Shown: positions 1 to 64,000 of the stretch, piece by piece
Layout: every line of letters begins with the position of its first letter
How positions within the stretch are numbered: the first letter of the stretch is position 1
Assembly: GCA_003105035.1 (NCBI GenBank)
Contig: PQAL01000033.1
Coordinates: 265,613 to 329,612, forward strand
DNA from: Anaerolineales bacterium
GTDB taxonomy: Bacteria; Chloroflexota; Anaerolineae; Anaerolineales; UBA4823
Reading direction: 5' to 3'
DNA: 64,000 nt
Position numbers and translations under genes: made by a program
The notes under the pieces: generated by a model
What the model was told of the DNA's origin: nothing
The model's database searches: none
The model's input: only the letters and a program-made list of their open reading frames with translations

Positions 1-1
1 T

Positions 2-277
2 TCATGGAAAGACAACATGTATGACCTGATCCAACGGGTCGCCTTTCTTTGTATGATATGCAGTGCCCTTCGGGAACAATTCGGGAACAGATAGCCTGAA
101 ATATCCTGGCGAATCATTGACTAAATCGACGTACTAGATGGCTATATTTGCCTGATTCGGGTACAAGATTTTCCCTTCCGGGGAGGGTGTGTTTAAGGGA
201 ATGGAATACCACCCAGAACGTAGTAGATTTATTTTGGTTTCTATGGGTCTATCTGATTTACACCCAGATAGAATTTT
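2..277 (-). pseudogene. C-terminal remnant of an unrecognised protein
   Basis: Read on the minus strand, the frame ending in TGA at 2-4 gives protein-like sequence back to about 277, with one in-frame TAG at 134-136 and another stop at 278-280. Residues after the internal stop include the segments VNDSPGYFRLSVPELFP and KKGDPLDQVIHVVFP. The segment before it reads like SGWYSIPLNTPSPEGKILYP. The even composition and the coherence of one frame across the stop suggest a decayed gene rather than noise. I do not recognise the family. The gene may continue upstream in another frame (frameshift). Plus-strand frames over the same stretch look like shadow sequence. Confidence 0.45.
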
Positions 278-360
278 CTATATATGCGATTAAACAAGGC
301 ACGACCCAGATATTGATGGTTTATGAGAGGGGAAACTCCTTTTCAAAAACTTAGTATCCA

Positions 361-558
361 GCCTTACTCAGTATTAGTCACCTTGCTTGCGTGAATAAAC
401 CTCCCCGCTTCGAAGCCCCATCGTTAATTGACCCTCCACCTGGTTGCCCGTTTGCCAACCGCTGCCCTCAGGCGAGTGATCCATGCCGCAGCAGCATACC
501 AGATCTGATCTATCTGGATGCCGGCCATTGGGTGCAGTGTTTTTTGTTTCACAAGTAA
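361..558 (+). pseudogene. C-terminal remnant of an oligopeptide/dipeptide ABC transporter ATPase (OppD/DppD type)
   Basis: The frame ending with TAA at 556-558 encodes PPPGCPFANRCPQASDPC, then a segment ending in GHWVQC. This is the hallmark C-terminal extension of OppD/OppF/DppD ATPases: GCPF..RCP, a second Cys, and GH.V.C before the end. In the intact family it follows the ABC nucleotide-binding domain. Here the frame is closed upstream by TAG at 352-354. No Walker A, signature or Walker B sequence is present in the 350 bases to the left, so only the last 60 or so codons remain. It would have energised peptide import at the inner membrane. The remnant is next to another decayed gene and no peptide-transporter partner is visible. 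Confidence 0.7.
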
Positions 559-786
559 AATAAACAACATTTACGATTAATGACAGGCAATGATGACCTG
601 GTGGGTTGACAGGTACACCCTCCAGGGATTTCTGGGGTTATAGCAAGCAGAAATCCAATTGGCATTCTGTTCTTTGGATCCAACATCACACCCTGGCACG
701 CAATGGGGATATATGACCAAACCAACACGATGGATCCTTGTCACCTTCGATCGCGATAAAAACCGCTTGAGAACGTGGAGTTCACT
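559..786. other. Intergenic stretch upstream of the epimerase gene
   Basis: No reading frame with protein-like sequence was seen between the ABC ATPase remnant and the epimerase gene. A GGAG motif at 777-780 serves the GTG start at 787. No clear promoter or terminator was identified. Confidence 0.4.
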
Positions 787-1806
787 GTGAGTGACCGGCT
801 GCTTATAACAGGAGCTTCAGGGCTGGTTGGGGCGAACCTTGTCCGTGCACTATTAGCGCAGGGCAGGAATGTACGTGCCTTGATCCATCATGATCACCGA
901 GCTCTGGATGGTTTAGATGTGGAAACCATTTCCGCAGACGTGCGTGACCAGGCATCTCTGGAGCGTGCAATGGCTGGGATTGAGGTAGTCTATCATCTGG
1001 CTGGGTCAATCTCTTTGGAGATGGATAGTGGGTCGGAGATGATGGAGATCAATACCATTGGCACTCGCCTTGTGGTGAATGCGTGCATGAAATGCGGCGT
1101 GCAGCGCCTGATACACTTCAGCACGATAGACGCTTTAAAAAAGGATAGCCTGGGTACACCCGTGGACGAGGAACAACCGCTAATCGATGCAGATCTCACT
1201 GATGATGAGTTAGCACGCATCCCGCCCTATGATTTATCGAAGGCGCGGGCCGAGCGCGAGGTGCTGGCAGGGATTGGGCGTGGATTGGACGCAGTGATTG
1301 TGCGACCCACCGCTATGCTTGGGCCATATGATTTTAAGCCCTCACTTATCGGACAAGCATTGCTGCAATTGGCTAACGGGAAGATACCTGCCCTGGTTAA
1401 AGCTGGTTTCGATTGGGTCGATGTGCGCGATGTAGTGGCGGGAGTTATGCGGGCTGAACGAGACGCTCCAGCGGGGTCATCTTACATGCTGGGTGGAAAT
1501 TGGCACACCCTCAGAGAGGTGGCAGTGATGGCAGCAGCTTTCTCACAGCGAAGCGCGCCGCGACTCACCGTGCCTTTCTGGCTGGCAGATTTATTCGCCC
1601 CGGTGATGTTAAAGCTGGCAAGCTTTAATAACACACATCCGATTTATACCCGCGTCACCCTCGAAGCCCTGCGCGGTGATCGGCATGTAAGTTCAGCCCG
1701 GGCTGAACGCGAGCTGGGTTACACAGCTCGTCGATTATCTGAGACGGTGCGGGATACGCTCACCTGGTTCCAGGAACAGGGCTACTTGCGAGGAGGTACA
1801 CCTTGA
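787..1806 (+). CDS. NAD(P)-dependent epimerase/dehydratase, 3beta-hydroxysteroid dehydrogenase-like extended SDR
   Basis: A 339-residue extended short-chain dehydrogenase/reductase. The Rossmann glycine motif GASGLVGANLV is at residues 8-18. The catalytic Tyr-x-x-x-Lys appears as YDLSK in the middle of the protein, preceded by the typical HFST strand. A GTG at 775 is possible, but GTG 787 has GGAG exactly 6 nt upstream and puts the first beta strand at the N-terminus, so I prefer it. The stop overlaps the next gene's TTG start. That gene belongs to the steroid 5-alpha-reductase family. The sequence shows an SDR oxidoreductase. A sterol or steroid-like substrate is an inference from the neighbour. 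A sugar-nucleotide or flavonoid-type substrate is not excluded. Confidence 0.85.
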   Translation: MSDRLLITGASGLVGANLVRALLAQGRNVRALIHHDHRALDGLDVETISADVRDQASLERAMAGIEVVYHLAGSISLEMDSGSEMMEINTIGTRLVVNACMKCGVQRLIHFSTIDALKKDSLGTPVDEEQPLIDADLTDDELARIPPYDLSKARAEREVLAGIGRGLDAVIVRPTAMLGPYDFKPSLIGQALLQLANGKIPALVKAGFDWVDVRDVVAGVMRAERDAPAGSSYMLGGNWHTLREVAVMAAAFSQRSAPRLTVPFWLADLFAPVMLKLASFNNTHPIYTRVTLEALRGDRHVSSARAERELGYTARRLSETVRDTLTWFQEQGYLRGGTP

Positions 1807-2564
1807 GCCAGGATAAACTGCAATTTGCTTTAATCCTGACTGGAATTGTAGTGGCAGCCGGAGTCTTCGTTGCGCTATTCTTTATCAGTGCGCCATACGG
1901 TAGGCACGCCCGTCGTGGCTTCGGGCCGATGATCCCGAACCACCTCAGCTGGATGATCATGGAAACCCCGTCAGTGGTCTTGTTTGCCGTGTTATTCGCC
2001 ATGGGCAACGCCCCAAAAAATCTGCCCATCCTGGTGTTTTTTGTACTTTGGGAGCTGCACTACATACACCGAGCCTTCATCTATCCCTGGACCATTCGGG
2101 ATGGTCGCAAAAAGATGCCCGTTGTGGTGATTATGTTGGGATTTGCCTTCAATATTGGCAACTCATACGCAAATGGGCATTACCTGTTCACCCATTCAGG
2201 TGGGTACCCGTCGAGCTGGGTGCTGGATTATCGCTTCCTAGGCGGAACGAGCTTGTTTCTGGCAGGCTTAGTTATTAACCGCTGGGCAGACACAAAACTA
2301 CGTGCGCTGCGCAAGCCAGGTGAGGTGAGCTACAGCATCCCCAATGGCGGCTTGTTTAACTGGATTTCCTGCCCGAACTATCTGGGTGAAATCATCGAGT
2401 GGACCGGCTGGGCTCTGGCCACCTGGTGTTTACCAGGCCTGGCTTTTGCGGTATGGACGTTTGCCAACCTCGCTCCACGTGCTCGCTCTCACCACGCCTG
2501 GTATCATGCTAACTTCCCGGAGTACCCGCAGCAACGTAAAGCCCTGATCCCCTGGGTCTGGTAG
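1803..2564 (+). CDS. Steroid 5-alpha-reductase family membrane protein (C-terminal domain family)
   Basis: A 253-residue polytopic membrane protein. The TTG start overlaps the preceding stop and has a strong AGGAGGT 5 nt upstream, so the two genes are translationally coupled. The C-terminal half matches the diagnostic motif of 3-oxo-5-alpha-steroid 4-dehydrogenases: IPNGGLFNWISCPNYLGEI, then EWTGWALATW, and near the end YPQQRKALIPW. In the family these residues bind NADPH and the enzyme reduces the delta-4 double bond of 3-oxo-steroids or enoyl lipids in the membrane. Six or so hydrophobic segments are visible. The bacterial substrate is unknown. Coupling to an extended SDR suggests two-step oxidation/reduction of a polycyclic isoprenoid (inference). 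Confidence 0.88.
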   Translation: MSQDKLQFALILTGIVVAAGVFVALFFISAPYGRHARRGFGPMIPNHLSWMIMETPSVVLFAVLFAMGNAPKNLPILVFFVLWELHYIHRAFIYPWTIRDGRKKMPVVVIMLGFAFNIGNSYANGHYLFTHSGGYPSSWVLDYRFLGGTSLFLAGLVINRWADTKLRALRKPGEVSYSIPNGGLFNWISCPNYLGEIIEWTGWALATWCLPGLAFAVWTFANLAPRARSHHAWYHANFPEYPQQRKALIPWVW

Positions 2565-2711
2565 AACATCTGATAGAAAGTAAATTTGTTTTGGCATTGA
2601 ACAACCATTACGGTTTTTATGGTCCTGCCTTATCCCGGTTTTCCCACCCATAAAAATCAGTAGTTCTTGAAATCGAGCGATTTAGTAGAGTGCTCTAATC
2701 GAATAATCATA

Positions 2712-2731
2712 AATTATGGATTTTCATAATT
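2712..2731. promoter_or_regulatory. Inverted repeat upstream of the Nramp gene (possible metalloregulator operator)
   Basis: A perfect 7-bp inverted repeat, AATTATG (2712-2718) and CATAATT (2725-2731), has a 6-nt spacer and lies about 90 bp before the transporter start. The AT-rich dyad resembles operators of DtxR/MntR or Fur-type regulators in general form only. No regulator gene is adjacent. Confidence 0.3.
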
Positions 2732-2781
2732 CACAAACCTGTTATTATGAGGGTTGTTAGCGAGAGAGAAACCACATAGCA

Positions 2782-2811
2782 GTGACTAATATTTAAGATG
2801 TGGTTTAAAAT
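2782..2811 (+). promoter_or_regulatory. Candidate promoter for the Nramp gene, probably leaderless
   Basis: GTGACT (2782-2787), 18 nt, then TAAAAT (2806-2811). The start codon at 2821 follows the -10 box by only 9 nt and has no Shine-Dalgarno sequence. Transcription would start 1-3 nt before the ATG. Confidence 0.4.
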
Positions 2812-2820
2812 GTATACAAC

Positions 2821-4119
2821 ATGGCAAAAGAAAAACCTGCTCCTGCTGAGTTGAGTAAGACCGAAAAGGCTGCCGCACTCATCCTTTCAGGGAAGAGCAA
2901 GAAACGTGGTCTGGCACGCCTGATGCCATTTATGGGCCCGGCTTTCATTGCCAGTGTGGCCTACATGGACCCGGGGAATTTCGCCACCAACATCCAGGGC
3001 GGGGCGAAGTTCGGGTATACGCTGCTATGGGTGATCGTGGCCACCAACCTGATGGCTATGCTCATCCAGACCCTCTCCGCCAAGCTGGGCATTGCCAGCG
3101 GGAAGAACCTGGCTGAGCTGTGCCGTGAAAGCTTTCCCCGCCCGGTGGTCATCGTCATGTGGATCCTGATGGAAATCGTAGCCATGGCCACCGACCTGGC
3201 CGAATTCCTGGGTGCGGCGCTGGGTTTCTACCTTTTGCTTGGCATTCCCTTGTGGATCGCGGGTATTATCACTGCCATTGTCACCTTTATCATCCTTGGG
3301 TTGGAGCGCTACGGTTTCCGGCCGCTTGAGGCGGTTATCACAGCTTTAATTGCCGTGATCTCCGTAAGCTACCTGATTGAGACCATCCTGGTTCATCCAG
3401 ATTGGAAACAGGTCGCGTACCATGCGGTGGTGCCCCAATTTGCTGGTCCAGAAAGCGTGTTGCTGGCTGCGGGCATCTTAGGCGCAACGGTGATGCCGCA
3501 TGTGATCTTTCTGCATTCTGCCCTGACCCAAAAGAGGATCGTGGTACGGACACCTGCTAAGCTGCGCCAGTTGTTTAAATTTGAGGTAACTGACGTGGTG
3601 GTCGCCATGGGGGTAGCCGGCTTGATCAATGCCGGCATGCTGATTGTGGCGGCTTCCACGTTTTACCGCACAGGCCTGGTCAATGTCGGTACCATTCAAG
3701 AAGCACACCAAACCCTGCAACCCTTGTTAGGCAAAGCCTCCAGTTTCTTTTTCGCTTTAGCGTTGCTGGCTTCTGGCTTATCGTCCTCATCGGTGGGGAC
3801 CATGGCCGGCCAGGTCATCATGCAGGGCTTTTTGCATGCCGAGATACCCGTTTGGATCCGCCGCGTGGTGACCATGGTTCCATCGCTGCTGGTGATTTTT
3901 ATTGGGTTGGACCCCACCCGCACCCTAGTCATCAGCCAGGTGGTGTTGAGTTTTGGATTGCCCTTCGCGGTAATCCCCCTGATCCTGTTCACCTCCAGGC
4001 GAAAAATTATGAAGGTGCTGGTCAACCACCAGATCACTACCATGGTGGCGAGCCTGGTAGCAATCGTGATAGTTGCGTTGAATATTTACCTGCTCGTGCA
4101 GATATTTTCAGGAAAATGA
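2821..4119 (+). CDS. mntH: Nramp family Mn2+/Fe2+ transporter
   Basis: A 432-residue integral membrane protein of the Nramp (SLC11) family, which imports divalent Mn or Fe with protons across the cytoplasmic membrane. Helix 1 carries the metal-binding DPGN motif (Asp50-Asn53). Helix 6 carries MPH in the context TVMPHVIFLHSAL, supplying the Met ligand. About 11 hydrophobic helices follow a charged 30-residue N-terminus. The ATG lacks a Shine-Dalgarno and sits 9 nt after a -10-like TAAAAT. The stop is 1 nt from the next ATG (UspA), so this is the head of a run that also includes a LonC-like protease and an alpha-galactosidase. Metal specificity cannot be settled by eye, but Mn is usual for bacterial members. 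Confidence 0.92.
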   Translation: MAKEKPAPAELSKTEKAAALILSGKSKKRGLARLMPFMGPAFIASVAYMDPGNFATNIQGGAKFGYTLLWVIVATNLMAMLIQTLSAKLGIASGKNLAELCRESFPRPVVIVMWILMEIVAMATDLAEFLGAALGFYLLLGIPLWIAGIITAIVTFIILGLERYGFRPLEAVITALIAVISVSYLIETILVHPDWKQVAYHAVVPQFAGPESVLLAAGILGATVMPHVIFLHSALTQKRIVVRTPAKLRQLFKFEVTDVVVAMGVAGLINAGMLIVAASTFYRTGLVNVGTIQEAHQTLQPLLGKASSFFFALALLASGLSSSSVGTMAGQVIMQGFLHAEIPVWIRRVVTMVPSLLVIFIGLDPTRTLVISQVVLSFGLPFAVIPLILFTSRRKIMKVLVNHQITTMVASLVAIVIVALNIYLLVQIFSGK

Positions 4120-4120
4120 C

Positions 4121-5029
4121 ATGACTATTAAAAGTATCCTCGTTCCATTAGATGGTTCGAAGCTATCTGAAACAGTCCTACCACTGGCTTCATTGCTGGC
4201 GCAGAAAAACCAGGCCAGGCTGATCTTGTTTCACGTCATTGAGCAGAATGCCCCTGATTCAATCCATGGCGACCATCACCTGACTGACCAGCTAGAAGCG
4301 TCTCAATATCTTGACGAGATCTGCCGATCTATGCCACCCTCCATTACTGTGGACCAACACGTGCATTCGAGCGCGGAGAAGGATGTCGCAGATAGTATCG
4401 TAGCGCACAGTAAGGAACTGGGTGTGGATTTAATCAGTATGTGCGCGCATGGGCAAAGTGGGCTTCAGAAACGCATCTTTGGAAATATTGCGCAGGAAGT
4501 CATTTCGCGCGGTGATGTGCCTGTGCTACTGGTCTCGCCCGAGAAGGAACGCATCGCCGAATCCTGCACCTGCCAGTGTATCCTGGTACCTTTAGACGGC
4601 AACCCTGACCATGAAGCAGGTCTTGCCATGGCTGCCGAGCTATCCCGTACCTGCCAGGCCAAGCTGCACCTGGTGATGGTGGTACCTAATTTGGCTTCCC
4701 TGCCAGGTGAGCAGGCAGCCTCAGCGGCGTTGCTACCCGGTGCTGCGTCTGCTTTGCTTGAGCTTGACTGTGAAGAAGCTGAGCTTTACCTGGCGCAGCT
4801 AATCGGTGAGCTGTTGGAACAGAATATCAACGTCACAGGTGAAATCCAACGGGGTGATCCCGCCAAGCAGATTGTCCGTTCCGCAAGAGCATTTACGGCT
4901 GACATGATCGTCCTGGGTACCCATGGGAAGACAGCCTTGGATGCCTTCTGGTCAGGGAGTGTGACCCCCAAGATAATCACCCAGACCCACCTGCCGTTAT
5001 TGCTTGTCCCTGTTCATGATAGTGAATGA
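4121..5029 (+). CDS. Tandem universal stress protein (two UspA domains)
   Basis: A 302-residue soluble protein made of two UspA domains (about 1-145 and 150-300). Each starts with a beta strand of the type ILVPLDG and ends with an ATP-binding loop. The C-terminal copy reads GTHGKTALDAFWSGS and the N-terminal one AHGQSGLQKRIFGN, close to the family G-2x-G-9x-G motif. Proteins of this kind bind ATP/AMP and are linked to stress survival. Only 1 nt separates it from the Nramp stop, so it is co-transcribed with the metal transporter and the LonC-like protease. It is more diverged from the two UspA genes at 10.6-12.5 kb than those are from each other. Confidence 0.88.
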   Translation: MTIKSILVPLDGSKLSETVLPLASLLAQKNQARLILFHVIEQNAPDSIHGDHHLTDQLEASQYLDEICRSMPPSITVDQHVHSSAEKDVADSIVAHSKELGVDLISMCAHGQSGLQKRIFGNIAQEVISRGDVPVLLVSPEKERIAESCTCQCILVPLDGNPDHEAGLAMAAELSRTCQAKLHLVMVVPNLASLPGEQAASAALLPGAASALLELDCEEAELYLAQLIGELLEQNINVTGEIQRGDPAKQIVRSARAFTADMIVLGTHGKTALDAFWSGSVTPKIITQTHLPLLLVPVHDSE

Positions 5030-5055
5030 TTTATTGATCAAGATTGGAGGCTCGT

Positions 5056-7485
5056 ATGGTAAACGAATTAAAAGCGGAGCAGGCCTATAAAGTATGTGGA
5101 AAAGAAAACATTGGTTGCGATTCCAGCCAGGAGTTATCCCCACTGGAAACCATTGTCGGTCAAGACCGTGCCATCCGCGCCATGCAATTCGGGTTGGGCA
5201 TCAAGGAGAAAGGTTTTAATATATACGTCTCTGGCATGCCGGGCACCGGGCGAACAACCGCCGTGAGGCGATACCTTGAAGAAATGGCTGCCACAAAACC
5301 GGTGCCTATGGACTGGTGTTATGTCAACAATTTCGAGGATGCTTATCACCCACACGCATTGAGCCTTCCCGCCGGTCGGGCAGTTGAGCTTCAGAAGGGC
5401 ATGGAGCACCTCACCAAGCTGGTCTTCCAGGAAGTACGTAATGTCTTCGAGAGCGAAGAATACGCCAAGCACAAGGATGAAGAGTTAAAAAAGTTCCAGC
5501 AGCAAAAGCAGCAGATCCTGGAGCAGGTCAGCCAACAAGCCAACCTGGAGGGTTTCATGCTACAACCGACCCCCATGGGGGTGGTGACCGTACCGACGCG
5601 TAACAACAAACCTATGAGCGAAGAAGATTTCATGAAGTTATCCCAAAAGGATAAGGAAGCCCTGCTCCAAAAGCAACAAAAGGTGCAGAGTGCGCTTGAG
5701 GCGTCGATCCGCCAGTCCAAGCTCCTCGATAAGGATGCTATGGAAGCTGTCGACCAGCTCGACAAGCAAATTGCCGCGTATGCCTTGCGTAGCTGGTTCG
5801 ATGACATGCAGCAAAAGTTTGCAGACCTGCCAGAAGTGACTCAATTTATTGAAGCAGTTCAAGCAGACTTGCTTGATCAGGTGGAGTTGTTCAAGACAGA
5901 CGGGCAAGAGGAAACCCCTGCGTTACCCTTTATGTCCCAACCCAAGACTTTGCCAGTCAAGAAGTATGCGGTAAATATCCTGGTGGATAATTCCAGGCAG
6001 AAGGGTGCACCGGTCATCGTCGAGACCAACCCCACCCACGAAAACCTGTTTGGCAGGATCGAGCAGGAAGCTCGCTTTGGTGCCCTGGTGACAGATTTTA
6101 CATTGGTGCGGGGTGGAGCCCTGCACCGGGCCAATGGCGGCTATATCGTCCTCCCTGTTGAAGACGTGCTACGCAGCCCATTCGCCTGGGAGGATTTAAG
6201 CCACGCCCTGGCAAACGCCAAGATCGAGGTTGGCGATGCCACGGAAAAGTTTGGGTTTTCCACCAAGAGCTTGAAACCTGAGCCGATCCCGCTGGATATC
6301 AAGGTAATCTTGATTGGTAGCCCGGATGTTTTCCAGCTATTAATGACCTATGAAGGGCATTTCTCTGAGTTATTCAAGGTGAAGGCGGAGTTCGATATCT
6401 CCATGGACCGTACCCCGGAGCACACGCGTGAGTATGCCGGTTTTGCCACCATGCTGTGCAATCTTGAGCAGCTCAGGCACCTGGACGGCACTGCCCTGGC
6501 GCGCCTGGTGGAGCACGGCTCACGCCTGGCTGAAGACCAGGAGAAGCTCTCCACCCGTTTCAGCGAAATCTCGGATGTGATCCGGGAAGCGAATTACTAT
6601 GCCGGTTTGGATGGGGTAAAAACGATCTCAGCTCAGCATATTCGCAAGACCATCGAAGAGCGCTACTACCGTTCGAACCTGATCCAGGAACGCCTGCAGG
6701 AGATGATCCAGCGCAAGGTGATCAAGATCGACATCTCTGGCAAAAAAGTCGGCCAGATCAATGGGCTCTCCGTGCTGGGGCTGGGGGATATCAGCTTTGG
6801 CCAACCCAACCGGATCACGGTCAGCCTCAGCCTGGGCAGGGAAGGCGTGGTGAATATCGAGCGCGAAGCCAAGCTTTCCGGCCCGATACATACCAAGGGT
6901 GTATTGATCCTTTCGGGATACATGGCCGGGCGATACGCCAAGGATAAGCCGCTCAGCCTGTCAGCCCGGATCGTGTTTGAGCAGAGCTATGGCGGCATCG
7001 AGGGTGATAGCGCTTCGAGCACCGAATTGTATGCCCTACTCTCAGCCTTATCGAACCTGCCCATCAACCAGGCAATTGCGGTAACCGGCTCCGTCAACCA
7101 GAACGGCGAAGTTCAGGCCATCGGTGGAGCCAACGAGAAGATTGAAGGATATTTCGAGATTTGCAAGGCAGCAGGCCTGACCAGCGAGCAAGGCGTGATG
7201 TTGCCAGCCAGCAATGTGGCAAACTTGATGCTCAAAGAAGAAGTGGTGGAAGCCATCCGTGAGGGTAAATTTCACCTGTGGCCGGTGAGTACGATCGATG
7301 AAGGGATTGAAGTTTTGACAGGTGTGAGGGGGGGCGAGCGCCTGCCGGATGGAAAATTTGAGCCTGAGACAGTGAATGCCCTGGTCGATCAGCGCCTGCG
7401 TGAGATGGCGGAAGCCCTGCAGCGATTTGGGAAGCAAGATAACAACAAGAGTCAGGAAGCAGCTAAAAACAATGACGCAGGTTGA
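5056..7485 (+). CDS. Lon-like protease, LonC/LonB-like family (AAA_32 plus Lon_C)
   Basis: An 809-residue protein with an N-terminal P-loop-like region, a long coiled-coil insertion (about 115-250, rich in Lys/Gln/Glu) and a C-terminal Lon protease domain. The catalytic dyad is clear: Ser652 in GDSAS and Lys695 in GGANEKIEG, 43 residues apart as in Lon (S679/K722 in E. coli). The P-loop reads GMPGTGRTT (60-68), with Arg66 where Walker A normally has Lys. In the related Meiothermus LonC the ATPase site is degenerate and proteolysis is ATP-independent (established for that protein), so ATP use here is uncertain. ATG 5056 has GGAGG 5 nt upstream and is preferred to TTG 5044. Likely role: cytosolic removal of unfolded proteins. 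The downstream gene overlaps its 3' end. Confidence 0.9.
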   Translation: MVNELKAEQAYKVCGKENIGCDSSQELSPLETIVGQDRAIRAMQFGLGIKEKGFNIYVSGMPGTGRTTAVRRYLEEMAATKPVPMDWCYVNNFEDAYHPHALSLPAGRAVELQKGMEHLTKLVFQEVRNVFESEEYAKHKDEELKKFQQQKQQILEQVSQQANLEGFMLQPTPMGVVTVPTRNNKPMSEEDFMKLSQKDKEALLQKQQKVQSALEASIRQSKLLDKDAMEAVDQLDKQIAAYALRSWFDDMQQKFADLPEVTQFIEAVQADLLDQVELFKTDGQEETPALPFMSQPKTLPVKKYAVNILVDNSRQKGAPVIVETNPTHENLFGRIEQEARFGALVTDFTLVRGGALHRANGGYIVLPVEDVLRSPFAWEDLSHALANAKIEVGDATEKFGFSTKSLKPEPIPLDIKVILIGSPDVFQLLMTYEGHFSELFKVKAEFDISMDRTPEHTREYAGFATMLCNLEQLRHLDGTALARLVEHGSRLAEDQEKLSTRFSEISDVIREANYYAGLDGVKTISAQHIRKTIEERYYRSNLIQERLQEMIQRKVIKIDISGKKVGQINGLSVLGLGDISFGQPNRITVSLSLGREGVVNIEREAKLSGPIHTKGVLILSGYMAGRYAKDKPLSLSARIVFEQSYGGIEGDSASSTELYALLSALSNLPINQAIAVTGSVNQNGEVQAIGGANEKIEGYFEICKAAGLTSEQGVMLPASNVANLMLKEEVVEAIREGKFHLWPVSTIDEGIEVLTGVRGGERLPDGKFEPETVNALVDQRLREMAEALQRFGKQDNNKSQEAAKNNDAG

Positions 7486-8026
7486 TACGCTTGGTATCCT
7501 GGAAATCCTGGACCAGCACCTTGGCTGGTATCCCTTAATGGAGCTGCAGGATGCATATAAATTGATCTACCAGGCGGTGCTTGGCCCTGAGCACCTGATC
7601 GGTTCCCCCGAAGAATTTTCCCGCTATCTGGAACTGGAATATGCCTCACTCCAGGCTGATGCCGCACAGCATTTATTTGAGCCGATCCGGGCAGATGGTT
7701 CGCTTTTTCGCCTCAACCTGCGAGCTTATAAGGCACGAGAATTGGGGCTTGCCGGATTGGTGACTCCCTTAATGATGACTGCCCAGTTCATCCAAGGCAC
7801 ACAATCGGAGCTACGTCTCACCTGGGGAAGTTTCACCCAGCTGTGCTTGCAGGGTTATGTGCGCCATTTTGAGCCCGAGGAAGTTGAATTGCTCGACTGG
7901 CAGCTCATCGAGCAGGATTTCCCTGCCTTGCACCACTCAGAAGCCTACCGGCGCCTTTACCAGCCAGCCTACCGGTTAGTCTCAGCCGGGTTAATCCCTT
8001 CCCTGGGCATGCCTGATGAGGCTTGA
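7472..8026 (+). CDS. Conserved hypothetical protein between Lon-like protease and GH36 genes
   Basis: A 184-residue soluble protein. ATG 7472 lies inside the end of the protease gene and is preceded by AGGAAG. The stop overlaps the start of the glycosidase gene by 11 nt, so three genes are translationally coupled. Visible features are a short opening helix ending in LGWYPLMELQDAYKLIYQ, a GPEHLIGSPEEF motif, an RLNLRAYK segment, and a Tyr-rich C-terminus (YRRLYQPAYRLVSAG). No signal peptide, membrane helix or known catalytic motif is apparent. I do not recognise a named family. The context (protease, carbohydrate hydrolase) gives no firm clue to function. Confidence 0.75.
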   Translation: MTQVDTLGILEILDQHLGWYPLMELQDAYKLIYQAVLGPEHLIGSPEEFSRYLELEYASLQADAAQHLFEPIRADGSLFRLNLRAYKARELGLAGLVTPLMMTAQFIQGTQSELRLTWGSFTQLCLQGYVRHFEPEEVELLDWQLIEQDFPALHHSEAYRRLYQPAYRLVSAGLIPSLGMPDEA

Positions 8027-10316
8027 AGTCACCCCCGACCGCGGGCGCCTGAGTATCACCCTTCCAACTTTACCGGGCGAGGATAGCGATACCCTTACCG
8101 CTTGGGTTAGTTTTCGATTTCCAGGAGAGGCTAAGCTTAATAAGACTTACCTGCACAGCCAGGATTGCAGGGTCGAAGAAGAGGCATTTATAGACGTGCA
8201 CGGAGCCGGCACACAACGCACACTGCGTACTCAGCCAGGTGGCGCTGGGCTCAGTCTGAGTTATTGTATTCGCAGCTACGACCAGCGACCTTTCCTTTTG
8301 ATACGGATCTCGGCGCTGAACGAGGGATCAGGGGCGATACAGCTGCAGGAGTTCTGCCTGGCAGAAAGCGTGTCTGCCATGCAGATTTTATCCTTTGATC
8401 ACCCGTCCAGCTTGCGCTTTTTCAAGGTGGGCTGGCATGGCTGGGATTTCACCGGGACGAAGCTGCCCGGAACGCGTAATGCGTGTTCCTGGGCTGACCG
8501 GTTGACCAGCGCATCTTATTCCAATCCAGTCACACCCAAGCCTCACCGCCCGGATGAATACTGGTCGGAGGGCTGGGGGATGCTGGCTTCAGCCAAGGCC
8601 TGCCTGGTGGCTGGATTGGTTTCAACTGCCAGCCAGTTTGGGCAGGTATATTCCTGCACTCGCCCGCATGAAACTGCCTTTCGCATGGTCACCCAGCTGG
8701 ATGGGGTATGCCTGAGCCCTGGGGAAAAGCGCGATTCGGAGTGGGGTTTCATCCAGCTCGTCGAGCTACCTCACCCTGAGCCCATGGCTGAATACGTGGA
8801 AGCCGTGGCTCGCCAGATGGATGCGCGGGTTCCTGCCACCCCGCCCCCCATGTGGACGCACTGGTATCACTTCTACCATGATATCAGCGAACAAAAGCTG
8901 CTCGAAACAGCGTATGTGCTGGCAAGCCATCGGAGTGACCTGCTATTCACACTGATCGAGCTAGATGATGGCTACCAATCTGCCTGGGGGGACTGGACAA
9001 CCACCAATGATAAATTCCCGCATGGGCTGAGCTGGTTGGCGGAGCGGATCAAAGCCGGAGGTTTTACCCCGGGGTTATGGCTGGCGCCGTTTGTCGTCCA
9101 CTCCAGGTCTCGCATTGCCCGGCAACACCCCGACTGGCTGGTGAAAAACAAGCGAGGCAAGCCGACCTTTGCCGCTTTTGTTTACAACCTGGTTTTAAAT
9201 GCCCTGGACCTGACCAACCCTGAAGTGCTCGATTATCTGCAGCAGTTGGCCTCTGAGCTGACTCACAAAATGGGCTATGAGATGCTGAAGATTGACTTTA
9301 TTAACTCTGCTGCCCTCCCTGGCAGGCGGATGAATCCCAAATTAACCAGGGCTGAGGCACTGCGTGCGGGGTTGCAGGCAATCCGGCAAGGGGCAGGCGA
9401 GCAGGTATTCCTGCTTGGAAGTGGCTGTCCTTTCGGACCGGCCATAGGTCTGCTGGATTCCATGCGTATCGGCCCGGACACAGCCCCATCCTGGGAGCCG
9501 TATTTCAACTGGTTGACATGGGCAGGACCACTGGTTAAAAGCAATCCGTCCATGCCGTCGTTACGTAATGCCTTACGGAATACGCTCAACCTGAGCAGCC
9601 TGCACCGGCGCTGGTGGTGGAACGATCCCGACTGCCTGTTGGTGCGGGAAGGCGATACGCGTCTGACCGAAGCAGAGGTGCAGAGTGCCATCACCCTGGT
9701 GGGACTAAGCGGGGGCTTGTTCGTGGTGAGCGATGACCTGCAAAAAGTGAGCACCGCACGTTTGCGGTGGGTGAGTAAGCTTGTTCCCAACCTGGGCTTG
9801 CGCGGATTAGCTCTGGACCTGTTGGAGTCGGAAATGCCAACATCATACCGGGCGAAACTGGAGCAAGGCGGGCAGGCCTGGCAGCTGGTGGCGTTATTCA
9901 ACTGGGCTGACCAGCCGGCGGATATTAGCTTGCGCTTTTCCGACCTGGGGTATCCCGTTGGAACCCGGCTGCACTTGTTTGACTTCTGGCAGGGAGCGTA
10001 CCAATCCACGGAAGCACCAGAAGTAGTCTATGCGAGCATCCCTGCACATGGCTGCAAGCTGGTGCGGGTGTGCAAGGCAGGGGAAGGTATCCAGGTCGTG
10101 GGAGACACCTTGCACATCTCCCAGGGAAAGGAGCTTGTTTCCTTGCGCATAGTCGACGACAACCTGGAGATCGTGACGATGGAGATGGGGAGGCATGTGC
10201 AAGGTGAGCTATGGCTCAGCTTGAAGGAAGAGCCTGGTGGAGCGCTGTTTAATGGGGTACCGGCTATGCTAGAGCAGCAGGATGAGGGAGTGTATTTAGT
10301 AAAAATTAATCGCTAA
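8016..10316 (+). CDS. Alpha-galactosidase-like glycoside hydrolase (GH36/clan GH-D)
   Basis: A 766-residue protein without signal peptide, so probably cytoplasmic. A beta-sandwich N-terminus (about 1-270) precedes a TIM barrel. The barrel shows FTLIELDDGYQ, GLWLAPF and LKIDF, where Asp427 is the expected nucleophile, and RIGPD, where Asp488 is the expected acid/base. A C-terminal beta domain follows (about 650-766). Order and spacing match GH36 retaining alpha-galactosidases, although alpha-N-acetylgalactosaminidase activity cannot be excluded. The ATG overlaps the upstream stop by 11 nt and there is no strong Shine-Dalgarno, which implies coupling. No sugar transporter is adjacent. The gene is the last of the run starting with the Nramp gene. 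Confidence 0.87.
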   Translation: MRLEVTPDRGRLSITLPTLPGEDSDTLTAWVSFRFPGEAKLNKTYLHSQDCRVEEEAFIDVHGAGTQRTLRTQPGGAGLSLSYCIRSYDQRPFLLIRISALNEGSGAIQLQEFCLAESVSAMQILSFDHPSSLRFFKVGWHGWDFTGTKLPGTRNACSWADRLTSASYSNPVTPKPHRPDEYWSEGWGMLASAKACLVAGLVSTASQFGQVYSCTRPHETAFRMVTQLDGVCLSPGEKRDSEWGFIQLVELPHPEPMAEYVEAVARQMDARVPATPPPMWTHWYHFYHDISEQKLLETAYVLASHRSDLLFTLIELDDGYQSAWGDWTTTNDKFPHGLSWLAERIKAGGFTPGLWLAPFVVHSRSRIARQHPDWLVKNKRGKPTFAAFVYNLVLNALDLTNPEVLDYLQQLASELTHKMGYEMLKIDFINSAALPGRRMNPKLTRAEALRAGLQAIRQGAGEQVFLLGSGCPFGPAIGLLDSMRIGPDTAPSWEPYFNWLTWAGPLVKSNPSMPSLRNALRNTLNLSSLHRRWWWNDPDCLLVREGDTRLTEAEVQSAITLVGLSGGLFVVSDDLQKVSTARLRWVSKLVPNLGLRGLALDLLESEMPTSYRAKLEQGGQAWQLVALFNWADQPADISLRFSDLGYPVGTRLHLFDFWQGAYQSTEAPEVVYASIPAHGCKLVRVCKAGEGIQVVGDTLHISQGKELVSLRIVDDNLEIVTMEMGRHVQGELWLSLKEEPGGALFNGVPAMLEQQDEGVYLVKINR

Positions 10317-10389
10317 TGTTTAGATGATAAAAATGTAAAAACCAATGAATTTTGGTCTTCCCACACCCTCTGTGATTAAATCCACAATG

Positions 10390-10418
10390 TTGATTTGTTG
10401 ATAAAGTTATTGTAAAAT
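10390..10418 (+). promoter_or_regulatory. Candidate sigma-70-type promoter upstream of the UspA pair
   Basis: TTGATT (10390-10395), exactly 17 nt, then TAAAAT (10413-10418). Predicted transcription start is near 10425, about 165 nt before the first UspA start codon, with hairpins and a terminator in between. Confidence 0.5.
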
Positions 10419-10465
10419 GAAAATATGAAATTTACATCGGATCAATAAAACAATTCAGGCGGGTG

Positions 10466-10486
10466 TTCAGGTAATAATAACCTGAA
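10466..10486 (+). other. Leader hairpin before the UspA pair
   Basis: A perfect 7-bp stem, TTCAGGT (10466-10472) with ACCTGAA (10480-10486) and loop AATAATA, lies between the proposed promoter and the terminator at 10510. It may be part of a regulatory leader or a small RNA. Confidence 0.4.
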
Positions 10487-10509
10487 CCTCTCACTAGCAA
10501 TCATCCTCG

Positions 10510-10537
10510 ACCGCTGACATGTGTTAGCGGTTTTTTG
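10510..10537 (+). terminator. Intrinsic terminator between the GH36 and UspA genes
   Basis: A 10-bp stem, ACCGCTGACA (10510-10519) with TGTTAGCGGT (10522-10531, one G.U pair), is followed directly by TTTTTT. It ends the upstream run. It also lies downstream of a good promoter at 10390-10418, so it could attenuate the UspA transcript. Confidence 0.8.
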
Positions 10538-10589
10538 TTGGTGGAGAGAAGCTCAACAGACATGATCTTCTATAGTAAGGAGGCCAGCA

Positions 10590-11519
10590 ATGGACACCAA
10601 AGGTTACATAAAGAGCATGCTGATTGCAATTGATGGCTCTGAACATTCGTTTGCAGCGGTCAAGTTGGTCAGCGATTTACCAGAACAATCCCTGCCCAGG
10701 GGAGAGAGTTGTCTTGTTACCGCGTTAGGTGTTTTGCTCTTGCGAAATGCCTCCGATCACTATATCTACATGGCTCCTTTGAAACAAGCTCAGAAAATTC
10801 TTGAAGCAAAAAGCTACCAGGTTGTTATTGATCAAATCCTGGGTTATCCTGCAGAAGTGATCACAAATTATGCTGACTCGCACTCTGTTGACCTGATTGT
10901 TTTAGGTGCAAAAGGGTTACGAGCAACTTTAGGTATATTGCTTGGAGGCGTGGCACAACAAGTCGTGGAATATGCATCTTGTCCTGTACTGGTTGTACGC
11001 TCCCCATATCACGGAATAAAGCGGGTATTGTTAGCTGTCGATGGATCAGAATTCAGTCAGTTTGCGGCTCATTATCTGGCAAATTTCCCATTCCCGCATG
11101 AAACTCAGATCGATATTGCTCATGTTTTGCCACCCACTCCTATCCTCAAACCGGATTACCTGATTCGTACATGGCAGTTGCCTGAAGAAATTGTCCAAGA
11201 ATACTCGACCATGAAAGAAGAAGAATTACAGAAAATATATCAAGAAGAAGAGGAGAAGGGGGAAAGATATCTACGACAGACGGAAAAGTTGTTGAACTCT
11301 ACTGGAAGACAAACGACAAGCGTTCTGTTGAGAGGCGATGCAGCAACTGAGATCATTGAGTATGCCAACAAGAACAGCATCGATATGATCATTGCAGGGT
11401 CACGAGGGCTAAGTGAGATGGAGGGCTGGTTACTAGGGAGTGTCTCCCGCAAACTGGTCCACTATGCTCCTTGCTCGGTAATGCTCGTCAAGCGCGCACC
11501 GAAACAATTGGCAAAATAG
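10590..11519 (+). CDS. Tandem universal stress protein (two UspA domains), paralogue 1
   Basis: A 309-residue soluble protein with two UspA domains (about 1-140 and 145-305). ATG 10590 has AAGGAGG about 7 nt upstream. Both domains keep an ATP-binding type loop: GAKGLRATLGILLGGVAQQ in the first and GSRGLSEMEGWLLGSVSRK in the second. A charged Glu/Lys-rich helix (about 205-235) sits between strands of domain 2. It is followed after 13 nt by a close paralogue and then a Cys-rich peptide, so all three look like one transcript. Likely role: nucleotide-binding stress-survival protein. Expression may depend on read-through of the leader terminator at 10510. Confidence 0.9.
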   Translation: MDTKGYIKSMLIAIDGSEHSFAAVKLVSDLPEQSLPRGESCLVTALGVLLLRNASDHYIYMAPLKQAQKILEAKSYQVVIDQILGYPAEVITNYADSHSVDLIVLGAKGLRATLGILLGGVAQQVVEYASCPVLVVRSPYHGIKRVLLAVDGSEFSQFAAHYLANFPFPHETQIDIAHVLPPTPILKPDYLIRTWQLPEEIVQEYSTMKEEELQKIYQEEEEKGERYLRQTEKLLNSTGRQTTSVLLRGDAATEIIEYANKNSIDMIIAGSRGLSEMEGWLLGSVSRKLVHYAPCSVMLVKRAPKQLAK

Positions 11520-11532
11520 ATTGAGGTGAATT

Positions 11533-12459
11533 ATGAAATCAGATGATCAAAAGCGTTTTTCAAAAATTATCCTGGCGGTTGACGGTTCTGAGCACTCCAT
11601 GGTAGCGACACGTTATCTAACTAACCTTCCGATTTCTCCAAGCTGTAAAATATGCGTTCTCACCGTGCTAGACACACCTCATACTCCAAGACGGCAGTTA
11701 CTGTTGGCTGCGCTAGAACAGGCATGCGATATTCTTAGAGAAAAGCATACCGACATTGAATACGGTTTGCTTCATGGCCATCCAGCTGCTTCGCTGGTTG
11801 ATTTTGCGAATGACTACCGCCCGGACCTGATCGTCATGGGTGCTAAAGGATTACGTGCCACCCTGGGTATACTACTGGGTGGTGTTGCTCAACAAGTGGC
11901 TGAATATGCTCACTGGCCTGTATTAGTCATCCGCCCATTAAGTCCACCACCTCATCGAATATTGATTGCATTGGATGGCTCAGAATATAGCCAGGCATTA
12001 TTGGATTATTGCTGCATATTTCCATTGTCACCAAATGATGAATTTCATCTTGTGCATGTAATTCCACCATTACCGCAATATGATGCTCAAGAGACGCCCA
12101 GAATTTGGCAGATGGGTACAGAAGTCTTCCAGACGCTACCGATTGACTACAAAGATAATACTGATGAAATTAATGAAAAGTATAAAACCGAAGGGAACGA
12201 GATTCTTGAGCAGGGAGTCCGGTTTCTTGCAAGCTCAAAACACAGGATTGAGACTGCTTTACTTCAAGGAGACGCTTCCACTGAAATTCTCAATTATTCA
12301 CAAAACAATTCCATAGACATAATTGCTGTTGGTTCCCGTGGCTTGAGTGAAGTCAAGGGTTGGTTGCTAGGCAGTGTATCAAGAAAACTTGTCCATTATT
12401 CACCATGCTCCGTATTAATCGTAAAACGAAAAGATAGCGATAAGTTTGAAAACGCCTGA
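11533..12459 (+). CDS. Tandem universal stress protein (two UspA domains), paralogue 2
   Basis: A 308-residue two-domain UspA protein, a clear tandem duplicate of the gene before it. The loop GAKGLRATLGILLGGVAQQ is identical in both, and GSRGLSEVKGWLLGSVSRK differs by only two residues. GAGGT lies 6 nt before the ATG. The N-terminal regions and the inter-loop parts have diverged more than the nucleotide-binding loops, which suggests retained ATP binding with different surfaces, for instance for heterodimers (inference). Co-transcribed with the upstream paralogue (13-nt gap) and the downstream Cys-rich peptide (17-nt gap). Confidence 0.9.
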   Translation: MKSDDQKRFSKIILAVDGSEHSMVATRYLTNLPISPSCKICVLTVLDTPHTPRRQLLLAALEQACDILREKHTDIEYGLLHGHPAASLVDFANDYRPDLIVMGAKGLRATLGILLGGVAQQVAEYAHWPVLVIRPLSPPPHRILIALDGSEYSQALLDYCCIFPLSPNDEFHLVHVIPPLPQYDAQETPRIWQMGTEVFQTLPIDYKDNTDEINEKYKTEGNEILEQGVRFLASSKHRIETALLQGDASTEILNYSQNNSIDIIAVGSRGLSEVKGWLLGSVSRKLVHYSPCSVLIVKRKDSDKFENA

Positions 12460-12476
12460 TTATTAAGGAGGCAGTT

Positions 12477-12680
12477 ATGAATGGGGATGGAAAAATAATT
12501 TGGTGTGCTGGCTGTGGAATCGAAATCTCCTGGGGAGCTACCATAAAAGAGGGAAGAGCATACTGCTGTGAGGACTGTTCTCAGGGAATACCGTGCTTGT
12601 GTGCCGAGAGCCAAGAACTTGATCTTGAGATGAGAGGCAAGCATGGTTTAGCAGGTGAGAATGTCGGATCGACTGGATAG
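12477..12680 (+). CDS. Small seven-cysteine metal-binding peptide, metallothionein-like
   Basis: A 67-residue protein with a strong AAGGAGG 6 nt before the ATG. Cysteines are at 10, 13, 30, 31, 34, 40 and 42 (WCAGCG, then YCCEDCSQGIPCLC). The C-x-x-C, C-C-x-x-C and C-x-C spacing is typical of bacterial metallothioneins and small zinc ribbons, which bind Zn, Cd or Cu in the cytoplasm. The C-terminal 25 residues are polar and probably disordered. Its place at the end of a UspA-UspA transcript suggests a stress-linked metal or redox buffer (inference). A plain zinc ribbon of unknown function is the alternative. Confidence 0.7.
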   Translation: MNGDGKIIWCAGCGIEISWGATIKEGRAYCCEDCSQGIPCLCAESQELDLEMRGKHGLAGENVGSTG

Positions 12681-12879
12681 TGCAACAAAAATCAACGACG
12701 CAGTGAAATTAAAACCCGATAAACCAAGCAAGCGTATTTACGGTTATCGATTCTTCACAATTAAATTCGTAAAAATTATATAATTAATCCACCGATAAAT
12801 GACTGTCATTAAGTCCTACAACTCGTGGTTGGTCAAATAAAAGCGATTATTCTGATATCTATCCGGTTACATTAATCAA

Positions 12880-13479
12880 ATGAATATCGTTGAAAATCAG
12901 CAAGCGAATATTGCGACACAAAAAAGACAATTGCGTCGAAGGTGCCGTCAAATTCGAGAGGAATTAGGAGAAACAGCTCGGCAGCAAGCCAGCCAATCGA
13001 TCTGCGCATGGATCGAAAACTGGCCGGTTTTCGAAGCCTCTGATACTATCCTGACGTATATGCCGATGGCTGGTGAAGTTGATCTGACCCAGCTCATGGA
13101 ACGCCACGCCCACAAGCAATGGGTGCTGCCGCGCATAATCACCGAAGGTATCCACCAAATGGTGTTTCATCCCTACCAGCCCGGAAAGCTGGTCAGCCAT
13201 CCGTTTGGCATGCAAGAGCCATCCGCAGATTTGCCTGTGATTCCGCCTGGTGATATCCAGCTGGCATTGGTGCCCGGTGTGGCTTTCGACCAACAAGGTT
13301 GGCGCCTGGGGTATGGAGGCGGCTATTTCGATCGCTTTCTAAATAAATTCGCCGGTGTCAGCCTCGGAGTAGCTTTCCAGGCAGTGCTGTTTGACCAGCT
13401 CCCGCACGGGGAAAACGACATAAGAGTACAATGGATTGTTACCGAAATTGGACTACTGGAACCCGTCGAAATGAATTGA
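12880..13479 (+). CDS. ygfA: 5-formyltetrahydrofolate cyclo-ligase
   Basis: A 199-residue soluble enzyme that converts 5-formyl-THF to 5,10-methenyl-THF using ATP, returning a stored folate to one-carbon metabolism. The family signature LGYGGGYFDRFL is present after VPGVAFDQQGWR. The N-terminal basic helix KRQLRRRCRQIRE is also typical, and length is normal. No Shine-Dalgarno precedes the ATG. A weak TACATT (12868-12873) lies 6 nt upstream. It stands alone, facing the response regulator gene on the other strand. Confidence 0.92.
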   Translation: MNIVENQQANIATQKRQLRRRCRQIREELGETARQQASQSICAWIENWPVFEASDTILTYMPMAGEVDLTQLMERHAHKQWVLPRIITEGIHQMVFHPYQPGKLVSHPFGMQEPSADLPVIPPGDIQLALVPGVAFDQQGWRLGYGGGYFDRFLNKFAGVSLGVAFQAVLFDQLPHGENDIRVQWIVTEIGLLEPVEMN

Positions 13480-13568
13480 CGGATCACTGTTTTCACAGCC
13501 AAATTGATCACAGCATATTGGACTTTCGCTTAAGCTTGCGGATCGAGGTCGCCTACTGTTATGTTGGT

Positions 13569-14213
13569 CTATCCAAGTTTGTCTATCCCATAATGGATAG
13601 CCATGATCGCAGCCTGTGTACGGTCGGGGACTTCTAGCTTGGTTAAGATCGCACTTACATGATTCCTTATGGTTCCTTCGGATAAATGTAACTGTTCTGC
13701 GATCTCAGCATTCGAAAAACCATGAGCAATCAGGTGAAGGACTTCTACCTCACGCTCAGTTAATTTTTCGGTGATTAAAGTATGTGGTGCTACCTGACTG
13801 TCGGTAACCTTTTCCAGGATTTTACCAGCGACCATCGGATCAATATACGATTTCCCATGCAATGTACCATGGATGGCTTCAATCAGCTTCTCCCGAGGGA
13901 TGTCTTTCAACAGATAACCGCAAGCCCCAGCCCGAATTGCATCAAAAACCCATTCATCGTCTTCAAAGGTCGTCAAAACCAGCACCTTCACCTCAGGTGA
14001 CTTGCTGACGATACACCGGGTAGCTTCCACACCGTTCATACCAGGCATTTTCAAATCCATGAGCACCAGGTCAGGCTGTAATTCTGCAACCAGCTCAACT
14101 GCTTCTGTGCCATCCTGGGCTGATCCGACGACTTCAATATCCTTTTCCAGTTTTAGCAGCAGTTCCAACCCATCCCGAATGATGGCTTGATCATCGCAAA
14201 TCACAACTCTCAT
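13569..14213 (-). CDS. NarL/FixJ-type response regulator
   Basis: A 214-residue two-domain regulator: receiver (1-120) with acidic pocket at Asp7/Asp8, phospho-acceptor Asp53 in LVLMDLKMPG and Thr/Lys at the expected later positions, then a LuxR-type helix-turn-helix (about 145-210, LTEREVEVLHLIAHGFSNAEIA). The start is the ATG at 14213, whose ATGA overlaps the TGA of the histidine kinase. An upstream in-frame ATG at 14222 has no spaced Shine-Dalgarno. It is the cognate partner of the kinase at 14210-15451 and acts as a DNA-binding activator or repressor. Targets are unknown. The lipoprotein gene at 15.6 kb, divergent from the kinase, is a reasonable candidate. Confidence 0.93.
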   Translation of the reverse strand: MRVVICDDQAIIRDGLELLLKLEKDIEVVGSAQDGTEAVELVAELQPDLVLMDLKMPGMNGVEATRCIVSKSPEVKVLVLTTFEDDEWVFDAIRAGACGYLLKDIPREKLIEAIHGTLHGKSYIDPMVAGKILEKVTDSQVAPHTLITEKLTEREVEVLHLIAHGFSNAEIAEQLHLSEGTIRNHVSAILTKLEVPDRTQAAIMAIHYGIDKLG

Positions 14214-15451
14214 TGCAGACATCCTTTAATCGTCAGGTGAATATTTGTCCCCTGCTGGGGTTGGCTGTTAATGGTCAATTCACCCCCAACCAATTTCGCA
14301 CGCTCCTGCATCCCGGTCAAGCCGAAATGCCCGGCTAATGAATTCACCTGCGGATTGAAGCCGATACCATCATCCTGAATTACGAGATCGATATCCTTAT
14401 CAAGATTTTTTAAATGAAAGATTAATTTTGTTGCACGAGCATGTTGGATGATATTTTCGATCGCTTCCTGGATGATGCGGTAAAGCGCCTGCTCAACATT
14501 GGGCGGTAGGAACAGATCTCCAACCGGAAACGAGCTTTCGATTACAAGATTACCCCTTTGAGCGGCATAATCCAACAGATTTTGAATCGCACCCTGCAGG
14601 CCAAGGTCATCCAGTGGGCTTGCACGCAAGGCCTTGATCGCCCGGCGTGTCTCCTGCAACCCGGTCCGCGTGGCTTCCAAGGAGCTGTCGAGGATAGATT
14701 TCGCCGTCTCAGGCTCCACATCCCAATAGGCCTTGATCGTTTCCAACTGCACTGACAGGCCACTCAAGGTGTGAACGACCGTATCATGTAACTCGCGTGA
14801 CATTCGATTACGCTCACGGCTTAATGTCAGGTTTTCAAACGTGCTTGCGTAATGGGCCAATTGTTTATTGGCGACTTGTAATGAAGCATGTTGTTTGCGC
14901 AGCAGGTTTATGAGCTGGTTTATGAATATACCGACAACGATAAAACAAACCGTCCGGACTACGATGATAAAAAAGAAATCTGGCTGACGTATTTGTTCCG
15001 AAAAGCCGAATGCATAGACTATCCCAACTTCACCTAAATTAACTGCCAGACTGTACAAGATTATGGCAGTAAGGTTGTAATTCCAGGCGACCAGAGCCAG
15101 CGCAATGAACAATACGGGTAACTGCCTGAGGATCATCCCTTCCAGGTTCGAAAGAGGTGCGGGAGGCAGGTGGATATTGAACAAGGGAACGACCAGGATA
15201 GGCGTGAGGGTGATAACCAGGATCAATAGCGGAGAGAATATATTCCACCGCGATGATAACCAATTTGAGTAGGATAATGCAAGAAAAATTATTGCAGGGA
15301 TGAAATTTACCAGATAATAACTCGGACTTGGGGAAACTGGCTGATTTGAATAAATCACCAAATCAACGACGAACAACGACAACAAGTAGGCTAACCAAAT
15401 CCACCCTGCAATTTGAAAAACCCGCTTCCTATCTGAATAATCGCTGATCAT
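14210..15451 (-). CDS. DesK/NarX-type sensor histidine kinase
   Basis: A 413-residue membrane kinase. Six or so hydrophobic segments fill residues 1-185. A short coiled linker leads to a HisKA_3 dimerisation domain with His222 in SRELHDTVVH, then a HATPase domain with N-box NIIQHA, G1 box DDGIGF and a closing GLTGMQERA motif. No periplasmic sensor domain is evident, so sensing is probably within the membrane, as in DesK. ATG 15451 is chosen over TTG 15457. The gene overlaps its response regulator by 4 nt. It autophosphorylates on His222 and passes phosphate to Asp53 of the partner. Confidence 0.92.
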   Translation of the reverse strand: MISDYSDRKRVFQIAGWIWLAYLLSLFVVDLVIYSNQPVSPSPSYYLVNFIPAIIFLALSYSNWLSSRWNIFSPLLILVITLTPILVVPLFNIHLPPAPLSNLEGMILRQLPVLFIALALVAWNYNLTAIILYSLAVNLGEVGIVYAFGFSEQIRQPDFFFIIVVRTVCFIVVGIFINQLINLLRKQHASLQVANKQLAHYASTFENLTLSRERNRMSRELHDTVVHTLSGLSVQLETIKAYWDVEPETAKSILDSSLEATRTGLQETRRAIKALRASPLDDLGLQGAIQNLLDYAAQRGNLVIESSFPVGDLFLPPNVEQALYRIIQEAIENIIQHARATKLIFHLKNLDKDIDLVIQDDGIGFNPQVNSLAGHFGLTGMQERAKLVGGELTINSQPQQGTNIHLTIKGCLQ

Positions 15452-15643
15452 TGCCAAATCATATCATATCGTTCTCGAAAGCCCTTGTGATTGAAGTCAT
15501 GATTGAAAAAGGAATAAATATGACTGCTGTCATGAATACGACGGGTCAATTTAATATGGACTTTACAAAAATCGTGATTGTGGACACTCACGCCCAGGCT
15601 GACCTATTTATATAATGACTTTATCACTGCTTTGGAGATAAAT

Positions 15644-17764
15644 ATGAAATATACAAACCTATATCAATGTGTCATAATCATTGCGCTTACCATTTCTCTT
15701 GTAGCTTGCGGTTTACCAAGCACAGGCAACAACCAAGCGGAAGTAATTGGCTCGACACCTACAAATGCCCTTCCTATTGGAGAGCAATTCAAGGTAACCG
15801 CAACCACCGACCCTTCAGATCAACCAGTAAACTTGAACCCTAATGATGATGAAAGTACAAGCAGCTTTGTATTGAGCAGTCCAGTTGTGGATGAAGGCGG
15901 GGAGCTGCCAGTCGACTATACCTGCGATGGTGCGGGAGTGACGGTACCCCTCAGCTGGACAGGTGCACCAGCGGGAACACAAAGCCTTGCTTTACTGATG
16001 GATCACATCGCCAGCCCGACTGATATTCACTGGTATTGGATCTTATTGGATATCCCCGCAAATATCACCAGTTTATCGAAGGATACCACCGGAATTGGGG
16101 TGCTGGGGACAAACAGTAATAATGACCAGACCGAATATTCGCCTCCTTGTTCAAAAGGACCTGGTTCGAAGACCTATACCTTCACAGTCTATGCTCTGTC
16201 GTTTGAGCCACAGCTGTCAATTCCCGCCTCCCAGGTAGATCGAGATACATTCCTGGATGCAATTCAAGGGATAACCCTTGCCAGTGCTCAGCTGAATGTC
16301 ACTTATGCGAGGCAATCTGAGGCGATCACGGAAAGCCAGCCAACTCCGATGGCTTCCAGTCGTGGAGGGCAGCAAGAGAATCGATCCAACCAGAATCAAG
16401 GCGGGGGTAAGCCTCCGCAAGAAGCGATCGCTGCGTGTGAGAATAAACAGGAACAGTCCGCTTGCGAGTTTACGGCTCAAAAAGGGCTCGAAAGCGGGGT
16501 GTGTGAGACTGTGCAAGATGAGTTGGCTTGCTCACCAAAGCGAAGTGCAAATGACACCCCCCAGGAACCTGGAAATGGCGGGCAACCCAGTTCAAGCCAA
16601 CCAGATGTTGATAAGGAAGGTTACACGATTGAGCAAGCCATTTCGGATAAAGCCCAGGGCATGACCATCGCTTTCGATGCATTGGCATTTCTCACCGGCG
16701 ACCTTGGCGCAGACTCGTTCTTTCCACCAGGCAAGGTGGCAGACTTTTGGGGTTTCCAATACCTGCGCGATAACGACCCCAGCCAGATGGGGCATGCCGG
16801 AGATTTCTTAACCAGCGCGGCAATGAATATGCTCAATGTCTTGAGTGTTGACCAGCGTGCTCGCCTGGTGGCCTTGGCAGAAAACCAGGTAGATTCGATT
16901 AATAAGTACGGTTATATGCGTTTTGTGTTAATGAAAGCTTTCCAGGATATGCTAGAAGGTAACCTGCCTGCTGGGGCAACCAGCCTGGATGTAAATGCAG
17001 TAAATGCTTATTCTGCAGAGCTCTATCAGCTCGATGGTGAAATCAGCTACGAGCGCGCCCAGCTATATGGGCAGATGATTAATGACTTTACAGCAGATCA
17101 GCAAGCATACCTGGATGCGATGGAAAACAAGGGGATGCTGGACTGGCCGACCGTTCAGGAACCGTCTGATATGCGCTCGCTGGATCGAGAGATAAAAGTA
17201 GCTGTGATGACTTATGCTGCGGATATGTACAGCTGGTATGCAGGCTCTATCGATGCCGATGTGTATTTTTGCCCTGAGCGGCATGGCACATACTTCGGTT
17301 CTTTCTACCTCAAGGATATTAAAGCAATGAGTGACCCGGGTTATGCCATCCCAACAGATATGACTGGTAATCTTGGCGATGAAATGCTAGCCACATTGAC
17401 GTCCGATCAGGCACAACTGATCACTGGACTGGTCGAGATCCAAAAACCATCCCTGTTGAATATTGTCGAAACCCGTCGGCAAGTATCGATTGAGTTGCGC
17501 AAATTTCTAGAAGGCGACACTGCCGATAAAGCTACCGTCCTATCATTGATGCAGCGTTATGGTGAATTGGATGGTGAGATTATTTACAACATGGCTGTAC
17601 ACTTTTCAGATGTGAATCAGTCGCTTACCAGTAGTCAGAGAGCCGCATTGGATGCGATGCGTGAGGAGTTGCTTGGAGAGCTTAGCCATCCAAATGGCGC
17701 TTACCTTTACTCACAAGCAATATCCATGCCTGAAATTCCCGATACGGATTTCTTGTTCAAGTAA
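15644..17764 (+). CDS. Lipoprotein: PEBP (YbhB/YbcL-like) domain fused to a duplicated helical domain
   Basis: A 706-residue exported lipoprotein; the signal peptide ends with lipobox LVAC (Cys about residue 23). Residues about 60-230 form a YbhB/YbcL-type PEBP domain: LPVDYTCDGAGVTVPLSWTG, IHWYWILLDIP and YSPPCSKGPGSKTYTFTVYAL. A linker of about 100 residues contains four Cys and polar Gln/Ser-rich sequence. Residues about 330-700 are mostly helical and contain two related halves, each with an F-P/C-P-x(3) and F-x-Y-L-x-D segment followed by L-T-x-x-Q type motifs (LSVDQRARL, FTADQQAYL, LTSDQAQLI, LTSSQRAAL). ATG 15644 has GGAG 6 nt upstream. No matching full-length architecture is known to me. 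The ligand is unknown. Confidence 0.82.
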   Translation: MKYTNLYQCVIIIALTISLVACGLPSTGNNQAEVIGSTPTNALPIGEQFKVTATTDPSDQPVNLNPNDDESTSSFVLSSPVVDEGGELPVDYTCDGAGVTVPLSWTGAPAGTQSLALLMDHIASPTDIHWYWILLDIPANITSLSKDTTGIGVLGTNSNNDQTEYSPPCSKGPGSKTYTFTVYALSFEPQLSIPASQVDRDTFLDAIQGITLASAQLNVTYARQSEAITESQPTPMASSRGGQQENRSNQNQGGGKPPQEAIAACENKQEQSACEFTAQKGLESGVCETVQDELACSPKRSANDTPQEPGNGGQPSSSQPDVDKEGYTIEQAISDKAQGMTIAFDALAFLTGDLGADSFFPPGKVADFWGFQYLRDNDPSQMGHAGDFLTSAAMNMLNVLSVDQRARLVALAENQVDSINKYGYMRFVLMKAFQDMLEGNLPAGATSLDVNAVNAYSAELYQLDGEISYERAQLYGQMINDFTADQQAYLDAMENKGMLDWPTVQEPSDMRSLDREIKVAVMTYAADMYSWYAGSIDADVYFCPERHGTYFGSFYLKDIKAMSDPGYAIPTDMTGNLGDEMLATLTSDQAQLITGLVEIQKPSLLNIVETRRQVSIELRKFLEGDTADKATVLSLMQRYGELDGEIIYNMAVHFSDVNQSLTSSQRAALDAMREELLGELSHPNGAYLYSQAISMPEIPDTDFLFK

Positions 17765-17777
17765 ACTATGACCAGAA

Positions 17778-17815
17778 CCTTGAGCTTCTTACTCCTTGGG
17801 GTAAGAAGCTCAAGG
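17778..17815 (+). other. Strong 15-bp hairpin between two lipoprotein genes, no U-tract
   Basis: A perfect stem, CCTTGAGCTTCTTAC (17778-17792) pairing with 17801-17815, has an 8-nt loop and is followed by GGGATAG rather than U residues. It sits in the 72-bp gap between the PEBP-fusion and phosphoesterase genes. It may stabilise the upstream mRNA or be a terminator lacking a U-tract. Confidence 0.75.
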
Positions 17816-17836
17816 GGGATAGTAGGGATAAATTTT

Positions 17837-19306
17837 ATGAGACAATACTTGATCATTTTCCTAACTATGACTCTTATACTCACTGCCTGCAGCCCTGTAG
17901 TCAATGAGAGCTCACAGCGGATTGCCATTCCCACAGCCAGCCTATCGACTGAGATTCCGTTGGAAACACCTGCGTATGTATCCCCAACGGTAAAGGGTGC
18001 GTATAATCTGTCGGATTTCATCGCCACCGGGATCCTTGGACGGCCTACCGACACATCCGTCACTATGAGCGTAGTTCCTAAAATGGCGATGGCGCTTTAT
18101 TGCGAGTATGGTACATTCATGGGGACATACTCCGCTCGCACCCCCTCACAAATAGCATCAGGGGGTATACCTCTTGAAATTCTCATGGATGGGCTGGAAC
18201 CTGATACGCGTTACTACTACCGCATCCGTTACAATGATTCAGCCGGTCCAGAACATACTTTTATCACCCAACGTTCAACTGGAGGCAGCTTTACTTTCGC
18301 AGTCCAGGCTGATTCGCACCTCAATACAGATAAACATTGCGACCCGGATCTCTACCGGCAAACTATGCTCAACATCGCCGTGAGTCAACCTGATTTTCTC
18401 ATTGACCTGGGTGACACTTTCCGAACTGACAAGCTCAATACGATTAATCCCGAGACAATATCTCAGCTCTACATTGATCAGCGCCAGTATTTTGGTCTGT
18501 TATCGGCGTCAGCCTCGTTATTCCTGGCCAATGGTAACCATGAAATGGAGTGGGGCTGGCTCCTAGATGGCAGTGCAGATAACCCGGCTGTCTGGTCAGC
18601 TAATTTGCGTAACCAATATTTCCCCGAACCAGCACCGGATAATTTCTACTCAGGGGATACGAATATTGTCGAAAATATCGGTATGCTGCGGGATTACTAT
18701 GCCTGGAAATGGGGAGAGGCCCTGTTTGTGGTCATCGATCCCTATTGGAGCACTATCACTGACCCCAAGAAAAGCCGCGATAATTGGGATTGGACTCTGG
18801 GAGAGACCCAGTACCAGTGGTTCCGCCAGACGCTCAAAACCAGCAATGCGAAATACAAGTTTGTTTTTACCCACCATCTGTTGGGTGAAAACCGGGGTGG
18901 CATAGAAGCTGCTCCTTATTTCGAATGGGGTGGGATGAACCGTAATGGCAGTTGGGGTTTCGATACATACCGGCCAAGGTGGGGAGTGCCTATCCACCAG
19001 CTTATGGTCGATAACCATGTCACAGTTTTTTTCCAGGGACATGACCACCTATTTGCAAAGGAAGCATTAGATGGTTTGATTTACCAGACTTTACCGATGC
19101 CCGCCAATACAAATGATGCTATTCCAAACCAGGAATTCTATCCGTCTGCGACTATGCTTCCTGGCTCGGGGTATTTATTAGTGGAAGTCTCACCAGAGCA
19201 AGTAAGTGTGAGCTTTGTTCGTTCTTTTATCCCGCAAGAGGAGAAACCTGACCAGCATAACGGACAGGTCGATTACACATACACAATAACACCCTCGGGT
19301 CACTAG
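17837..19306 (+). CDS. Metallophosphoesterase lipoprotein (purple acid phosphatase-like)
   Basis: A 489-residue exported lipoprotein, with signal peptide and lipobox LTAC (Cys about 18). An N-terminal fibronectin-like segment ends in LEPDTRYYYRIRY, followed by the calcineurin-like catalytic domain with all ligand motifs in order: ADSH, DLGDTF, NGNHE, THHL and GHDH. This is the dinuclear-metal phosphatase or phosphodiesterase fold, acting outside the membrane. ATG 17837 is preferred because the upstream in-frame ATG at 17768 would place the 15-bp hairpin inside the coding region and would delay the signal peptide. Lies 72 bp after another lipoprotein gene in the same direction. Confidence 0.9.
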   Translation: MRQYLIIFLTMTLILTACSPVVNESSQRIAIPTASLSTEIPLETPAYVSPTVKGAYNLSDFIATGILGRPTDTSVTMSVVPKMAMALYCEYGTFMGTYSARTPSQIASGGIPLEILMDGLEPDTRYYYRIRYNDSAGPEHTFITQRSTGGSFTFAVQADSHLNTDKHCDPDLYRQTMLNIAVSQPDFLIDLGDTFRTDKLNTINPETISQLYIDQRQYFGLLSASASLFLANGNHEMEWGWLLDGSADNPAVWSANLRNQYFPEPAPDNFYSGDTNIVENIGMLRDYYAWKWGEALFVVIDPYWSTITDPKKSRDNWDWTLGETQYQWFRQTLKTSNAKYKFVFTHHLLGENRGGIEAAPYFEWGGMNRNGSWGFDTYRPRWGVPIHQLMVDNHVTVFFQGHDHLFAKEALDGLIYQTLPMPANTNDAIPNQEFYPSATMLPGSGYLLVEVSPEQVSVSFVRSFIPQEEKPDQHNGQVDYTYTITPSGH

Positions 19307-19614
19307 AGTCATCCAACTGCCTGCTGGCCAAAGAGGCAGCTATGTCGTTGGAGCTGTAGTTTGTGCTGAGCTTTCCTGAAGGTTTGCCGATATGGCAACA
19401 AACAATCACTACTTTTACGCTTTTCACATTGGTTTTGTCAATAAAAACAAGGAGTAGGAACAAAAAGACCGATTTCTGATATCTAGCCATCAAAATAACT
19501 GAAGGTAGATATCCACATGGTTGGAATGATATTTTATTATTTAAAAGTAACACTCCCCATTCTTCGGCGTATTTTCATCACATCATGGATTGATATAATC
19601 AGACTAAGAACAGT
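19307..19614. other. Intergenic stretch after the phosphoesterase gene
   Basis: A 6-bp hairpin (CTGCCT 19318-19323, AGGCAG 19334-19339) follows the stop but lacks a U-tract. The rest is AT-rich and shows no protein-like frame on either strand. Confidence 0.35.
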
Positions 19615-19959
19615 ATGGACGACCCGAATTTATCCAGCCGTAATGCGATCGCGTGATTATCATCCTTCATATTTATTGGCTTGTTACTGATCAGTCTTAA
19701 ACTGATGTACAGCTACCCGGTGCTTGTCTTGGCGTACTCAATCGTGATGTTCTTTTTTGGTGTATCAGCGTTGGTTTACACCTCTATTTAAATCAGGCGT
19801 CACCAACCGTTCTACGACTACAAGCCGATGGTCTTTTGGGGTAGAACTACCAACGGCAGGAAACTCAGAAATACATTTACCATAATCAATATCATCGGCT
19901 TATGGCTGGTACTGAGCGGGGCAGGGTTGGCTTGCCTAAGCTATCTCAGGATTGAATAG
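19615..19959 (+). pseudogene. Decayed small membrane protein gene with two in-frame stops
   Basis: One frame from ATG 19615 to TAG 19957-19959 reads as a small membrane protein but is broken by TGA at 19654-19656 and TAA at 19789-19791. Hydrophobic helix 1 includes SSFIFIGLLLISLK, helix 2 VLVLAYSIVMFFFGVSALVY, and a last helix INIIGLWLVLSGAGLACLSY, with the charged loop FYDYKPMVFWGRTTNG between. The reading frame is otherwise intact for 114 codons. Two different stop types make recoding unlikely, so I call it a recent pseudogene. Family not recognised. Confidence 0.6.
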
Positions 19960-19990
19960 CAGATGATCTGTTCTCGGGCAAAAACCTGAC

Positions 19991-20014
19991 TGTCTTGTAA
20001 ACCTTTTCAAGACA
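19991..20014 (-). terminator. Possible weak terminator after the lipase-like gene
   Basis: TGTCTTG (19991-19997) and CAAGACA (20008-20014) form a 7-bp stem with a 10-nt loop. On the minus strand a short T-run follows a few bases later. It lies 37 bp past the stop of the alpha/beta hydrolase gene. Confidence 0.4.
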
Positions 20015-20050
20015 ATCGGGTCTTTTAGTGATCAGTGTCAAGACAAAATC

Positions 20051-20884
20051 TTATAGATGTGCCGCCAGCCAGTTCTCCACGTCGGTAAGGACGGCTTCAT
20101 GCTCCGGCTCGTTGAAGACCTCGTGATATAGGCCTTCGTAACGCTTGATGGACTTATCTTTAGAGCTGGCTTTGTCGTAAAGTAGCTGTGTCCCATCCGG
20201 GTCAACGAGCTTATCGTTGTTTCCCTGAACAACCATGAAGGGAAGCGTGATTTTCTCAACCTCAGCAGTGACCCGTTTCATGGCGCGCAGCATTTCAGCT
20301 GCCAGGCGGGCGGGAGTTTTCCCATGAAAGACGAGCGGATCATTGACATAGGCTGCGACCACCGCAGGATCGCGCGAGACCCCAGTGGCATCCAAAGCAA
20401 GAAGGCCTGCTTTGGGGGCGATGGCAGACAAGATCTTGCCCATGGCTATTGTGGATGAAGAAATATTGGCTGGTACCTTGACACTGGCCGCCGAGATCAC
20501 CGCACCACGGAACTTGTCCTGGTTGTCGAGTAAGTAATAGCAGCTGATCAACCCACCCAGGCTGTGCCCAACAATGAAGATGGGTTTGCCTGGCTGCCAG
20601 CTCTTGACCATGTTGTAGTAGATCGTCAGCGGCTCGGTGAAGTCTTCGAAGCGGGTAATCACCTCGCGCTCGCCATCCGATTTGCCGTGACCAATATGAT
20701 CCAGGCTGTAAACTGCATACCCGAGCGGCACGAAGTGATTCACGACGTTCATATACCGCCCACTATGCTCGCCCAGCCCATGCACCACGAACAAAATGGA
20801 TTTAGCTTCCCCGTCAGGTAGCCAGGCCTGGTAATAAATGCTGGCTTCATGAGCGTCCTTGAAGGTACCTTCCTGATGATTCAT
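20051..20884 (-). CDS. Alpha/beta hydrolase, monoacylglycerol lipase-like
   Basis: A 277-residue serine hydrolase. The nucleophile elbow GHSLGG has Ser108. The oxyanion region is FVVHGLGEHSGRY, typical of monoacylglycerol lipases (HGxGEHSGRY). The acid is in NNDKLVDP and the catalytic His in YHEVFNEP near the C-terminus. No signal peptide, so it is cytoplasmic or membrane-peripheral. AAGGAGG lies 5 nt upstream of the ATG. The likely reaction is hydrolysis of monoacylglycerols or lysophospholipids, although carboxylesterase activity on other esters is possible. It is transcribed alone and diverges from the nad operon. Confidence 0.9.
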   Translation of the reverse strand: MNHQEGTFKDAHEASIYYQAWLPDGEAKSILFVVHGLGEHSGRYMNVVNHFVPLGYAVYSLDHIGHGKSDGEREVITRFEDFTEPLTIYYNMVKSWQPGKPIFIVGHSLGGLISCYYLLDNQDKFRGAVISAASVKVPANISSSTIAMGKILSAIAPKAGLLALDATGVSRDPAVVAAYVNDPLVFHGKTPARLAAEMLRAMKRVTAEVEKITLPFMVVQGNNDKLVDPDGTQLLYDKASSKDKSIKRYEGLYHEVFNEPEHEAVLTDVENWLAAHL

Positions 20885-21329
20885 TTGTCCTCCTTAATAT
20901 TTTTCATGTATCAATATCCATTTGGATATAAAAAAAAGCAAACCGCGATGAATGTTCAAAAGCAAACCGGTTATTCACACCATCGATTATCCGTGTTGGC
21001 CGCCGAGCTTAACCAAAATAAGACCAGGGCCTGAATATGGATTGGATGAGCTGTATTAAACTAAAGTTTACTAACTCGTTCTAAAATGGGATGCTTGCTT
21101 ATTGGAATTATTATAGTACAACTTCGTCGTGCTATGGGTCATCTGAATGCCCTCACCAGCGTTCTTGATCAACATTGCTTGGATTTCACACGCGTAATCT
21201 GACCACCAGATATGAAAATTGCAATTTTTACCTCTTTGGCAGGTCTGTTCATTACGGGTAAATACCCTGTGCTGTTCTTTACGAGATTAAAGGGGTACCA
21301 TGCGGTACAATTAGCCCCGAGGTGGAGAT
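20885..21329. other. Divergent intergenic region between lipase and nad operon
   Basis: No protein-like frame is visible. A small dyad, GTACC (21295-21299) with GGTAC (21304-21308), is flanked by GGGG and CCCC and lies about 20 bp before nadC. It could be a regulator site or an mRNA hairpin that influences translation of nadC. Transcription of both flanking genes must start within this region. Confidence 0.4.
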
Positions 21330-22256
21330 ATGTTCGGACAAACAGACCAACTGAATTCGCGACTTGCCATGATCAAATCGATCCTGCCGGTGGATTTACA
21401 GCATCCATCAGTGCTTAGTGTCATACAGCTGGCATTGGCAGAGGACCTGTCTGCCGAGGGTAAACTGGAAGCCCATCCTGCCCAGGGAGATGTCACCAGC
21501 ATGGCAACCATCCCGGCCGATGCCAGGTTGAGTGGCTATTTTCGGGCGAAAGCCAATGGAGTGGTGGCGGGAATGCCGATCGCTGAAGCAGTGTTCCAAC
21601 TGGTCGATCCTACCATGACCTTTCGGTCTTCCACGAAAGATGGCTCGCAAGTTGAAAAAGGCCAGATACTGGCAGTGGCACAAGGTAGTGGCAGAAGCCT
21701 GCTGGCTGGTGAGCGGACAGCGCTAAACTATTTAGGGCGGCTCTCAGGGATTGCCACTCTAACCCGCCGTTTCGTCGAAGCCGTCAAGGGTACCAAGGCG
21801 ATCATCCTCGACACGCGTAAAACTGGACCGGGCTTACGCATGGTGGATAAATACGCGGTGCGCATGGGCGGGGGACAAAATCATCGCGTGGGGCTGTTTG
21901 ACATGCTGCTAATAAAAGATAATCACATCAGTGCAGCAGGTGGGATCAAGCAGGCTGTCACCCGGGCCCGCGAGCTATTTGGCAACAGATTTGCCATTGA
22001 AGTGGAAGTCAAGAACCTGTCAGAATTAGACGAAGCCATTAATCTGCATGTCGACCGTATCATGCTGGATAACATGGACCTGGATACGATGCGTAATGCA
22101 GTGCAGATGACCCGTGGGCGTGTCCCACTGGAGGCCTCAGGGAACGTCAACCTGACCAACGTGCGTCAGATTGCAGAAACTGGAGTGGATTTCATCTCGT
22201 CAGGGACTCTCACCCACTCTGCCCCCACTCTTGACATCAGCATGAAAATAGGATAA
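21330..22256 (+). CDS. nadC: Nicotinate-nucleotide pyrophosphorylase (carboxylating), quinolinate phosphoribosyltransferase
   Basis: A 308-residue enzyme that joins quinolinate and PRPP to give nicotinate mononucleotide, CO2 and PPi. Visible family motifs: EDLSAEGK..GDVTS near the N-terminus, ERTALNYLGRLSGIATLTRRFV, LDTRKTGPGLRMVDKYAVRMGGGQNHR split over two segments, KDNHI, VEVKNL, and LEASGNV near the end. GAGGTGGAG lies just before the ATG. First gene of a complete nadC-nadA-nadB operon, a less usual order than nadBAC. Confidence 0.95.
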   Translation: MFGQTDQLNSRLAMIKSILPVDLQHPSVLSVIQLALAEDLSAEGKLEAHPAQGDVTSMATIPADARLSGYFRAKANGVVAGMPIAEAVFQLVDPTMTFRSSTKDGSQVEKGQILAVAQGSGRSLLAGERTALNYLGRLSGIATLTRRFVEAVKGTKAIILDTRKTGPGLRMVDKYAVRMGGGQNHRVGLFDMLLIKDNHISAAGGIKQAVTRARELFGNRFAIEVEVKNLSELDEAINLHVDRIMLDNMDLDTMRNAVQMTRGRVPLEASGNVNLTNVRQIAETGVDFISSGTLTHSAPTLDISMKIG

Positions 22257-22309
22257 ATTATGTCCAGAATCTATGGTTGATGCATAGATTTGGAATTGGA
22301 GCGCGTGAA

Positions 22310-23362
22310 ATGACTGTTGAAACGATGTATCAGGATATGAAAAGCAAATTGGAACGGGTGGTACCCGATTTTGAGCTACGTTATAAGGCTGAGTTGGCGG
22401 AAGAGATCAACCAGCTTAAAAAGGAAAGGAACGCGGTTATCCTGGGGCATAACTACATGGAACCGGCATTGTTTTATTCCATCCCCGATTTCCGCGGCGA
22501 TTCGCTAGACCTGAGCCGTAAAGCTGCCCAAACTGACAAGGATGTCATTGTCTTTTGCGGGGTACGCTTCATGGCCGAGACGGCCAAGCTGCTCAACCCG
22601 ACCAAGACAGTGCTGCTCCCCTCCGAAAAGGCCGGCTGCAGCCTGGCAGCCAGCATCACTGCCCAGGATGTGCGTGAGTTACGGGCTCGTTACCCGGGTG
22701 TGCCAGCCGTGGCGTACGTGAACACTTATGCGGATGTTAAAGCCGAAGTGGATATTTGCTGCACTTCCAGCAATGCCAAGGCAGTGGTTGAGTCACTCCA
22801 TTCGGACACGGTCATCTTCCTTCCGGATGAATACCTGGCGCGCAATGTGGCCAAGGAAACTGGTCGACATATTGTTTTCCCCACCTTGCAGGACGGAAAA
22901 AACTCGACCACGCTGGATTACCAGCAGGTAGGCAACCATGACACGATGGTTGGCTGGCGTGGGCGCTGTGAGGTGCACGAGAAATTCACCGTCAAGGATA
23001 TCGAAGCTGTGCGTAAGCAATTCCCCGAGGTGGTCATCCTTTCCCACCCAGAGTGCAGCCCGGAGGTCGTGGCAGCTTCCGATTTTTCAGGGGGCACGAA
23101 TGCCATGATCCGCTATGTAAAGGAAACCAATGCACCCCAATATCTGGTGCTGACTGAATGTGCCATGGGCGATAATATCGCCGCGGCCAACCCGGAGAAA
23201 GATATGCTCAGGCTGTGCTCGGTACGCTGCCCGCATATGAACCAGATCACCCTGGAAGACACCTTGAAAAGCCTGCAACTTAACCAATATGTGATTTACA
23301 TTCCTGAAGATATCCGAGTGAGGGCGGCGCAGGCTGTTGAGCGCATGATTGCCATCGGGTAG
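22310..23362 (+). CDS. nadA: Quinolinate synthase
   Basis: A 350-residue [4Fe-4S] enzyme that condenses iminoaspartate with dihydroxyacetone phosphate to quinolinate. Expected Cys ligands are in KAGCSLA, SHPECSP and CSVRCPHMNQ. Other family motifs are ILGHNYMEP, GDSLDLSR and FCGVRFMAETAK. ATG 22310 has GGAG 8 nt upstream and is preferred over TTG 22277 or ATG 22280. Length is normal for the longer (about 350-residue) group. It lies between nadC and nadB (17-nt gap to nadB) and receives iminoaspartate from NadB. Confidence 0.95.
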   Translation: MTVETMYQDMKSKLERVVPDFELRYKAELAEEINQLKKERNAVILGHNYMEPALFYSIPDFRGDSLDLSRKAAQTDKDVIVFCGVRFMAETAKLLNPTKTVLLPSEKAGCSLAASITAQDVRELRARYPGVPAVAYVNTYADVKAEVDICCTSSNAKAVVESLHSDTVIFLPDEYLARNVAKETGRHIVFPTLQDGKNSTTLDYQQVGNHDTMVGWRGRCEVHEKFTVKDIEAVRKQFPEVVILSHPECSPEVVAASDFSGGTNAMIRYVKETNAPQYLVLTECAMGDNIAAANPEKDMLRLCSVRCPHMNQITLEDTLKSLQLNQYVIYIPEDIRVRAAQAVERMIAIG

Positions 23363-23379
23363 AGGGGGAGGTTGAGGAG

Positions 23380-25011
23380 ATGCAAACCGATGTATTAATC
23401 ATTGGCTGCGGTATCGCTGGTGCAACGGCAGCCATTCGTTTGTCGCGGGATACCCAACGCCAAATCACCGTAATCACGCGTGCCGAAGAGGCTCTCGACA
23501 GCAATTCGAGCTATGCCCAGGGAGGCATCGTCGGGAGGGGGACTGACGATAGTGTCGAGTTGCTTGAAGAAGATGTGCTTACGGCGGGGGCGGGGCTGTC
23601 ATACCCGCCGGCTGTCCGACTGTTGGCTGAGCGTGGCCCCGAGCTGCTACAGGATGTGATCATCGGGCAAGCAGGCCTGGAATTTGACCATGATGAACAG
23701 GGTCACCTGGTTATGGGATTGGAAGCAGCCCACACGCGCCGGAGGATTCTGCATGTGGGAGACGGCACCGGTGAAGCCATCATGCAAGCGCTGCTAAAGA
23801 AGCTGGAAGGCATACCGAACATCACCTTGCTCACCAAGCATACCGTGGTAGACCTGATCACCTTCCCACACCATGCCACCGATCCCCAGGCAGTATACCA
23901 ATCACTCACCTGCCACGGGGCGTATGTGTTCGACCAGGAAACCCGCAAGGTAATCCCAATCCTTGCCCGTAAAACCGTTCTGGCCACGGGTGGTGTGGGG
24001 CAGATCTACCTGAACACCACCAACCCGACCGGAGCACGCGGCGATGGTGTGGCAATGGCCTACCGGGCTGGGGCGAATATCATCAATTCTGAATATGTAC
24101 AATTTCACCCCACCGCGCTGAGTAGCTCGGATGCTACAAAATTCCTGATCAGTGAAGCCGTGCGTGGTGAGGGGGGCATCCTGCTCACTCCACAGGGGAA
24201 GCCCTTCATGGCTAAATACGCCCCTGAATGGAAAGACCTGGCCCCGCGTGACATCGTAGCCCGGGGGATCTATTCGGAGATGGTGGATAAAGGCTACCCA
24301 TACGTCTTGCTCGACATCGCCTCGCATAAACCTGCCAAGTTTATCCGCGAACGCTTCCCGCATATCTATGCTTTCTGCAAGAATCAGCGGATCGACATCA
24401 CCCGCCAGCCAATCCCGGTGGTGCCAGCCGCACATTACTTCTGCGGCGGTGTGCAGGTGGACTTGACCGGTCGCACGAGCATTCCCAACCTGTATGCGGT
24501 GGGCGAAGTGAGCTGCACCGGCGTGCACGGAGCTAACCGGTTGGCGAGCACTTCCCTGCTGGAAGGATTGGTTTGGGGGGTGCAGGCAGCTGAAGATATC
24601 CGCGCTCAATCGCCAGCCTTGCTGCTAAATGACCAGGATGTACCGGAATGGAACGATAGCGGGCTGATCTACGAGCCTGATCCGAACCTGATCCACGCAG
24701 ATATGTACAGCGTGCGGAACCTGATGTGGCATTATGTGGGTCTCGTGCGCAGTGAATATCGGCTGAACCGGGCGATACGTGATCTTCGCCAGCTCTGGCT
24801 GGACATCGAAGAGTTTTACCGGAAAACCCGCCTGAGCGACGAGCTGATCGGCTTGCGCAACAGCGTGCAAACAGCCTTGATCGTGGCATATGCTGCTCAC
24901 CGAAACAGGTATAGTCGCGGTTGCCACTACCGCGAAGACAGCCACCCCCAGGCTAAAACCGCCACATCTCCCGAAGCAGCCAACGTCAAGCTCAGTGGCG
25001 GGCTGGGCTAG
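23380..25011 (+). CDS. nadB: L-aspartate oxidase
   Basis: A 543-residue flavoprotein that oxidises L-aspartate to iminoaspartate, the first step of NAD synthesis. The FAD-binding GCGIAGATAA is at residues 8-17. SSYAQGGI, ARGDGVAMAYRAG, EYVQFHPTAL and the active-site segment AVRGEGGILL are typical of the fumarate reductase/aspartate oxidase flavoprotein group, and GVHGANRLASTSLLEGLVWG identifies NadB. The C-terminal helical domain is present. GAGG precedes the ATG. Last gene of the nad operon. The quinolinate pathway is therefore complete in this window from aspartate to NaMN. Confidence 0.95.
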   Translation: MQTDVLIIGCGIAGATAAIRLSRDTQRQITVITRAEEALDSNSSYAQGGIVGRGTDDSVELLEEDVLTAGAGLSYPPAVRLLAERGPELLQDVIIGQAGLEFDHDEQGHLVMGLEAAHTRRRILHVGDGTGEAIMQALLKKLEGIPNITLLTKHTVVDLITFPHHATDPQAVYQSLTCHGAYVFDQETRKVIPILARKTVLATGGVGQIYLNTTNPTGARGDGVAMAYRAGANIINSEYVQFHPTALSSSDATKFLISEAVRGEGGILLTPQGKPFMAKYAPEWKDLAPRDIVARGIYSEMVDKGYPYVLLDIASHKPAKFIRERFPHIYAFCKNQRIDITRQPIPVVPAAHYFCGGVQVDLTGRTSIPNLYAVGEVSCTGVHGANRLASTSLLEGLVWGVQAAEDIRAQSPALLLNDQDVPEWNDSGLIYEPDPNLIHADMYSVRNLMWHYVGLVRSEYRLNRAIRDLRQLWLDIEEFYRKTRLSDELIGLRNSVQTALIVAYAAHRNRYSRGCHYREDSHPQAKTATSPEAANVKLSGGLG

Positions 25012-25065
25012 GAACCCAATCCACGCATAGAAACCCCGGACATCCCGATGCCCGGGTAGGTTGAT

Positions 25066-25090
25066 CAGCAACCCTGAAGCAAGGTTGCTG
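25066..25090. terminator. Hairpin between convergent nadB and GH5 genes
   Basis: CAGCAACC (25066-25073) and GGTTGCTG (25083-25090) form an 8-bp stem with a 9-nt loop. A U-tract is missing, so terminator function is likely only from its position after nadB. Confidence 0.45.
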
Positions 25091-25117
25091 GAATACCCGA
25101 TATATTGAATCGGATCT

Positions 25118-26995
25118 TTATGGTTTTATTGTGATTCTCTCCACCGATTTTTTCTCACCTGGCCAATAGAGCAGGCGCTGGCTGGAGCGCTTTATTTCGT
25201 AGCGTCCATCACTCACCCGTACACTGTAACCGTGCGGGTATTGATAATTAGGCACGAAGATTTCGGTGGGGGCGGTGATCTGGGGATCAGGCCGGAAGGC
25301 CATATGGAAAACACGCCTGCGTGGGTTGAAACCTGAACTTATTAGCTTTCCCGCCGTGGCAACTGGATAGGGGCGTACCACGGCTTGTAAGGCACGACCG
25401 CCTGAGTTGATATCCCGCGGGTTACTGCGTTGGTCTGGGCTGTAGATCGACAGGTCTTCGTCGTTCCACTGGTCACCATGCAGGTTGGTATTATCGGGGG
25501 AGTAATTCCACAGGCTGTAATTGAGCAGGTTATCTTCCACCGCTTGCATGCTGCGTTGGAGAGCCTTCAGCTGGATGCTGAAGTCACCCGTCTGATAGGC
25601 GTGTTTCTCGTGCAGGTCGTAAGGGATGCCAAATTCACCCAAAACGAATGGCACGCCGCTCAGGCGTCCCTCAGCCTGCTGCTTGAGCGTGGCAAGCTGT
25701 GAACGATATGATCGGCGGATGCCTGGCGGTGTAAAAACTGCCCGCCGGCTCAGGCTGTTGACTCCAATCCAGGGGGTGTACTCCTTTTTTACCAGCACGA
25801 AGGCATCGTACCAATGCGGCGCGTAGACCACCTCCGTGGCTTCCTGGGCATCCATGACATACGGCGGCTGGTCCGGTTCGGTCTCGATGAAAATCAAAGC
25901 ACCAGGGTGTACATCATGAATAGCTGCAGTGAATCGGCGGTTAAATGGCCGGTAGTAATCCTCCGCAAAGCTGACTGATTTGCCATTTACCTGGGCGAAG
26001 TAGTCAGGTCGCAGCAGGTGAGGCTCACCTGCTGCATCAAAGTCCCATACACCGTGTTGTTTCCAGATACAGTCGTATCCCGGAAGCCAGGCATGCGAGC
26101 CGAATTCGTTCAGGCGGCGCGTTCCTGTTTTCTTCAGGCTGGCCAGGCCGATCGACCAGACATCAACCTCTTGCGAGATGCCTGCAGCTAGAAGCATCGA
26201 TTGGTAGGGAGTCGGAGATAGGTCAAGCGAAACCGATCCATCGAGCGAATTGAGGTCCTTCCAACCAATGAAGCCACTGGATGGCTCGTTCAAGCTATCG
26301 TAGCCAAGCACATTAGGCTGGTCTTTCACGCGCACAGCCACCTGGCTGATTGCATCGATGTAATGGCGTTGCAGGTACTCCTGTGCGGGCTCACCTTCGA
26401 TCATGGTCTGGGGAGCAAAGTCATTCCCGGCGAAGAAGAGGGTGAACATGGTGGCGCAGGCGAGCTTTGATGTATTGGTATGCCAGGCCATGCGTGGGTA
26501 GGGCGAGGGATGGGTGGCGTGCACCAGCGCTGCGCCTGTTTCGGTGAAGTGGGTGATATCCAACCCCACGGCTTCGAGTGTCCAGCCTGGTGCGCCATCA
26601 CCGCCCGAGAACCGGCTCCACACATCTTGGTGAGGGTCAATGAACAGGTAAAAACCGTATTGAGCGGCTTTTCTGACTACTTCAACCAGGTAGTCAAGGT
26701 AAGCGGAATCGTATATCCCTGGCCCCGCATGCTCGATGCCTTCCCAGGTGACCACCAGGCGTAGGAAATTAAAACCCCATTCACGCAAGCGTTCCAGGTG
26801 TTCATCTGCATGGGCTATAGGGAATGGACGGCCGATAAAAGACACCTGGCGATGATCAAAAAAACCTTCTTGAGTGTATGTAGCCCCAGGAGGCGTATAG
26901 GGCACTTTGCTGCTGCCTGCCAGGTTGACACCGCGCAGCATGACCTGGCGTCCGAAGTCATCATTAAAATCCGTCTTATTTACGAAGATACCCAT
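25118..26995 (-). CDS. GH5 glycosidase resembling fungal glucosylceramidase/steryl-beta-glucosidase (GH5_12-like)
   Basis: A 625-residue protein with no signal peptide. The barrel begins with LRGVNLAGSSKVPYTPPG and includes SFIGRPFPIAHADEHL, TWEGIEHAGPG and FIDPHQDVWSRFSGGDGAP, which recall the fungal EGCrP/steryl-glucosidase group of GH5. Acid/base Glu237 is in SLNEPSSG and nucleophile Glu454 in VLGEFGIP. A C-terminal beta domain (about 540-625) follows. The start at 26995 has GGAG 5 nt upstream; the ATG at 27040 does not. It probably removes beta-glucose from a glycolipid or steryl glucoside inside the cell. Substrate is inferred from motif similarity only. Transcribed alone. Confidence 0.82.
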   Translation of the reverse strand: MGIFVNKTDFNDDFGRQVMLRGVNLAGSSKVPYTPPGATYTQEGFFDHRQVSFIGRPFPIAHADEHLERLREWGFNFLRLVVTWEGIEHAGPGIYDSAYLDYLVEVVRKAAQYGFYLFIDPHQDVWSRFSGGDGAPGWTLEAVGLDITHFTETGAALVHATHPSPYPRMAWHTNTSKLACATMFTLFFAGNDFAPQTMIEGEPAQEYLQRHYIDAISQVAVRVKDQPNVLGYDSLNEPSSGFIGWKDLNSLDGSVSLDLSPTPYQSMLLAAGISQEVDVWSIGLASLKKTGTRRLNEFGSHAWLPGYDCIWKQHGVWDFDAAGEPHLLRPDYFAQVNGKSVSFAEDYYRPFNRRFTAAIHDVHPGALIFIETEPDQPPYVMDAQEATEVVYAPHWYDAFVLVKKEYTPWIGVNSLSRRAVFTPPGIRRSYRSQLATLKQQAEGRLSGVPFVLGEFGIPYDLHEKHAYQTGDFSIQLKALQRSMQAVEDNLLNYSLWNYSPDNTNLHGDQWNDEDLSIYSPDQRSNPRDINSGGRALQAVVRPYPVATAGKLISSGFNPRRRVFHMAFRPDPQITAPTEIFVPNYQYPHGYSVRVSDGRYEIKRSSQRLLYWPGEKKSVERITIKP

Positions 26996-27203
26996 AGCTG
27001 CTCCGGTCATCTTGATGAGAAGACTAAACCAGCCACACATCCTGGCAAGGTCAGTCTTTCCATCTCTTGATTGATTCAGTTGACATTTACTCGAGGAGAT
27101 TATATACGAAGTTTTATTCTACATGGCGGATACAGGCGCGAAGACCTACCCCGAATACACGGAATTCTGCTGGGCAATAATGGAACTACTCAAGTTGTAT
27201 CGG

Positions 27204-27578
27204 TTACGCTGGCTCGCGGATGAATAAGTGGGCGATGAACGATACCAGGCTGACAATGACCGATCCCCAAAATGCGCCCCATGGAACCTGGACAACCAGG
27301 CCAATTCCCAACAGGCTGCATATCCATGATGAAAACCACAACAAGAACGCGTTGATTACCAGCATGAATAAACCTAAAGTCAGGACGATGAACGCACAGG
27401 AGAGCAACTTCAGGATAGGCCGGATAAAGATATTCACCAAGCCCAACACTATCGCCATAACCGCAAAGGCCAGGTAAGCTGATGTACCTTCGATAGACAT
27501 CAAGCCACGCGGGGCCAGTACCAGATAAGCTATAACCAGACCGATGACCGTGATTACCCAATGAATTAAGAATCTCAT
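27204..27578 (-). CDS. Phage holin family IV / YvlD-like membrane protein
   Basis: A 124-residue protein made of four hydrophobic helices, with the pattern of PF04020 (Phage_holin_4_2, YvlD): MRFLIHWVITVIGL, LAFAVMAIVLGLVNIFIRPILK and LTLGLFMLVINAFLLW. ATG 27578 follows AAAGGA and is chosen over an earlier in-frame ATG at 27668, whose extension is not hydrophobic or family-like. These proteins sit in the cytoplasmic membrane. Their function is unclear and the holin name is historical; no phage genes are near. Confidence 0.85.
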   Translation of the reverse strand: MRFLIHWVITVIGLVIAYLVLAPRGLMSIEGTSAYLAFAVMAIVLGLVNIFIRPILKLLSCAFIVLTLGLFMLVINAFLLWFSSWICSLLGIGLVVQVPWGAFWGSVIVSLVSFIAHLFIREPA

Positions 27579-27799
27579 GATTATTATCCTTTCCCCGTCT
27601 TGTTCCATCCATGAACCCAGGATGGGTTTGCATATATGGTACTTGTGGGCAAGGGTTCTGTCAATCATTGGAAAATTATAGATTTATTAATGGTAAGGCG
27701 ATGTTCGCTGTGATACATGGTCTACAGGATATTATGTATAATCAAATTGCAATCACCGCCAAGCAATGCGCAAGGTGATTGTCATGGAGGAAAGCTAGC

Positions 27800-28540
27800 A
27801 TGGCATCTGAACGCGATCCTGAAGGCAATGAGCTGAGCCAACTGATAAATGCGTATCCGATTTCTGGCAAGAAAGCCCTTGAAATCGGTTGCGGAGATGG
27901 GAAGTTAACCTGCCAGTATTCAAACTTGCCAGACCACCTCATCGGAATTGATCCATGTATGGCTGACTTGCAGGCAGCGCAGAATAAAAGATCACCAGGC
28001 AAGCTGTATTTAGTCCAGGCTAAGGGCGAAGAGTTACCGTTTAGCAACCGCGTATTCGACCTGGTAATCTTCGCTTCATCGCTTTGATGAATTGAACCAC
28101 AGGGCATGGTGCATGCCCTACAAGAATCCTGGCGAGTGTTGACACCTCATGGCAGCATGGTTGACGTGCGCCCCTTATGCGTCGATGTGCCCCTGGAAGT
28201 GGTTTTTGCGCAGAAGAGCCAATCTGCCGGAATGGTGGATCTTAGCCCGGATATCGGTCGCGACATTGCTGCTGATAAAGCATTGGCAACAGCATTCGCA
28301 ACACAGCTCTTCCTCGAAACAAGTCTTGAATTTTTCGATTTTAGTTTTTACTGGCATTCTGTCGAGGAAATGAAGGCAGACCTCGATGAAAATTGGAAGG
28401 ATGAGACAAAAATATCTGAAGATGTATGGCAGAGCGCGGATGAGTTGTTGGCTGAGCATTCCCCAGGTGCTAAACTCCGACTTGCAGTACAGATGAAATT
28501 AGGGTTGTATAAAAAGCTTATTATTTTATCAAACGACTGA
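27800..28540 (+). pseudogene. SAM-dependent methyltransferase interrupted by two adjacent in-frame TGA codons
   Basis: A single frame from ATG 27800 (GGAGG upstream) to TGA 28540 spans 247 codons and is broken only by TGA TGA at 28085-28090. Before the break are motif I ALEIGCGDGKLT, the acidic GIDPCM and GEELPF..FDLVIFASSL. After it comes IEPQGMVHALQESWRVLTPHGSMVDVRP, the normal next part of a class I methyltransferase. The break falls where relatives have a residue pair after SSL, often His-His. With both TGA read as Trp the protein would be intact, but TGA is an ordinary stop elsewhere in this window. Decay, or an assembly error, is most likely. The C-terminal 110 residues are helical. Confidence 0.75.
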
Positions 28541-28686
28541 TAAAGAATTTAGTCGCTGGGGCTTATTTACTTCGACCAGCAATTGAAGTGAAGGAAATAT
28601 ATAACAAGTCATGCTAAAATAACGTTAGCGATGGGGTTTTTCTTAAAACGAGGAGGGGAAGGATAACCTCAATACTGAAAGTATCA

Positions 28687-31600
28687 TTGCTTGGGGAGTT
28701 CCACATTAAATACGGCGAGACATCGCTGCATGATGTCAATACCCCGCGACTCCAATCACTGCTGGCATATTTACTCCTGCGCCGGGGGATTTCCCAATCA
28801 CGGGCACACCTTGCCTACATCTTCTGGCCAGACACCACCGAAGCCCAAGCTCGTACGAATTTACGGAACTTGCTTCATCAATTACGGAAGGTCTTACCTG
28901 ATGCAGATATTTACCTGGGAGCGGACGCTCAAAGCTTGACCTGGCGGGAGGATGCTCCATTTACTGTAGACGTTGCAGACTTCCAGGCTGCCATAAGCGT
29001 AGCTGATAAGGCAAGTAAGTTGGGCGACATCCGCGCTTCACGCCTGGAATACGAAAAAGCCACAGCACTCTACCACGGCGACCTGCTACCAAGCTGTTAT
29101 GACGACTGGATCATCCCGCAGAGGGAAGGGCTGCGACAGGCGTTCCTGAACGCGCTGGATGAGCTGGTGCGCCTGCTCGAAGACCAGCGTGACTACCCGG
29201 CAGCGATCGAGAGCGCTCAGCGAATTTTGCGTGCTGATCCGCTGCATGAGGCCACTTACCGGCATCTGATCCGCCTGCATGCCCTCAATAATGATCGCGC
29301 CAGTGCCCTGCGCGCATACCATACCTGTGCTTCGATCTTGAAGCATGAGCTGGACGTCGAGCCCAGCGCAGCAACGAAGGAATTGTATGAGCAGCTACTA
29401 GGAGAGAAAATTACTCCCCGACTTTTGGTGCCAATTACAAGGGGTTATTTGCCCATGGTTGGACGTGATGCTGAATGGCTGCAGCTACTCCAGGCATGGA
29501 AAGCGGCTGCACAAAGTGCCGGCCAACGCCTAATGCTGATCTCTGGCGTGGCGGGGATTGGTAAAACTCGATTAGTGGAAGAACTACTCCAGTGGGCTAA
29601 CCGACAGGGAATAACCACTGCCAATACCCGCTGTTATGCTGCAGAAGGTTCATTAGCCTATGGGCCAGTGATTGCATGGCTACGCAGCCATCCCTTAGAA
29701 ATTCTTGACGATTCCTGGCTTTCAGAAATTTCCCGCCTTCTCCCTGAGGTATTGATCCCGCGACCAGACCTCCGGTCGCCCGCCCCTTTGACCGATGCCT
29801 GGCAGCGACAACAACTGTTTGAGGCGCTAGCGCGGGCTGTAATTGGATTGAGGCAGCCCTTCCTGTTGATTATCGATGACCTGCAATGGTGCGACCGTGA
29901 CACTTTTGAATGGCTGCATTTCTTGCTGCGCTATGATCGAGAGGCGCGTTTTCTGGTAGTGGGTACGTATCGGCCAGAAGAAATCACCACTGAACACCCA
30001 CTAACATCTTTGCTCTATTCACTGAGGAAGGATGAACAGGTTATCGAGCTGGAGCTGCAACCCCTGGATATGGATGCCACCATTAGCCTGGTGCGGCAGG
30101 CGGCAGGCACCGAAATAAATGTCGACCAGGCCCTAAAGTTGTTTGCTGAAACCGAAGGTAATCCTTTGTTTGTAGTCGAAACAGTCCGGGCAGGCATGAG
30201 CGATCCTCAACAGATGATAAGGGCAACCAGCATTGGAAAACCTGAACAACCAACATCGCCCGACGGTATAAGCCTTCCCCCCAAGGTGCAATCCGTGTTA
30301 ATGACCCGCCTGGCGCAGCTTTCCACGCCTGCCCGAGAGCTTGCTGGACTGGCTGCCACCATTGGGCGAGAGTTCAGTTTTCCTTTATTGGCTGAGGCCA
30401 GTAACCGAGGCGAGGATACGCTAGTCCGCGAGCTAGATGAATTGTGGCAACGCAGGATTATCCGGGAGCATGGAGCTGATGGGTACGACTTCAGCCATGA
30501 TAAGCTCCGGGAGGTAGCCTATCATAATTCCAGCATCGCCCGGCGAAGACTACTGCACCAGCAGGTTGGCAGGGCTTTGGAAACCTTGCATGCGGCCGAC
30601 TTGGGATCATTCAGTCACCAGATCGCAGCTCACTATGAACAGGCGGGCTTGCCAGACCTGGCAGCACCTTTCTACCTGCGTTCTGCCCAGGTGGCGCGGC
30701 AGGTCTTTGCTAATGATGAAGCCGTATCATTATTAAAACGAGGTATCACGCTTATCGAAGGCATCCAACAAAAAGAGGCTGACCATCCATCAAAGCTGGC
30801 ATTACAATTGTGGGAAGAGTTAGGTGATATCCACGAAATGCGGGCTGAGCATACGGAAGCAAAATATACCTATGCAGAAGCGCTAAAAAACGTGGCTGTG
30901 CCAGATCGAACAGACAGAGCCAGGCTGCACCGTAAGGTGGGCATTGCTTTGCGTGAAGAACGGCAATATGCTGAAGCACTATCAGCCTGTAATCAGGCCG
31001 AAGCCGAGTTAGGCATGCAAGCCGAGCGAGAACAAGCAGATTGGTGGAGAGAATGGACAGAAGTACAGGTGGAAAGGATTTGGGCATATTACTGGCTGGC
31101 CCATTGGCCCGAAATGGAGCTGCTGGTCGATAAAACCCAACCGGTTGTCCAGGAGCTTGGAGGTGCCAGGTTAAAGGCCAGGTTCTTGATGGCGACCTGC
31201 CTGATGCACCTGAGACGGGAAAGGTATGTTGTATCGGATGCAATGCTCGATGATGCGGTTGAAGCAGTGGCAGCCAGCCGTGAATGGGGTGACTTGAAAA
31301 CGCGCATCGAATGCCGATTTGAGTTGGGGTTTCTACACTTATGGCGGCGAGAGCTGGATGAAGCTGAAGAAAATCTGCAGGCTGCCCTGGAGTTGATTGA
31401 GATTTCTGGCTTTGTCCCCATGCGTGTTCTCAGCCTGACTTACTTGACGGTGGTGAATCGATTTCGGGGAAAAGTGGATGAAACCTCTGACTTAGCGATA
31501 CGCGCCCAGATTGGTGCTGAAACTGCGCATATGCCTGATTACATCGCTGCAGCAAAGGGAAACCTGGCCTGGGTCGCCTGGCGCAAGCAGGACCTGGATC

Positions 31601-31896
31601 TGGCCAGGGAATTATGCCTGGATGCCGTCCAGGTTTGGCAGCAGTCACCCATGCAGTACCCATTTCAGTGGCAAGCACTGTGGACATTGATCGGAGTAAC
31701 CAGCGAACTTGGTAATTGGGACGAAGCCTGGTTCTACGTGAGTAAGCTGATTGAACCGACCCAACAATTATTACCAGAAGAGATAAATATGTCGTTGGAA
31801 GCAACAATAGAAGCAAAAACGCAGGGGAATGAAATTTTAGCTCGGTCTCACCTTGAGTGTACCATCACAGCTGCTCGCCAGCGGGGTTACTTGTAA
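28687..31896 (+). CDS. BTAD/AAA ATPase/TPR transcriptional regulator (SARP-like)
   Basis: A 1069-residue regulator. The N-terminal OmpR-like winged helix and BTAD domain fill about 1-235 (LAYIFWPDTTEAQARTNLR; HEATYRHLIRLHALNND). An AAA/NACHT-type ATPase follows, with Walker A GVAGIGKTR (about 287) and Walker B LLIIDDLQWCD. The last 450 residues are TPR-like helices. There is no C-terminal LuxR domain. The formal start TTG 28687 lacks a Shine-Dalgarno and cuts into the first beta strand. The frame is open upstream and AGGAGG (28651-28656) stands 6 nt before an ATA at 28663, which would add eight residues. Probably an ATP-dependent activator responding to a signal. Targets may be the downstream genes. 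Confidence 0.85.
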   Translation: MLGEFHIKYGETSLHDVNTPRLQSLLAYLLLRRGISQSRAHLAYIFWPDTTEAQARTNLRNLLHQLRKVLPDADIYLGADAQSLTWREDAPFTVDVADFQAAISVADKASKLGDIRASRLEYEKATALYHGDLLPSCYDDWIIPQREGLRQAFLNALDELVRLLEDQRDYPAAIESAQRILRADPLHEATYRHLIRLHALNNDRASALRAYHTCASILKHELDVEPSAATKELYEQLLGEKITPRLLVPITRGYLPMVGRDAEWLQLLQAWKAAAQSAGQRLMLISGVAGIGKTRLVEELLQWANRQGITTANTRCYAAEGSLAYGPVIAWLRSHPLEILDDSWLSEISRLLPEVLIPRPDLRSPAPLTDAWQRQQLFEALARAVIGLRQPFLLIIDDLQWCDRDTFEWLHFLLRYDREARFLVVGTYRPEEITTEHPLTSLLYSLRKDEQVIELELQPLDMDATISLVRQAAGTEINVDQALKLFAETEGNPLFVVETVRAGMSDPQQMIRATSIGKPEQPTSPDGISLPPKVQSVLMTRLAQLSTPARELAGLAATIGREFSFPLLAEASNRGEDTLVRELDELWQRRIIREHGADGYDFSHDKLREVAYHNSSIARRRLLHQQVGRALETLHAADLGSFSHQIAAHYEQAGLPDLAAPFYLRSAQVARQVFANDEAVSLLKRGITLIEGIQQKEADHPSKLALQLWEELGDIHEMRAEHTEAKYTYAEALKNVAVPDRTDRARLHRKVGIALREERQYAEALSACNQAEAELGMQAEREQADWWREWTEVQVERIWAYYWLAHWPEMELLVDKTQPVVQELGGARLKARFLMATCLMHLRRERYVVSDAMLDDAVEAVAASREWGDLKTRIECRFELGFLHLWRRELDEAEENLQAALELIEISGFVPMRVLSLTYLTVVNRFRGKVDETSDLAIRAQIGAETAHMPDYIAAAKGNLAWVAWRKQDLDLARELCLDAVQVWQQSPMQYPFQWQALWTLIGVTSELGNWDEAWFYVSKLIEPTQQLLPEEINMSLEATIEAKTQGNEILARSHLECTITAARQRGYL

Positions 31897-32104
31897 TTTT
31901 TTCAATCATTCTTTCTATATAGCAATAAATTAATAACCCAAAAAGATCAAGCTCGCATTATTTCGCGGGCGCGTATGTGATTAAGCTTCAGAAATCCCAA
32001 ATAAACGCTGTATCAAACGTTTTTCAAACGCTGAAATTGCTATGATGAGTTTAGATCATGGAGAGAACCAAACAGTAAGCAAACAAAAAACAGTGGAGGA
32101 AGTA

Positions 32105-32548
32105 ATGAAAATTCGGATTACGCTCATCGCATTATTTATCGCTGGTTGCATATTTCTAGCGTTTCCCAAAAGTGCAGCAGCCACACCCCCAGACACATTA
32201 ACCATCGATGTAGATATGTGGGTAACAGGTGAAAATTCTGCAGCAGGTACATTCACCATAAGTGGCGTGGTAGCTGATTCGGGTGTTGCAACCGAGACAT
32301 TTTTCATGGCAGACGATACCAGCCATGGAGTAAAAACACTGGTCAGTGCTCAGGGCACAATCACCATCAAGTACCAGGTGCAGCTGACCTGGACACCGGA
32401 TATGGGCATCGCTCAGGGGAGATACACGATCATCAACGGAACAGGTGCATACGCGCGGCTGCATGGGGTTGGGACGACCTACGCTACCCTCGATTTAAGC
32501 ACTGGCCACTTGCTGGCAAACTACACCGGTACTGCCCATTTCGATTAG
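32105..32548 (+). CDS. Secreted small beta-barrel protein, allene-oxide-cyclase-barrel-like
   Basis: A 147-residue exported protein. A signal peptide with a hydrophobic core (ALFIAGCIFLAF) is probably cleaved after SAAA (about 25). The mature part alternates polar and apolar residues and ends with a GRYTIINGTGAYARLHGVGT segment, like the repeating G-x-Y-x-I-x-x-G-T-G-x-Y-x-x-L-x-G of allene oxide cyclase barrel or dirigent-type proteins. GGAGG stands before the ATG at 32105. Assignment to the AOC-barrel group is by motif appearance; function unknown. It lies between the BTAD regulator and an NmrA-like gene. Confidence 0.65.
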   Translation: MKIRITLIALFIAGCIFLAFPKSAAATPPDTLTIDVDMWVTGENSAAGTFTISGVVADSGVATETFFMADDTSHGVKTLVSAQGTITIKYQVQLTWTPDMGIAQGRYTIINGTGAYARLHGVGTTYATLDLSTGHLLANYTGTAHFD

Positions 32549-32586
32549 GGTGGTGTAGGCGAGCACCGAAAGACGGTTTGGCTTTA

Positions 32587-32613
32587 TGGAGAGGGAGCCG
32601 GTCTCCCTCTCCA
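32587..32613 (+). other. Perfect 11-bp hairpin after the secreted barrel protein, no U-tract
   Basis: TGGAGAGGGAG (32587-32597) pairs perfectly with 32603-32613, with a 5-nt loop CCGGT. No U residues follow. Located 39 nt after the stop and 130 nt before the NmrA-like gene. Confidence 0.7.
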
Positions 32614-32742
32614 GTGATGGCCAAAGGTGATTAAAACCAATAGATAGCAAGCCGGAAGCCCGCCAGGGTTCCTAAAGTCACACACATTTTGATTGAAATC
32701 GGAACCGGGGCATTGAAAAGAGTGAATGTTAAGGAGAAAGCC

Positions 32743-33645
32743 ATGATACTCGTCGTTGGAGCAACAGGCATATTGGGAGGCATGATCACCAGGCAACTGC
32801 TTAGGGAAGGTAAGGAAGTTCGTATCCTGGTGCGGAAGAATTCACCCTCTGAACAGCTGGCCCTACAGGGAATGGCAACCACCGCAAAATCGTTGATTGA
32901 GGCAGGCGCTGAACCAATATATGGTGATATGAAGGAGCCTGCCACACTAGCCATCGCATGCAGGGGCATCGAGACGGTCATCACCACAGCCAATTCAGCG
33001 ATGCGCGGTGGGGATGACACTGTGGATAGTGTCGACCGTAAGGGTAACCGAAACCTCATTGAAGCCGCTGAGGTAGCTGGTTTGGAACAGTTTATTTTCA
33101 TCTCATTCTTTGGGGCTAGCCCCGATAACCCGCTGCCGCTATTACAGGCAAAAGCAGAGACGGAGCAGAGGCTGATGCAAAGCAAGATGAATTTCACCAT
33201 TCTCAGCCCCAATTTCTTCATCGAAAGCTGGGCAGGGATGGTGGTGGGAATCCCGCTTCAAGCCAGGCAGCCCATCACATTAGTAGGGCAGGGCACGCGT
33301 TTACACTCGTTGATTTCTATGAAAGATGTTGCTGCATTTGCAGTAGCTGTGGTTGGAAATTCCTCAGCGATAAACCAAAAAATGATCCTTGGCGGGCCGG
33401 AGCCTCTGACCTGGCAAGGCATTGTTGGAGCATTTGGGAAGGTGTTGGGAAGTGAATTGCCTGTCCAGTACGTTGCACCGGGCACACCCATGCCTGGACT
33501 ACCTGAGATGGTCCCCGCGGTCCTGGCTGGCATGGAAACATATGATTCACCCATCCCGATGGAGCAGACTGCCCTCAATTATGGTGTGAAAATGACCCCA
33601 TTAATTACCACGATCCAGGCGATGCTCAATATTCCAGCAGCTTAG
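32743..33645 (+). CDS. NmrA-like NAD(P)H-binding protein (atypical SDR)
   Basis: A 300-residue Rossmann-fold protein beginning with LVVGATGILGGMITRQLL. The G-x-x-G-x-x-G motif, at residues 6-12, binds NAD(P). The segment FIFISFFGASPDNPLPLLQAKAETEQ is typical of NmrA/TMR-type atypical SDRs, in which the Tyr-x-x-x-Lys pair is lost; only the Lys is seen here. Such proteins act as redox sensors or NADPH-dependent reductases. ATG 32743 has AAGGAG 6 nt upstream; upstream extension is not protein-like. A 15-nt gap leads to a small conserved gene. Confidence 0.87.
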   Translation: MILVVGATGILGGMITRQLLREGKEVRILVRKNSPSEQLALQGMATTAKSLIEAGAEPIYGDMKEPATLAIACRGIETVITTANSAMRGGDDTVDSVDRKGNRNLIEAAEVAGLEQFIFISFFGASPDNPLPLLQAKAETEQRLMQSKMNFTILSPNFFIESWAGMVVGIPLQARQPITLVGQGTRLHSLISMKDVAAFAVAVVGNSSAINQKMILGGPEPLTWQGIVGAFGKVLGSELPVQYVAPGTPMPGLPEMVPAVLAGMETYDSPIPMEQTALNYGVKMTPLITTIQAMLNIPAA

Positions 33646-33660
33646 TGAGGGATTGACAGG

Positions 33661-33873
33661 ATGACCGATAAAGAGGAAACAAGCCAGCCATCACAGTTAT
33701 TCACCCTGCGTATGTGGCTGGAAGACCTGGGTGAAGGTCAGATGGATTGGCGAGGGAAAGTCCAGCACATCGGTAGTGGCGAGGTCCGCTATTTTCGGAG
33801 CTGGCAGATGCTCCGGGACTTTGTTGAAGATAAGCTGTTCTCGCCTGGCCATGAACCAGGCAACACGAGGTAA
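33661..33873 (+). CDS. Small conserved hypothetical protein
   Basis: A 70-residue soluble protein with a FTLRMWLEDLGEGQMDWRGK segment and HIGSGEVRYFRSWQMLRDF. This pattern (R-x-W, W-R-G-x-V-Q-H, S-G-E-x-R-Y-F-R, L-x-x-F) looks conserved in short proteins of unknown function, some found near regulators. No known catalytic motif. GAGGG is present upstream but spacing is long. It is 15 nt from the NmrA-like gene and probably co-transcribed. Confidence 0.6.
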   Translation: MTDKEETSQPSQLFTLRMWLEDLGEGQMDWRGKVQHIGSGEVRYFRSWQMLRDFVEDKLFSPGHEPGNTR

Positions 33874-33981
33874 GAAGGGATGTATAGATTTACTCAACCA
33901 GGCTCAAGGGCATCTCTTGGTTTTAGAGGAAAAATATTTTGGTAGATTTTTATCCATTGGCATTTAAATAAGGAGGAAAAA

Positions 33982-34464
33982 ATGACAATTAATTGGTTAT
34001 CACTTGTTATTGGGGTAGTGATCGGTTTATTGATCATGGGGGCGCTTGTCTGGCTCATGATGCCTTCAATGATGCTGGTCAGGCACAAGACGGGGCAGGG
34101 GTATGGCGATGTCCTCGCCAAATTGAACGAAATTCTGTCGAAGAAAGGAGACTGGAAAGTAGTGCACACCAACGATTACCAGCAAACCACAGCAAATTTT
34201 GCTGCACTTGAGAAGGTGTGTAGTGTGAATGTATGCAACCTTCGTTATGCTGCTAGAATTTTAGATGAGGATGGTAACCGAGGTGTCACCGCGTTCATGC
34301 CCCTGTCTCTCGGAGTATATGAAGATAAACATGGGAAAGTCTACATTTCACAGCTCAATGTTGGCTTGCTGGGCATGATGTTTGGCGGGACGATCGCAAA
34401 AGTCATGAAAATGGCAGGTAAAGATATCAACGAGGTGGTTGGTTCAATTATTGCCCTTAAGTAA
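33982..34464 (+). CDS. Membrane-anchored DUF302 family protein
   Basis: A 160-residue protein with one N-terminal membrane helix (WLSLVIGVVIGLLIMGALVWL) followed by a DUF302-like domain: an AKLNEILSKKGDWKV helix, Cys-containing KVCSVNVCN, and FMPLSLGVYEDKHGKVYISQLN. DUF302 proteins are of unclear function, some linked to heme or metal stress. The domain faces one side of the membrane; with two Lys/Arg after the helix (MLVRHK) it is probably cytoplasmic. AAGGAGG precedes the ATG with good spacing. Confidence 0.8.
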   Translation: MTINWLSLVIGVVIGLLIMGALVWLMMPSMMLVRHKTGQGYGDVLAKLNEILSKKGDWKVVHTNDYQQTTANFAALEKVCSVNVCNLRYAARILDEDGNRGVTAFMPLSLGVYEDKHGKVYISQLNVGLLGMMFGGTIAKVMKMAGKDINEVVGSIIALK

Positions 34465-34989
34465 GCCGACTCATTAGGATGCCTTCTTTCTCGTTCAGAA
34501 ATCCATTTCAAGCATTGATGGATTTCTATCATAGGCGCAGAAATTATACGTAAGGCAAGGAATAGGTCATCGACATGCATTCGTAGATTTAATGAAATAG
34601 CTAACTTAATTCTGAAGAAACGAGCGTGTGCTCTTGCCTTGTGATGGAATGCTGTATTATTAATTAAAAGATAACTCCTGAAGAATATTTGTGTTTTTAA
34701 AAATCCGCCATTTCAGCGGATTTTTTAAAGCCTGCTTTCATTGAGCCAATAACCTGAGATATCGAAATCACTGATTGTTCTTTCCCACTCGAGCGATGGA
34801 TGAACTATTTGTTGAAGCCATAAGAGGGGTGAAAATCAGCACCTGGACCAACCAGCAATATAAAATCGGTGATGTGCAGGAGATTGGCAGAGCGCAGTGT
34901 CAAAAATATCAGAGGTCATTGAAATCCCGATATAATAGCGATAACCATTGGCAACACGAATAAGTCAATTGCTGGCTGAGGAGTATGTA
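34465..34989. other. Intergenic region with terminator and pullulanase promoter
   Basis: It holds the terminator at 34702-34727 and, near its right end, TATAAT at 34931-34936, a likely -10 box for the pullulanase gene without a convincing -35. A 62-codon frame at 34775-34963 has no Shine-Dalgarno or family features and is not called. Confidence 0.5.
34702..34727 (+). terminator. Intrinsic terminator downstream of the DUF302 gene
   Basis: AAATCCGC (34702-34709) with GCGGATTT (34717-34724), a 7-nt loop and a run of T through 34727. Flanking A residues allow function on both strands. Confidence 0.8.
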
Positions 34990-37900
34990 ATGCATAGAAA
35001 AACCATATTTCACTGGGTCCTGTCCATCGGATTCATTATTGGCATGTTGGTTTCAACCGCAGGTACCCTGCCGGTGCTTGCTCAGGATAATGCCACGCCC
35101 GATACCGCTACCATCGCCGGTACCATGCAGTCGGAGCTGGGCTGCAGCGGTGATTGGATGCCCGGTTGTGAAGTGACCAACCTCACCTATGATGCAAATT
35201 CCGATGTGTGGAAAGGAATATTCAATGTTACGCCTGGGAACGACCAGGATAAAAATGGGCCGCGCTATAAGGTGGCATTGAACGGCACCTGGGATTGGAA
35301 TTATGGCAAAAATGCCAGCCGGGGAGGGACGGATATCCCATTGGTGGTGGATGCGCCGATCGAGGTGAGCTTCTATTATGATAATAAAACCCACCTCGTC
35401 GCCGACGATTACAACATTCCCATCATTGTGGCGGTTGGTAATTTCCAAACTCAGCTGGGGTGCAGCCAGAATGATGATCTTAACTGCCTGCGCGCCTGGT
35501 TGGAAGACCCGGAGGGGGATGGAAGCTATGCCTTCGTGACAAAGTCCCTCAAAGCCGGGAACTACTCCGTTTCGTTGAGCATCAGTCAAAAGGCAGTCGC
35601 CAGCAATACTGAACCGCTGAGTTTCACCGTCGCTAAACATAATGATGAAATCTACTTTGGCTACGATATGGTTAAAAACGAGCTGGTTATCAGCACGACG
35701 GGTGCCCCCAAGGGCAGCCTGGCCAAGCAAAAAGCCGTGTGGGTCAACCAGGACACGGTGATGTGGAACGTGGTTGGTTCCCCGAAATATTCCTATGCCT
35801 TATACTATTCACCCGATGCATCGCTGCAGCTGACCTCAGATGGTATTTCAGGTGGGATCGAGATCCCCCTCACGTATAGTAAATCTGGTCCGGGAGGTGA
35901 TGTATTCGAACTGCACCCCAACCTGGCAGGCTACTCTGCTTTTAAGATTGACAAAACGGATTTTGAAAAGATCCCTGCTGCGATAAGATCACAGCTGGCG
36001 GTGATTGTCAGGAGCGATGCGGGAAAGGTGGTTGATTCAACCGGCCTGCAAACTGCGGGAGTGCTGGACGCTTTATTCAAGTATGACGGTGCCTTAGGAG
36101 TGACTGTTGAAGATGGTGTTCCAACCCTGCGCGTATGGGCACCCGCGGCTATCTCGTTAGCGCTCAAGCTGTACGATTCTCCCACGGTGGCAGTCGGCAA
36201 GACCATCCCCATGAACCGGGATGAGAGCACTGGAGTGTGGAGCATCACCGGTGATAGCACCTGGATGAACCAGTATTACCTGTACCAGGTTGAGGTTTTC
36301 GTCCCTAAAACCGGGAAGATTGAAACCAACCTGGTTACCGACCCCTATTCCATCAGCTTATCCATGAACAGCCTGCGCAGCCAGATTGTGGACCTGGGTG
36401 ATGCAGCACTCAAGCCCGATGGTTGGGATAAACTAACAAAGCCCAGCCTGGCGGCACCAGAAGACGGTGTGATCTACGAGCTGCACATCCGCGACTTCAG
36501 CATAAAAGACGAAACCGTGCCTGAGGACTTGCGCGGAACCTTCCTGGCTTTCACGGTGGAAGATTCATTGGGGATGCAACACCTGACCAGCCTGGCAGAA
36601 GCTGGTATGACCACCATACATCTGTTACCAGCCTTCGATATTGCTAGTGTAGATGAGGACAAATCCAAATGGTCAAGCGTGGATGCAGCCCTCCTCGGCA
36701 CTTATCCTCCCGATTCAGATCAGCAGGCCCAGGCTGTGGCCCTGATCAAGGGGACCGATGGTTTCAATTGGGGCTACGACCCCTATCACTACACCACACC
36801 GGAGGGCAGCTATGCCACCAACCCGGAAGGCTCAGGGCGTATCCTGGAATTCCGCCAGATGGTGCAGGCTCTCAATAAGGTTAATCTGCGGGTGGTCATG
36901 GATGTGGTCTACAACCACACCTCCCAAAGCGGGCAGGATCCAAAATCGGTGCTGGACAAGCTTGTCCCGGGATATTATTACCGGCTGGATGCTGACGGGA
37001 ATGTGACGACCAGTACGTGTTGCCAGAATACCGCTACCGAAAATGCCATGATGGAGAAGCTGATGGTCGATTCAGTGCTCACCTGGGCCAGGGACTACAA
37101 GGTGGATGGCTTTCGCTTCGACCTGATGGGGCATCACATGCTGCGTAACATGCAGGCAGTAAGAACCGCTCTAGATAGCCTGACGCTGGAAAAGGATGGC
37201 GTGGATGGTAAATCAATTTATATCTATGGCGAAGGTTGGGATTTTGGGGAGGTAGCTAATAATGCCCGGGGAGTAAATGCCACCCAATTGAATATCGCTG
37301 GGACGGGCATCGGGGTGTTCAATGACCGTCTACGCGATGGCACGCGCGGTGGGAACCCGTTCGAGGATCCACGCCTGCAAGGTTTCAGCACCGGGTTGTT
37401 CCTCGATCCGAACGAGGCAGAAGTGCTTACTCCCGAACAGCAGCTGTCAAAATTATTGGATTACACTGATTGGATCAGGATCGGCATGGCTGGCAACTTG
37501 CAAGATTTTCAGATCCTACGCTCTGATGGCACACAGGTGGCAGGCAGCCAGGTGCTGTATGGTGGAAAACCAGCCGGGTATACCCTCGATCCACAGGAGA
37601 ATGTGATCTACGTCTCAGCGCATGACAATGAAACGATCTTTGATGCGGTGCAGGCGAAAAGTGCTGCGAGTGTTAGCCTGGCAGATCGTATCCGTGAAAA
37701 CCTACTGGCACTCAGCATCCCCATGCTAAGCCAGGGAGTGCCGTTCTTCCACGCTGGTGATGACATCCTGCGCTCGAAATCGCTTGACCGTAATTCATAC
37801 GACTCGGGTGACTGGTACAACGCCATCGACTGGAGTTATGCCAGCAACAACTGGGGTGTCGGTTTACCCATCGAAGGCTCCAGCTATTATGAGATCTTCA

Positions 37901-38448
37901 AGCCTCTGTTGGCCAACCCCGCATTAAAACCTCAGAGCACGGACCTTGAGTTTGCCTCCATGATATTCAACGAATTCCTGCAGATTCGTAAGGGCTCGGC
38001 ACTCTTCCGCCTACAGACTGGCGATCAGATCAAGCGCATGCTAACCTTCCTGAATAATGGCTCGCAGGCCATGCCTGGATTGATCGTGATGCATCTGGAA
38101 GATATTGACAAACTCGATCCCAACTTTAGTGATGTGCTGGTTTTGGTCAATGCCAACCCCCAGGCGATCCAATTCAATGATCCATCGCTGGTGGGAAAGG
38201 CTTACACGCTGCACCCCATTCAGCAAAAATCAGTCGATTCAAAGGTTAAGGAAGCCACCTTTGATACTGTCAGTGGAATAATCAGCATCCCTGCGATTAC
38301 CACGGCAGTGTTCGTGGTGGAGCAGAAGGGGTTGCAGTTGAGCGGGCCCGCCGCTCTGGCAGTGGGAACCGTGCTGATCCTGATGATTGCAGGCGTTGTA
38401 TTCCTGGTGGTGCGAAAGGTATTACCAGGGAGGAAGCCTAACCGATAA
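34990..38448 (+). CDS. pulA: Secreted, membrane-anchored pullulanase (GH13, alpha-1,6-glucosidase type)
   Basis: A 1152-residue exported enzyme that cleaves alpha-1,6 branches of pullulan, glycogen or starch. A signal peptide (about 1-33, ending VLAQ) is followed by two similar beta domains (about 50-240), each with a Cys-x(n)-Cys region, a carbohydrate-binding-like domain (about 370-470) and the GH13 barrel. The barrel shows YELHIRDFS, VVMDVVYNHT, DGFRFDLMGH (nucleophile Asp711), YGEGWDFGE (acid/base Glu748) and SAHDNE. FNWGYDPYHY is typical of pullulanases. A C-terminal helix (about 1118-1140) followed by basic residues anchors it to the membrane. ATG 34990 has GAGGAG upstream. A terminator follows. 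Confidence 0.94.
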   Translation: MHRKTIFHWVLSIGFIIGMLVSTAGTLPVLAQDNATPDTATIAGTMQSELGCSGDWMPGCEVTNLTYDANSDVWKGIFNVTPGNDQDKNGPRYKVALNGTWDWNYGKNASRGGTDIPLVVDAPIEVSFYYDNKTHLVADDYNIPIIVAVGNFQTQLGCSQNDDLNCLRAWLEDPEGDGSYAFVTKSLKAGNYSVSLSISQKAVASNTEPLSFTVAKHNDEIYFGYDMVKNELVISTTGAPKGSLAKQKAVWVNQDTVMWNVVGSPKYSYALYYSPDASLQLTSDGISGGIEIPLTYSKSGPGGDVFELHPNLAGYSAFKIDKTDFEKIPAAIRSQLAVIVRSDAGKVVDSTGLQTAGVLDALFKYDGALGVTVEDGVPTLRVWAPAAISLALKLYDSPTVAVGKTIPMNRDESTGVWSITGDSTWMNQYYLYQVEVFVPKTGKIETNLVTDPYSISLSMNSLRSQIVDLGDAALKPDGWDKLTKPSLAAPEDGVIYELHIRDFSIKDETVPEDLRGTFLAFTVEDSLGMQHLTSLAEAGMTTIHLLPAFDIASVDEDKSKWSSVDAALLGTYPPDSDQQAQAVALIKGTDGFNWGYDPYHYTTPEGSYATNPEGSGRILEFRQMVQALNKVNLRVVMDVVYNHTSQSGQDPKSVLDKLVPGYYYRLDADGNVTTSTCCQNTATENAMMEKLMVDSVLTWARDYKVDGFRFDLMGHHMLRNMQAVRTALDSLTLEKDGVDGKSIYIYGEGWDFGEVANNARGVNATQLNIAGTGIGVFNDRLRDGTRGGNPFEDPRLQGFSTGLFLDPNEAEVLTPEQQLSKLLDYTDWIRIGMAGNLQDFQILRSDGTQVAGSQVLYGGKPAGYTLDPQENVIYVSAHDNETIFDAVQAKSAASVSLADRIRENLLALSIPMLSQGVPFFHAGDDILRSKSLDRNSYDSGDWYNAIDWSYASNNWGVGLPIEGSSYYEIFKPLLANPALKPQSTDLEFASMIFNEFLQIRKGSALFRLQTGDQIKRMLTFLNNGSQAMPGLIVMHLEDIDKLDPNFSDVLVLVNANPQAIQFNDPSLVGKAYTLHPIQQKSVDSKVKEATFDTVSGIISIPAITTAVFVVEQKGLQLSGPAALAVGTVLILMIAGVVFLVVRKVLPGRKPNR

Positions 38449-38499
38449 TTTTCACACCGATCATTTTGATATCACTGTATGGGAATATACAGGATATTC

Positions 38500-38536
38500 G
38501 AAGAAAGTCCGTCCGAGAATCCGACGGATTTTCTTC
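38500..38536. terminator. Hairpin terminator between convergent pullulanase and hydrolase genes
   Basis: A 14-bp stem, 38500-38513 with 38523-38536 (one G.U), 9-nt loop, arms ending in A- and T-rich sequence on both sides. It can serve both converging transcripts. The remaining bases up to 38728 show no gene. Confidence 0.7.
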
Positions 38537-38728
38537 GTATATGGATATCGATTTACGCCAGGAAGCACAGTCCCTTGGCTGTCTCTAGCTATAGGAATGA
38601 CCTAAATTTTTTCTTTCTGCTTTATCGGTATCTGCTGTGTGATCATCGACATGTACCTTTTCATGTTGCCTGACACTCCAACACCACTCAATGCAGGTTA
38701 TTCATAAGACCAACTTTCCTGGTTTCTT

Positions 38729-39970
38729 CTATTCACCCGAATAGAAACCCCAGGCCAGGTCTGGAAACTGCGAGATAAAGTCTTCAGAGAAGTATTCCTT
38801 ATATTCTTCTATACCTTGTAGATAATAACCGAAATAAGCGACTGCAAAATGCTTTAACTGGGCAGCTTGGGGTGGATCAAAAACCATCATATGGGTTTTA
38901 TCGATGAAAGAGATCATTGATTTTTCAGCGGCTCCCAAATTTTCGAAGATAAATTTGGTTTCAACCTGGTAGGGGATGTATTCGTCGTTCGTCGGGGCAA
39001 TCAACGACACCGGCCTGTCTGCTGCAGCCAAACCTTGTTCCCCATATAACCAGGCGCCATCCGGCGCCATAGGCAATACAGCACGGATGCGTTCGTCGGT
39101 GACAGGCTGCCACAGGCCATCGCTACTCGCAGTGATTTCTTCACCCACATGCTGAGTAAATTCATCCCAGTTATCTGCCAGGCTACATGTCATCGCCAGA
39201 TAGCGATCGGTACCCATTGCAGGTTCAATGAGCGGAGGATTTGCACAGTGTGCCAGGTAATATACCGGATCGATACGCACCCCGCTGAGGACAAGCGAGA
39301 AGAAGCCATCCCAGGAATAACCTGTAACACCGGTATGGTCTGTATCGATCACGCCCACTAATCCTTCAGGCTGATTGGTAGCAATTTGGTCCAACGCAAA
39401 GAGCATATCGAGAGGGTGATCGATGACGCCAAAATCCCAATTGCTTCCGTAATCCATATCAGGGAAGCGGATGATTGCTGTCACGAAACCATATGAAGCG
39501 AGGTGGGCTATGAATAATTTATCACCAGAATTTGGTCCGGTAAGGATCAATGGATAGGGAGCACCACTCATGTCCGCCTTGGCATTGTGGCGAATTGTTC
39601 GGCCATCGGCATCTTTTTCCTCTAAAGCGGGGTACCAGATCGTGACGGTAACTTCTCTCCCACCACGAGCTTGATCGACAAGTTTAATTTCACGGTTGCC
39701 GGTGTAATATGGTCCAGGTTCCGATAGGGGGAAGCTGGCTGATAATGGCATGTCTTGGGGTGTTTCAGCCTTAATCGGTGCACTGGTAGGGGTTGCTATT
39801 TGCGGTTCCTGTGTATCGGTTGGTGGAGTTTCTCGATGAACTACATCTGTCGGATTAATTAAAGTCGAGGTTGCGGTGGGTAAGGAATCGGTGCTGGTGG
39901 TACAGGCTGTCAGCACTAATGCCAGGCAAAGGATGCTGGCTGATAATGTTACAAATCGCTTTTTGTTCAT
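38729..39970 (-). CDS. Lipoprotein alpha/beta hydrolase, dienelactone hydrolase/PAF-acetylhydrolase-like
   Basis: A 413-residue lipoprotein: signal peptide with lipobox LTAC (Cys about 23), then a Thr/Pro-rich linker of about 50 residues. The hydrolase domain begins with REVTVTIWYPA, the opening of the dienelactone-hydrolase-like/PAF-AH group. The putative nucleophile is Ser in GYSWDGFF. Asp in APTNDEYIP and His in DKTHMMVF complete the triad. GGAGG lies 5 nt from the ATG. It follows the GntR/LacI regulator gene by 41 nt on the same strand, so regulator and hydrolase are probably one transcript. Extracellular ester or small-molecule hydrolysis is likely. Confidence 0.85.
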   Translation of the reverse strand: MNKKRFVTLSASILCLALVLTACTTSTDSLPTATSTLINPTDVVHRETPPTDTQEPQIATPTSAPIKAETPQDMPLSASFPLSEPGPYYTGNREIKLVDQARGGREVTVTIWYPALEEKDADGRTIRHNAKADMSGAPYPLILTGPNSGDKLFIAHLASYGFVTAIIRFPDMDYGSNWDFGVIDHPLDMLFALDQIATNQPEGLVGVIDTDHTGVTGYSWDGFFSLVLSGVRIDPVYYLAHCANPPLIEPAMGTDRYLAMTCSLADNWDEFTQHVGEEITASSDGLWQPVTDERIRAVLPMAPDGAWLYGEQGLAAADRPVSLIAPTNDEYIPYQVETKFIFENLGAAEKSMISFIDKTHMMVFDPPQAAQLKHFAVAYFGYYLQGIEEYKEYFSEDFISQFPDLAWGFYSGE

Positions 39971-40011
39971 CGTTGCCTCCCATTTGCTTTATTGGTTGAT
40001 TACGGAAATGA

Positions 40012-41157
40012 TCAATGATATCGACTTGTAGACTCTTGACATCCACAGCTCTGTCGAATCACTAAATTGGTGGGCAATACTGCATGGTGTACGGAAGGTT
40101 TCTTCCCAACTATCAGGTCTTTGAGCATTTTCATAGCTCTCAATCCCATGAGATATGCTGGGGCAGATACAGTGGTTAATGCTGGGCTGACCATCTCTGC
40201 GAGGGGGATGTCATTGAAGCCAACAATAGCAATATCCTTCGGGACATGCAGACCAGCTTGTTGAAGGGTGCGCATAGCGCCGGACGCTAACAGGTCAGAA
40301 ATCGCAAAGATCGCTGTAGGTGGTGGCTTATTTGCCAGCAACATGCGCGCACCTTCAGAGCCAGCGGATGTATCGAATCCATGGATGAGGGCGATTAAAT
40401 CAGGGCTGCCAGAGATTCCCCATTCATGCAGTGCGCGATGATACCCCTGATTGACCGGAGTTACATTTTTCAGGTCTATTGCATAGGTAATCAGCCCTAC
40501 CCGGCGATGGCCATGTTCAAGTAGGTGGCGAGTGGCTAGGTAGCCGGCATTTTCCAGGTCAAATGTAACCGAATACCTGGATCCGCCAAGCCAATCAGCG
40601 ACGACAAGCGGCAGACTATTGGTTTGACTTTCTCTAATCGATGGATTATGCTCGCTGAATGGGCTGTCATCCTGTGAGGCTAACAAAATGCCATCCACGT
40701 TTTTTGCTACCAGCTGTGCATAAGAACGTTGCACCTCGTCAGGATCATCATGAGAAACGCATATGAACAGCATGGTGAAGCTTTTTTTTGCGACTGACTC
40801 GATCCCCTGAAGGAATGGATGATAGAACGGGTTGGTTAGGGAGGGGATGATTACACCTACAGTATGGCTGGACAAGGTATTAGCAATTTTTTCGAGGTGC
40901 TCGGCATTGTAGGGGAGGACTTTGGTTGCCATTCCCTGGCGAATTTCAACCAATCCGCTGGCTTCCATCTTATGATAAGCGCTGCGTACGGTATGGAGGT
41001 TAATCCCCAGGCGGTTGGCGGCTTGGCGAGCCGAAGGAAGGTGCTCGCCTGGTTGTATCTGCCCACTGGCAATCAACCAGATCAGCTGCTCTTTAAGCTG
41101 GAGCACCAGAGGTGTATCTAAAGAAGGGTTGAGATGAATTTTAGCAAGGATATCCAT
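40012..41157 (-). CDS. GntR-LacI hybrid transcriptional regulator (AraR-like)
   Basis: A 381-residue regulator with an N-terminal GntR winged helix (about 1-75: LKEQLIWLIASGQIQPGEHLPSARQAANRLGIN) joined to a LacI/PurR-type ligand-binding domain (about 95-370: VGVIIPSLTNPFYHPFLQGI, ADWLGG, DIAIVGFNDIPLAEMVSPALTT). The C-terminus has a Cys-x-Cys (SCGCQE) like many LacI relatives. The ligand is probably a sugar (inference from the domain). Transcribed into the lipoprotein hydrolase gene. A 16-bp palindrome lies 34 bp before the start and may be its own operator. Confidence 0.92.
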   Translation of the reverse strand: MDILAKIHLNPSLDTPLVLQLKEQLIWLIASGQIQPGEHLPSARQAANRLGINLHTVRSAYHKMEASGLVEIRQGMATKVLPYNAEHLEKIANTLSSHTVGVIIPSLTNPFYHPFLQGIESVAKKSFTMLFICVSHDDPDEVQRSYAQLVAKNVDGILLASQDDSPFSEHNPSIRESQTNSLPLVVADWLGGSRYSVTFDLENAGYLATRHLLEHGHRRVGLITYAIDLKNVTPVNQGYHRALHEWGISGSPDLIALIHGFDTSAGSEGARMLLANKPPPTAIFAISDLLASGAMRTLQQAGLHVPKDIAIVGFNDIPLAEMVSPALTTVSAPAYLMGLRAMKMLKDLIVGKKPSVHHAVLPTNLVIRQSCGCQESTSRYH

Positions 41158-41190
41158 GTGAGTGACGGATACGCATAAATAGTTATACTG

Positions 41191-41206
41191 TTATATTACA
41201 ATATAA
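41191..41206. promoter_or_regulatory. Palindrome upstream of the GntR-LacI gene
   Basis: TTATATT (41191-41197), 2 nt, then AATATAA (41200-41206), a perfect dyad 33 bp from the start codon. It could be an autoregulatory operator, or a -10 region with chance symmetry. Confidence 0.4.
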
Positions 41207-41567
41207 GAGTTGGCAAGTCAAGTATCAGTGAGGCAGCAATTCATTAGTGCTTACAGCGAGGCTCTTCCTCGCTTTTATGCGATATGCCGCCAAATATTAT
41301 TCGTGTCAGCGACGGGGACCAGGGATATTAAAAAGAAAGACGCCTGGTTAGGCGCCTTTCTCAGGTAGCAGGGCTTGGATTCCAGTGCTTCATGCAGGAA
41401 CATCCAGGTTTTGAGCGAGATACCCTTTTCCGCAAGTTCTGACCTTCAATCCCGCCTTTTTGAGCCAGCCCGACGAAGAGTGGTTTCTGAAGGCTTGAGT
41501 GGGAGAGAATGGTTGATTGAGGTGGTTTTCAAATGACCATCAATATTCGTCAGCCTATTGAGGATAA
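41207..41567. other. Intergenic region between regulator and helicase genes
   Basis: It holds a perfect 7-bp hairpin AGCGAGG/CCTCGCT (41255-41273) followed by TTTT on the plus strand, and a minus-strand terminator at 41335-41360. The remaining 200 bp show no frame that I trust; several short minus-strand frames look partly protein-like but have no start or known motif. Confidence 0.4.
41335..41360 (-). terminator. Intrinsic terminator of the DEAD-box helicase gene
   Basis: On the minus strand an 11-bp stem (41350-41360 with 41335-41345, one G.U pair, 4-nt loop) is followed by a T-run (41330-41334 region). It lies about 210 bp past the helicase stop. Confidence 0.65.
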
Positions 41568-42731
41568 TCAGTTGTGAATGCGTGCTGCTGGAGCAACCCT
41601 AGGGATTGTCTGTATGGCTTCAAAACCAGCTAATTTTCGCCTCTCCACGGCACGCCCCAATAAGCGCTCAATCGTTTTTACCATCGGCAGGTCATCCTGT
41701 GTAACAAGGGTGAGGGCAGTTCCTTGCCGGGCCATACGTCCGGTTCGGCCGATGCGATGGGTATAAGCATCGAGCGTATCGGGCATATCAAAGTTAATTA
41801 CATGTGAGATTTGCGTTACATCGATCCCGCGTGCTGCAATATCTGTGGCAACCAATATCTTGATCCTTCCGGAACGGAAACTGTCCATCGCTTGCTGCCG
41901 CCGGTTTTGAGATAGATTTCCTTGCAGCGAGGTGGCTGGTAGACCTGCCTTGACGATCTGCTCGGCCAGCTTTTTTGCGCGGTGTTTCGTCCGGGTAAAG
42001 ACCAACACCTGACCACTGCCCGACTTACGCAGCAAAGCCAGCAGCAGCTCTGTTTTATTGGTCTGATCCACTGAGTACATCGCGTGTCCAATCGTCTCTA
42101 CCGGGCGGGTGACTCCCAGATCAACCTTCACCGGATGGTCCAATAGCTCATCTGCTAATGAGCGGATTTCAGTCGGCATAGTGGCTGAGAACAATAAAGT
42201 TTGGCGTTGTTTGGGTAAGGCGGAAAGGATCCGGCGAATATCGGGTAAAAATCCCATATCGAACATCCGGTCGGCTTCATCAATGACCAGGATCTCAACT
42301 CGGCTAAGGTTGACCACATTCTGGCCCATCAGGTCCAGCAAACGACCGGGGCATGCGACCACAATTTCCGTCCCTGCCCGTAACCCCTTGATCTGGGGTT
42401 GGTTGCTGACGCCGCCATATATGGTCATACTATGAAAACCGGTCTGGCGTCCCAGCATCGCAATGGTGGTGTGGGTCTGTTCAGCTAGCTCGCGGGTGGG
42501 AGAAAGGATGAGCACACGCAGCTTTCCCCGCGGTCCGCTAAGTAATTGCTGCAACATGGGCAAGACAAAAGCGGCGGTCTTCCCCGTTCCCGTCTGGGCT
42601 AAGCCCAATACATCACGACCCTCCAGGATAGGAGGTATGGTATGAAGTTGAATAGGTGTAGGTGTGGAATAACCAGCACTGGAAATTCCCGCATTGATCT
42701 GCGGGTGAAAAGCAAATGAAGAAAAGTTCAC
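41568..42731 (-). CDS. DEAD-box ATP-dependent RNA helicase, RhlE-like
   Basis: A 387-residue RNA helicase. All core motifs are present: Q motif (GYSTPTPIQ), motif I AQTGTGKT, PTRELAEQ, VIDEADRM (DEAD), SATMP, then in the second RecA domain VFTRTKHRAK, ATDIAARGID and HRIGRTGR. The start is taken as GTG 42731 with AAGGA 7 nt upstream, since the family begins just before the Q motif and the upstream extension (to 42875) is not conserved-looking. The C-terminus after the core is short. Likely role: RNA unwinding in ribosome assembly or decay, often cold-induced. The long AT-rich leader (over 100 nt) may matter for this. Confidence 0.93.
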   Translation of the reverse strand: MNFSSFAFHPQINAGISSAGYSTPTPIQLHTIPPILEGRDVLGLAQTGTGKTAAFVLPMLQQLLSGPRGKLRVLILSPTRELAEQTHTTIAMLGRQTGFHSMTIYGGVSNQPQIKGLRAGTEIVVACPGRLLDLMGQNVVNLSRVEILVIDEADRMFDMGFLPDIRRILSALPKQRQTLLFSATMPTEIRSLADELLDHPVKVDLGVTRPVETIGHAMYSVDQTNKTELLLALLRKSGSGQVLVFTRTKHRAKKLAEQIVKAGLPATSLQGNLSQNRRQQAMDSFRSGRIKILVATDIAARGIDVTQISHVINFDMPDTLDAYTHRIGRTGRMARQGTALTLVTQDDLPMVKTIERLLGRAVERRKLAGFEAIQTIPRVAPAARIHN

Positions 42732-42921
42732 AAAAAGGTCCTTTTTGGCGTAGTTTGAGCCAAGGCGAACCTTAGCCCGTCCGTGTCCATTACGGATATA
42801 TTTTATCCATTTCAGGAGGGAACGTGGGATTATACCACAAAAAAATATAAAAACACCGAGACTCAGACTTTGCATACAGGAAGTGATCTTACCAATATCT
42901 CACCTTTGGACCAAATAAAAA

Positions 42922-42948
42922 AAACCATAGCCCGACGAGCTATGGTTT
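42922..42948 (-). terminator. Strong minus-strand terminator at the end of the tRNA-fMet repeat region
   Basis: A perfect 10-bp stem, AAACCATAGC (42922-42931) with GCTATGGTTT (42939-42948), is followed on the minus strand by eight T. The stem-loop includes AGCTCGTCGGGCT on the minus strand, a 13-nt match to the D-arm/anticodon-stem region of the tRNA-fMet 230 bp away. Confidence 0.85.
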
Positions 42949-43021
42949 GAGATGAGTAGCGGTGTTTCGGTCAAAAATCGCCCTCCAGATTCCAGTGCTG
43001 TGCTGCAAGGACCTCAAATAA

Positions 43022-43048
43022 AAATCCGTCTAGTGGATAGACGGATTT
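43022..43048 (-). terminator. Terminator inside tandem repeat unit 1
   Basis: AAATCCGTCTA (43022-43032) with TAGACGGATTT (43038-43048), an 11-bp perfect stem with a 5-nt loop. On the minus strand the stem is followed by T-rich sequence. Confidence 0.8.
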
Positions 43049-43120
43049 CGTTGATGAGTAGCGGTGTTTCGGTCAAAAATCGCCCTCTAGATTCCAGTGC
43101 TGTGCTGCAAGGGCCTCAAA

Positions 43121-43150
43121 TAAAAATCCGTCTAGTGGTTAGACGGATTT
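43121..43150 (-). terminator. Terminator directly downstream of tRNA-fMet (repeat unit 2)
   Basis: AAATCCGTCTA (43124-43134) with TAGACGGATTT (43140-43150), 5-nt loop, followed on the minus strand by TTTTTATTT. First of three terminators after the tRNA. Confidence 0.85.
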
Positions 43151-43160
43151 CTTTGATGAG

Positions 43161-43232
43161 TAGCGGGGCTTGGATTCGAACCAAGGACCTTCGGGTTATG
43201 AGCCCGACGAGCTGCCACTGCTCCACCCCGCA
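43161..43232 (-). tRNA. tRNA-fMet (initiator, anticodon CAT)
   Basis: A 72-nt cloverleaf on the minus strand without encoded CCA. Acceptor stem GCGGGG/CCCCGC, D-stem GAGC/GCTC, anticodon stem TCGGG/CCCGA with loop CTCATAA, T-arm CTTGG-TTCGAAT-CCAAG, discriminator A. Three G-C pairs at 29-31/39-41 and an A11-U24 pair are initiator marks. Position 1-72 is U-U, unpaired as needed for initiators, although the usual bacterial mismatch is C-A. The D-loop is two bases shorter than in E. coli. Confidence 0.93.
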
Positions 43233-43288
43233 TCATTTATCTGCCCTTCTCAGAGCGGGCGGAATTATAGCACGCCCCCTGCATGACG

Positions 43289-43681
43289 TCAAGGAGACTT
43301 ATCTGTCTGATCCACAAATAAGGAGAGCCACACCTGCCAGTTCTGGATCACCTGCGGAGTAACCACAGGCGTAGGGGTAGGCTCAGGAGTATAACCAGGC
43401 TGTTGGATGGGTACGACGACAATATCCCCTTCCTTACCGAGATGGCCGTAGTTGTAAGCCCAATAATATACTGCAGCTTCAGAGGTGGCATAGGCCACCT
43501 GGGTTTTCAAGGCTTGCTGTGTATCCACCAGGCTGGTCACGCGCGCGCTCACGCTTTCTTTTTCAGCGGTAAGGCGGCGAAGCTCAGCCATGCGGCTGTT
43601 AAAATCGGTCACCAGTAGGATTAAAACAACGAATCCACCAAGGATCAAAATGGGTTTCAATCCTTTTCGGGGAATTTTCAT
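43289..43681 (-). CDS. FtsB/DivIC-like septum formation initiator protein
   Basis: A 130-residue bitopic membrane protein: a basic start (MKIPRKGLKP), one helix (ILILGGFVVLILLVTDF, about 11-27), a coiled coil (about 30-65), then WAYNYGHLGKEGDIVVVPI, the typical end of the DivIC/FtsB domain. A Pro/Thr-rich tail (about 95-112) and a short hydrophobic end follow. It likely acts in the divisome with FtsL/FtsQ. The gene sits between tRNA-fMet and tRNA-Leu on the same strand. Confidence 0.85.
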   Translation of the reverse strand: MKIPRKGLKPILILGGFVVLILLVTDFNSRMAELRRLTAEKESVSARVTSLVDTQQALKTQVAYATSEAAVYYWAYNYGHLGKEGDIVVVPIQQPGYTPEPTPTPVVTPQVIQNWQVWLSLFVDQTDKSP

Positions 43682-43760
43682 AGCTCCATCTTACTCCAGC
43701 CAAAGACTTCGCGCAAGGGAAATAAAAAACCCTGCCAAAATGATGCAGGGAGTGTGCCAG

Positions 43761-43845
43761 TGCCGAAGGAGGGATTTGAACCCTCACGAGCGTGATGCCC
43801 ACTACGCCCTGAACGTAGCGCGTCTGCCAATTCCGCCACTTCGGC
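43761..43845 (-). tRNA. tRNA-Leu (anticodon CAG)
   Basis: An 85-nt class II tRNA on the minus strand with a long variable arm. Acceptor GCCGAAG/CTTCGGC, D-arm with TGGCGGAATTGGCAGACGC, anticodon stem CTACG/CGTAG with loop TTCAGGG (CAG), variable arm GTGGGCATCACGCTCGT region, T-arm GAGGG-TTCAAAT-CCCTC, discriminator A. CCA is not encoded. Confidence 0.95.
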
Positions 43846-43894
43846 AATAAAACAAGAACCAGGGGTGAAGCGAATTTTACCTGGATTTTTTGTT

Positions 43895-43922
43895 TTGTCA
43901 ACCTCGAGTAGCATGCTATAAT
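43895..43922 (+). promoter_or_regulatory. Candidate promoter of the GAF/HATPase gene (leaderless)
   Basis: TTGTCA (43895-43900), 16 nt, then a consensus TATAAT (43917-43922). The ATG at 43928 begins 5 nt after the -10 box, so the transcript would start at or next to the start codon. Confidence 0.6.
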
Positions 43923-43927
43923 CTTTA

Positions 43928-46300
43928 ATGGTCAAGAACATGGCTCCATTATTTGAGCAAGCCATCCTGCTGCTTTCGGCACCCACCGGAAACCTGGTAT
44001 ATGCACTGATCCTGGGATTTTGTGTATTTACTGCCCTGATCGCCTTCCTGTACGCCACAGGAAACCAGTCTTCTCCCACCAGCAAACGCATGCAGTTTGG
44101 TCTCGTCATGCTGTTTGCGATCCAGTTGGTATTGGGGATCTCTGTCTTGTTGGGCTGGTTGGGGGTGATTGACGAGCATAATTTCCTGCCACCCATCGAC
44201 CGTATGCTAGCCTTGCTAAGCTTATTGCTGATCATCTGGTTGTGGGTCTTTCCCGATCCCCATCCAAGGGAGGATTGGCTAGCCACACTGATTGGTGCGA
44301 TCTTGGTTGTGTTTGGTCTGGGTAGCCTGTTCTTATGGATATACCTGGGTCCGCAGGGGAGTTATAATTCCACACTTTATGCAACACTGGCCAATGTTAT
44401 TGGATCCGCCCTGCTAATTGCTGGCATCATTCTGCTAGCATTCCGCCGGCCAGCTTATTGGAGTTTCGGTATCCTGATGCTGGTAATTTTACTGGCCGGA
44501 TATAGTTACCAGATAATCTTTGGAGATGTAGAAGCAGATTATGGCTGGTATATCCACCTGGGTCAGATACTAGCATATATCGTGTTGTTGGCATTGCCCC
44601 AACGCCTGGTGGACTTAAGGCCAGTCAGCAAGGCCAAACCTGAATTACGTGTCTCTCAGGCTGGAGCAATCTTGATCAGCCCCGCGCTGATCCAATCACT
44701 TACGAGCTTACTGACCGAGACCTCGCCTCAGGAGTATTACCAGGAAATTACCAGGCTGGTCGCATACTCCATGGATGCCGATTATTGCTTGCTGATGCTT
44801 CCTCCCAAAAGCGGTGATCAGATTATTGTGCCTGTTGGGTATAACCGGCTGGAGGATAAATTAATCGAGGGGCTTTCTAGCGAGGGGCAGGTCATCCCGA
44901 CCATCGTAGAAGCAGTCCGCAATGGAAAAACGCTGCTGCTTTTCCGCGAAAAAGAGCCTGAGCTAAAGGTTCTATCACACGGGTTTGGTCTACAACAGGT
45001 TGACCAGCTCTTAACCATCCCGTTTCAGCCCAAGGGTACCAATGCCGTTTTGGGATTGGCTATCCTTTCCGGTTCGGCTGGTCGAAAATGGAATAACGAG
45101 GATGCTGATCGAATGATTGCGATTGCCCAGGAATACTTATCCCTGGCAGGGCAATATACGAAGGGCGTGGGGTTACAGTCTGATCAAACGGAATTGTTAC
45201 TGAAGCTGAAGAAAGCCGAAGCATATGCTGACCAGGTTCGCCTGGAGTATGCGCAGTTGAAGGCCAAGTACGATTCGGTCAATGCAAGTGGGGCCGTCGC
45301 GGTACCCCTGGCTGTGGAAATGGCTGCATTGGCGGAAAATCAGAAAAACCTGCAGGAAACCATCGCTGAACTGGAAAAGCGCAATCGTGCGCTGGAAACC
45401 AGCCTGACTACAAGTAGGCCATCGGTGGAGGAGGTTGAGCAGCTCAGGCAAGAGCTACGCTCGGCACTGGTTGACCTGGCACGTATTCCAACCACGCTTT
45501 CTAAATCTGACCAGAAGATGCTGGAAATGCAGCTGTCTGCTGTGAAGCGACTCGATGACATGCAACCAGTGGAGTTGATCAGCTCGATTGCCCAGGAATT
45601 CCGGCAGCCGTTGTCTTCGATTATTGGCTATACCGACTTGCTGCTGGGTGAATCAGTGGGTTTACTGGGTGCCGTGCAGCGCAAATTTGTCGAAAGGGTG
45701 AAAGCCTCTGCAGAGCGTCTGAATATCCTGTTAAATGAAATTGTGCAGGTGATTTCTATTGATGGTGGAAAAGTCGATCAGACCCAGGTTAGCGTGGACC
45801 TGAAGAAAGTAGTCGAGGAAGCTGTCAGCAATGTCGCGGCACAGATCAGTGAGAAAAGTATCAACCTGCGCGTTGAGCTCCCTGATGACCCACCAGCCGT
45901 TCTGGTTAATCAAGATGCACTCATCCAGATCCTGGAAAATCTGATCGAAAATGCCTGTTTGGTCACGCCAGCGGGAGGCCTGATCAGGCTGCTGGCCAGG
46001 GAAGAAGCCCCGGAAAACATGGGGAGGTATATGCATATCTCTGTGACCGACCAGGGGGGAGGCATCGAAAAATCAGATATTTCCAGGGTTTTCATGCGTC
46101 GCTATAAAATGGAGAACCCACACATCCAGGGCATCGGTGATATTGGTGTTGGGCTTTCAATCGTAAAATCACTGGTTGAGTTGAATAAAGGCCGTGTGTG
46201 GGTGGATAGCTCTGAAGGGGTAGGGTCAACCTTCAGTGTGCTATTGCCCCTGACTGTAAACCAATCTGCAACAGGAAATCTTTCCACCTCTTCCGGGTAA
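43928..46300 (+). CDS. Membrane GAF-domain histidine-kinase-like protein with degenerate H-box
   Basis: A 790-residue protein: seven or so membrane helices (1-225), a GAF domain (about 255-415), a coiled coil (about 425-545), a HisKA-like dimerisation segment and a HATPase domain. The H-box reads AQEFRQPLSSIIGY, so Gln556 replaces the phospho-accepting His of the usual SHELRTPL. The ATP site looks intact: N-box LENLIENA, G1 DQGGGI, G2 GVGLSIVKSL. It may be a pseudokinase or scaffold that controls another kinase. There is no Shine-Dalgarno; a consensus -10 lies 5 nt before ATG 43928 (an ATG at 43940 is a possible alternative). No response regulator is adjacent. Confidence 0.88.
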   Translation: MVKNMAPLFEQAILLLSAPTGNLVYALILGFCVFTALIAFLYATGNQSSPTSKRMQFGLVMLFAIQLVLGISVLLGWLGVIDEHNFLPPIDRMLALLSLLLIIWLWVFPDPHPREDWLATLIGAILVVFGLGSLFLWIYLGPQGSYNSTLYATLANVIGSALLIAGIILLAFRRPAYWSFGILMLVILLAGYSYQIIFGDVEADYGWYIHLGQILAYIVLLALPQRLVDLRPVSKAKPELRVSQAGAILISPALIQSLTSLLTETSPQEYYQEITRLVAYSMDADYCLLMLPPKSGDQIIVPVGYNRLEDKLIEGLSSEGQVIPTIVEAVRNGKTLLLFREKEPELKVLSHGFGLQQVDQLLTIPFQPKGTNAVLGLAILSGSAGRKWNNEDADRMIAIAQEYLSLAGQYTKGVGLQSDQTELLLKLKKAEAYADQVRLEYAQLKAKYDSVNASGAVAVPLAVEMAALAENQKNLQETIAELEKRNRALETSLTTSRPSVEEVEQLRQELRSALVDLARIPTTLSKSDQKMLEMQLSAVKRLDDMQPVELISSIAQEFRQPLSSIIGYTDLLLGESVGLLGAVQRKFVERVKASAERLNILLNEIVQVISIDGGKVDQTQVSVDLKKVVEEAVSNVAAQISEKSINLRVELPDDPPAVLVNQDALIQILENLIENACLVTPAGGLIRLLAREEAPENMGRYMHISVTDQGGGIEKSDISRVFMRRYKMENPHIQGIGDIGVGLSIVKSLVELNKGRVWVDSSEGVGSTFSVLLPLTVNQSATGNLSTSSG

Positions 46301-46483
46301 TACTTTAAATTCACTGGAAACCTTTTTCGAGATGGCACCGTTAAAAGGTAGTTAGCGGCTATCCCCAGTATTTCAATTGTAAAAATGATCGCCCGGCATG
46401 AAAATTGCAACTATTACTGGGAATTCGGATAGCGATCGCATGGACTACATCAAGACACACCAACAAACACTTCGGGCATTCAA

Positions 46484-47590
46484 ATGAAAAAAGCTGGTTT
46501 CTTAATCATTGTCATGCTCCTGCTGACAGCCGGAATTTGCACCTTACCCGGGAAGTTGGCTGTCCCGAGTGCTAGCCTGATTGGGCGTAACGATTATGCA
46601 CTGGTCGCGCCGATCAGCATAAGCCCGACTCCTACCCCGTTTCAACCCATCCCCCCGACCCAGGTGATCATCCCGACTTCGATTGCACCGGAGCCAACTG
46701 CAACTGCAGCCCCACCCACACCTCTGCCAGAAATCAGATTTATCTCAGATGAAGGGCGTAGCTGGGCAGATTATCCCGGCCCGAGTGTCTGGCCTGATAT
46801 TGACATCCCTGCTCCAGCGGGTCTGTTTTCCCATCCCGAAGGACAGGTGAATATCCTCTTGTTGGGCTCAGATCAGAGGCCAAATGATGAAGGATTCCGG
46901 ACCGATACCATCCAGCTGCTTACCATAAACCCCCAAGGTGCTACAGTCAAGCTGACTGCTTTTCCACGTGACCTATATGTCTACATCCCAGGCTACACTG
47001 TTCAACGGATCAATACCGCCATGGGTTGGGGCGGATTCGATGCCCTGGCCGATACGATGGAGTATAACTTTGGAGTTCGACCCGACTACTATGTACTGGT
47101 CAACCTTTGGTCATTCAAAGATTTTATCGATTCCATCGGAGGCATCCGCATCAATATTGGCCGTGACCTGTGCGACCAGCGCGATGCGTTTGGCTGGTAT
47201 TGCGTGTCTGCAAGTGAAATGTGGATGGATGGCGAATCGACGTTGTGGTATGTTCGCAGCCGCTACACAACTAGCGACCTTGATCGCGGCAGGCGGCAGC
47301 AAGAAGTGCTAGATGCGATTTTTGACCAGCTGATGAAAATGGATTGGCTATCACAAGCCCCAGAGATATACGAAACATATAAAGATAGCATAAATACCAA
47401 TATGACTTTCGATGAAATTTCCAGCTTATTCCCCATCGCCTACCGTGTGGCAGATACCCATGGTGTTGATGGCCGGACGATCGGCTCAGGAATGGTTTCC
47501 AGCTGGACGAATACCTATGGGGCAATGGTGTTGGTACCCTTGCGGGACCTGGTGTTGGATACGATGCGCCAGGTGATCAGTGAGCCGTAA
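46484..47590 (+). CDS. LytR-CpsA-Psr (LCP) family protein
   Basis: A 368-residue exported protein with an N-terminal membrane helix (about 4-24), a Pro/Thr-rich linker (about 45-85) and an LCP domain (about 120-300): NILLLGSDQRPNDEGFRTDT, LTAFPRDLYVYIPG and YVRSRYTTSDLDRGRRQQEV. The Arg and Asp residues bind the lipid pyrophosphate. LCP enzymes transfer undecaprenyl-linked glycopolymers to peptidoglycan or other acceptors outside the membrane. No Shine-Dalgarno is seen before the ATG. Next genes encode a glycosidase-like protein and a deacetylase, so the cluster concerns the envelope. Confidence 0.9.
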   Translation: MKKAGFLIIVMLLLTAGICTLPGKLAVPSASLIGRNDYALVAPISISPTPTPFQPIPPTQVIIPTSIAPEPTATAAPPTPLPEIRFISDEGRSWADYPGPSVWPDIDIPAPAGLFSHPEGQVNILLLGSDQRPNDEGFRTDTIQLLTINPQGATVKLTAFPRDLYVYIPGYTVQRINTAMGWGGFDALADTMEYNFGVRPDYYVLVNLWSFKDFIDSIGGIRINIGRDLCDQRDAFGWYCVSASEMWMDGESTLWYVRSRYTTSDLDRGRRQQEVLDAIFDQLMKMDWLSQAPEIYETYKDSINTNMTFDEISSLFPIAYRVADTHGVDGRTIGSGMVSSWTNTYGAMVLVPLRDLVLDTMRQVISEP

Positions 47591-47629
47591 AAGCATTGGA
47601 TCAAGTTACTGGTATGAGGTGTGCGGATA

Positions 47630-48751
47630 ATGGTTCTTGAAGGTAAAGGTTTTTTCACCTGGAAAATCCCTAACTGTGAGAACGGAGACGCTGTCCGCAT
47701 CGCCACCCGTGCCAGAGAAGCGGGGTTATCGCACCTGCTCGTAAAAATCGCCGATGGCCCAACAGTCTATAACGGTAATTGGGGGGATCCCAAGGATTAC
47801 ACCACCCCGGTGGTTAAAGCTTTGCGCGAGAAAGGGATCGATGTGTGGGGTTGGCACTATATCTACGGCGACAACCCGCTCGGAGAAGCCAACGTGGCCA
47901 TCACGCGTATCCGCCAGTATGACCTGGATGGCTATGTGATTGATGTTGAGAAAGAATACAAAGCCAGCGGCAAAAAAACTTCTGCTAGGCAGTTTATGGA
48001 TCGGATACGGTCTGCTCTACCCAACCTGACCATCGCCCTCAGTTCATACCGCTATCCTTCCCTGCATCCTCAGGTTCCCTGGACCGAATTCCTGGAGCAC
48101 TGCGACCTTAACATGCCCCAGGTATACTGGATGAAAGCCCATAATCCAGGCGACCAGCTGGCAAAATGCGTGCGTGAATTTCAGGAAAAAACCCCTGTTC
48201 GACCGATCGTCCCTACAGGTGCCGCCTTTCGAGAGTCCGGCTGGAAACCGACCGATACCGAAGTGCTAGAATTCTGCCGCAAGGCGAGGGAGCTAAATCT
48301 GAATGCGGTAAATTTCTGGGAATGGTCGGATGCACGCTCTGGGAACCTGCCTGGCGTGTGGGAGACCATCCAGGAATACAAGTGGAGACAGAAAGACGAG
48401 CCCAAGGATATCTGCGAGAACCTGATCGATGCGATGAATGCTCACGATATCGATAAAATCCTGGGACTGTACAGCCTGCCGGCCATCCATATCAATTCCA
48501 TTCGCACCACGGCAGGGTTTGAGAATTTACGAGCCTGGTATCAGCGACTGTTCAACGAGCTCCTGCCAGAAAGCAAATTTATCCTGAGCAGCTATTCAGG
48601 GAAGGGTAGCGCCCGCCATATGACCTGGGCTGCTTCTTCCACCAAAGGGATTGTCCGCAACGGAAATGACACATTAGGCTTAGTTAAGGGTAAAATCAGT
48701 TACCACTATTCTTTCTTCTATGTCACACCCTTAAATGCCATTCCTGGATAA
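47630..48751 (+). CDS. TIM-barrel glycoside-hydrolase-like protein with C-terminal NTF2-like domain
   Basis: A 373-residue protein without signal peptide. The barrel (about 1-255) starts with GKGFFTWKIP and includes VWGWHYIYGDNPLGEA, LDGYVIDVEKEYK (acidic strand end), CDLNMPQVYWM and NFWEWSDA, reminiscent of GH25-like or related peptidoglycan/polysaccharide hydrolase folds. The last 110 residues resemble an NTF2/SnoaL fold (LIDAMNAHDIDKILGLY, YQRLFNELLPESKFIL). ATG 47630 follows GAGGT at 9 nt; GTG 47621 is too close to it. The gene overlaps the deacetylase gene by 17 nt. Exact substrate unknown. Confidence 0.7.
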   Translation: MVLEGKGFFTWKIPNCENGDAVRIATRAREAGLSHLLVKIADGPTVYNGNWGDPKDYTTPVVKALREKGIDVWGWHYIYGDNPLGEANVAITRIRQYDLDGYVIDVEKEYKASGKKTSARQFMDRIRSALPNLTIALSSYRYPSLHPQVPWTEFLEHCDLNMPQVYWMKAHNPGDQLAKCVREFQEKTPVRPIVPTGAAFRESGWKPTDTEVLEFCRKARELNLNAVNFWEWSDARSGNLPGVWETIQEYKWRQKDEPKDICENLIDAMNAHDIDKILGLYSLPAIHINSIRTTAGFENLRAWYQRLFNELLPESKFILSSYSGKGSARHMTWAASSTKGIVRNGNDTLGLVKGKISYHYSFFYVTPLNAIPG

Positions 48752-49892
48752 AGCCTTACTCAAATTTATCTGTGCAATTCTCGTTCTGAGTGGTGGCGTC
48801 AGTATATGCGGCTTGCCTGTCTCTGCACCTCCATCTGCCACCCCGACAAGCACATCTAGCCAAACGAGTACGTCGACCATCACGCCGACCTATACCCTAA
48901 CCCCTACTCGTACAGTCACATCCAGCCCGAGTGCCACTGCCACGCGCACCAGCACCCCTACACTAACACCAACCCTGGCTCCCCTGGCTGGTTTTTCATC
49001 GCGTGTTTTACGAGAAGGTGTGCAGCCTGAATCGTACATCGATGACCAGTGTTTCTACCTGAAAATGCGCTGGTCGGGGGAGGGGAGTGCCCCAGGTACT
49101 GTAGTGGTGCCGATCATGTTCCACAGCATAGCCCAAGATGGCACCCAGCTGGCGGATCCTAACAAGGACATCACCGGGGAGCAGTTCCTTTACTTTGTTG
49201 ATTATGCCCGATACCTGGGATTTGAGACCATCACTACCCAGCAATTACTGGACTTCCTGACGCAGAATGCCCCCATACCCAGGCGCTCGATGATGCTAAT
49301 CGTGGATGACCGTCGCCCAGGGATGATCAACGAATGGCTGATGCCGATCCTAGAGCAATATCAATGGACTGCCACCCCGGCATACATTGCTGACCCAAAC
49401 AGTATGCAGTGGGCGTGGGACCTGATGGATCAGCTGAACGCAACAGGTAAGCTGGATGTGCAATCGCATGGCTATACGGGCCAACTGTATATCTTGCCAG
49501 AGACACCCCTGCAAGAGATCCAAAACGAGATCTGGAATTCCACCCCTGTGCTGGAGCAGCATTTTGGGAAGCGACCTATCGCTTTTATCTGGCCGGGAGG
49601 AAATTTTACCCCCCTCAGCGCTGAAGTAGCTCGAGAGGGAGGTTATGAGTTGGGATTTTCCGCATATTCACGTGGTCCATTATTGTTCAACTGGATACCC
49701 CTGGGAGCGGAAGAACGGGCCGTCACCGACCCGCTCATGGTGCTACCCCGGGCATGGAGCAGTGCAGCCAACATTAACCTGGATGAAGCAGTTAAGATCA
49801 GTGAGCAAGCCACGGCCTTCGCTGAGGAATACTTTAGCACTGAAGCTGACTGGTTTGCAACCTACTGTGGGGGCGAGCTGACCAGGCCGTAA
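48735..49892 (+). CDS. Exported polysaccharide deacetylase-like protein
   Basis: A 385-residue exported protein: hydrophobic N-terminal helix (about 9-31), a Ser/Thr/Pro linker (about 32-85) and a NodB-type domain. Motif 1 reads LIVDDRRPG (the usual form is T-F-D-D-G), giving the Asp pair. The metal-binding H-x-x-x-H is altered to SHGYTGQLY, and later FIWPGGNF matches motif 3. With one metal His missing, activity is uncertain. It overlaps the previous gene by 17 nt and is followed by a bidirectional terminator. Likely role: modification of wall or surface glycans, or a binding role. Confidence 0.8.
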   Translation: MPFLDKALLKFICAILVLSGGVSICGLPVSAPPSATPTSTSSQTSTSTITPTYTLTPTRTVTSSPSATATRTSTPTLTPTLAPLAGFSSRVLREGVQPESYIDDQCFYLKMRWSGEGSAPGTVVVPIMFHSIAQDGTQLADPNKDITGEQFLYFVDYARYLGFETITTQQLLDFLTQNAPIPRRSMMLIVDDRRPGMINEWLMPILEQYQWTATPAYIADPNSMQWAWDLMDQLNATGKLDVQSHGYTGQLYILPETPLQEIQNEIWNSTPVLEQHFGKRPIAFIWPGGNFTPLSAEVAREGGYELGFSAYSRGPLLFNWIPLGAEERAVTDPLMVLPRAWSSAANINLDEAVKISEQATAFAEEYFSTEADWFATYCGGELTRP

Positions 49893-49965
49893 AATCATTT
49901 ATCATTGAAGTTTTCAACTATCAACACGGTCTTATCGAATATCAAGATTAGAGACCATAATCATC

Positions 49966-49996
49966 AAAAACGCCAGCCTGGAAGACTGGCGTTTTT
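49966..49996. terminator. Bidirectional terminator between deacetylase and topoisomerase genes
   Basis: AAACGCCAG (49968-49976) with CTGGCGTTT (49986-49994), 9-nt loop, A-run before and T-run after, so it works on both converging transcripts. Confidence 0.88.
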
Positions 49997-50014
49997 CACA
50001 TGTTGATTTGTAAA

Positions 50015-53000
50015 CTAAGGTTTTGGCTTCCGTTTTGACTGTGGGTTCTTTTTCGTAAGCGGTTTCCAGCCGGGTGGGAGCACGATATTGGGGATCACAA
50101 CATCCGTTGATTTCACTGTGAAACTGGATTTTCGAGGTTTCGAGGCTTTAGTTGCTTTACCACCAGTCTTTTTGATCGGCTTGGATTTTTGAGCCGTGGA
50201 TTTCTGCGGTTTTTTCCCGGCAGCTGCTGGAGGAGTGGATTTCGTTTTAACGGTTGCTTCCTTCTTTACTGACTTTGTTTTTGTGGTGGCTTTTGTTTTT
50301 GTGTCCCCAACCGCGACTTTCACCTTGGCCTGTGATTGAGACCCGGTTTTCACCTTTGATGGGCTGGTTTTGGTTTCAGGTATACCTTCTTCCTTCAACA
50401 AGGATTTTTTTACAGGTTTCGCTTTCTTGCCCGTGGCTACCGTTGGAGTCGTTTTTATGCCACGCGGCTTCGGAGGGGCTTTTGCTTGCGCAGGTGGTTT
50501 CACCTGGGTTGGTTTTGACTGACTGGAAAGGTTGGCTTTCGCCTTCACAGGTTCAGGTTTGGGTTTAGGTACAGGGGCTGCCTTGGCCTGTTTTATCTTT
50601 GCCGGTGATGGTTTTCCGTCGCTGGTCTTCGCAGTGATTGATCTGCCTTTCTTCACCGCCGCTGCAGCAAGAGCAGTTTTGACTGCAGGTCCGGCCATCC
50701 CAAAGGATAGCTGTTCAACTTCAGGCTGATCCTGCCCTTCAATTTCTTCAGGTACTTGAATTTCCTTATCTCCAACGGCTTTCTCGCCCGCAACCGGGCG
50801 TGGCACGGCCCAGGGAATGCTCAAGCCGAGCACCTGGTAACCGGCTTTCAAGTCAAGCACCGCCTTGCCTGATGCAGACCGCGTTTGCAGGGGAGCTTCG
50901 TCAAGGCGCATGGCTTTTGGGGCAAGTTTATCAATGAGCACAGTAATACGCGTGGTAGGCCTACCGAGTGCTACACCCACCAGCTGGGAGGTGCGCGGCA
51001 GTTTCCAGGCGATTACGCCCTGGCCATAGCGCCCCTGGAGGGGGAATTGCCCGATTTCAACCCGTTTGGCTTTGCCGTCGGAGGTGATGAGCAAGACCTC
51101 GCCCCGGCGTGGGAATAATTCCATACCAATGACCAGATCGCGCACCCCAAGTTTGATCCCGTTTACACCTGCAGCCACCAGGCCCATCGGGCGAACATCA
51201 TTTTCGTGGAAACGAATCGCCATGCCATCTGCGGTGGCCAGCAGGATCTCCGATTGCCCATCGGTCAAGCGCACCCAACCCAACCGATCCTCATCATTCA
51301 CCTTGACCAGAGTGAAGCTGTGACCAGTTGGCCCAGGCAGCTCTTCCAACGGTGTTTTCTTAAGCATTCCTTGTTGGGTTGCGGTGAAAACAAACCAGCC
51401 TTCCAGGCGTTCATCCTTGGGTGGGAGGGTAAATAATGCGGCCAGATTATCGCTATCCGACAGGGCTGACACCTTGTGTTTGGGAGATCCATCCTGGGGG
51501 TTGGGTGCTTCGGGAAGGGTCTGGACGGGAATACCTGCAGCTTCCCCTTTTTCAGAAACGAGAAACAGGGTATCACGGGTATTCACCTGCAGCAAGAAAC
51601 GTGGTGCCAGGTTACCGCTGATACGCGGCGGTTTATCATCCAGTGTCCGGGAGATCAGTCCATCAATCGTGGCTGAAACCCACACGGTTTGCTCAGGCAG
51701 CAAGTCGGTGGCGGTGAGCACAGGCAGGACCGATTTCGCACTTGCGCCTAGGCGGGTGATCTGTGTCCGGCGACGGTCACCATAAGCTTCCTTCACCTGC
51801 TGAAGCTCGCTAGCGACAACCTGGCGCATCTTGAGCGGAGATTTCAGGAGCGTCTCCAGGTCTTTAATCTGTGCAAGGAGCTCCTTATACTCGTCCTCGA
51901 TCTTCTTTCGCTCAAGCGCCGCCAGGCGGCGTAGTTGCATATCCAAAATTGCCTGAGCCTGGATATCCGACAGGCGATAGCGCTTCATCAGCCTGTCACG
52001 GGCGACATCGGCATCAGGGGCTTTCTTGATCAGGTCGATGATCTCATCCAGATGTTTCAACGCCACGCGCAGCCCTTCCAGGATGTGCAGGCGGGCGCGT
52101 GCTCTTGCAAGCTCATATTCGGTGCGCCGGCGGATGACCACCAAACGGTGATCCAAATAGTGTCGCAAGGCTTGCTTGAGGGATAACATGCGCGGTTCAC
52201 CTTCTACCAGGGCGAGCATGATGATACCGAAGGTAGACCGCATGGCGGTGCGTTTATATAAGTCCTGCAACACCTTTTCAGGCTCAGCTGTGCGGGTGAG
52301 CTCGATGACGATCCGCAAGCCATGGCGATCAGACTCATCCCGCAAGTCTGCGATACCCTCCAGGTTGCCATCCCGGGCCAGCTGAGCGATGTGCTCGATA
52401 AGGGATGACTTGTTGGTCATGTAAGGGAGCTCAGTCACGATGATGCGGCTACGACCGCGCGTGATCTCCTCGATATGGCAGCGGGATTGCACTGTCACCC
52501 TGCCCCGGCCGGTGCCATAGGCGGCGGTCAAGTCGTCTTCGTGGGTATCCTGGACGATCACACCACCGGTTGGGAAGTCGGGACCCTGGATAAACTTCAT
52601 CAGGTCCTCGATATTAACATCATCCAGTCGTTCCCAATTTCCCAGCATATACACCAGCGCACCGACCACCTCAGCCAGGTTGTGAGGGGGGATATTGGTA
52701 GACATTCCCACTGCAATACCCGTAGCGCCATTCACCAGCAGATTCGGTAGGGCCGAGGGAAGGACATCGGGCTCCTGAAGTGAGCCATCGAAGTTATCCG
52801 AAAAATCTACGGTTTCCTTGCGGATATCCGCCAGCATCTCCATGGCCGAGGCGGTAAGGCGGGCTTCGGTATAACGCATGGCAGCCGGGGGGTCACCATC
52901 CACGCTGCCGAAGTTGCCCTGCCCCTCCACCAGCAAGCAACGCATGGAAAAATCCTGAGCCATACGAGCCATCGATTCATATACAGCCATATCACCGTGC

Positions 53001-53230
53001 GGGTGATACTTGCCGAGTACTTCACCGACAATCCGGGCAGATTTCTTGTAGGCTGTATCGGGGCGCAGGCCCATATCGAACATGGCGTACAGGATGCGCC
53101 GGTGCACTGGCTTGAGACCATCGCGAGCATCCGGCAGAGCGCGTGCCACAATGACGCTCATGGCGTAATCCAGGTAGGCCTGCTGCATGGTTTGATCAAT
53201 ATCGATTGAACGGACGAGGCCGACTTCCAT
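50015..53230 (-). CDS. gyrA: Type IIA topoisomerase A subunit (GyrA/ParC) with histone-H1-like basic tail
   Basis: A 1071-residue DNA cleavage/rejoining subunit. Catalytic Tyr120 in [10 protein letters not shown], with [16 protein letters not shown] and [18 protein letters not shown] before it. A coiled-coil gate and a C-terminal beta-pinwheel follow (about 510-840). The GyrA box is degenerate (LQGRYGQGV in place of Q-R-R-G-G-x-G), so gyrase versus topoisomerase IV is undecided. The quinolone-contact Ser of E. coli (S83) is Met81 and D87 is Glu85. Residues about 857-1071 are a Lys/Ala/Pro/Thr-rich tail with repeats such as [11 protein letters not shown] and [14 protein letters not shown], like histone H1. 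It is not seen in standard GyrA (about 800-880 residues). Confidence 0.93.
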
Positions 53231-53333
53231 ATGAACTCCGGGGAAAACCTAAATTTCGCAATACGATCGGAATAATTTGCAAAGGTATATTAAGGGTAAA
53301 CGAAAGAAACGTCAAGCCATATTCGTGCTGGTA

Positions 53334-53364
53334 GAAAATGCAGCCAGGCATTGCCTGGCTGCAT
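53334..53364 (-). terminator. Terminator of the tryptophanase-amidohydrolase unit
   Basis: A perfect 12-bp stem, ATGCAGCCAGGC (53338-53349) with GCCTGGCTGCAT (53353-53364), 3-nt loop, followed on the minus strand by TTTT. It lies 26 bp past the amidohydrolase stop. Confidence 0.8.
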
Positions 53365-53389
53365 GGTGACCGAGAAGAATACGTCTCTC

Positions 53390-55117
53390 TTATTCGGAAT
53401 AATCTTCGCTACGGTATACTTCATTTCCTTCAAAGAAGGTCAACAAGACGGAAGTATTGTGGATCTGGGACGGATCGATCTGCAAGATATTCTGATCGAG
53501 AACGATGAAATCAGCTTTCTTACCCACTTCAAGCGAGCCGATCTGGTTTTCCATGAAGGCAGAATAAGCCCCATTGATGGTAAAGCTGGTGATCATCTGC
53601 TCCACGGTAACCTTCTCTGACGGCACGAGCGCCTGATCGAAGCTAGGATCAACATAAGCTTCGCTTCCTTCCGGTACTGTGCGGGTCACGCCCATTTCGA
53701 TAGCATCCATCGGGTTAGGTGGGACGGTAACCGGGTAGTCACTGGCTGAAGCAACGGTAGCGCCCACATCAAAGAAGCTCTTCATGGGATACTGCTGGTC
53801 TGCCAGCTCCTGGCCCACGTATTCAACCGCCTGGGTGTAGTAGGTATCAATAACAAACCAGTACGGTTGGGGAACTGGAATAGCTTTTAATTTTGCGAAA
53901 CGGGTAATATCGGCAGGATTGACCAGCTGGACATGCGTGACCATATTGCGAGAGTCACGCGCCCCGTTCTGCTGCTGGGCATACGCGAAACCATCCAAGG
54001 TGATGCGGGTGGCAGCATTGCCGATCGAGTGGACATGGATCTGGATGCCAGCCTTGTCGAGAGCAGCGCACATCTCGTTATATTTTTGTGGATCCCAGAG
54101 CAACTCGCCCTGGTTAGAGGGATCGTACACGTAAGGCTCTTCCATATAAGCTGTCCCGCCTTCCAACACCCCGTCCATAAAGATCTTGGCAGCAGGGATC
54201 CAGAAGTTGCCCCCCTTTTCCTGCGCTTGTAGAGCGAGAAGCTCAGTGATGCGAGACAGGTCATCGTCGGGATTGACCACGACGGCGGTTGGGAAGCGAA
54301 TCGCCATCTCTCCGGACGCCTCAAAATCATGCAAAGCCTTAAGCTCGCCCTCGGAGGCACTGGGGATGTAGACGGTGGTCATCCCCAAAGAATGGGCCAT
54401 CTCCTGGAAGTAGCGCAGCCCTTCTAGCAGCTGGTCATTGCTGTAGGGGGGAATCACATCAGCAACCAGATCCGCCGCTGATTCACGCAAAGTGCCGGAA
54501 GGGTTTCCATCCGCATCGCGTTCGATGATCCCGCCTTCGGGGTCCGGGGTCTCCTTGGTGACGCCAGCCAGCTCGAGCGCTTTTGAATTCACCCATACGC
54601 TGTGGTAATCTTCGGAGTAGAGGACAGCAGGGATATCGGCGACTGCGACATCCAGCTCGGCTGCAGTAGGCCCAGATGGGCCAAACACGGCATTGATCCA
54701 GCCACCGCCCTGCACACCTTGCAAGTCGGTTTTACCAGACGTAAAATCCGTGAGAGCCTGCTGGTATTCTTCGACACTGCCTATCCCGTACAGCCAGACC
54801 TCATAGAGCTCAGAAACCGCAGATGGGACATGGGCGTGGCTGTCGATCAAGCCAGGAAGGACCAACTTGCCTTGCAGGTCAATCACGCGGGTAATTTCGG
54901 CGATATAGTTTTCGACACCTTTGTCATCACCGATATAGACAATACTATCCCCCTTGATCGCCATCGCCTGTGCGACAGTCCGATCCTTGTCCACGGTATA
55001 GATCGTGGCATTCTTGATCACCAGATCAGCTTCAACTTTCGGGGTAGCGGGCTGACAGGCGGACAACATGACCAGAACGGTACTGCATAAGACCAGAAAC
55101 ACTCTATTTGCTTTCAT
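53390..55117 (-). CDS. Amidohydrolase lipoprotein (YtcJ-like, amidohydrolase 3 family)
   Basis: A 575-residue exported lipoprotein: signal peptide and lipobox LSAC (Cys about 21). The metal-dependent hydrolase barrel has LPGLIDSHAHV (His-x-His), EDYHSVW, GTLRESAADL, IQIHVHSIGNAA and SDYPVTVPPNP, all in the order of the YtcJ-like amidohydrolase 3 group. ASFTINGAYSAFMENQIGSLEVGKKAD in two parts forms the usual end. AAGGAG stands before the ATG. It lies 18 nt behind tnaA on the same strand, so the two are co-transcribed. Substrate unknown; an indole or amino acid derivative is only a guess from the neighbour. Confidence 0.88.
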   Translation of the reverse strand: MKANRVFLVLCSTVLVMLSACQPATPKVEADLVIKNATIYTVDKDRTVAQAMAIKGDSIVYIGDDKGVENYIAEITRVIDLQGKLVLPGLIDSHAHVPSAVSELYEVWLYGIGSVEEYQQALTDFTSGKTDLQGVQGGGWINAVFGPSGPTAAELDVAVADIPAVLYSEDYHSVWVNSKALELAGVTKETPDPEGGIIERDADGNPSGTLRESAADLVADVIPPYSNDQLLEGLRYFQEMAHSLGMTTVYIPSASEGELKALHDFEASGEMAIRFPTAVVVNPDDDLSRITELLALQAQEKGGNFWIPAAKIFMDGVLEGGTAYMEEPYVYDPSNQGELLWDPQKYNEMCAALDKAGIQIHVHSIGNAATRITLDGFAYAQQQNGARDSRNMVTHVQLVNPADITRFAKLKAIPVPQPYWFVIDTYYTQAVEYVGQELADQQYPMKSFFDVGATVASASDYPVTVPPNPMDAIEMGVTRTVPEGSEAYVDPSFDQALVPSEKVTVEQMITSFTINGAYSAFMENQIGSLEVGKKADFIVLDQNILQIDPSQIHNTSVLLTFFEGNEVYRSEDYSE

Positions 55118-55135
55118 GGCATTCTCCTTTTATAA

Positions 55136-56512
55136 CTAAATGGTTTCAAATCTGGCAGTAAAATGACGTAGCAGCTCTGGGGCATAAATGAACTTGTAGC
55201 CTGGAACGAATTCTTTTCTCCTGGATATCTTGGCGAGAATTTCCACCACGTAATCTAAGTGAGCCTGGGTATACACCCTGCGGGGGATAGCAAGCCTGAC
55301 CATCTCAAGTGCTGGATGTTTCATAACCCCTGTGACGGGATCAGGGTGAGCAAACATGACGCTACCAATTTCGCTGGTGCGAATGCCTCCCTGGCGATAC
55401 AGCTCAATCGATAAAGCCTGACCCGGGAAATGGGCAGGTGGAATGTGGGCCAAAAAATGTCCAGCATCCACATACACTGCGTGCCCACCGGGAGGCTCAA
55501 TGATAGGGATACCTGGCTGCTTCAGGCTAGCTGCCAGATAAGCAGTCTGCCCAAGCCGGTATGCCAGGTAGTTTTCGTCTAATCCCTCGCGCAAACCGGT
55601 AGCGATGGCATCCAGATCACGCCCCGCCAGACCGCCGTAAGTTGGGAAGCCCTCGCGGACGATCAGCTCATTGCATAAGCGCCTGAAGAGGTCTTCATCG
55701 TTAACGCACAGGAATCCACCGATATTCACGATGGCATCCTTCTTGGCGCTCATCGTGCAGCCATCGGCTAACGAAAATATCTCCCGGGCGATTTCCAAGG
55801 TAGTCTTATCAGCATAACCGGGTTCCCGCAGCTTGATGAAGTAGGCATTCTCGGCGAAACGGCAGGCATCGATAAAAAAGGGGATATTATATTGATGATA
55901 CGTCTCCGAAACCTGGTGTAAATTTTCCATTGAAACTGGCTGCCCACCACCAGCATTATTGGTGATGGTGACCATGCCGAAGGGGATGTTCTCTGGCCCG
56001 GTTTGTTGTATGAATTGCTCCAATTTATGAATGTCCATATTACCTTTGAATGGCAGTATGGCAACAGGGTCATTGGCTTCATCGATGATCAGGTTGACCG
56101 GGTAGCCTCCGCGGGCGCTGATATTGGCAAAGGTGGTGTCAAAGTGCATATTGGATGGGATAGAGCGCCCTTTGTTCACCAGCACGCTACACAGGATATT
56201 TTCAGCGGCGCGACCTTGATGGGTGGGGACGAAGAAACGAAATCCAAAGATGTCCTGGATAGCCTCCTTCAAGCGGAAGTATGAGCGCGCCCCGGCATAC
56301 GATTCATCTCCGCTGAGCATCGCAGACCATTGCTCCTGGCTCATGGCACCCGTACCTGAGTCAGTCAGCAAGTCTATATAAATATCTTCAGCGTGCAGGT
56401 TAAAGACGTTATACCCTGCTTGCTGCAGGGCGAGCTCGCGTGCAGGTTGATCGATTAAGCGGATTGGTTCGATCATCTTGATCCGGAACGGTTCGGGGGG
56501 ATAGATTGGCAT
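55136..56512 (-). CDS. tnaA: Tryptophanase (tryptophan indole-lyase)
   Basis: A 458-residue PLP enzyme of the beta-eliminating lyase group (tryptophanase/tyrosine phenol-lyase). PLP Lys258 is in CTMSAKKDAIVN. THQGRAAEN, NNAGGGQPVSM and YGGLAGRDLDA are family motifs. Specificity: where tyrosine phenol-lyase has an Arg (M-E-R-G), this protein has S-E-I-G-S, the tryptophanase form. The reaction is L-Trp to indole, pyruvate and ammonia in the cytoplasm. ATG 56512 has AGGAGG 5 nt upstream. The GTG at 56518 lies within the Shine-Dalgarno. No tnaC-type leader was recognised. First gene of a unit with an amidohydrolase lipoprotein. Confidence 0.92.
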   Translation of the reverse strand: MPIYPPEPFRIKMIEPIRLIDQPARELALQQAGYNVFNLHAEDIYIDLLTDSGTGAMSQEQWSAMLSGDESYAGARSYFRLKEAIQDIFGFRFFVPTHQGRAAENILCSVLVNKGRSIPSNMHFDTTFANISARGGYPVNLIIDEANDPVAILPFKGNMDIHKLEQFIQQTGPENIPFGMVTITNNAGGGQPVSMENLHQVSETYHQYNIPFFIDACRFAENAYFIKLREPGYADKTTLEIAREIFSLADGCTMSAKKDAIVNIGGFLCVNDEDLFRRLCNELIVREGFPTYGGLAGRDLDAIATGLREGLDENYLAYRLGQTAYLAASLKQPGIPIIEPPGGHAVYVDAGHFLAHIPPAHFPGQALSIELYRQGGIRTSEIGSVMFAHPDPVTGVMKHPALEMVRLAIPRRVYTQAHLDYVVEILAKISRRKEFVPGYKFIYAPELLRHFTARFETI

Positions 56513-56604
56513 ATGCACCTCCTGGGATTCATCAAGTTTAGCATGAAAGCCGATTTACTAAAAACCTAATCACAATAAATATAATCGACACTCAGGCGGA
56601 CAGG

Positions 56605-56610
56605 TATAAT
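56605..56610 (+). promoter_or_regulatory. Consensus -10 box directly before the 56620 gene
   Basis: TATAAT at 56605-56610, 9 nt before ATG 56620 with no Shine-Dalgarno; the -35 region is weak. A leaderless transcript is likely. Confidence 0.45.
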
Positions 56611-56619
56611 TTGAGCTTG

Positions 56620-57315
56620 ATGCTCAGGCACATTCGGCGTGCATTTGCAATTCTTATATTTTTGGTGTCCCTATCTATGGTCTTCTGGGCATCTGTGCCT
56701 AATCAGCATGTGACCATAGAACAAAGCCTCTCACCGTCCATGATGGGGCTTCCACCAGAAGGAAGCGAAGCTCAGCAGGTGAGCATCCCGGGGCGAAAGA
56801 TCATGCTGGAGTGGCCATCCGCAATGCGCATAGGCGACCAAGAAGAGATCAAGCTACGCTTTCTACCGGATACCGAGAACGCTGGGCAGGGCGTACCGGT
56901 AAACTTCAGGGATGCTTACCTCAAGTACAACATCATGGCTGAGGGTAGGTATGAGGTGGCTGGTATGCAGGTGAGCCCGGCCAATCCGACCAGGGAATCG
57001 ATGCCAGCTGGAGAGCCAATTAAATTCACCTGGAAGATTACCAGCACCGAGATGGGTGCTTTTGATGGCAAAGTGTGGTTATCGCTACGCTACCTGCCGC
57101 TGGATGGCTCAGCCCCGATCAAGGTCCCCATCTACGCCAGGGAGATCACCATCCGCACCTCAGGCCTGTTTGGGTTGGGCAAAAGCGCTGCATTCCTGCT
57201 GGCTGGGCTGGGAATCGTAGCCGGCGCCGCGCTGGTCTATGACGATATTATCGGCGGATTCTCATCATATATGAAGAAAAACTGGTATGGCAAAAAAATG
57301 GTTGAGTCTGAATGA
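56620..57315 (+). CDS. Hypothetical membrane protein with an extracytoplasmic beta domain
   Basis: A 231-residue protein with two membrane helices: one near the N-terminus (FAILIFLVSLSMVFWASV) and one near the C-terminus (AAFLLAGLGIVAGAALVY), with a basic tail (MKKNWYGKKM). The region between (about 28-185) is beta-rich, with WKITSTEMGAFDGKVWLSLRYLP, and probably lies outside the cell. No catalytic motif was recognised. ATG 56620 is preferred to TTG 56611, which would overlap the -10 box TATAAT. Upstream is a divergent tryptophanase gene. Confidence 0.7.
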   Translation: MLRHIRRAFAILIFLVSLSMVFWASVPNQHVTIEQSLSPSMMGLPPEGSEAQQVSIPGRKIMLEWPSAMRIGDQEEIKLRFLPDTENAGQGVPVNFRDAYLKYNIMAEGRYEVAGMQVSPANPTRESMPAGEPIKFTWKITSTEMGAFDGKVWLSLRYLPLDGSAPIKVPIYAREITIRTSGLFGLGKSAAFLLAGLGIVAGAALVYDDIIGGFSSYMKKNWYGKKMVESE

Positions 57316-57378
57316 ATATATAATGCTAAGCATTTATGCATCGCAATCCGATAATTGAAGTAATGATGGAATAATGAT

Positions 57379-58023
57379 ATGGAAAAATCAACGCTAGAGA
57401 TCATTCCACTTGTTTTAGGGCCGGTAGCTACCAATGCTTATCTGATGGGTGAGAAGAATAGCCATTCAGCGGTGGTGATCGACCCGGCATGGGACGGAGA
57501 GCTGATTGCGGGCGAAGCTAAACGGCGGGGTTGGCAGATCGAACAAATCTGGCTAACGCATGCCCACTTCGACCATATCGGCGGGGTGGCGGCTTTGATA
57601 AGAAGCGTACAGCCTGCTCCATCCATCGCCTTGAACCCCGCAGACCTGGCTTTATACCGCGCCCAGGGTGGGGCGGCATTGTTTGGCATACGGGTTGAAC
57701 AGGGTTCTGAGCCAAGCGTGCATCTTAAACACGGGCAGACGTTGAGGCTGGGTGACCGCACCTTTGAAGTACGCCATACCCCTGGGCATACCCCCGGGCA
57801 TGTGATTTTTTATTGTGCGGCAGAGAAGGTTGTGTTCTGCGGGGATGTGATCTTTTGGGGGAGCATTGGACGCACTGACTTACCCGGTGGCAGTTATGAT
57901 ACGCTCATACAAAGCATTCGCACGCAAATCCTCAGCCTGTCAAATGACACACGCCTGCTCTCGGGGCATGGGGGCGAGACGACGGTGGGGGTGGAGCGCC
58001 GCGAGAACCCGTTTTTATCTTGA
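57379..58023 (+). CDS. Metallo-beta-lactamase fold hydrolase, glyoxalase II-like
   Basis: A 214-residue soluble protein with the metal-binding motif THAHFDHIGG (H-x-H-x-D-H), then HTPGHTPGHV, FCGDVIFWGSIGRTDLPGG and LLSGHGGETT. The order and length match the small glyoxalase II-like/YcbL group, which lacks the C-terminal substrate domain of full glyoxalase II. The fold hydrolyses thioesters such as S-lactoylglutathione-like compounds; bacillithiol- or mycothiol-like substrates are possible. A weak Shine-Dalgarno precedes the ATG. Ends convergently with rny. Confidence 0.9.
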   Translation: MEKSTLEIIPLVLGPVATNAYLMGEKNSHSAVVIDPAWDGELIAGEAKRRGWQIEQIWLTHAHFDHIGGVAALIRSVQPAPSIALNPADLALYRAQGGAALFGIRVEQGSEPSVHLKHGQTLRLGDRTFEVRHTPGHTPGHVIFYCAAEKVVFCGDVIFWGSIGRTDLPGGSYDTLIQSIRTQILSLSNDTRLLSGHGGETTVGVERRENPFLS

Positions 58024-58041
58024 GTATATAAGAAAAACAAA

Positions 58042-58074
58042 ACACCAAGGAATTTTATGGTAATACCTTGGTGT
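58042..58074. terminator. Hairpin between convergent MBL-fold and rny genes
   Basis: ACACCAAGG (58042-58050) with CCTTGGTGT (58066-58074) and a 15-nt loop. The plus-strand T-run is missing. On the minus strand the stem is followed by TTTTG, so it more likely ends rny. Confidence 0.6.
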
Positions 58075-58098
58075 ACTTAGTGCCCTTTGGTTTTCTTT

Positions 58099-59628
58099 TT
58101 ATTTGGCGTAATCGACGGCGCGCGTCTCGCGGATGACAGTCACCTTGATTTGACCAGGATAATGCATGGTTTCTTCGATGTTCTTGGCGATGTCACGCGC
58201 CAGGCGGATCGATTCCAGGTCATCGATATCTTCAGGCTTGACAAAGATACGCACTTCACGCCCCGCTTGCAAGGCGAAACTCTGGCTGACTCCCTTGAAT
58301 GAATTAGCCAGATCTTCGAGGGCGCGCACGCGCTGGATGTACTGCTCCAGGCTCTCACGACGGGCTCCGGGGCGCGCCCCTGAGATGGCGTCGGCGGCTT
58401 CGGCGATGGCTGCTTCAACCGATTCCTGCTCAATTTCGTGGTGGTGTGCGGCAATAGCATTGACGACCAACGGGTCGACACCATAACGTTTGGCAAATTC
58501 TGCGCCAAGCATGGCGTGTGTGCCTTCCATGTTGTGGTCCATGGCTTTGCCCAGGTCGTGCAATAAGCCGGCAGCCTTGGCTAATTCAACGTTAGCCCCC
58601 AGCTCAGAGGCAATGACGGCGGAAAGCCGGGCGACTTCTACGGCATGGTCGAGCTGGTTTTGCCCATAGGATGTGCGAAACTTCAGTCGCCCAAGCATCT
58701 TGGTGATCTCAGGATGCAGTCCGGGTACGCCTGCATCGAAGGCTGCTTGCTCGCCAGCCTCGACAATGATGTGATCTACTTCTTTTTGCTCATTCTTTAA
58801 TACCTTTTCAACATGGGCAGGGTGGATGCGACCATCCAGCACCAGCTTGGCCAGGGAGCGGCGAGCCACTTCACGACGCACCGGGTCGAAACAAGAGATC
58901 GTCACCGCCTCAGGTGTGTCGTCAACAATCACGTCCACACCTGCCGCCTGTTCAAAGGCATGGATGTTGCGGCCATTCCGTCCGATGATGCGGCCTTTCA
59001 TTTCGTCGGATGGGATGGTCACCGTCGAAGTAGTCACTTCACTGACATGGTCAGAAGCGACGCGTTGGATGGCAGTAGTGATGATCTCGCGCGCCCGTCT
59101 ATCACCGTCTTCCTGGGCTTCAGCTTCTACCTGGCGGATGATGCGCGCCATATCATCACGAGCATCCTTTTCCACTTCAGATAGCAAGACACCTCGGGCA
59201 TCTTCCTGGGACATCTGGGAGATGCGCTCCAGCTCAGCCATCTCATCTTCATACATCTTTTCAATTTCATTCGCTCGTTTGTCGACCGCACTCTGGCGTT
59301 TGTTCAGGGCCGCTTCACGTTTTTCCAGGCGATCGGTACGGTTGTCAAACTCTTCTCGGCGCTTTTGCTGACGGTCTTCTTCACGGCTGATCTCAGAACG
59401 CCGACGCGAGACTTCTCCGTCAGCTTGCTGACGGATTTGGAGCGCCTTATCCTTGGCCTGCAACTCGATTTCTTTAGCCTTTTCTTCAGCATCCGTGAGG
59501 ATATTTTCTGCTTTTATCTGCAAGCGCGCTTTCTGCTGCTTGGCAAGGTAGTAATACAAACCATAACCGATGGCAATCCCAGCAACCATGGTTATCAAAG
59601 CAATAACGATGACCATTCCTGTGTTCAT
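58099..59628 (-). CDS. rny: Ribonuclease Y
   Basis: A 509-residue endoribonuclease anchored to the membrane by an N-terminal helix (MVIVIALITMVAGIAIGYGLYYYL), followed by a long coiled coil (about 30-190), a KH domain (about 200-265: MKGRIIGRNGRNI) and an HD domain (about 325-415: AAGLLHDLGKAMDHNMEGTHAM). HD residues bind metal for RNA cleavage. It initiates mRNA decay. GAGGT precedes the ATG. recX lies 54 nt upstream on the same strand, so the order is recX-rny. Confidence 0.96.
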   Translation of the reverse strand: MNTGMVIVIALITMVAGIAIGYGLYYYLAKQQKARLQIKAENILTDAEEKAKEIELQAKDKALQIRQQADGEVSRRRSEISREEDRQQKRREEFDNRTDRLEKREAALNKRQSAVDKRANEIEKMYEDEMAELERISQMSQEDARGVLLSEVEKDARDDMARIIRQVEAEAQEDGDRRAREIITTAIQRVASDHVSEVTTSTVTIPSDEMKGRIIGRNGRNIHAFEQAAGVDVIVDDTPEAVTISCFDPVRREVARRSLAKLVLDGRIHPAHVEKVLKNEQKEVDHIIVEAGEQAAFDAGVPGLHPEITKMLGRLKFRTSYGQNQLDHAVEVARLSAVIASELGANVELAKAAGLLHDLGKAMDHNMEGTHAMLGAEFAKRYGVDPLVVNAIAAHHHEIEQESVEAAIAEAADAISGARPGARRESLEQYIQRVRALEDLANSFKGVSQSFALQAGREVRIFVKPEDIDDLESIRLARDIAKNIEETMHYPGQIKVTVIRETRAVDYAK

Positions 59629-59682
59629 GGACGAACCTCACTCATATCTTTAGTCTTAGTAAAGACGGTCTTAATCATGATT

Positions 59683-60333
59683 TCACTCTTCAGGCGATTC
59701 CTGGTTTTCTTCCCAAACCCTGCTCACTACCTGTTTGATGACATCGTAAGAGAAACCTCGCCTGGCCAGGTAGCTGCCTAGCTTATTGCGAAAATCACGC
59801 ATATCCAAACCCTGGTAACGGCGTGACTGCTTGATTGCCGCCTGGTATGCCAGGGCTTCCTCGTTCAGGCTCTCGAGGGCCTTTTCGATCGCGGAATCAT
59901 TTAAACCGCGCTGATGCAGCTCAAAAGCCAGCGCCCGGCGGCTGCGGGGTCGGAATTCACTACGGTTCTCAACCCAATCCTTGGCGAAGCGTTCGTCGTT
60001 CACGAGGCCGCTACGCTCCAATCTTTTAAATACATCGGTGATGACCTCAGGGGGGATTTGGTGTTTTTCTAAATTCCGGCGGACTTCAGCCCGAGAACGC
60101 GGCCGGTAATCCAAATAGCGCAAGGCGTGAATATAGGCAACTTCGCGCTCATCTTCAGCTTGCAATTTGGCAATTTTGGTAGGGCTCAGATCCTGGCCGA
60201 CCCGCAGCCAGGCTGCGGTTATGCGAGATAATCCAAAGGAGAATTGATTATCCAGGTATACATTAACGCGATCAGGATGTTTCTTCTGAACTTTGAGGGC
60301 CGTCACCTTACCGCCAATCACACTATCATTCAT
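59683..60333 (-). CDS. recX: Regulatory protein RecX
   Basis: A 216-residue helical protein that inhibits RecA filaments. Family motifs: ALRYLDYRPRSRAEVRRNL, LVNDERFAKDWVENR, LAFELHQRGL and a third repeat ending in ARRGFSYDVIKQVV. ATG 60333 has GGAG 6 nt upstream; the TTG at 60345 lies within that site. No recA gene is in the window, so RecX is separated from its usual partner here. Its leader holds several hairpins. Confidence 0.92.
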   Translation of the reverse strand: MNDSVIGGKVTALKVQKKHPDRVNVYLDNQFSFGLSRITAAWLRVGQDLSPTKIAKLQAEDEREVAYIHALRYLDYRPRSRAEVRRNLEKHQIPPEVITDVFKRLERSGLVNDERFAKDWVENRSEFRPRSRRALAFELHQRGLNDSAIEKALESLNEEALAYQAAIKQSRRYQGLDMRDFRNKLGSYLARRGFSYDVIKQVVSRVWEENQESPEE

Positions 60334-60500
60334 AAAACTCTCCAAAATAATAGCCGCGCCCTTCCTCCTCGGGTCACGGCTATGAATGAAGCCTGGTGAG
60401 TCTTATCGATTGTTCGGTGTCAGCGGAGGAGCGCCATGCTCCTCAATGCGAGTTGGGATTAAATCCCAAATCACCCATTCAGGGCGAAATTGGATAGGTG
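60334..60500 (-). ncRNA. Candidate structured leader or RNA upstream of recX
   Basis: Three stems lie within 120 nt: ATAGCCGCG/CACGGCTAT (60350-60383, one mismatch/wobble), GAGGAGC/GCTCCTC (60426-60444) and TTGGGATT/AATCCCAA (60453-60469). The first, nearest recX, includes a purine-rich loop complementary in character to a Shine-Dalgarno site. Matches to 6S, tmRNA, SRP or RNase P RNA were not evident. It may be a regulatory 5' leader of recX. Confidence 0.3.
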
Positions 60501-61013
60501 CGAGTCCTTATGTATATAACAGGAGGCTTATGAGGGTATAGTCGTCTTATTGCAACCTTCACATGTTACATCCATACTATCCGATTTTCACCAACCTGGA
60601 TCGCCAGGCCCTATTATTGTCAGGAAATGCGATCCAGATGTTACAGACACAAAACGTTTCAACTTACTCAATTCAGTATCAAGTCAAAGTCGCGGCCGTC
60701 AGGATAATAGTCAAAGAAGAGTCTGCGCAGCCACAAGCATATTGTTGGGTTACAGGTCAGTAGAGAAGGATGGTCAACCAATCAACTCTCTAATAAATCC
60801 CGATCACCAACGGTTGGTAATTACTTTTTACAATGAAATGTAAAAAGTAGATAATTCATCTTACGATTCGTCTATTATACATGAAATTATATATTCCATC
60901 GCGTTTTGGAGGTTTATTTTCATCGTGGATTAACCATTTGTCTGTTTTTCGATAGAATACTCCCCGAGTTTACATAATATTTCTACCACTTGTTTAATTT
61001 GTAGTTTGTATAT
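60501..61013. other. Intergenic region between recX and padR
   Basis: No convincing gene. A 66-codon frame at 60563-60763 and a 97-codon one at 60550-60843 have no Shine-Dalgarno and no family features. An AGGAGG at about 60521 precedes a four-codon frame (ATG to TAG), probably by chance. Confidence 0.4.
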
Positions 61014-61032
61014 ATACTCACTAAGTGAGTAT
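60990..61032 (+). promoter_or_regulatory. padR-modAB promoter with 19-bp palindrome over -10 and start codon
   Basis: TTGTTT (60990-60995), exactly 17 nt, then TATACT (61013-61018). A perfect 9-bp dyad with a one-base centre, ATACTCACT/AGTGAGTAT (61014-61032), covers the -10, the expected transcription start (about 61025) and the first two bases of ATG 61031. It is a strong candidate PadR operator for autorepression. Confidence 0.75.
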
Positions 61033-61600
61033 GAACCCTCAAGCCAGGAACCGATTTTCGCCAGAATATGCCATCCTTGGATTTCTGTATCGCTCCCCAG
61101 ATCACGGTTATGATCTTCATAAGCGTATCTCCAGCGAGTTGGGCACTATCTGGCATGCCAGCCAAAGCCAAACGTACAACATACTCAACCGGCTGGAAGC
61201 TAAAGGATTTATTGAGGCGACTTATATCGATCAGGAGAAGCTACCCGCCAGGCAACTCCTGGACATTACTGAGTCTGGTAGGCAACGCTTTGAAGAATGG
61301 CTGGATAAGCCGACAAATAATAGCGTGCATGCCATTCGAGTGGAGTTCATCACCAGGCTTTATTTTTTGAAGCTGTATTTCCCCGGCAAGGTGAAGCAGG
61401 CAATCGACATGCAGCTTGAGGTGGTAAAAGCTGGGCTTGACCAATTAAACCTGCATCGGGAAAATATTCCTGAGGAACAAGCCATTGAACAACTGGCGCT
61501 TGACCTGCGCATCAAACTGCTTGCCTCCCTGCTGGATTGGCTAAATGAATGTTATCAGCTGGTGGAGAATAGACCTGACGTAGGAGTGGGCCATGCATAG
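61031..61600 (+). CDS. PadR family transcriptional regulator
   Basis: A 189-residue regulator: winged helix (about 1-90: EYAILGFLYRSPDHGYDLHKRIS, then TYNILNRLEAKGFIEA) and a C-terminal Vir_act_alpha_C-like helical part (about 95-185). PadR proteins usually repress and are released by small ligands. GTG 61025 or ATG 61031 can serve; neither has a Shine-Dalgarno and both lie close to the -10, so translation is probably leaderless. It overlaps modA by 8 nt, so it is in the molybdate transport operon, and may respond to molybdate status (inference). Confidence 0.9.
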   Translation: MNPQARNRFSPEYAILGFLYRSPDHGYDLHKRISSELGTIWHASQSQTYNILNRLEAKGFIEATYIDQEKLPARQLLDITESGRQRFEEWLDKPTNNSVHAIRVEFITRLYFLKLYFPGKVKQAIDMQLEVVKAGLDQLNLHRENIPEEQAIEQLALDLRIKLLASLLDWLNECYQLVENRPDVGVGHA

Positions 61601-62459
61601 GCGTTTGGTGATGCTCAGTTTATGGTTGGTAATTGTGCTATCAGGCTGTTCTGGTCTGAAGGTTGTTCAAGGGTCAGTGACTGATAACACTCAAGTGGAT
61701 TCAGCGGCGACTCATGGTGCATCCCAGAACGCTCTATCGTCGTCCTCGTCACTCACGGTGTTCGCTGCCGCCTCACTCACCGGAGCATTCCAGGAGATGG
61801 CAGCTAATTTTGAAAAAGCTAACCCAGGCGTAAACATCCAATTGAATCTGGCAGGTTCGCAAATCCTGAGTACACAGATTGCCCAGGGTGCCCCGGCCGA
61901 TATCTTCGCCTCGGCTGATCACAAGAACATGGATCGCCTGGTGGAAGCTGGCCTGGTGATGACTGATACCATCAAAGACTTTGCTATCAACCAGCTGGTG
62001 GTCATCCTGCCCGAGGGAAATCCTGCGAATGTGGTCACACTGAGCGACCTTGTAAGACCCAACTTGAAAATCGTGCTGGCAGATGAAACCGTCCCCGCAG
62101 GTAAATATGCCCGACAGGTCCTCGCAAATCTGGGCGCCGACCCAGCTTATGGGCCAGATTTTGACACCAGAGTGCTCGCGAACGTCGTATCGAATGAAAC
62201 GGATGTGAAGCAGGTGGTGACCAAGGTTGAATTAGGAGAAGCAGACGTGGGGATCGTTTACACCAGTGATGCCATCGCAGCATCCAACCTGCCTACCATC
62301 CCAATTCCGGATGCATATAACATCACGGCCAGGTACCCAATCGCCGTCCTGGCAGAATCCCAGCACCAGAACCTGGCTGAGGCTTTTATTGAGTATATCC
62401 TCTCTGCTGAAGGGCAGGCAGTCTTGAACAGGTGGGGCTTCAACCAACCCAGGCCATAA
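61593..62459 (+). CDS. modA: Molybdate ABC transporter substrate-binding lipoprotein
   Basis: A 288-residue lipoprotein (lipobox LSGC, Cys about 19) of the ModA family: LTVFAAASLTGAFQEM, PGVNIQLNLAGSQILSTQIAQ, GAPADIFASADHKNM, and VPAGKYARQVL. These bind tetrahedral oxyanions such as molybdate and tungstate and deliver them to ModB. ATG lies inside the end of padR (8-nt overlap), so translation is coupled. modB follows after 3 nt. Confidence 0.93.
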   Translation: MHRRLVMLSLWLVIVLSGCSGLKVVQGSVTDNTQVDSAATHGASQNALSSSSSLTVFAAASLTGAFQEMAANFEKANPGVNIQLNLAGSQILSTQIAQGAPADIFASADHKNMDRLVEAGLVMTDTIKDFAINQLVVILPEGNPANVVTLSDLVRPNLKIVLADETVPAGKYARQVLANLGADPAYGPDFDTRVLANVVSNETDVKQVVTKVELGEADVGIVYTSDAIAASNLPTIPIPDAYNITARYPIAVLAESQHQNLAEAFIEYILSAEGQAVLNRWGFNQPRP

Positions 62460-62462
62460 ACG

Positions 62463-63278
62463 ATGCGACAGGAAGATTTCCACACTGAAAAGAGTCCGAA
62501 GAGCAACCGACCTGGATGGGAGTTTATCCTTCCCAGCCTGCTGCTGGTTAGCCTGATTGGGTTGCCGATCCTGGCATTGATCTGGCGGTCAGCAGGCATA
62601 AAATTTTTCAATTATGCGCTCTCCGAAAGTGCACTCAATGCCCTTAAATTAAGCCTGCTGACCAGTATGATCTGTGTAGCCATCACCCTGGTTACAGGAA
62701 CGCCGCTGGCTTACGTGCTGGCCCATTGGAAATTCCGGGGTAAAGCACTGCTCGACATCCTGGTCCACCTGCCGATTGTTCTACCTCCATCGCTGGCAGG
62801 CATTGCCCTGCTGCTGGCCTTCGGACGCGAAGGGCTGTTCGGACCCTGGTTGAATGCCGTAGGCATCAACCTGCCATTCACCACGGCCGCGGTAGTGATT
62901 GCCCAGATATTTGTTTCCGCTCCTTTCCTGGTGCTCTCGGCACGCATAGGATTCGCGGCGATCGACCCCCAATTAGACGAAGCTGCCAATGTTGAAGGGG
63001 CGAGCAGCTGGCATATCTTCCAGCATATCATGATACCCATGGCCAGCCGGGGCATCCTGACCGGCGTTATCCTCACCTGGGCACGGGCTTTGGGGGAGTT
63101 CGGGGCGACCTTATTATTTGCAGGTAACCTGCAAGGCACCACGCAAACCATGCCACTGGCGATCTATGTTGGGTTTGAGCAGGACCTAGGGATCGCCATC
63201 GTGCTTTCGATCCTTTTGCTGATCGTCTCATTGATCCTGCTCATATTATTGCGGAAGCTTGAATTCGGTTCCCAATAA
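62463..63278 (+). CDS. modB: Molybdate ABC transporter permease
   Basis: A 271-residue membrane permease with six or so helices. The conserved cytoplasmic EAA loop appears as DEAANVEGASSWHIFQHIMIP, which contacts the ATPase. LPIVLPPSLAGIALLLAFGREG and GEFGATLLFAGN are ModB-typical. It follows modA directly. The ATPase gene modC is not in the operon: the next gene is a malic enzyme. ModC must come from elsewhere, or ModB uses another ATPase. Confidence 0.93.
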   Translation: MRQEDFHTEKSPKSNRPGWEFILPSLLLVSLIGLPILALIWRSAGIKFFNYALSESALNALKLSLLTSMICVAITLVTGTPLAYVLAHWKFRGKALLDILVHLPIVLPPSLAGIALLLAFGREGLFGPWLNAVGINLPFTTAAVVIAQIFVSAPFLVLSARIGFAAIDPQLDEAANVEGASSWHIFQHIMIPMASRGILTGVILTWARALGEFGATLLFAGNLQGTTQTMPLAIYVGFEQDLGIAIVLSILLLIVSLILLILLRKLEFGSQ

Positions 63279-63415
63279 TCCATCCGCACGGGTAACCGAC
63301 GGGTTAATCGAAATCTAGCCAAGTGTAACCCTTGTAGGTACGGTTGCGGGGTAAAATACAAGGTGTTTATTCCGGGTTTGAAATCCGGCAGCCAAATCTC
63401 ACGGGAGGAATCAAG

Positions 63416-64000
63416 ATGACCAGAGTCACACGAGAAGAAGCACTTGAATACCACCACCTGGATGGAAAACCAGGCAAAATATCAGTTGTTCCCACCAAAC
63501 CGATGGAAACCCAGCGCGACCTAAGCCTGGCTTACACGCCAGGAGTAGCAGTCCCGGTTTTGGATATCGAGAAAGCCCCTGAGCTGGCTTACGAGTACAC
63601 CTCGAAGGGGAACCTGGTAGCCGTCATCACCAATGGGACGGCGATCCTGGGTTTGGGTGACCGGGGTGCCCTGGCATCAAAACCTGTGATGGAAGGTAAG
63701 GGGGTACTGTTCAAGCGCTTTGCGGATGTAGATGTCTTTGACATTGAGGTGAACTCGCACGACCCGGAGGTAGTCATCCAGACAGCGGCTGCTATCGCAC
63801 CCACCTTTGGTGGGATCAATCTCGAAGACATCAAGGCACCCGAATGTTTTTATATAGAAGAAACCCTGAAGGGCATGCTGGATATCCCGGTTTTCCACGA
63901 TGACCAGCACGGCACGGCGATCATATCCGGAGCAGCCCTGGTCAATGGCCTGGAAATTGTGGGTAAGAAACTCGGTGAAGTCCATATCACCATCTCCGGA
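63416..64000 (+). CDS. maeB: NAD(P)-dependent malic enzyme, 5' part (runs off the window)
   Basis: The first 195 codons of a malic enzyme are present and the frame is open to the last base. Motifs: [16 protein letters not shown] (Tyr of the active site), [14 protein letters not shown] (as [14 protein letters not shown] here), [33 protein letters not shown] and [13 protein letters not shown] (metal ligands). Reaction: malate to pyruvate and CO2 with NAD(P) reduction. GGGAGG lies 8 nt before the ATG. A C-terminal phosphotransacetylase-like domain, common in MaeB, cannot be judged. The 137-bp gap from modB suggests its own promoter. Confidence 0.94.

Follow-up and report, generated by a model that had tools for sequence, protein, structure and literature searches.

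How do three transcription terminators come to stand in a row behind a single initiator tRNA gene? This question is raised by a locus in the window, by which we mean the whole 64,000-nucleotide stretch of Anaerolineales DNA that was analysed; all features of the window described here are read on its minus strand. The tRNA-fMet gene (43160..43232) has the anticodon CAT, with an anticodon stem GGG:CCC that can be read straight off the sequence, and is followed by two tandem units of 102 bp (42951..43166) that are 96% identical and free of indels. Each unit contains a terminator with an 11-bp stem, of the type ATCCGTCTA..TAGACGGAT: that of unit 1 (43124..43150) has the loop ACCAC and a T-rich tail, and that of unit 2 (43022..43048) has the same stem and the loop TCCAC. 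A third, different terminator (42922..42948) has a 12-bp stem. The original prediction had described this arrangement, and the tRNA gene, the tandem units and the three successive terminators are all confirmed.

A promoter-like site with 11/12 matches (TTGACG-17-TATAAT with a TG extension, 43264..43292) lies 5' of the tRNA gene, and a similar TATAAT-like box is also found upstream of tRNA-fMet in many relatives. The region from promoter to tRNA is matched in 26 of 38 genomes of the family; the sequence after the tRNA varies. Farther upstream, the order tRNA-Leu (CAG), small protein gene, tRNA-fMet is conserved in two relatives, G012 and G030. On the other side, the place that is occupied by an integrase gene in relatives is taken by a DEAD-box helicase gene (41568..42875), whose true start is probably other than the first ATG.

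The units had been proposed to be built from the 3' half of the tRNA itself. Beyond the CCGCTAC repeat, such an origin is not established. The sequence CCGCTACTCATC occurs three times in the 64 kb, at the end of the tRNA (43155-43166), at the junction of the units (43053-43064) and ahead of the third terminator (42951-42962), a number that was reached in 0 of 100 shuffled sequences. Of this block, which had been listed as tRNA-like in its entirety, CCGCTAC is indeed part of the tRNA, but TCATC lies outside, in the flank. The other blocks fare less well: the proposed GGAATC matches over only 5 nt because the tRNA reads CGAATC, and GGTCCTTG is present in unit 2 but replaced by GGCCCTTG in unit 1. 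When the inner part of each unit is compared with the tRNA without GCTACTCATC, unit 2 reaches p=0.017 and unit 1 p=0.26 against dinucleotide shuffles (0.02 and 0.26 when rounded), and a comparison with the tRNA halves of 24 relatives gives p=0.08.

The segment behind the units has a much clearer relationship. Positions 42962-42885 align with the left end of an integrase element in G030 (locus L080) over 78 bp with 66 identities (85%, E=8e-19), and the alignment runs from CCGCTACTCATC across the terminator into the leader of the integrase gene, in agreement with two further loci (L017 and L081). In all three loci, the hairpin of terminator 3 stands behind tRNA-fMet. A profile of 27 sequences from integrase loci, which contains no sequence from the genome of the window, finds only the region 42885-42962 in it (E=9.5e-9; the second listed match is the same palindrome read in reverse); this profile included one mis-hit, L089, which was excluded from later tests. 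A terminator and a leader follow directly behind CCGCTAC, as at a left end. By homology, the third segment (42885..42962), comprising CCGCTACTCATC, the terminator and the first half of the leader, is shown to be the left end of an integrase element that targets tRNA-fMet. The extent given in the original prediction, 42922-43232, leaves out positions 42885-42921, where the informative remnant of the leader lies.

This left end is worn. The ribosome-binding site, the start codon and the integrase have all been lost from it, and between position 42885 and the helicase gene tblastn yields only noise and no integrase remnant. An integrase of this subfamily is also absent from the genome of the window, where the best match has 28% identity. 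The att core is the 44 bp on the 3' side of tRNA-fMet that begin in the anticodon loop (CTCATAACC...CCGCTAC), a length taken from the 44-bp half-sites of relatives; in G197, these half-sites are 100% identical to the tRNA-fMet of that genome. At the site only CCGCTAC is left, twice, and since no second 44-bp half-site is found in the window or its genome, the right boundary is missing. Because the integrase is absent here and present at the homologous position in relatives, the window holds a remnant rather than an intact island.

As had been noted before, the stem-loop of terminator 3 shares the 13-nt sequence AGCTCGTCGGGCT (42929-42941) with the tRNA (43201-43213), a match that was never reached in 20,000 random hairpins of the same composition. 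It comes with the element: L080, L081 and L017 have the same terminator. Moreover, leaders of the family share runs of 7.7 nt with the anticodon arm of the tRNA, compared with 5.4 nt in shuffled sequences (0/300), which makes the match part of a family-wide pattern, whatever its cause.

In the relatives, the terminator and the leader adjoin tRNA-fMet directly and are followed by a tyrosine recombinase gene (PF00589), which begins about 100 bp behind the tRNA in G012, G006 and G030. Of 400 genomes of the order, 67 carry this integrase family. Among 70 loci, which are places rather than independent events because some share a genome, a complete tRNA-fMet lies just upstream in 39, and in at least 10 others there is only its 3' half. 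The complete tRNA stands there in 23 of the first 30 loci; among the other 40, a complete tRNA-fMet is found in 16, the 3' half only in 10 (one of them, L129, with its upstream sequence masked), another tRNA in 4 and none within the fetched stretch in 10. The four loci with another tRNA all belong to distant relatives and carry, by anticodon, Gly, Val, Val and Pro. The search for integrase genes near this tRNA in other strains, which had been recommended along with the idea that the locus holds scars of integrative elements, supports that idea: the family inserts repeatedly at this very tRNA, and its left end is preserved in the third segment.

Intact copies also show how such elements accumulate. 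In complete genomes, displaced 44-bp tRNA 3' halves lie downstream of tRNA-fMet in the same orientation at 22.6 kb (G331), 102 kb (G236) and 126 kb (G333). In G197, two elements of 77 and 30 kb form an array with tRNA halves at 77 and 107 kb, in the order tRNA, terminator and integrase, then half, terminator, leader and second integrase, and finally half and plain terminator. The displaced halves show that integration took place; they are the signature of tRNA islands with a crossover in the anticodon loop and of tandem arrays (PMC4383910). Since a terminator stands behind each tRNA end in such an array, removing the bodies of the elements yields terminators in a row.

Other states of this site were also seen. 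In L078 (G012) and L080 (G030), the integrase genes directly behind tRNA-fMet each contain one in-frame stop, which makes them further copies in decay. In G035 (L063/L064, contig C20), two complete 44-bp tRNA-fMet 3' halves lie downstream, at 14 and 25 kb from the tRNA, and no integrase of this subfamily is found in the genome at E<=1e-40; the arrays probably go back to a different integrase or to one since lost. In L035 (G009, contig C20), a second tRNA-fMet-like gene at about position 1532 has a stem-loop insertion, TACCCCAAAGGGGTA, in the T loop and is presumably a pseudogene.

The origin of the 102-bp unit itself is more difficult to read. The distance from the CTA at the end of the tRNA to the integrase start ATGAACCRY is 102 nt in 17, 103 nt in 5 and 104 nt in 4 of 26 leaders, that is, 102-104 nt in all of them. 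The unit is therefore as long as the distance from the tRNA to integrase codon 3, which suggests a decayed leader. Where the leaders have GGAGG.ATTTTT..ATGAACCGC, the interior of the unit ends in TGGAGG..ATTTTTGAC.GAA.CACCGC. In a comparison anchored at CCGC, genomic control sites are as good in 1 of 498 cases for unit 2 and in 7 of 498 for unit 1, and an end-to-end comparison of units and leaders gives p values of 0.02-0.05; note that these tests were designed after the alignment had been inspected, and their p values are therefore flattering. With nhmmer, profiles yield no reportable match on the 67-nt unit interior. As a second left end, then, the unit fits in length, with sequence p values of 0.002-0.05 depending on the test and a negative profile search. 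These results suggest that the unit may be a decayed leader joined at CCGC to the next tRNA end, a reading that we favour over a decayed tRNA half.

The interiors of unit 2 (42963..43021), for which both of these origins are candidates, and of its counterpart in unit 1 (43065-43123) have no clear homologue in 400 genomes of the order or in collections of genome contigs and viral contigs. A mobile repeat was considered and rejected, the matches being no better than chance-level similarity between terminators. A known RNA was also rejected (nothing in Rfam reached the gathering level, and what lay below it was noise), as was a match to another tRNA in L002, which turned out to be the T arm of a different tRNA.

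The main alternative is that the units are decayed tRNA 3' halves with their terminator, left by the displaced tRNA ends of tandem elements and interrupted by short insertions. Displaced halves are common behind tRNA-fMet in relatives, and a candidate for a decayed one is the sequence GGATCCTTGTTTCAATTCCAA at 1643-1663 of L113 (G005), downstream of tRNA-fMet and a terminator. Furthermore, AGGTCCTTG and GAATC precede CCGCTAC in the order of the tRNA, and unit 2 retains its p=0.017 without the repeat. However, unit 1 (0.26) and the halves of relatives (0.08) do not follow, and a stretch of 40 nt would have had to take up two insertions, one of about 12 nt and one of about 23 nt, so that we regard this origin as rather unlikely. 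A simpler proposal is that slippage duplicated the tail of the tRNA with its terminator, and that the 204 bp arose without a mobile element. With 96% identity and a 12-bp repeat on either side, the units are an ideal substrate for slippage, but it accounts only for the step from one unit to two and not for the first unit, which has a terminator unlike terminator 3; besides, the segment behind the units is an element left end that adjoins the tRNA in relatives. Slippage alone is thus improbable. The tandem duplication suggested originally does fit as the last step, for the two near-identical units.

Two further explanations appear still less probable. The units might be functional, as an array of small RNAs or a regulated attenuator driven by the tRNA-fMet promoter. 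The transcribed stretch does fold better than shuffled sequences (z=-4.0), but this value includes the tRNA and the three terminators; there is no Rfam match, the interior lacks homologues that could show conservation, and the small RNA read-out suggested earlier has no support. We consider such a function very improbable. In a draft genome of 43 contigs with 4% contamination, the assembly could conceivably have the repeat wrong, or the number of its copies, but the two units can be told apart at several positions and so are not one unit counted twice, and the contig spans 347 kb and has an upstream flank syntenic with relatives; the probability of an artefact is accordingly minimal.

We consider it probable that the locus preserves, as a fossil, the insertion of elements into the initiator tRNA gene by their integrase. 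The elements recombine at the anticodon loop and bring their own tRNA 3' half, terminator, leader and integrase gene, and each new insertion restores the tRNA while shifting the older tRNA end and the older element downstream. Homology shows that what survives of an older element at 42885-42962 is its left end, with CCGCTACTCATC, terminator 3 and half of the leader, whereas its integrase and right end have been lost. Comparison with relatives shows that a later event then set 204 bp between the tRNA and this left end; as the left end abuts the tRNA in relatives, this fits a further insertion at the tRNA, of which the tandem repeats look like worn-down leftovers. To judge from the junctions, this was most likely a second element that collapsed to its own left end by a deletion between the CCGC in the integrase start (ATGAACCGC) and the CCGC at the next tRNA 3' end, and the remaining 102-bp unit would then have been duplicated across the flanking CCGCTACTCATC repeats. 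Given the leader reading, the near-identity of the units implies that this duplication was recent. Against this history, neither an integrase remnant nor a second half-site is found, the unit terminator is unlike those of known left ends, and the interior is without a clear homologue and only weakly similar to leaders. The reading that suits the window best is that of an array which has collapsed, with the integrase lost, the leader half eroded and 204 bp wedged between the tRNA and the old element end. Its present role is probably only that of redundant terminators behind tRNA-fMet.

The leader of the intact relatives can be described more fully. The consensus of 18 distinct leaders consists of a terminator hairpin, A:B, followed by a hairpin C:D in which arm C, upstream of the ribosome-binding site, pairs with arm D, formed by integrase codons 2-7. 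RNAalifold recovers both hairpins unaided, with two-sided changes in 13 of 22 pairs; 92% of the cells are paired, as against 22-47% when slid. The covariation score exceeds that of all 500 shuffles, which keep the relatedness of the sequences, and the C:D helix stands out on its own as well. When C and D are swapped between loci, 0 of 2000 permutations pair as well as the true combination. Arms A and D are alike and C can pair with either, with permutations as good in 14/2000 (A:C) and 58/2000 (A-D) cases. C:D is intact in the 18 aligned relatives, whereas the window keeps a worn C arm, GGTCCAAAGGTGAG, whose pairing partner is gone. The intact leader matches no Rfam family. It is seen in L080, L083, L087, L105, L099 and other loci; in L099, A and D share a run of 18 nt. 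At L158, where a distant integrase lies by tRNA-Val (CAC), the leader hairpin holds ATCCGTGAGG from the anticodon arm of that tRNA, which parallels the fMet case.

As predicted from its structure, the leader looks like a double lock that guards against read-through from the tRNA promoter: a terminator comes first, and a hairpin then buries the ribosome-binding site. The alternative pairings of A, C and D would also allow an RNA switch. A more speculative possibility, which we put forward tentatively, is that the integrases are controlled by such a switch fed by the initiator-tRNA promoter, in which A and D both pair with C and the arms echo the anticodon arm and att core; the window would then be a dead copy of it.

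The islands themselves are of a known kind. Islander (PMC4383910) catalogues tRNA-targeting genomic islands and tandem arrays, and the intact relatives resemble these in having a tyrosine integrase, a restored tRNA at one end and a displaced 3' fragment at the other, a crossover of the anticodon-loop class, and arrays with one fragment and one integrase for each element. The displaced fragment in the same orientation is found in G197, G331, G333 and G236. Unlike Islander islands, the copy in the window has neither an integrase between the tRNA and a fragment nor a displaced 3' fragment, and since both integrase and right end are lost, it would be missed by an island finder that relies on an integrase lying between the two. 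Among the tRNA-adjacent integrase genes known to be under protein autoregulation is intS of KplE1 (PMC2951348). As in the fMet elements, the gene starts in the att region directly behind a tRNA gene; in KplE1 a protein exerts the control by binding to a promoter that overlaps attL, whereas the fMet elements have an RNA terminator and a hairpin over the gene start. In IS10, IS50 and IS200, fold-back structures inhibit the translation of transposase mRNA in read-through transcripts. The fMet elements are similar in that the gene of a mobile-element enzyme lies near a foreign promoter with a hairpin burying its ribosome-binding site, silencing here being predicted from structure; they differ in that the promoter is always that of tRNA-fMet, rather than any outside promoter, and in that a terminator stands ahead of the hairpin. 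We found no relevant report of RNA-level control of tRNA-adjacent integrases in the open-access literature searched.

The scar belongs, in worn form, to a known kind, and the leader of the intact relatives is the new part. The double lock gives a testable answer to the question of how an element behind a strong tRNA promoter avoids constant integrase production. If the switch exists, read-through of a growth-rate-controlled tRNA transcript, possibly together with integrase binding to the half-site copies, would set the integrase output. The locus itself indicates that runs of terminators behind tRNA genes can form as the sediment of repeated insertions, and offers a means of spotting fossil integration sites from which both integrase and tRNA fragment have gone.
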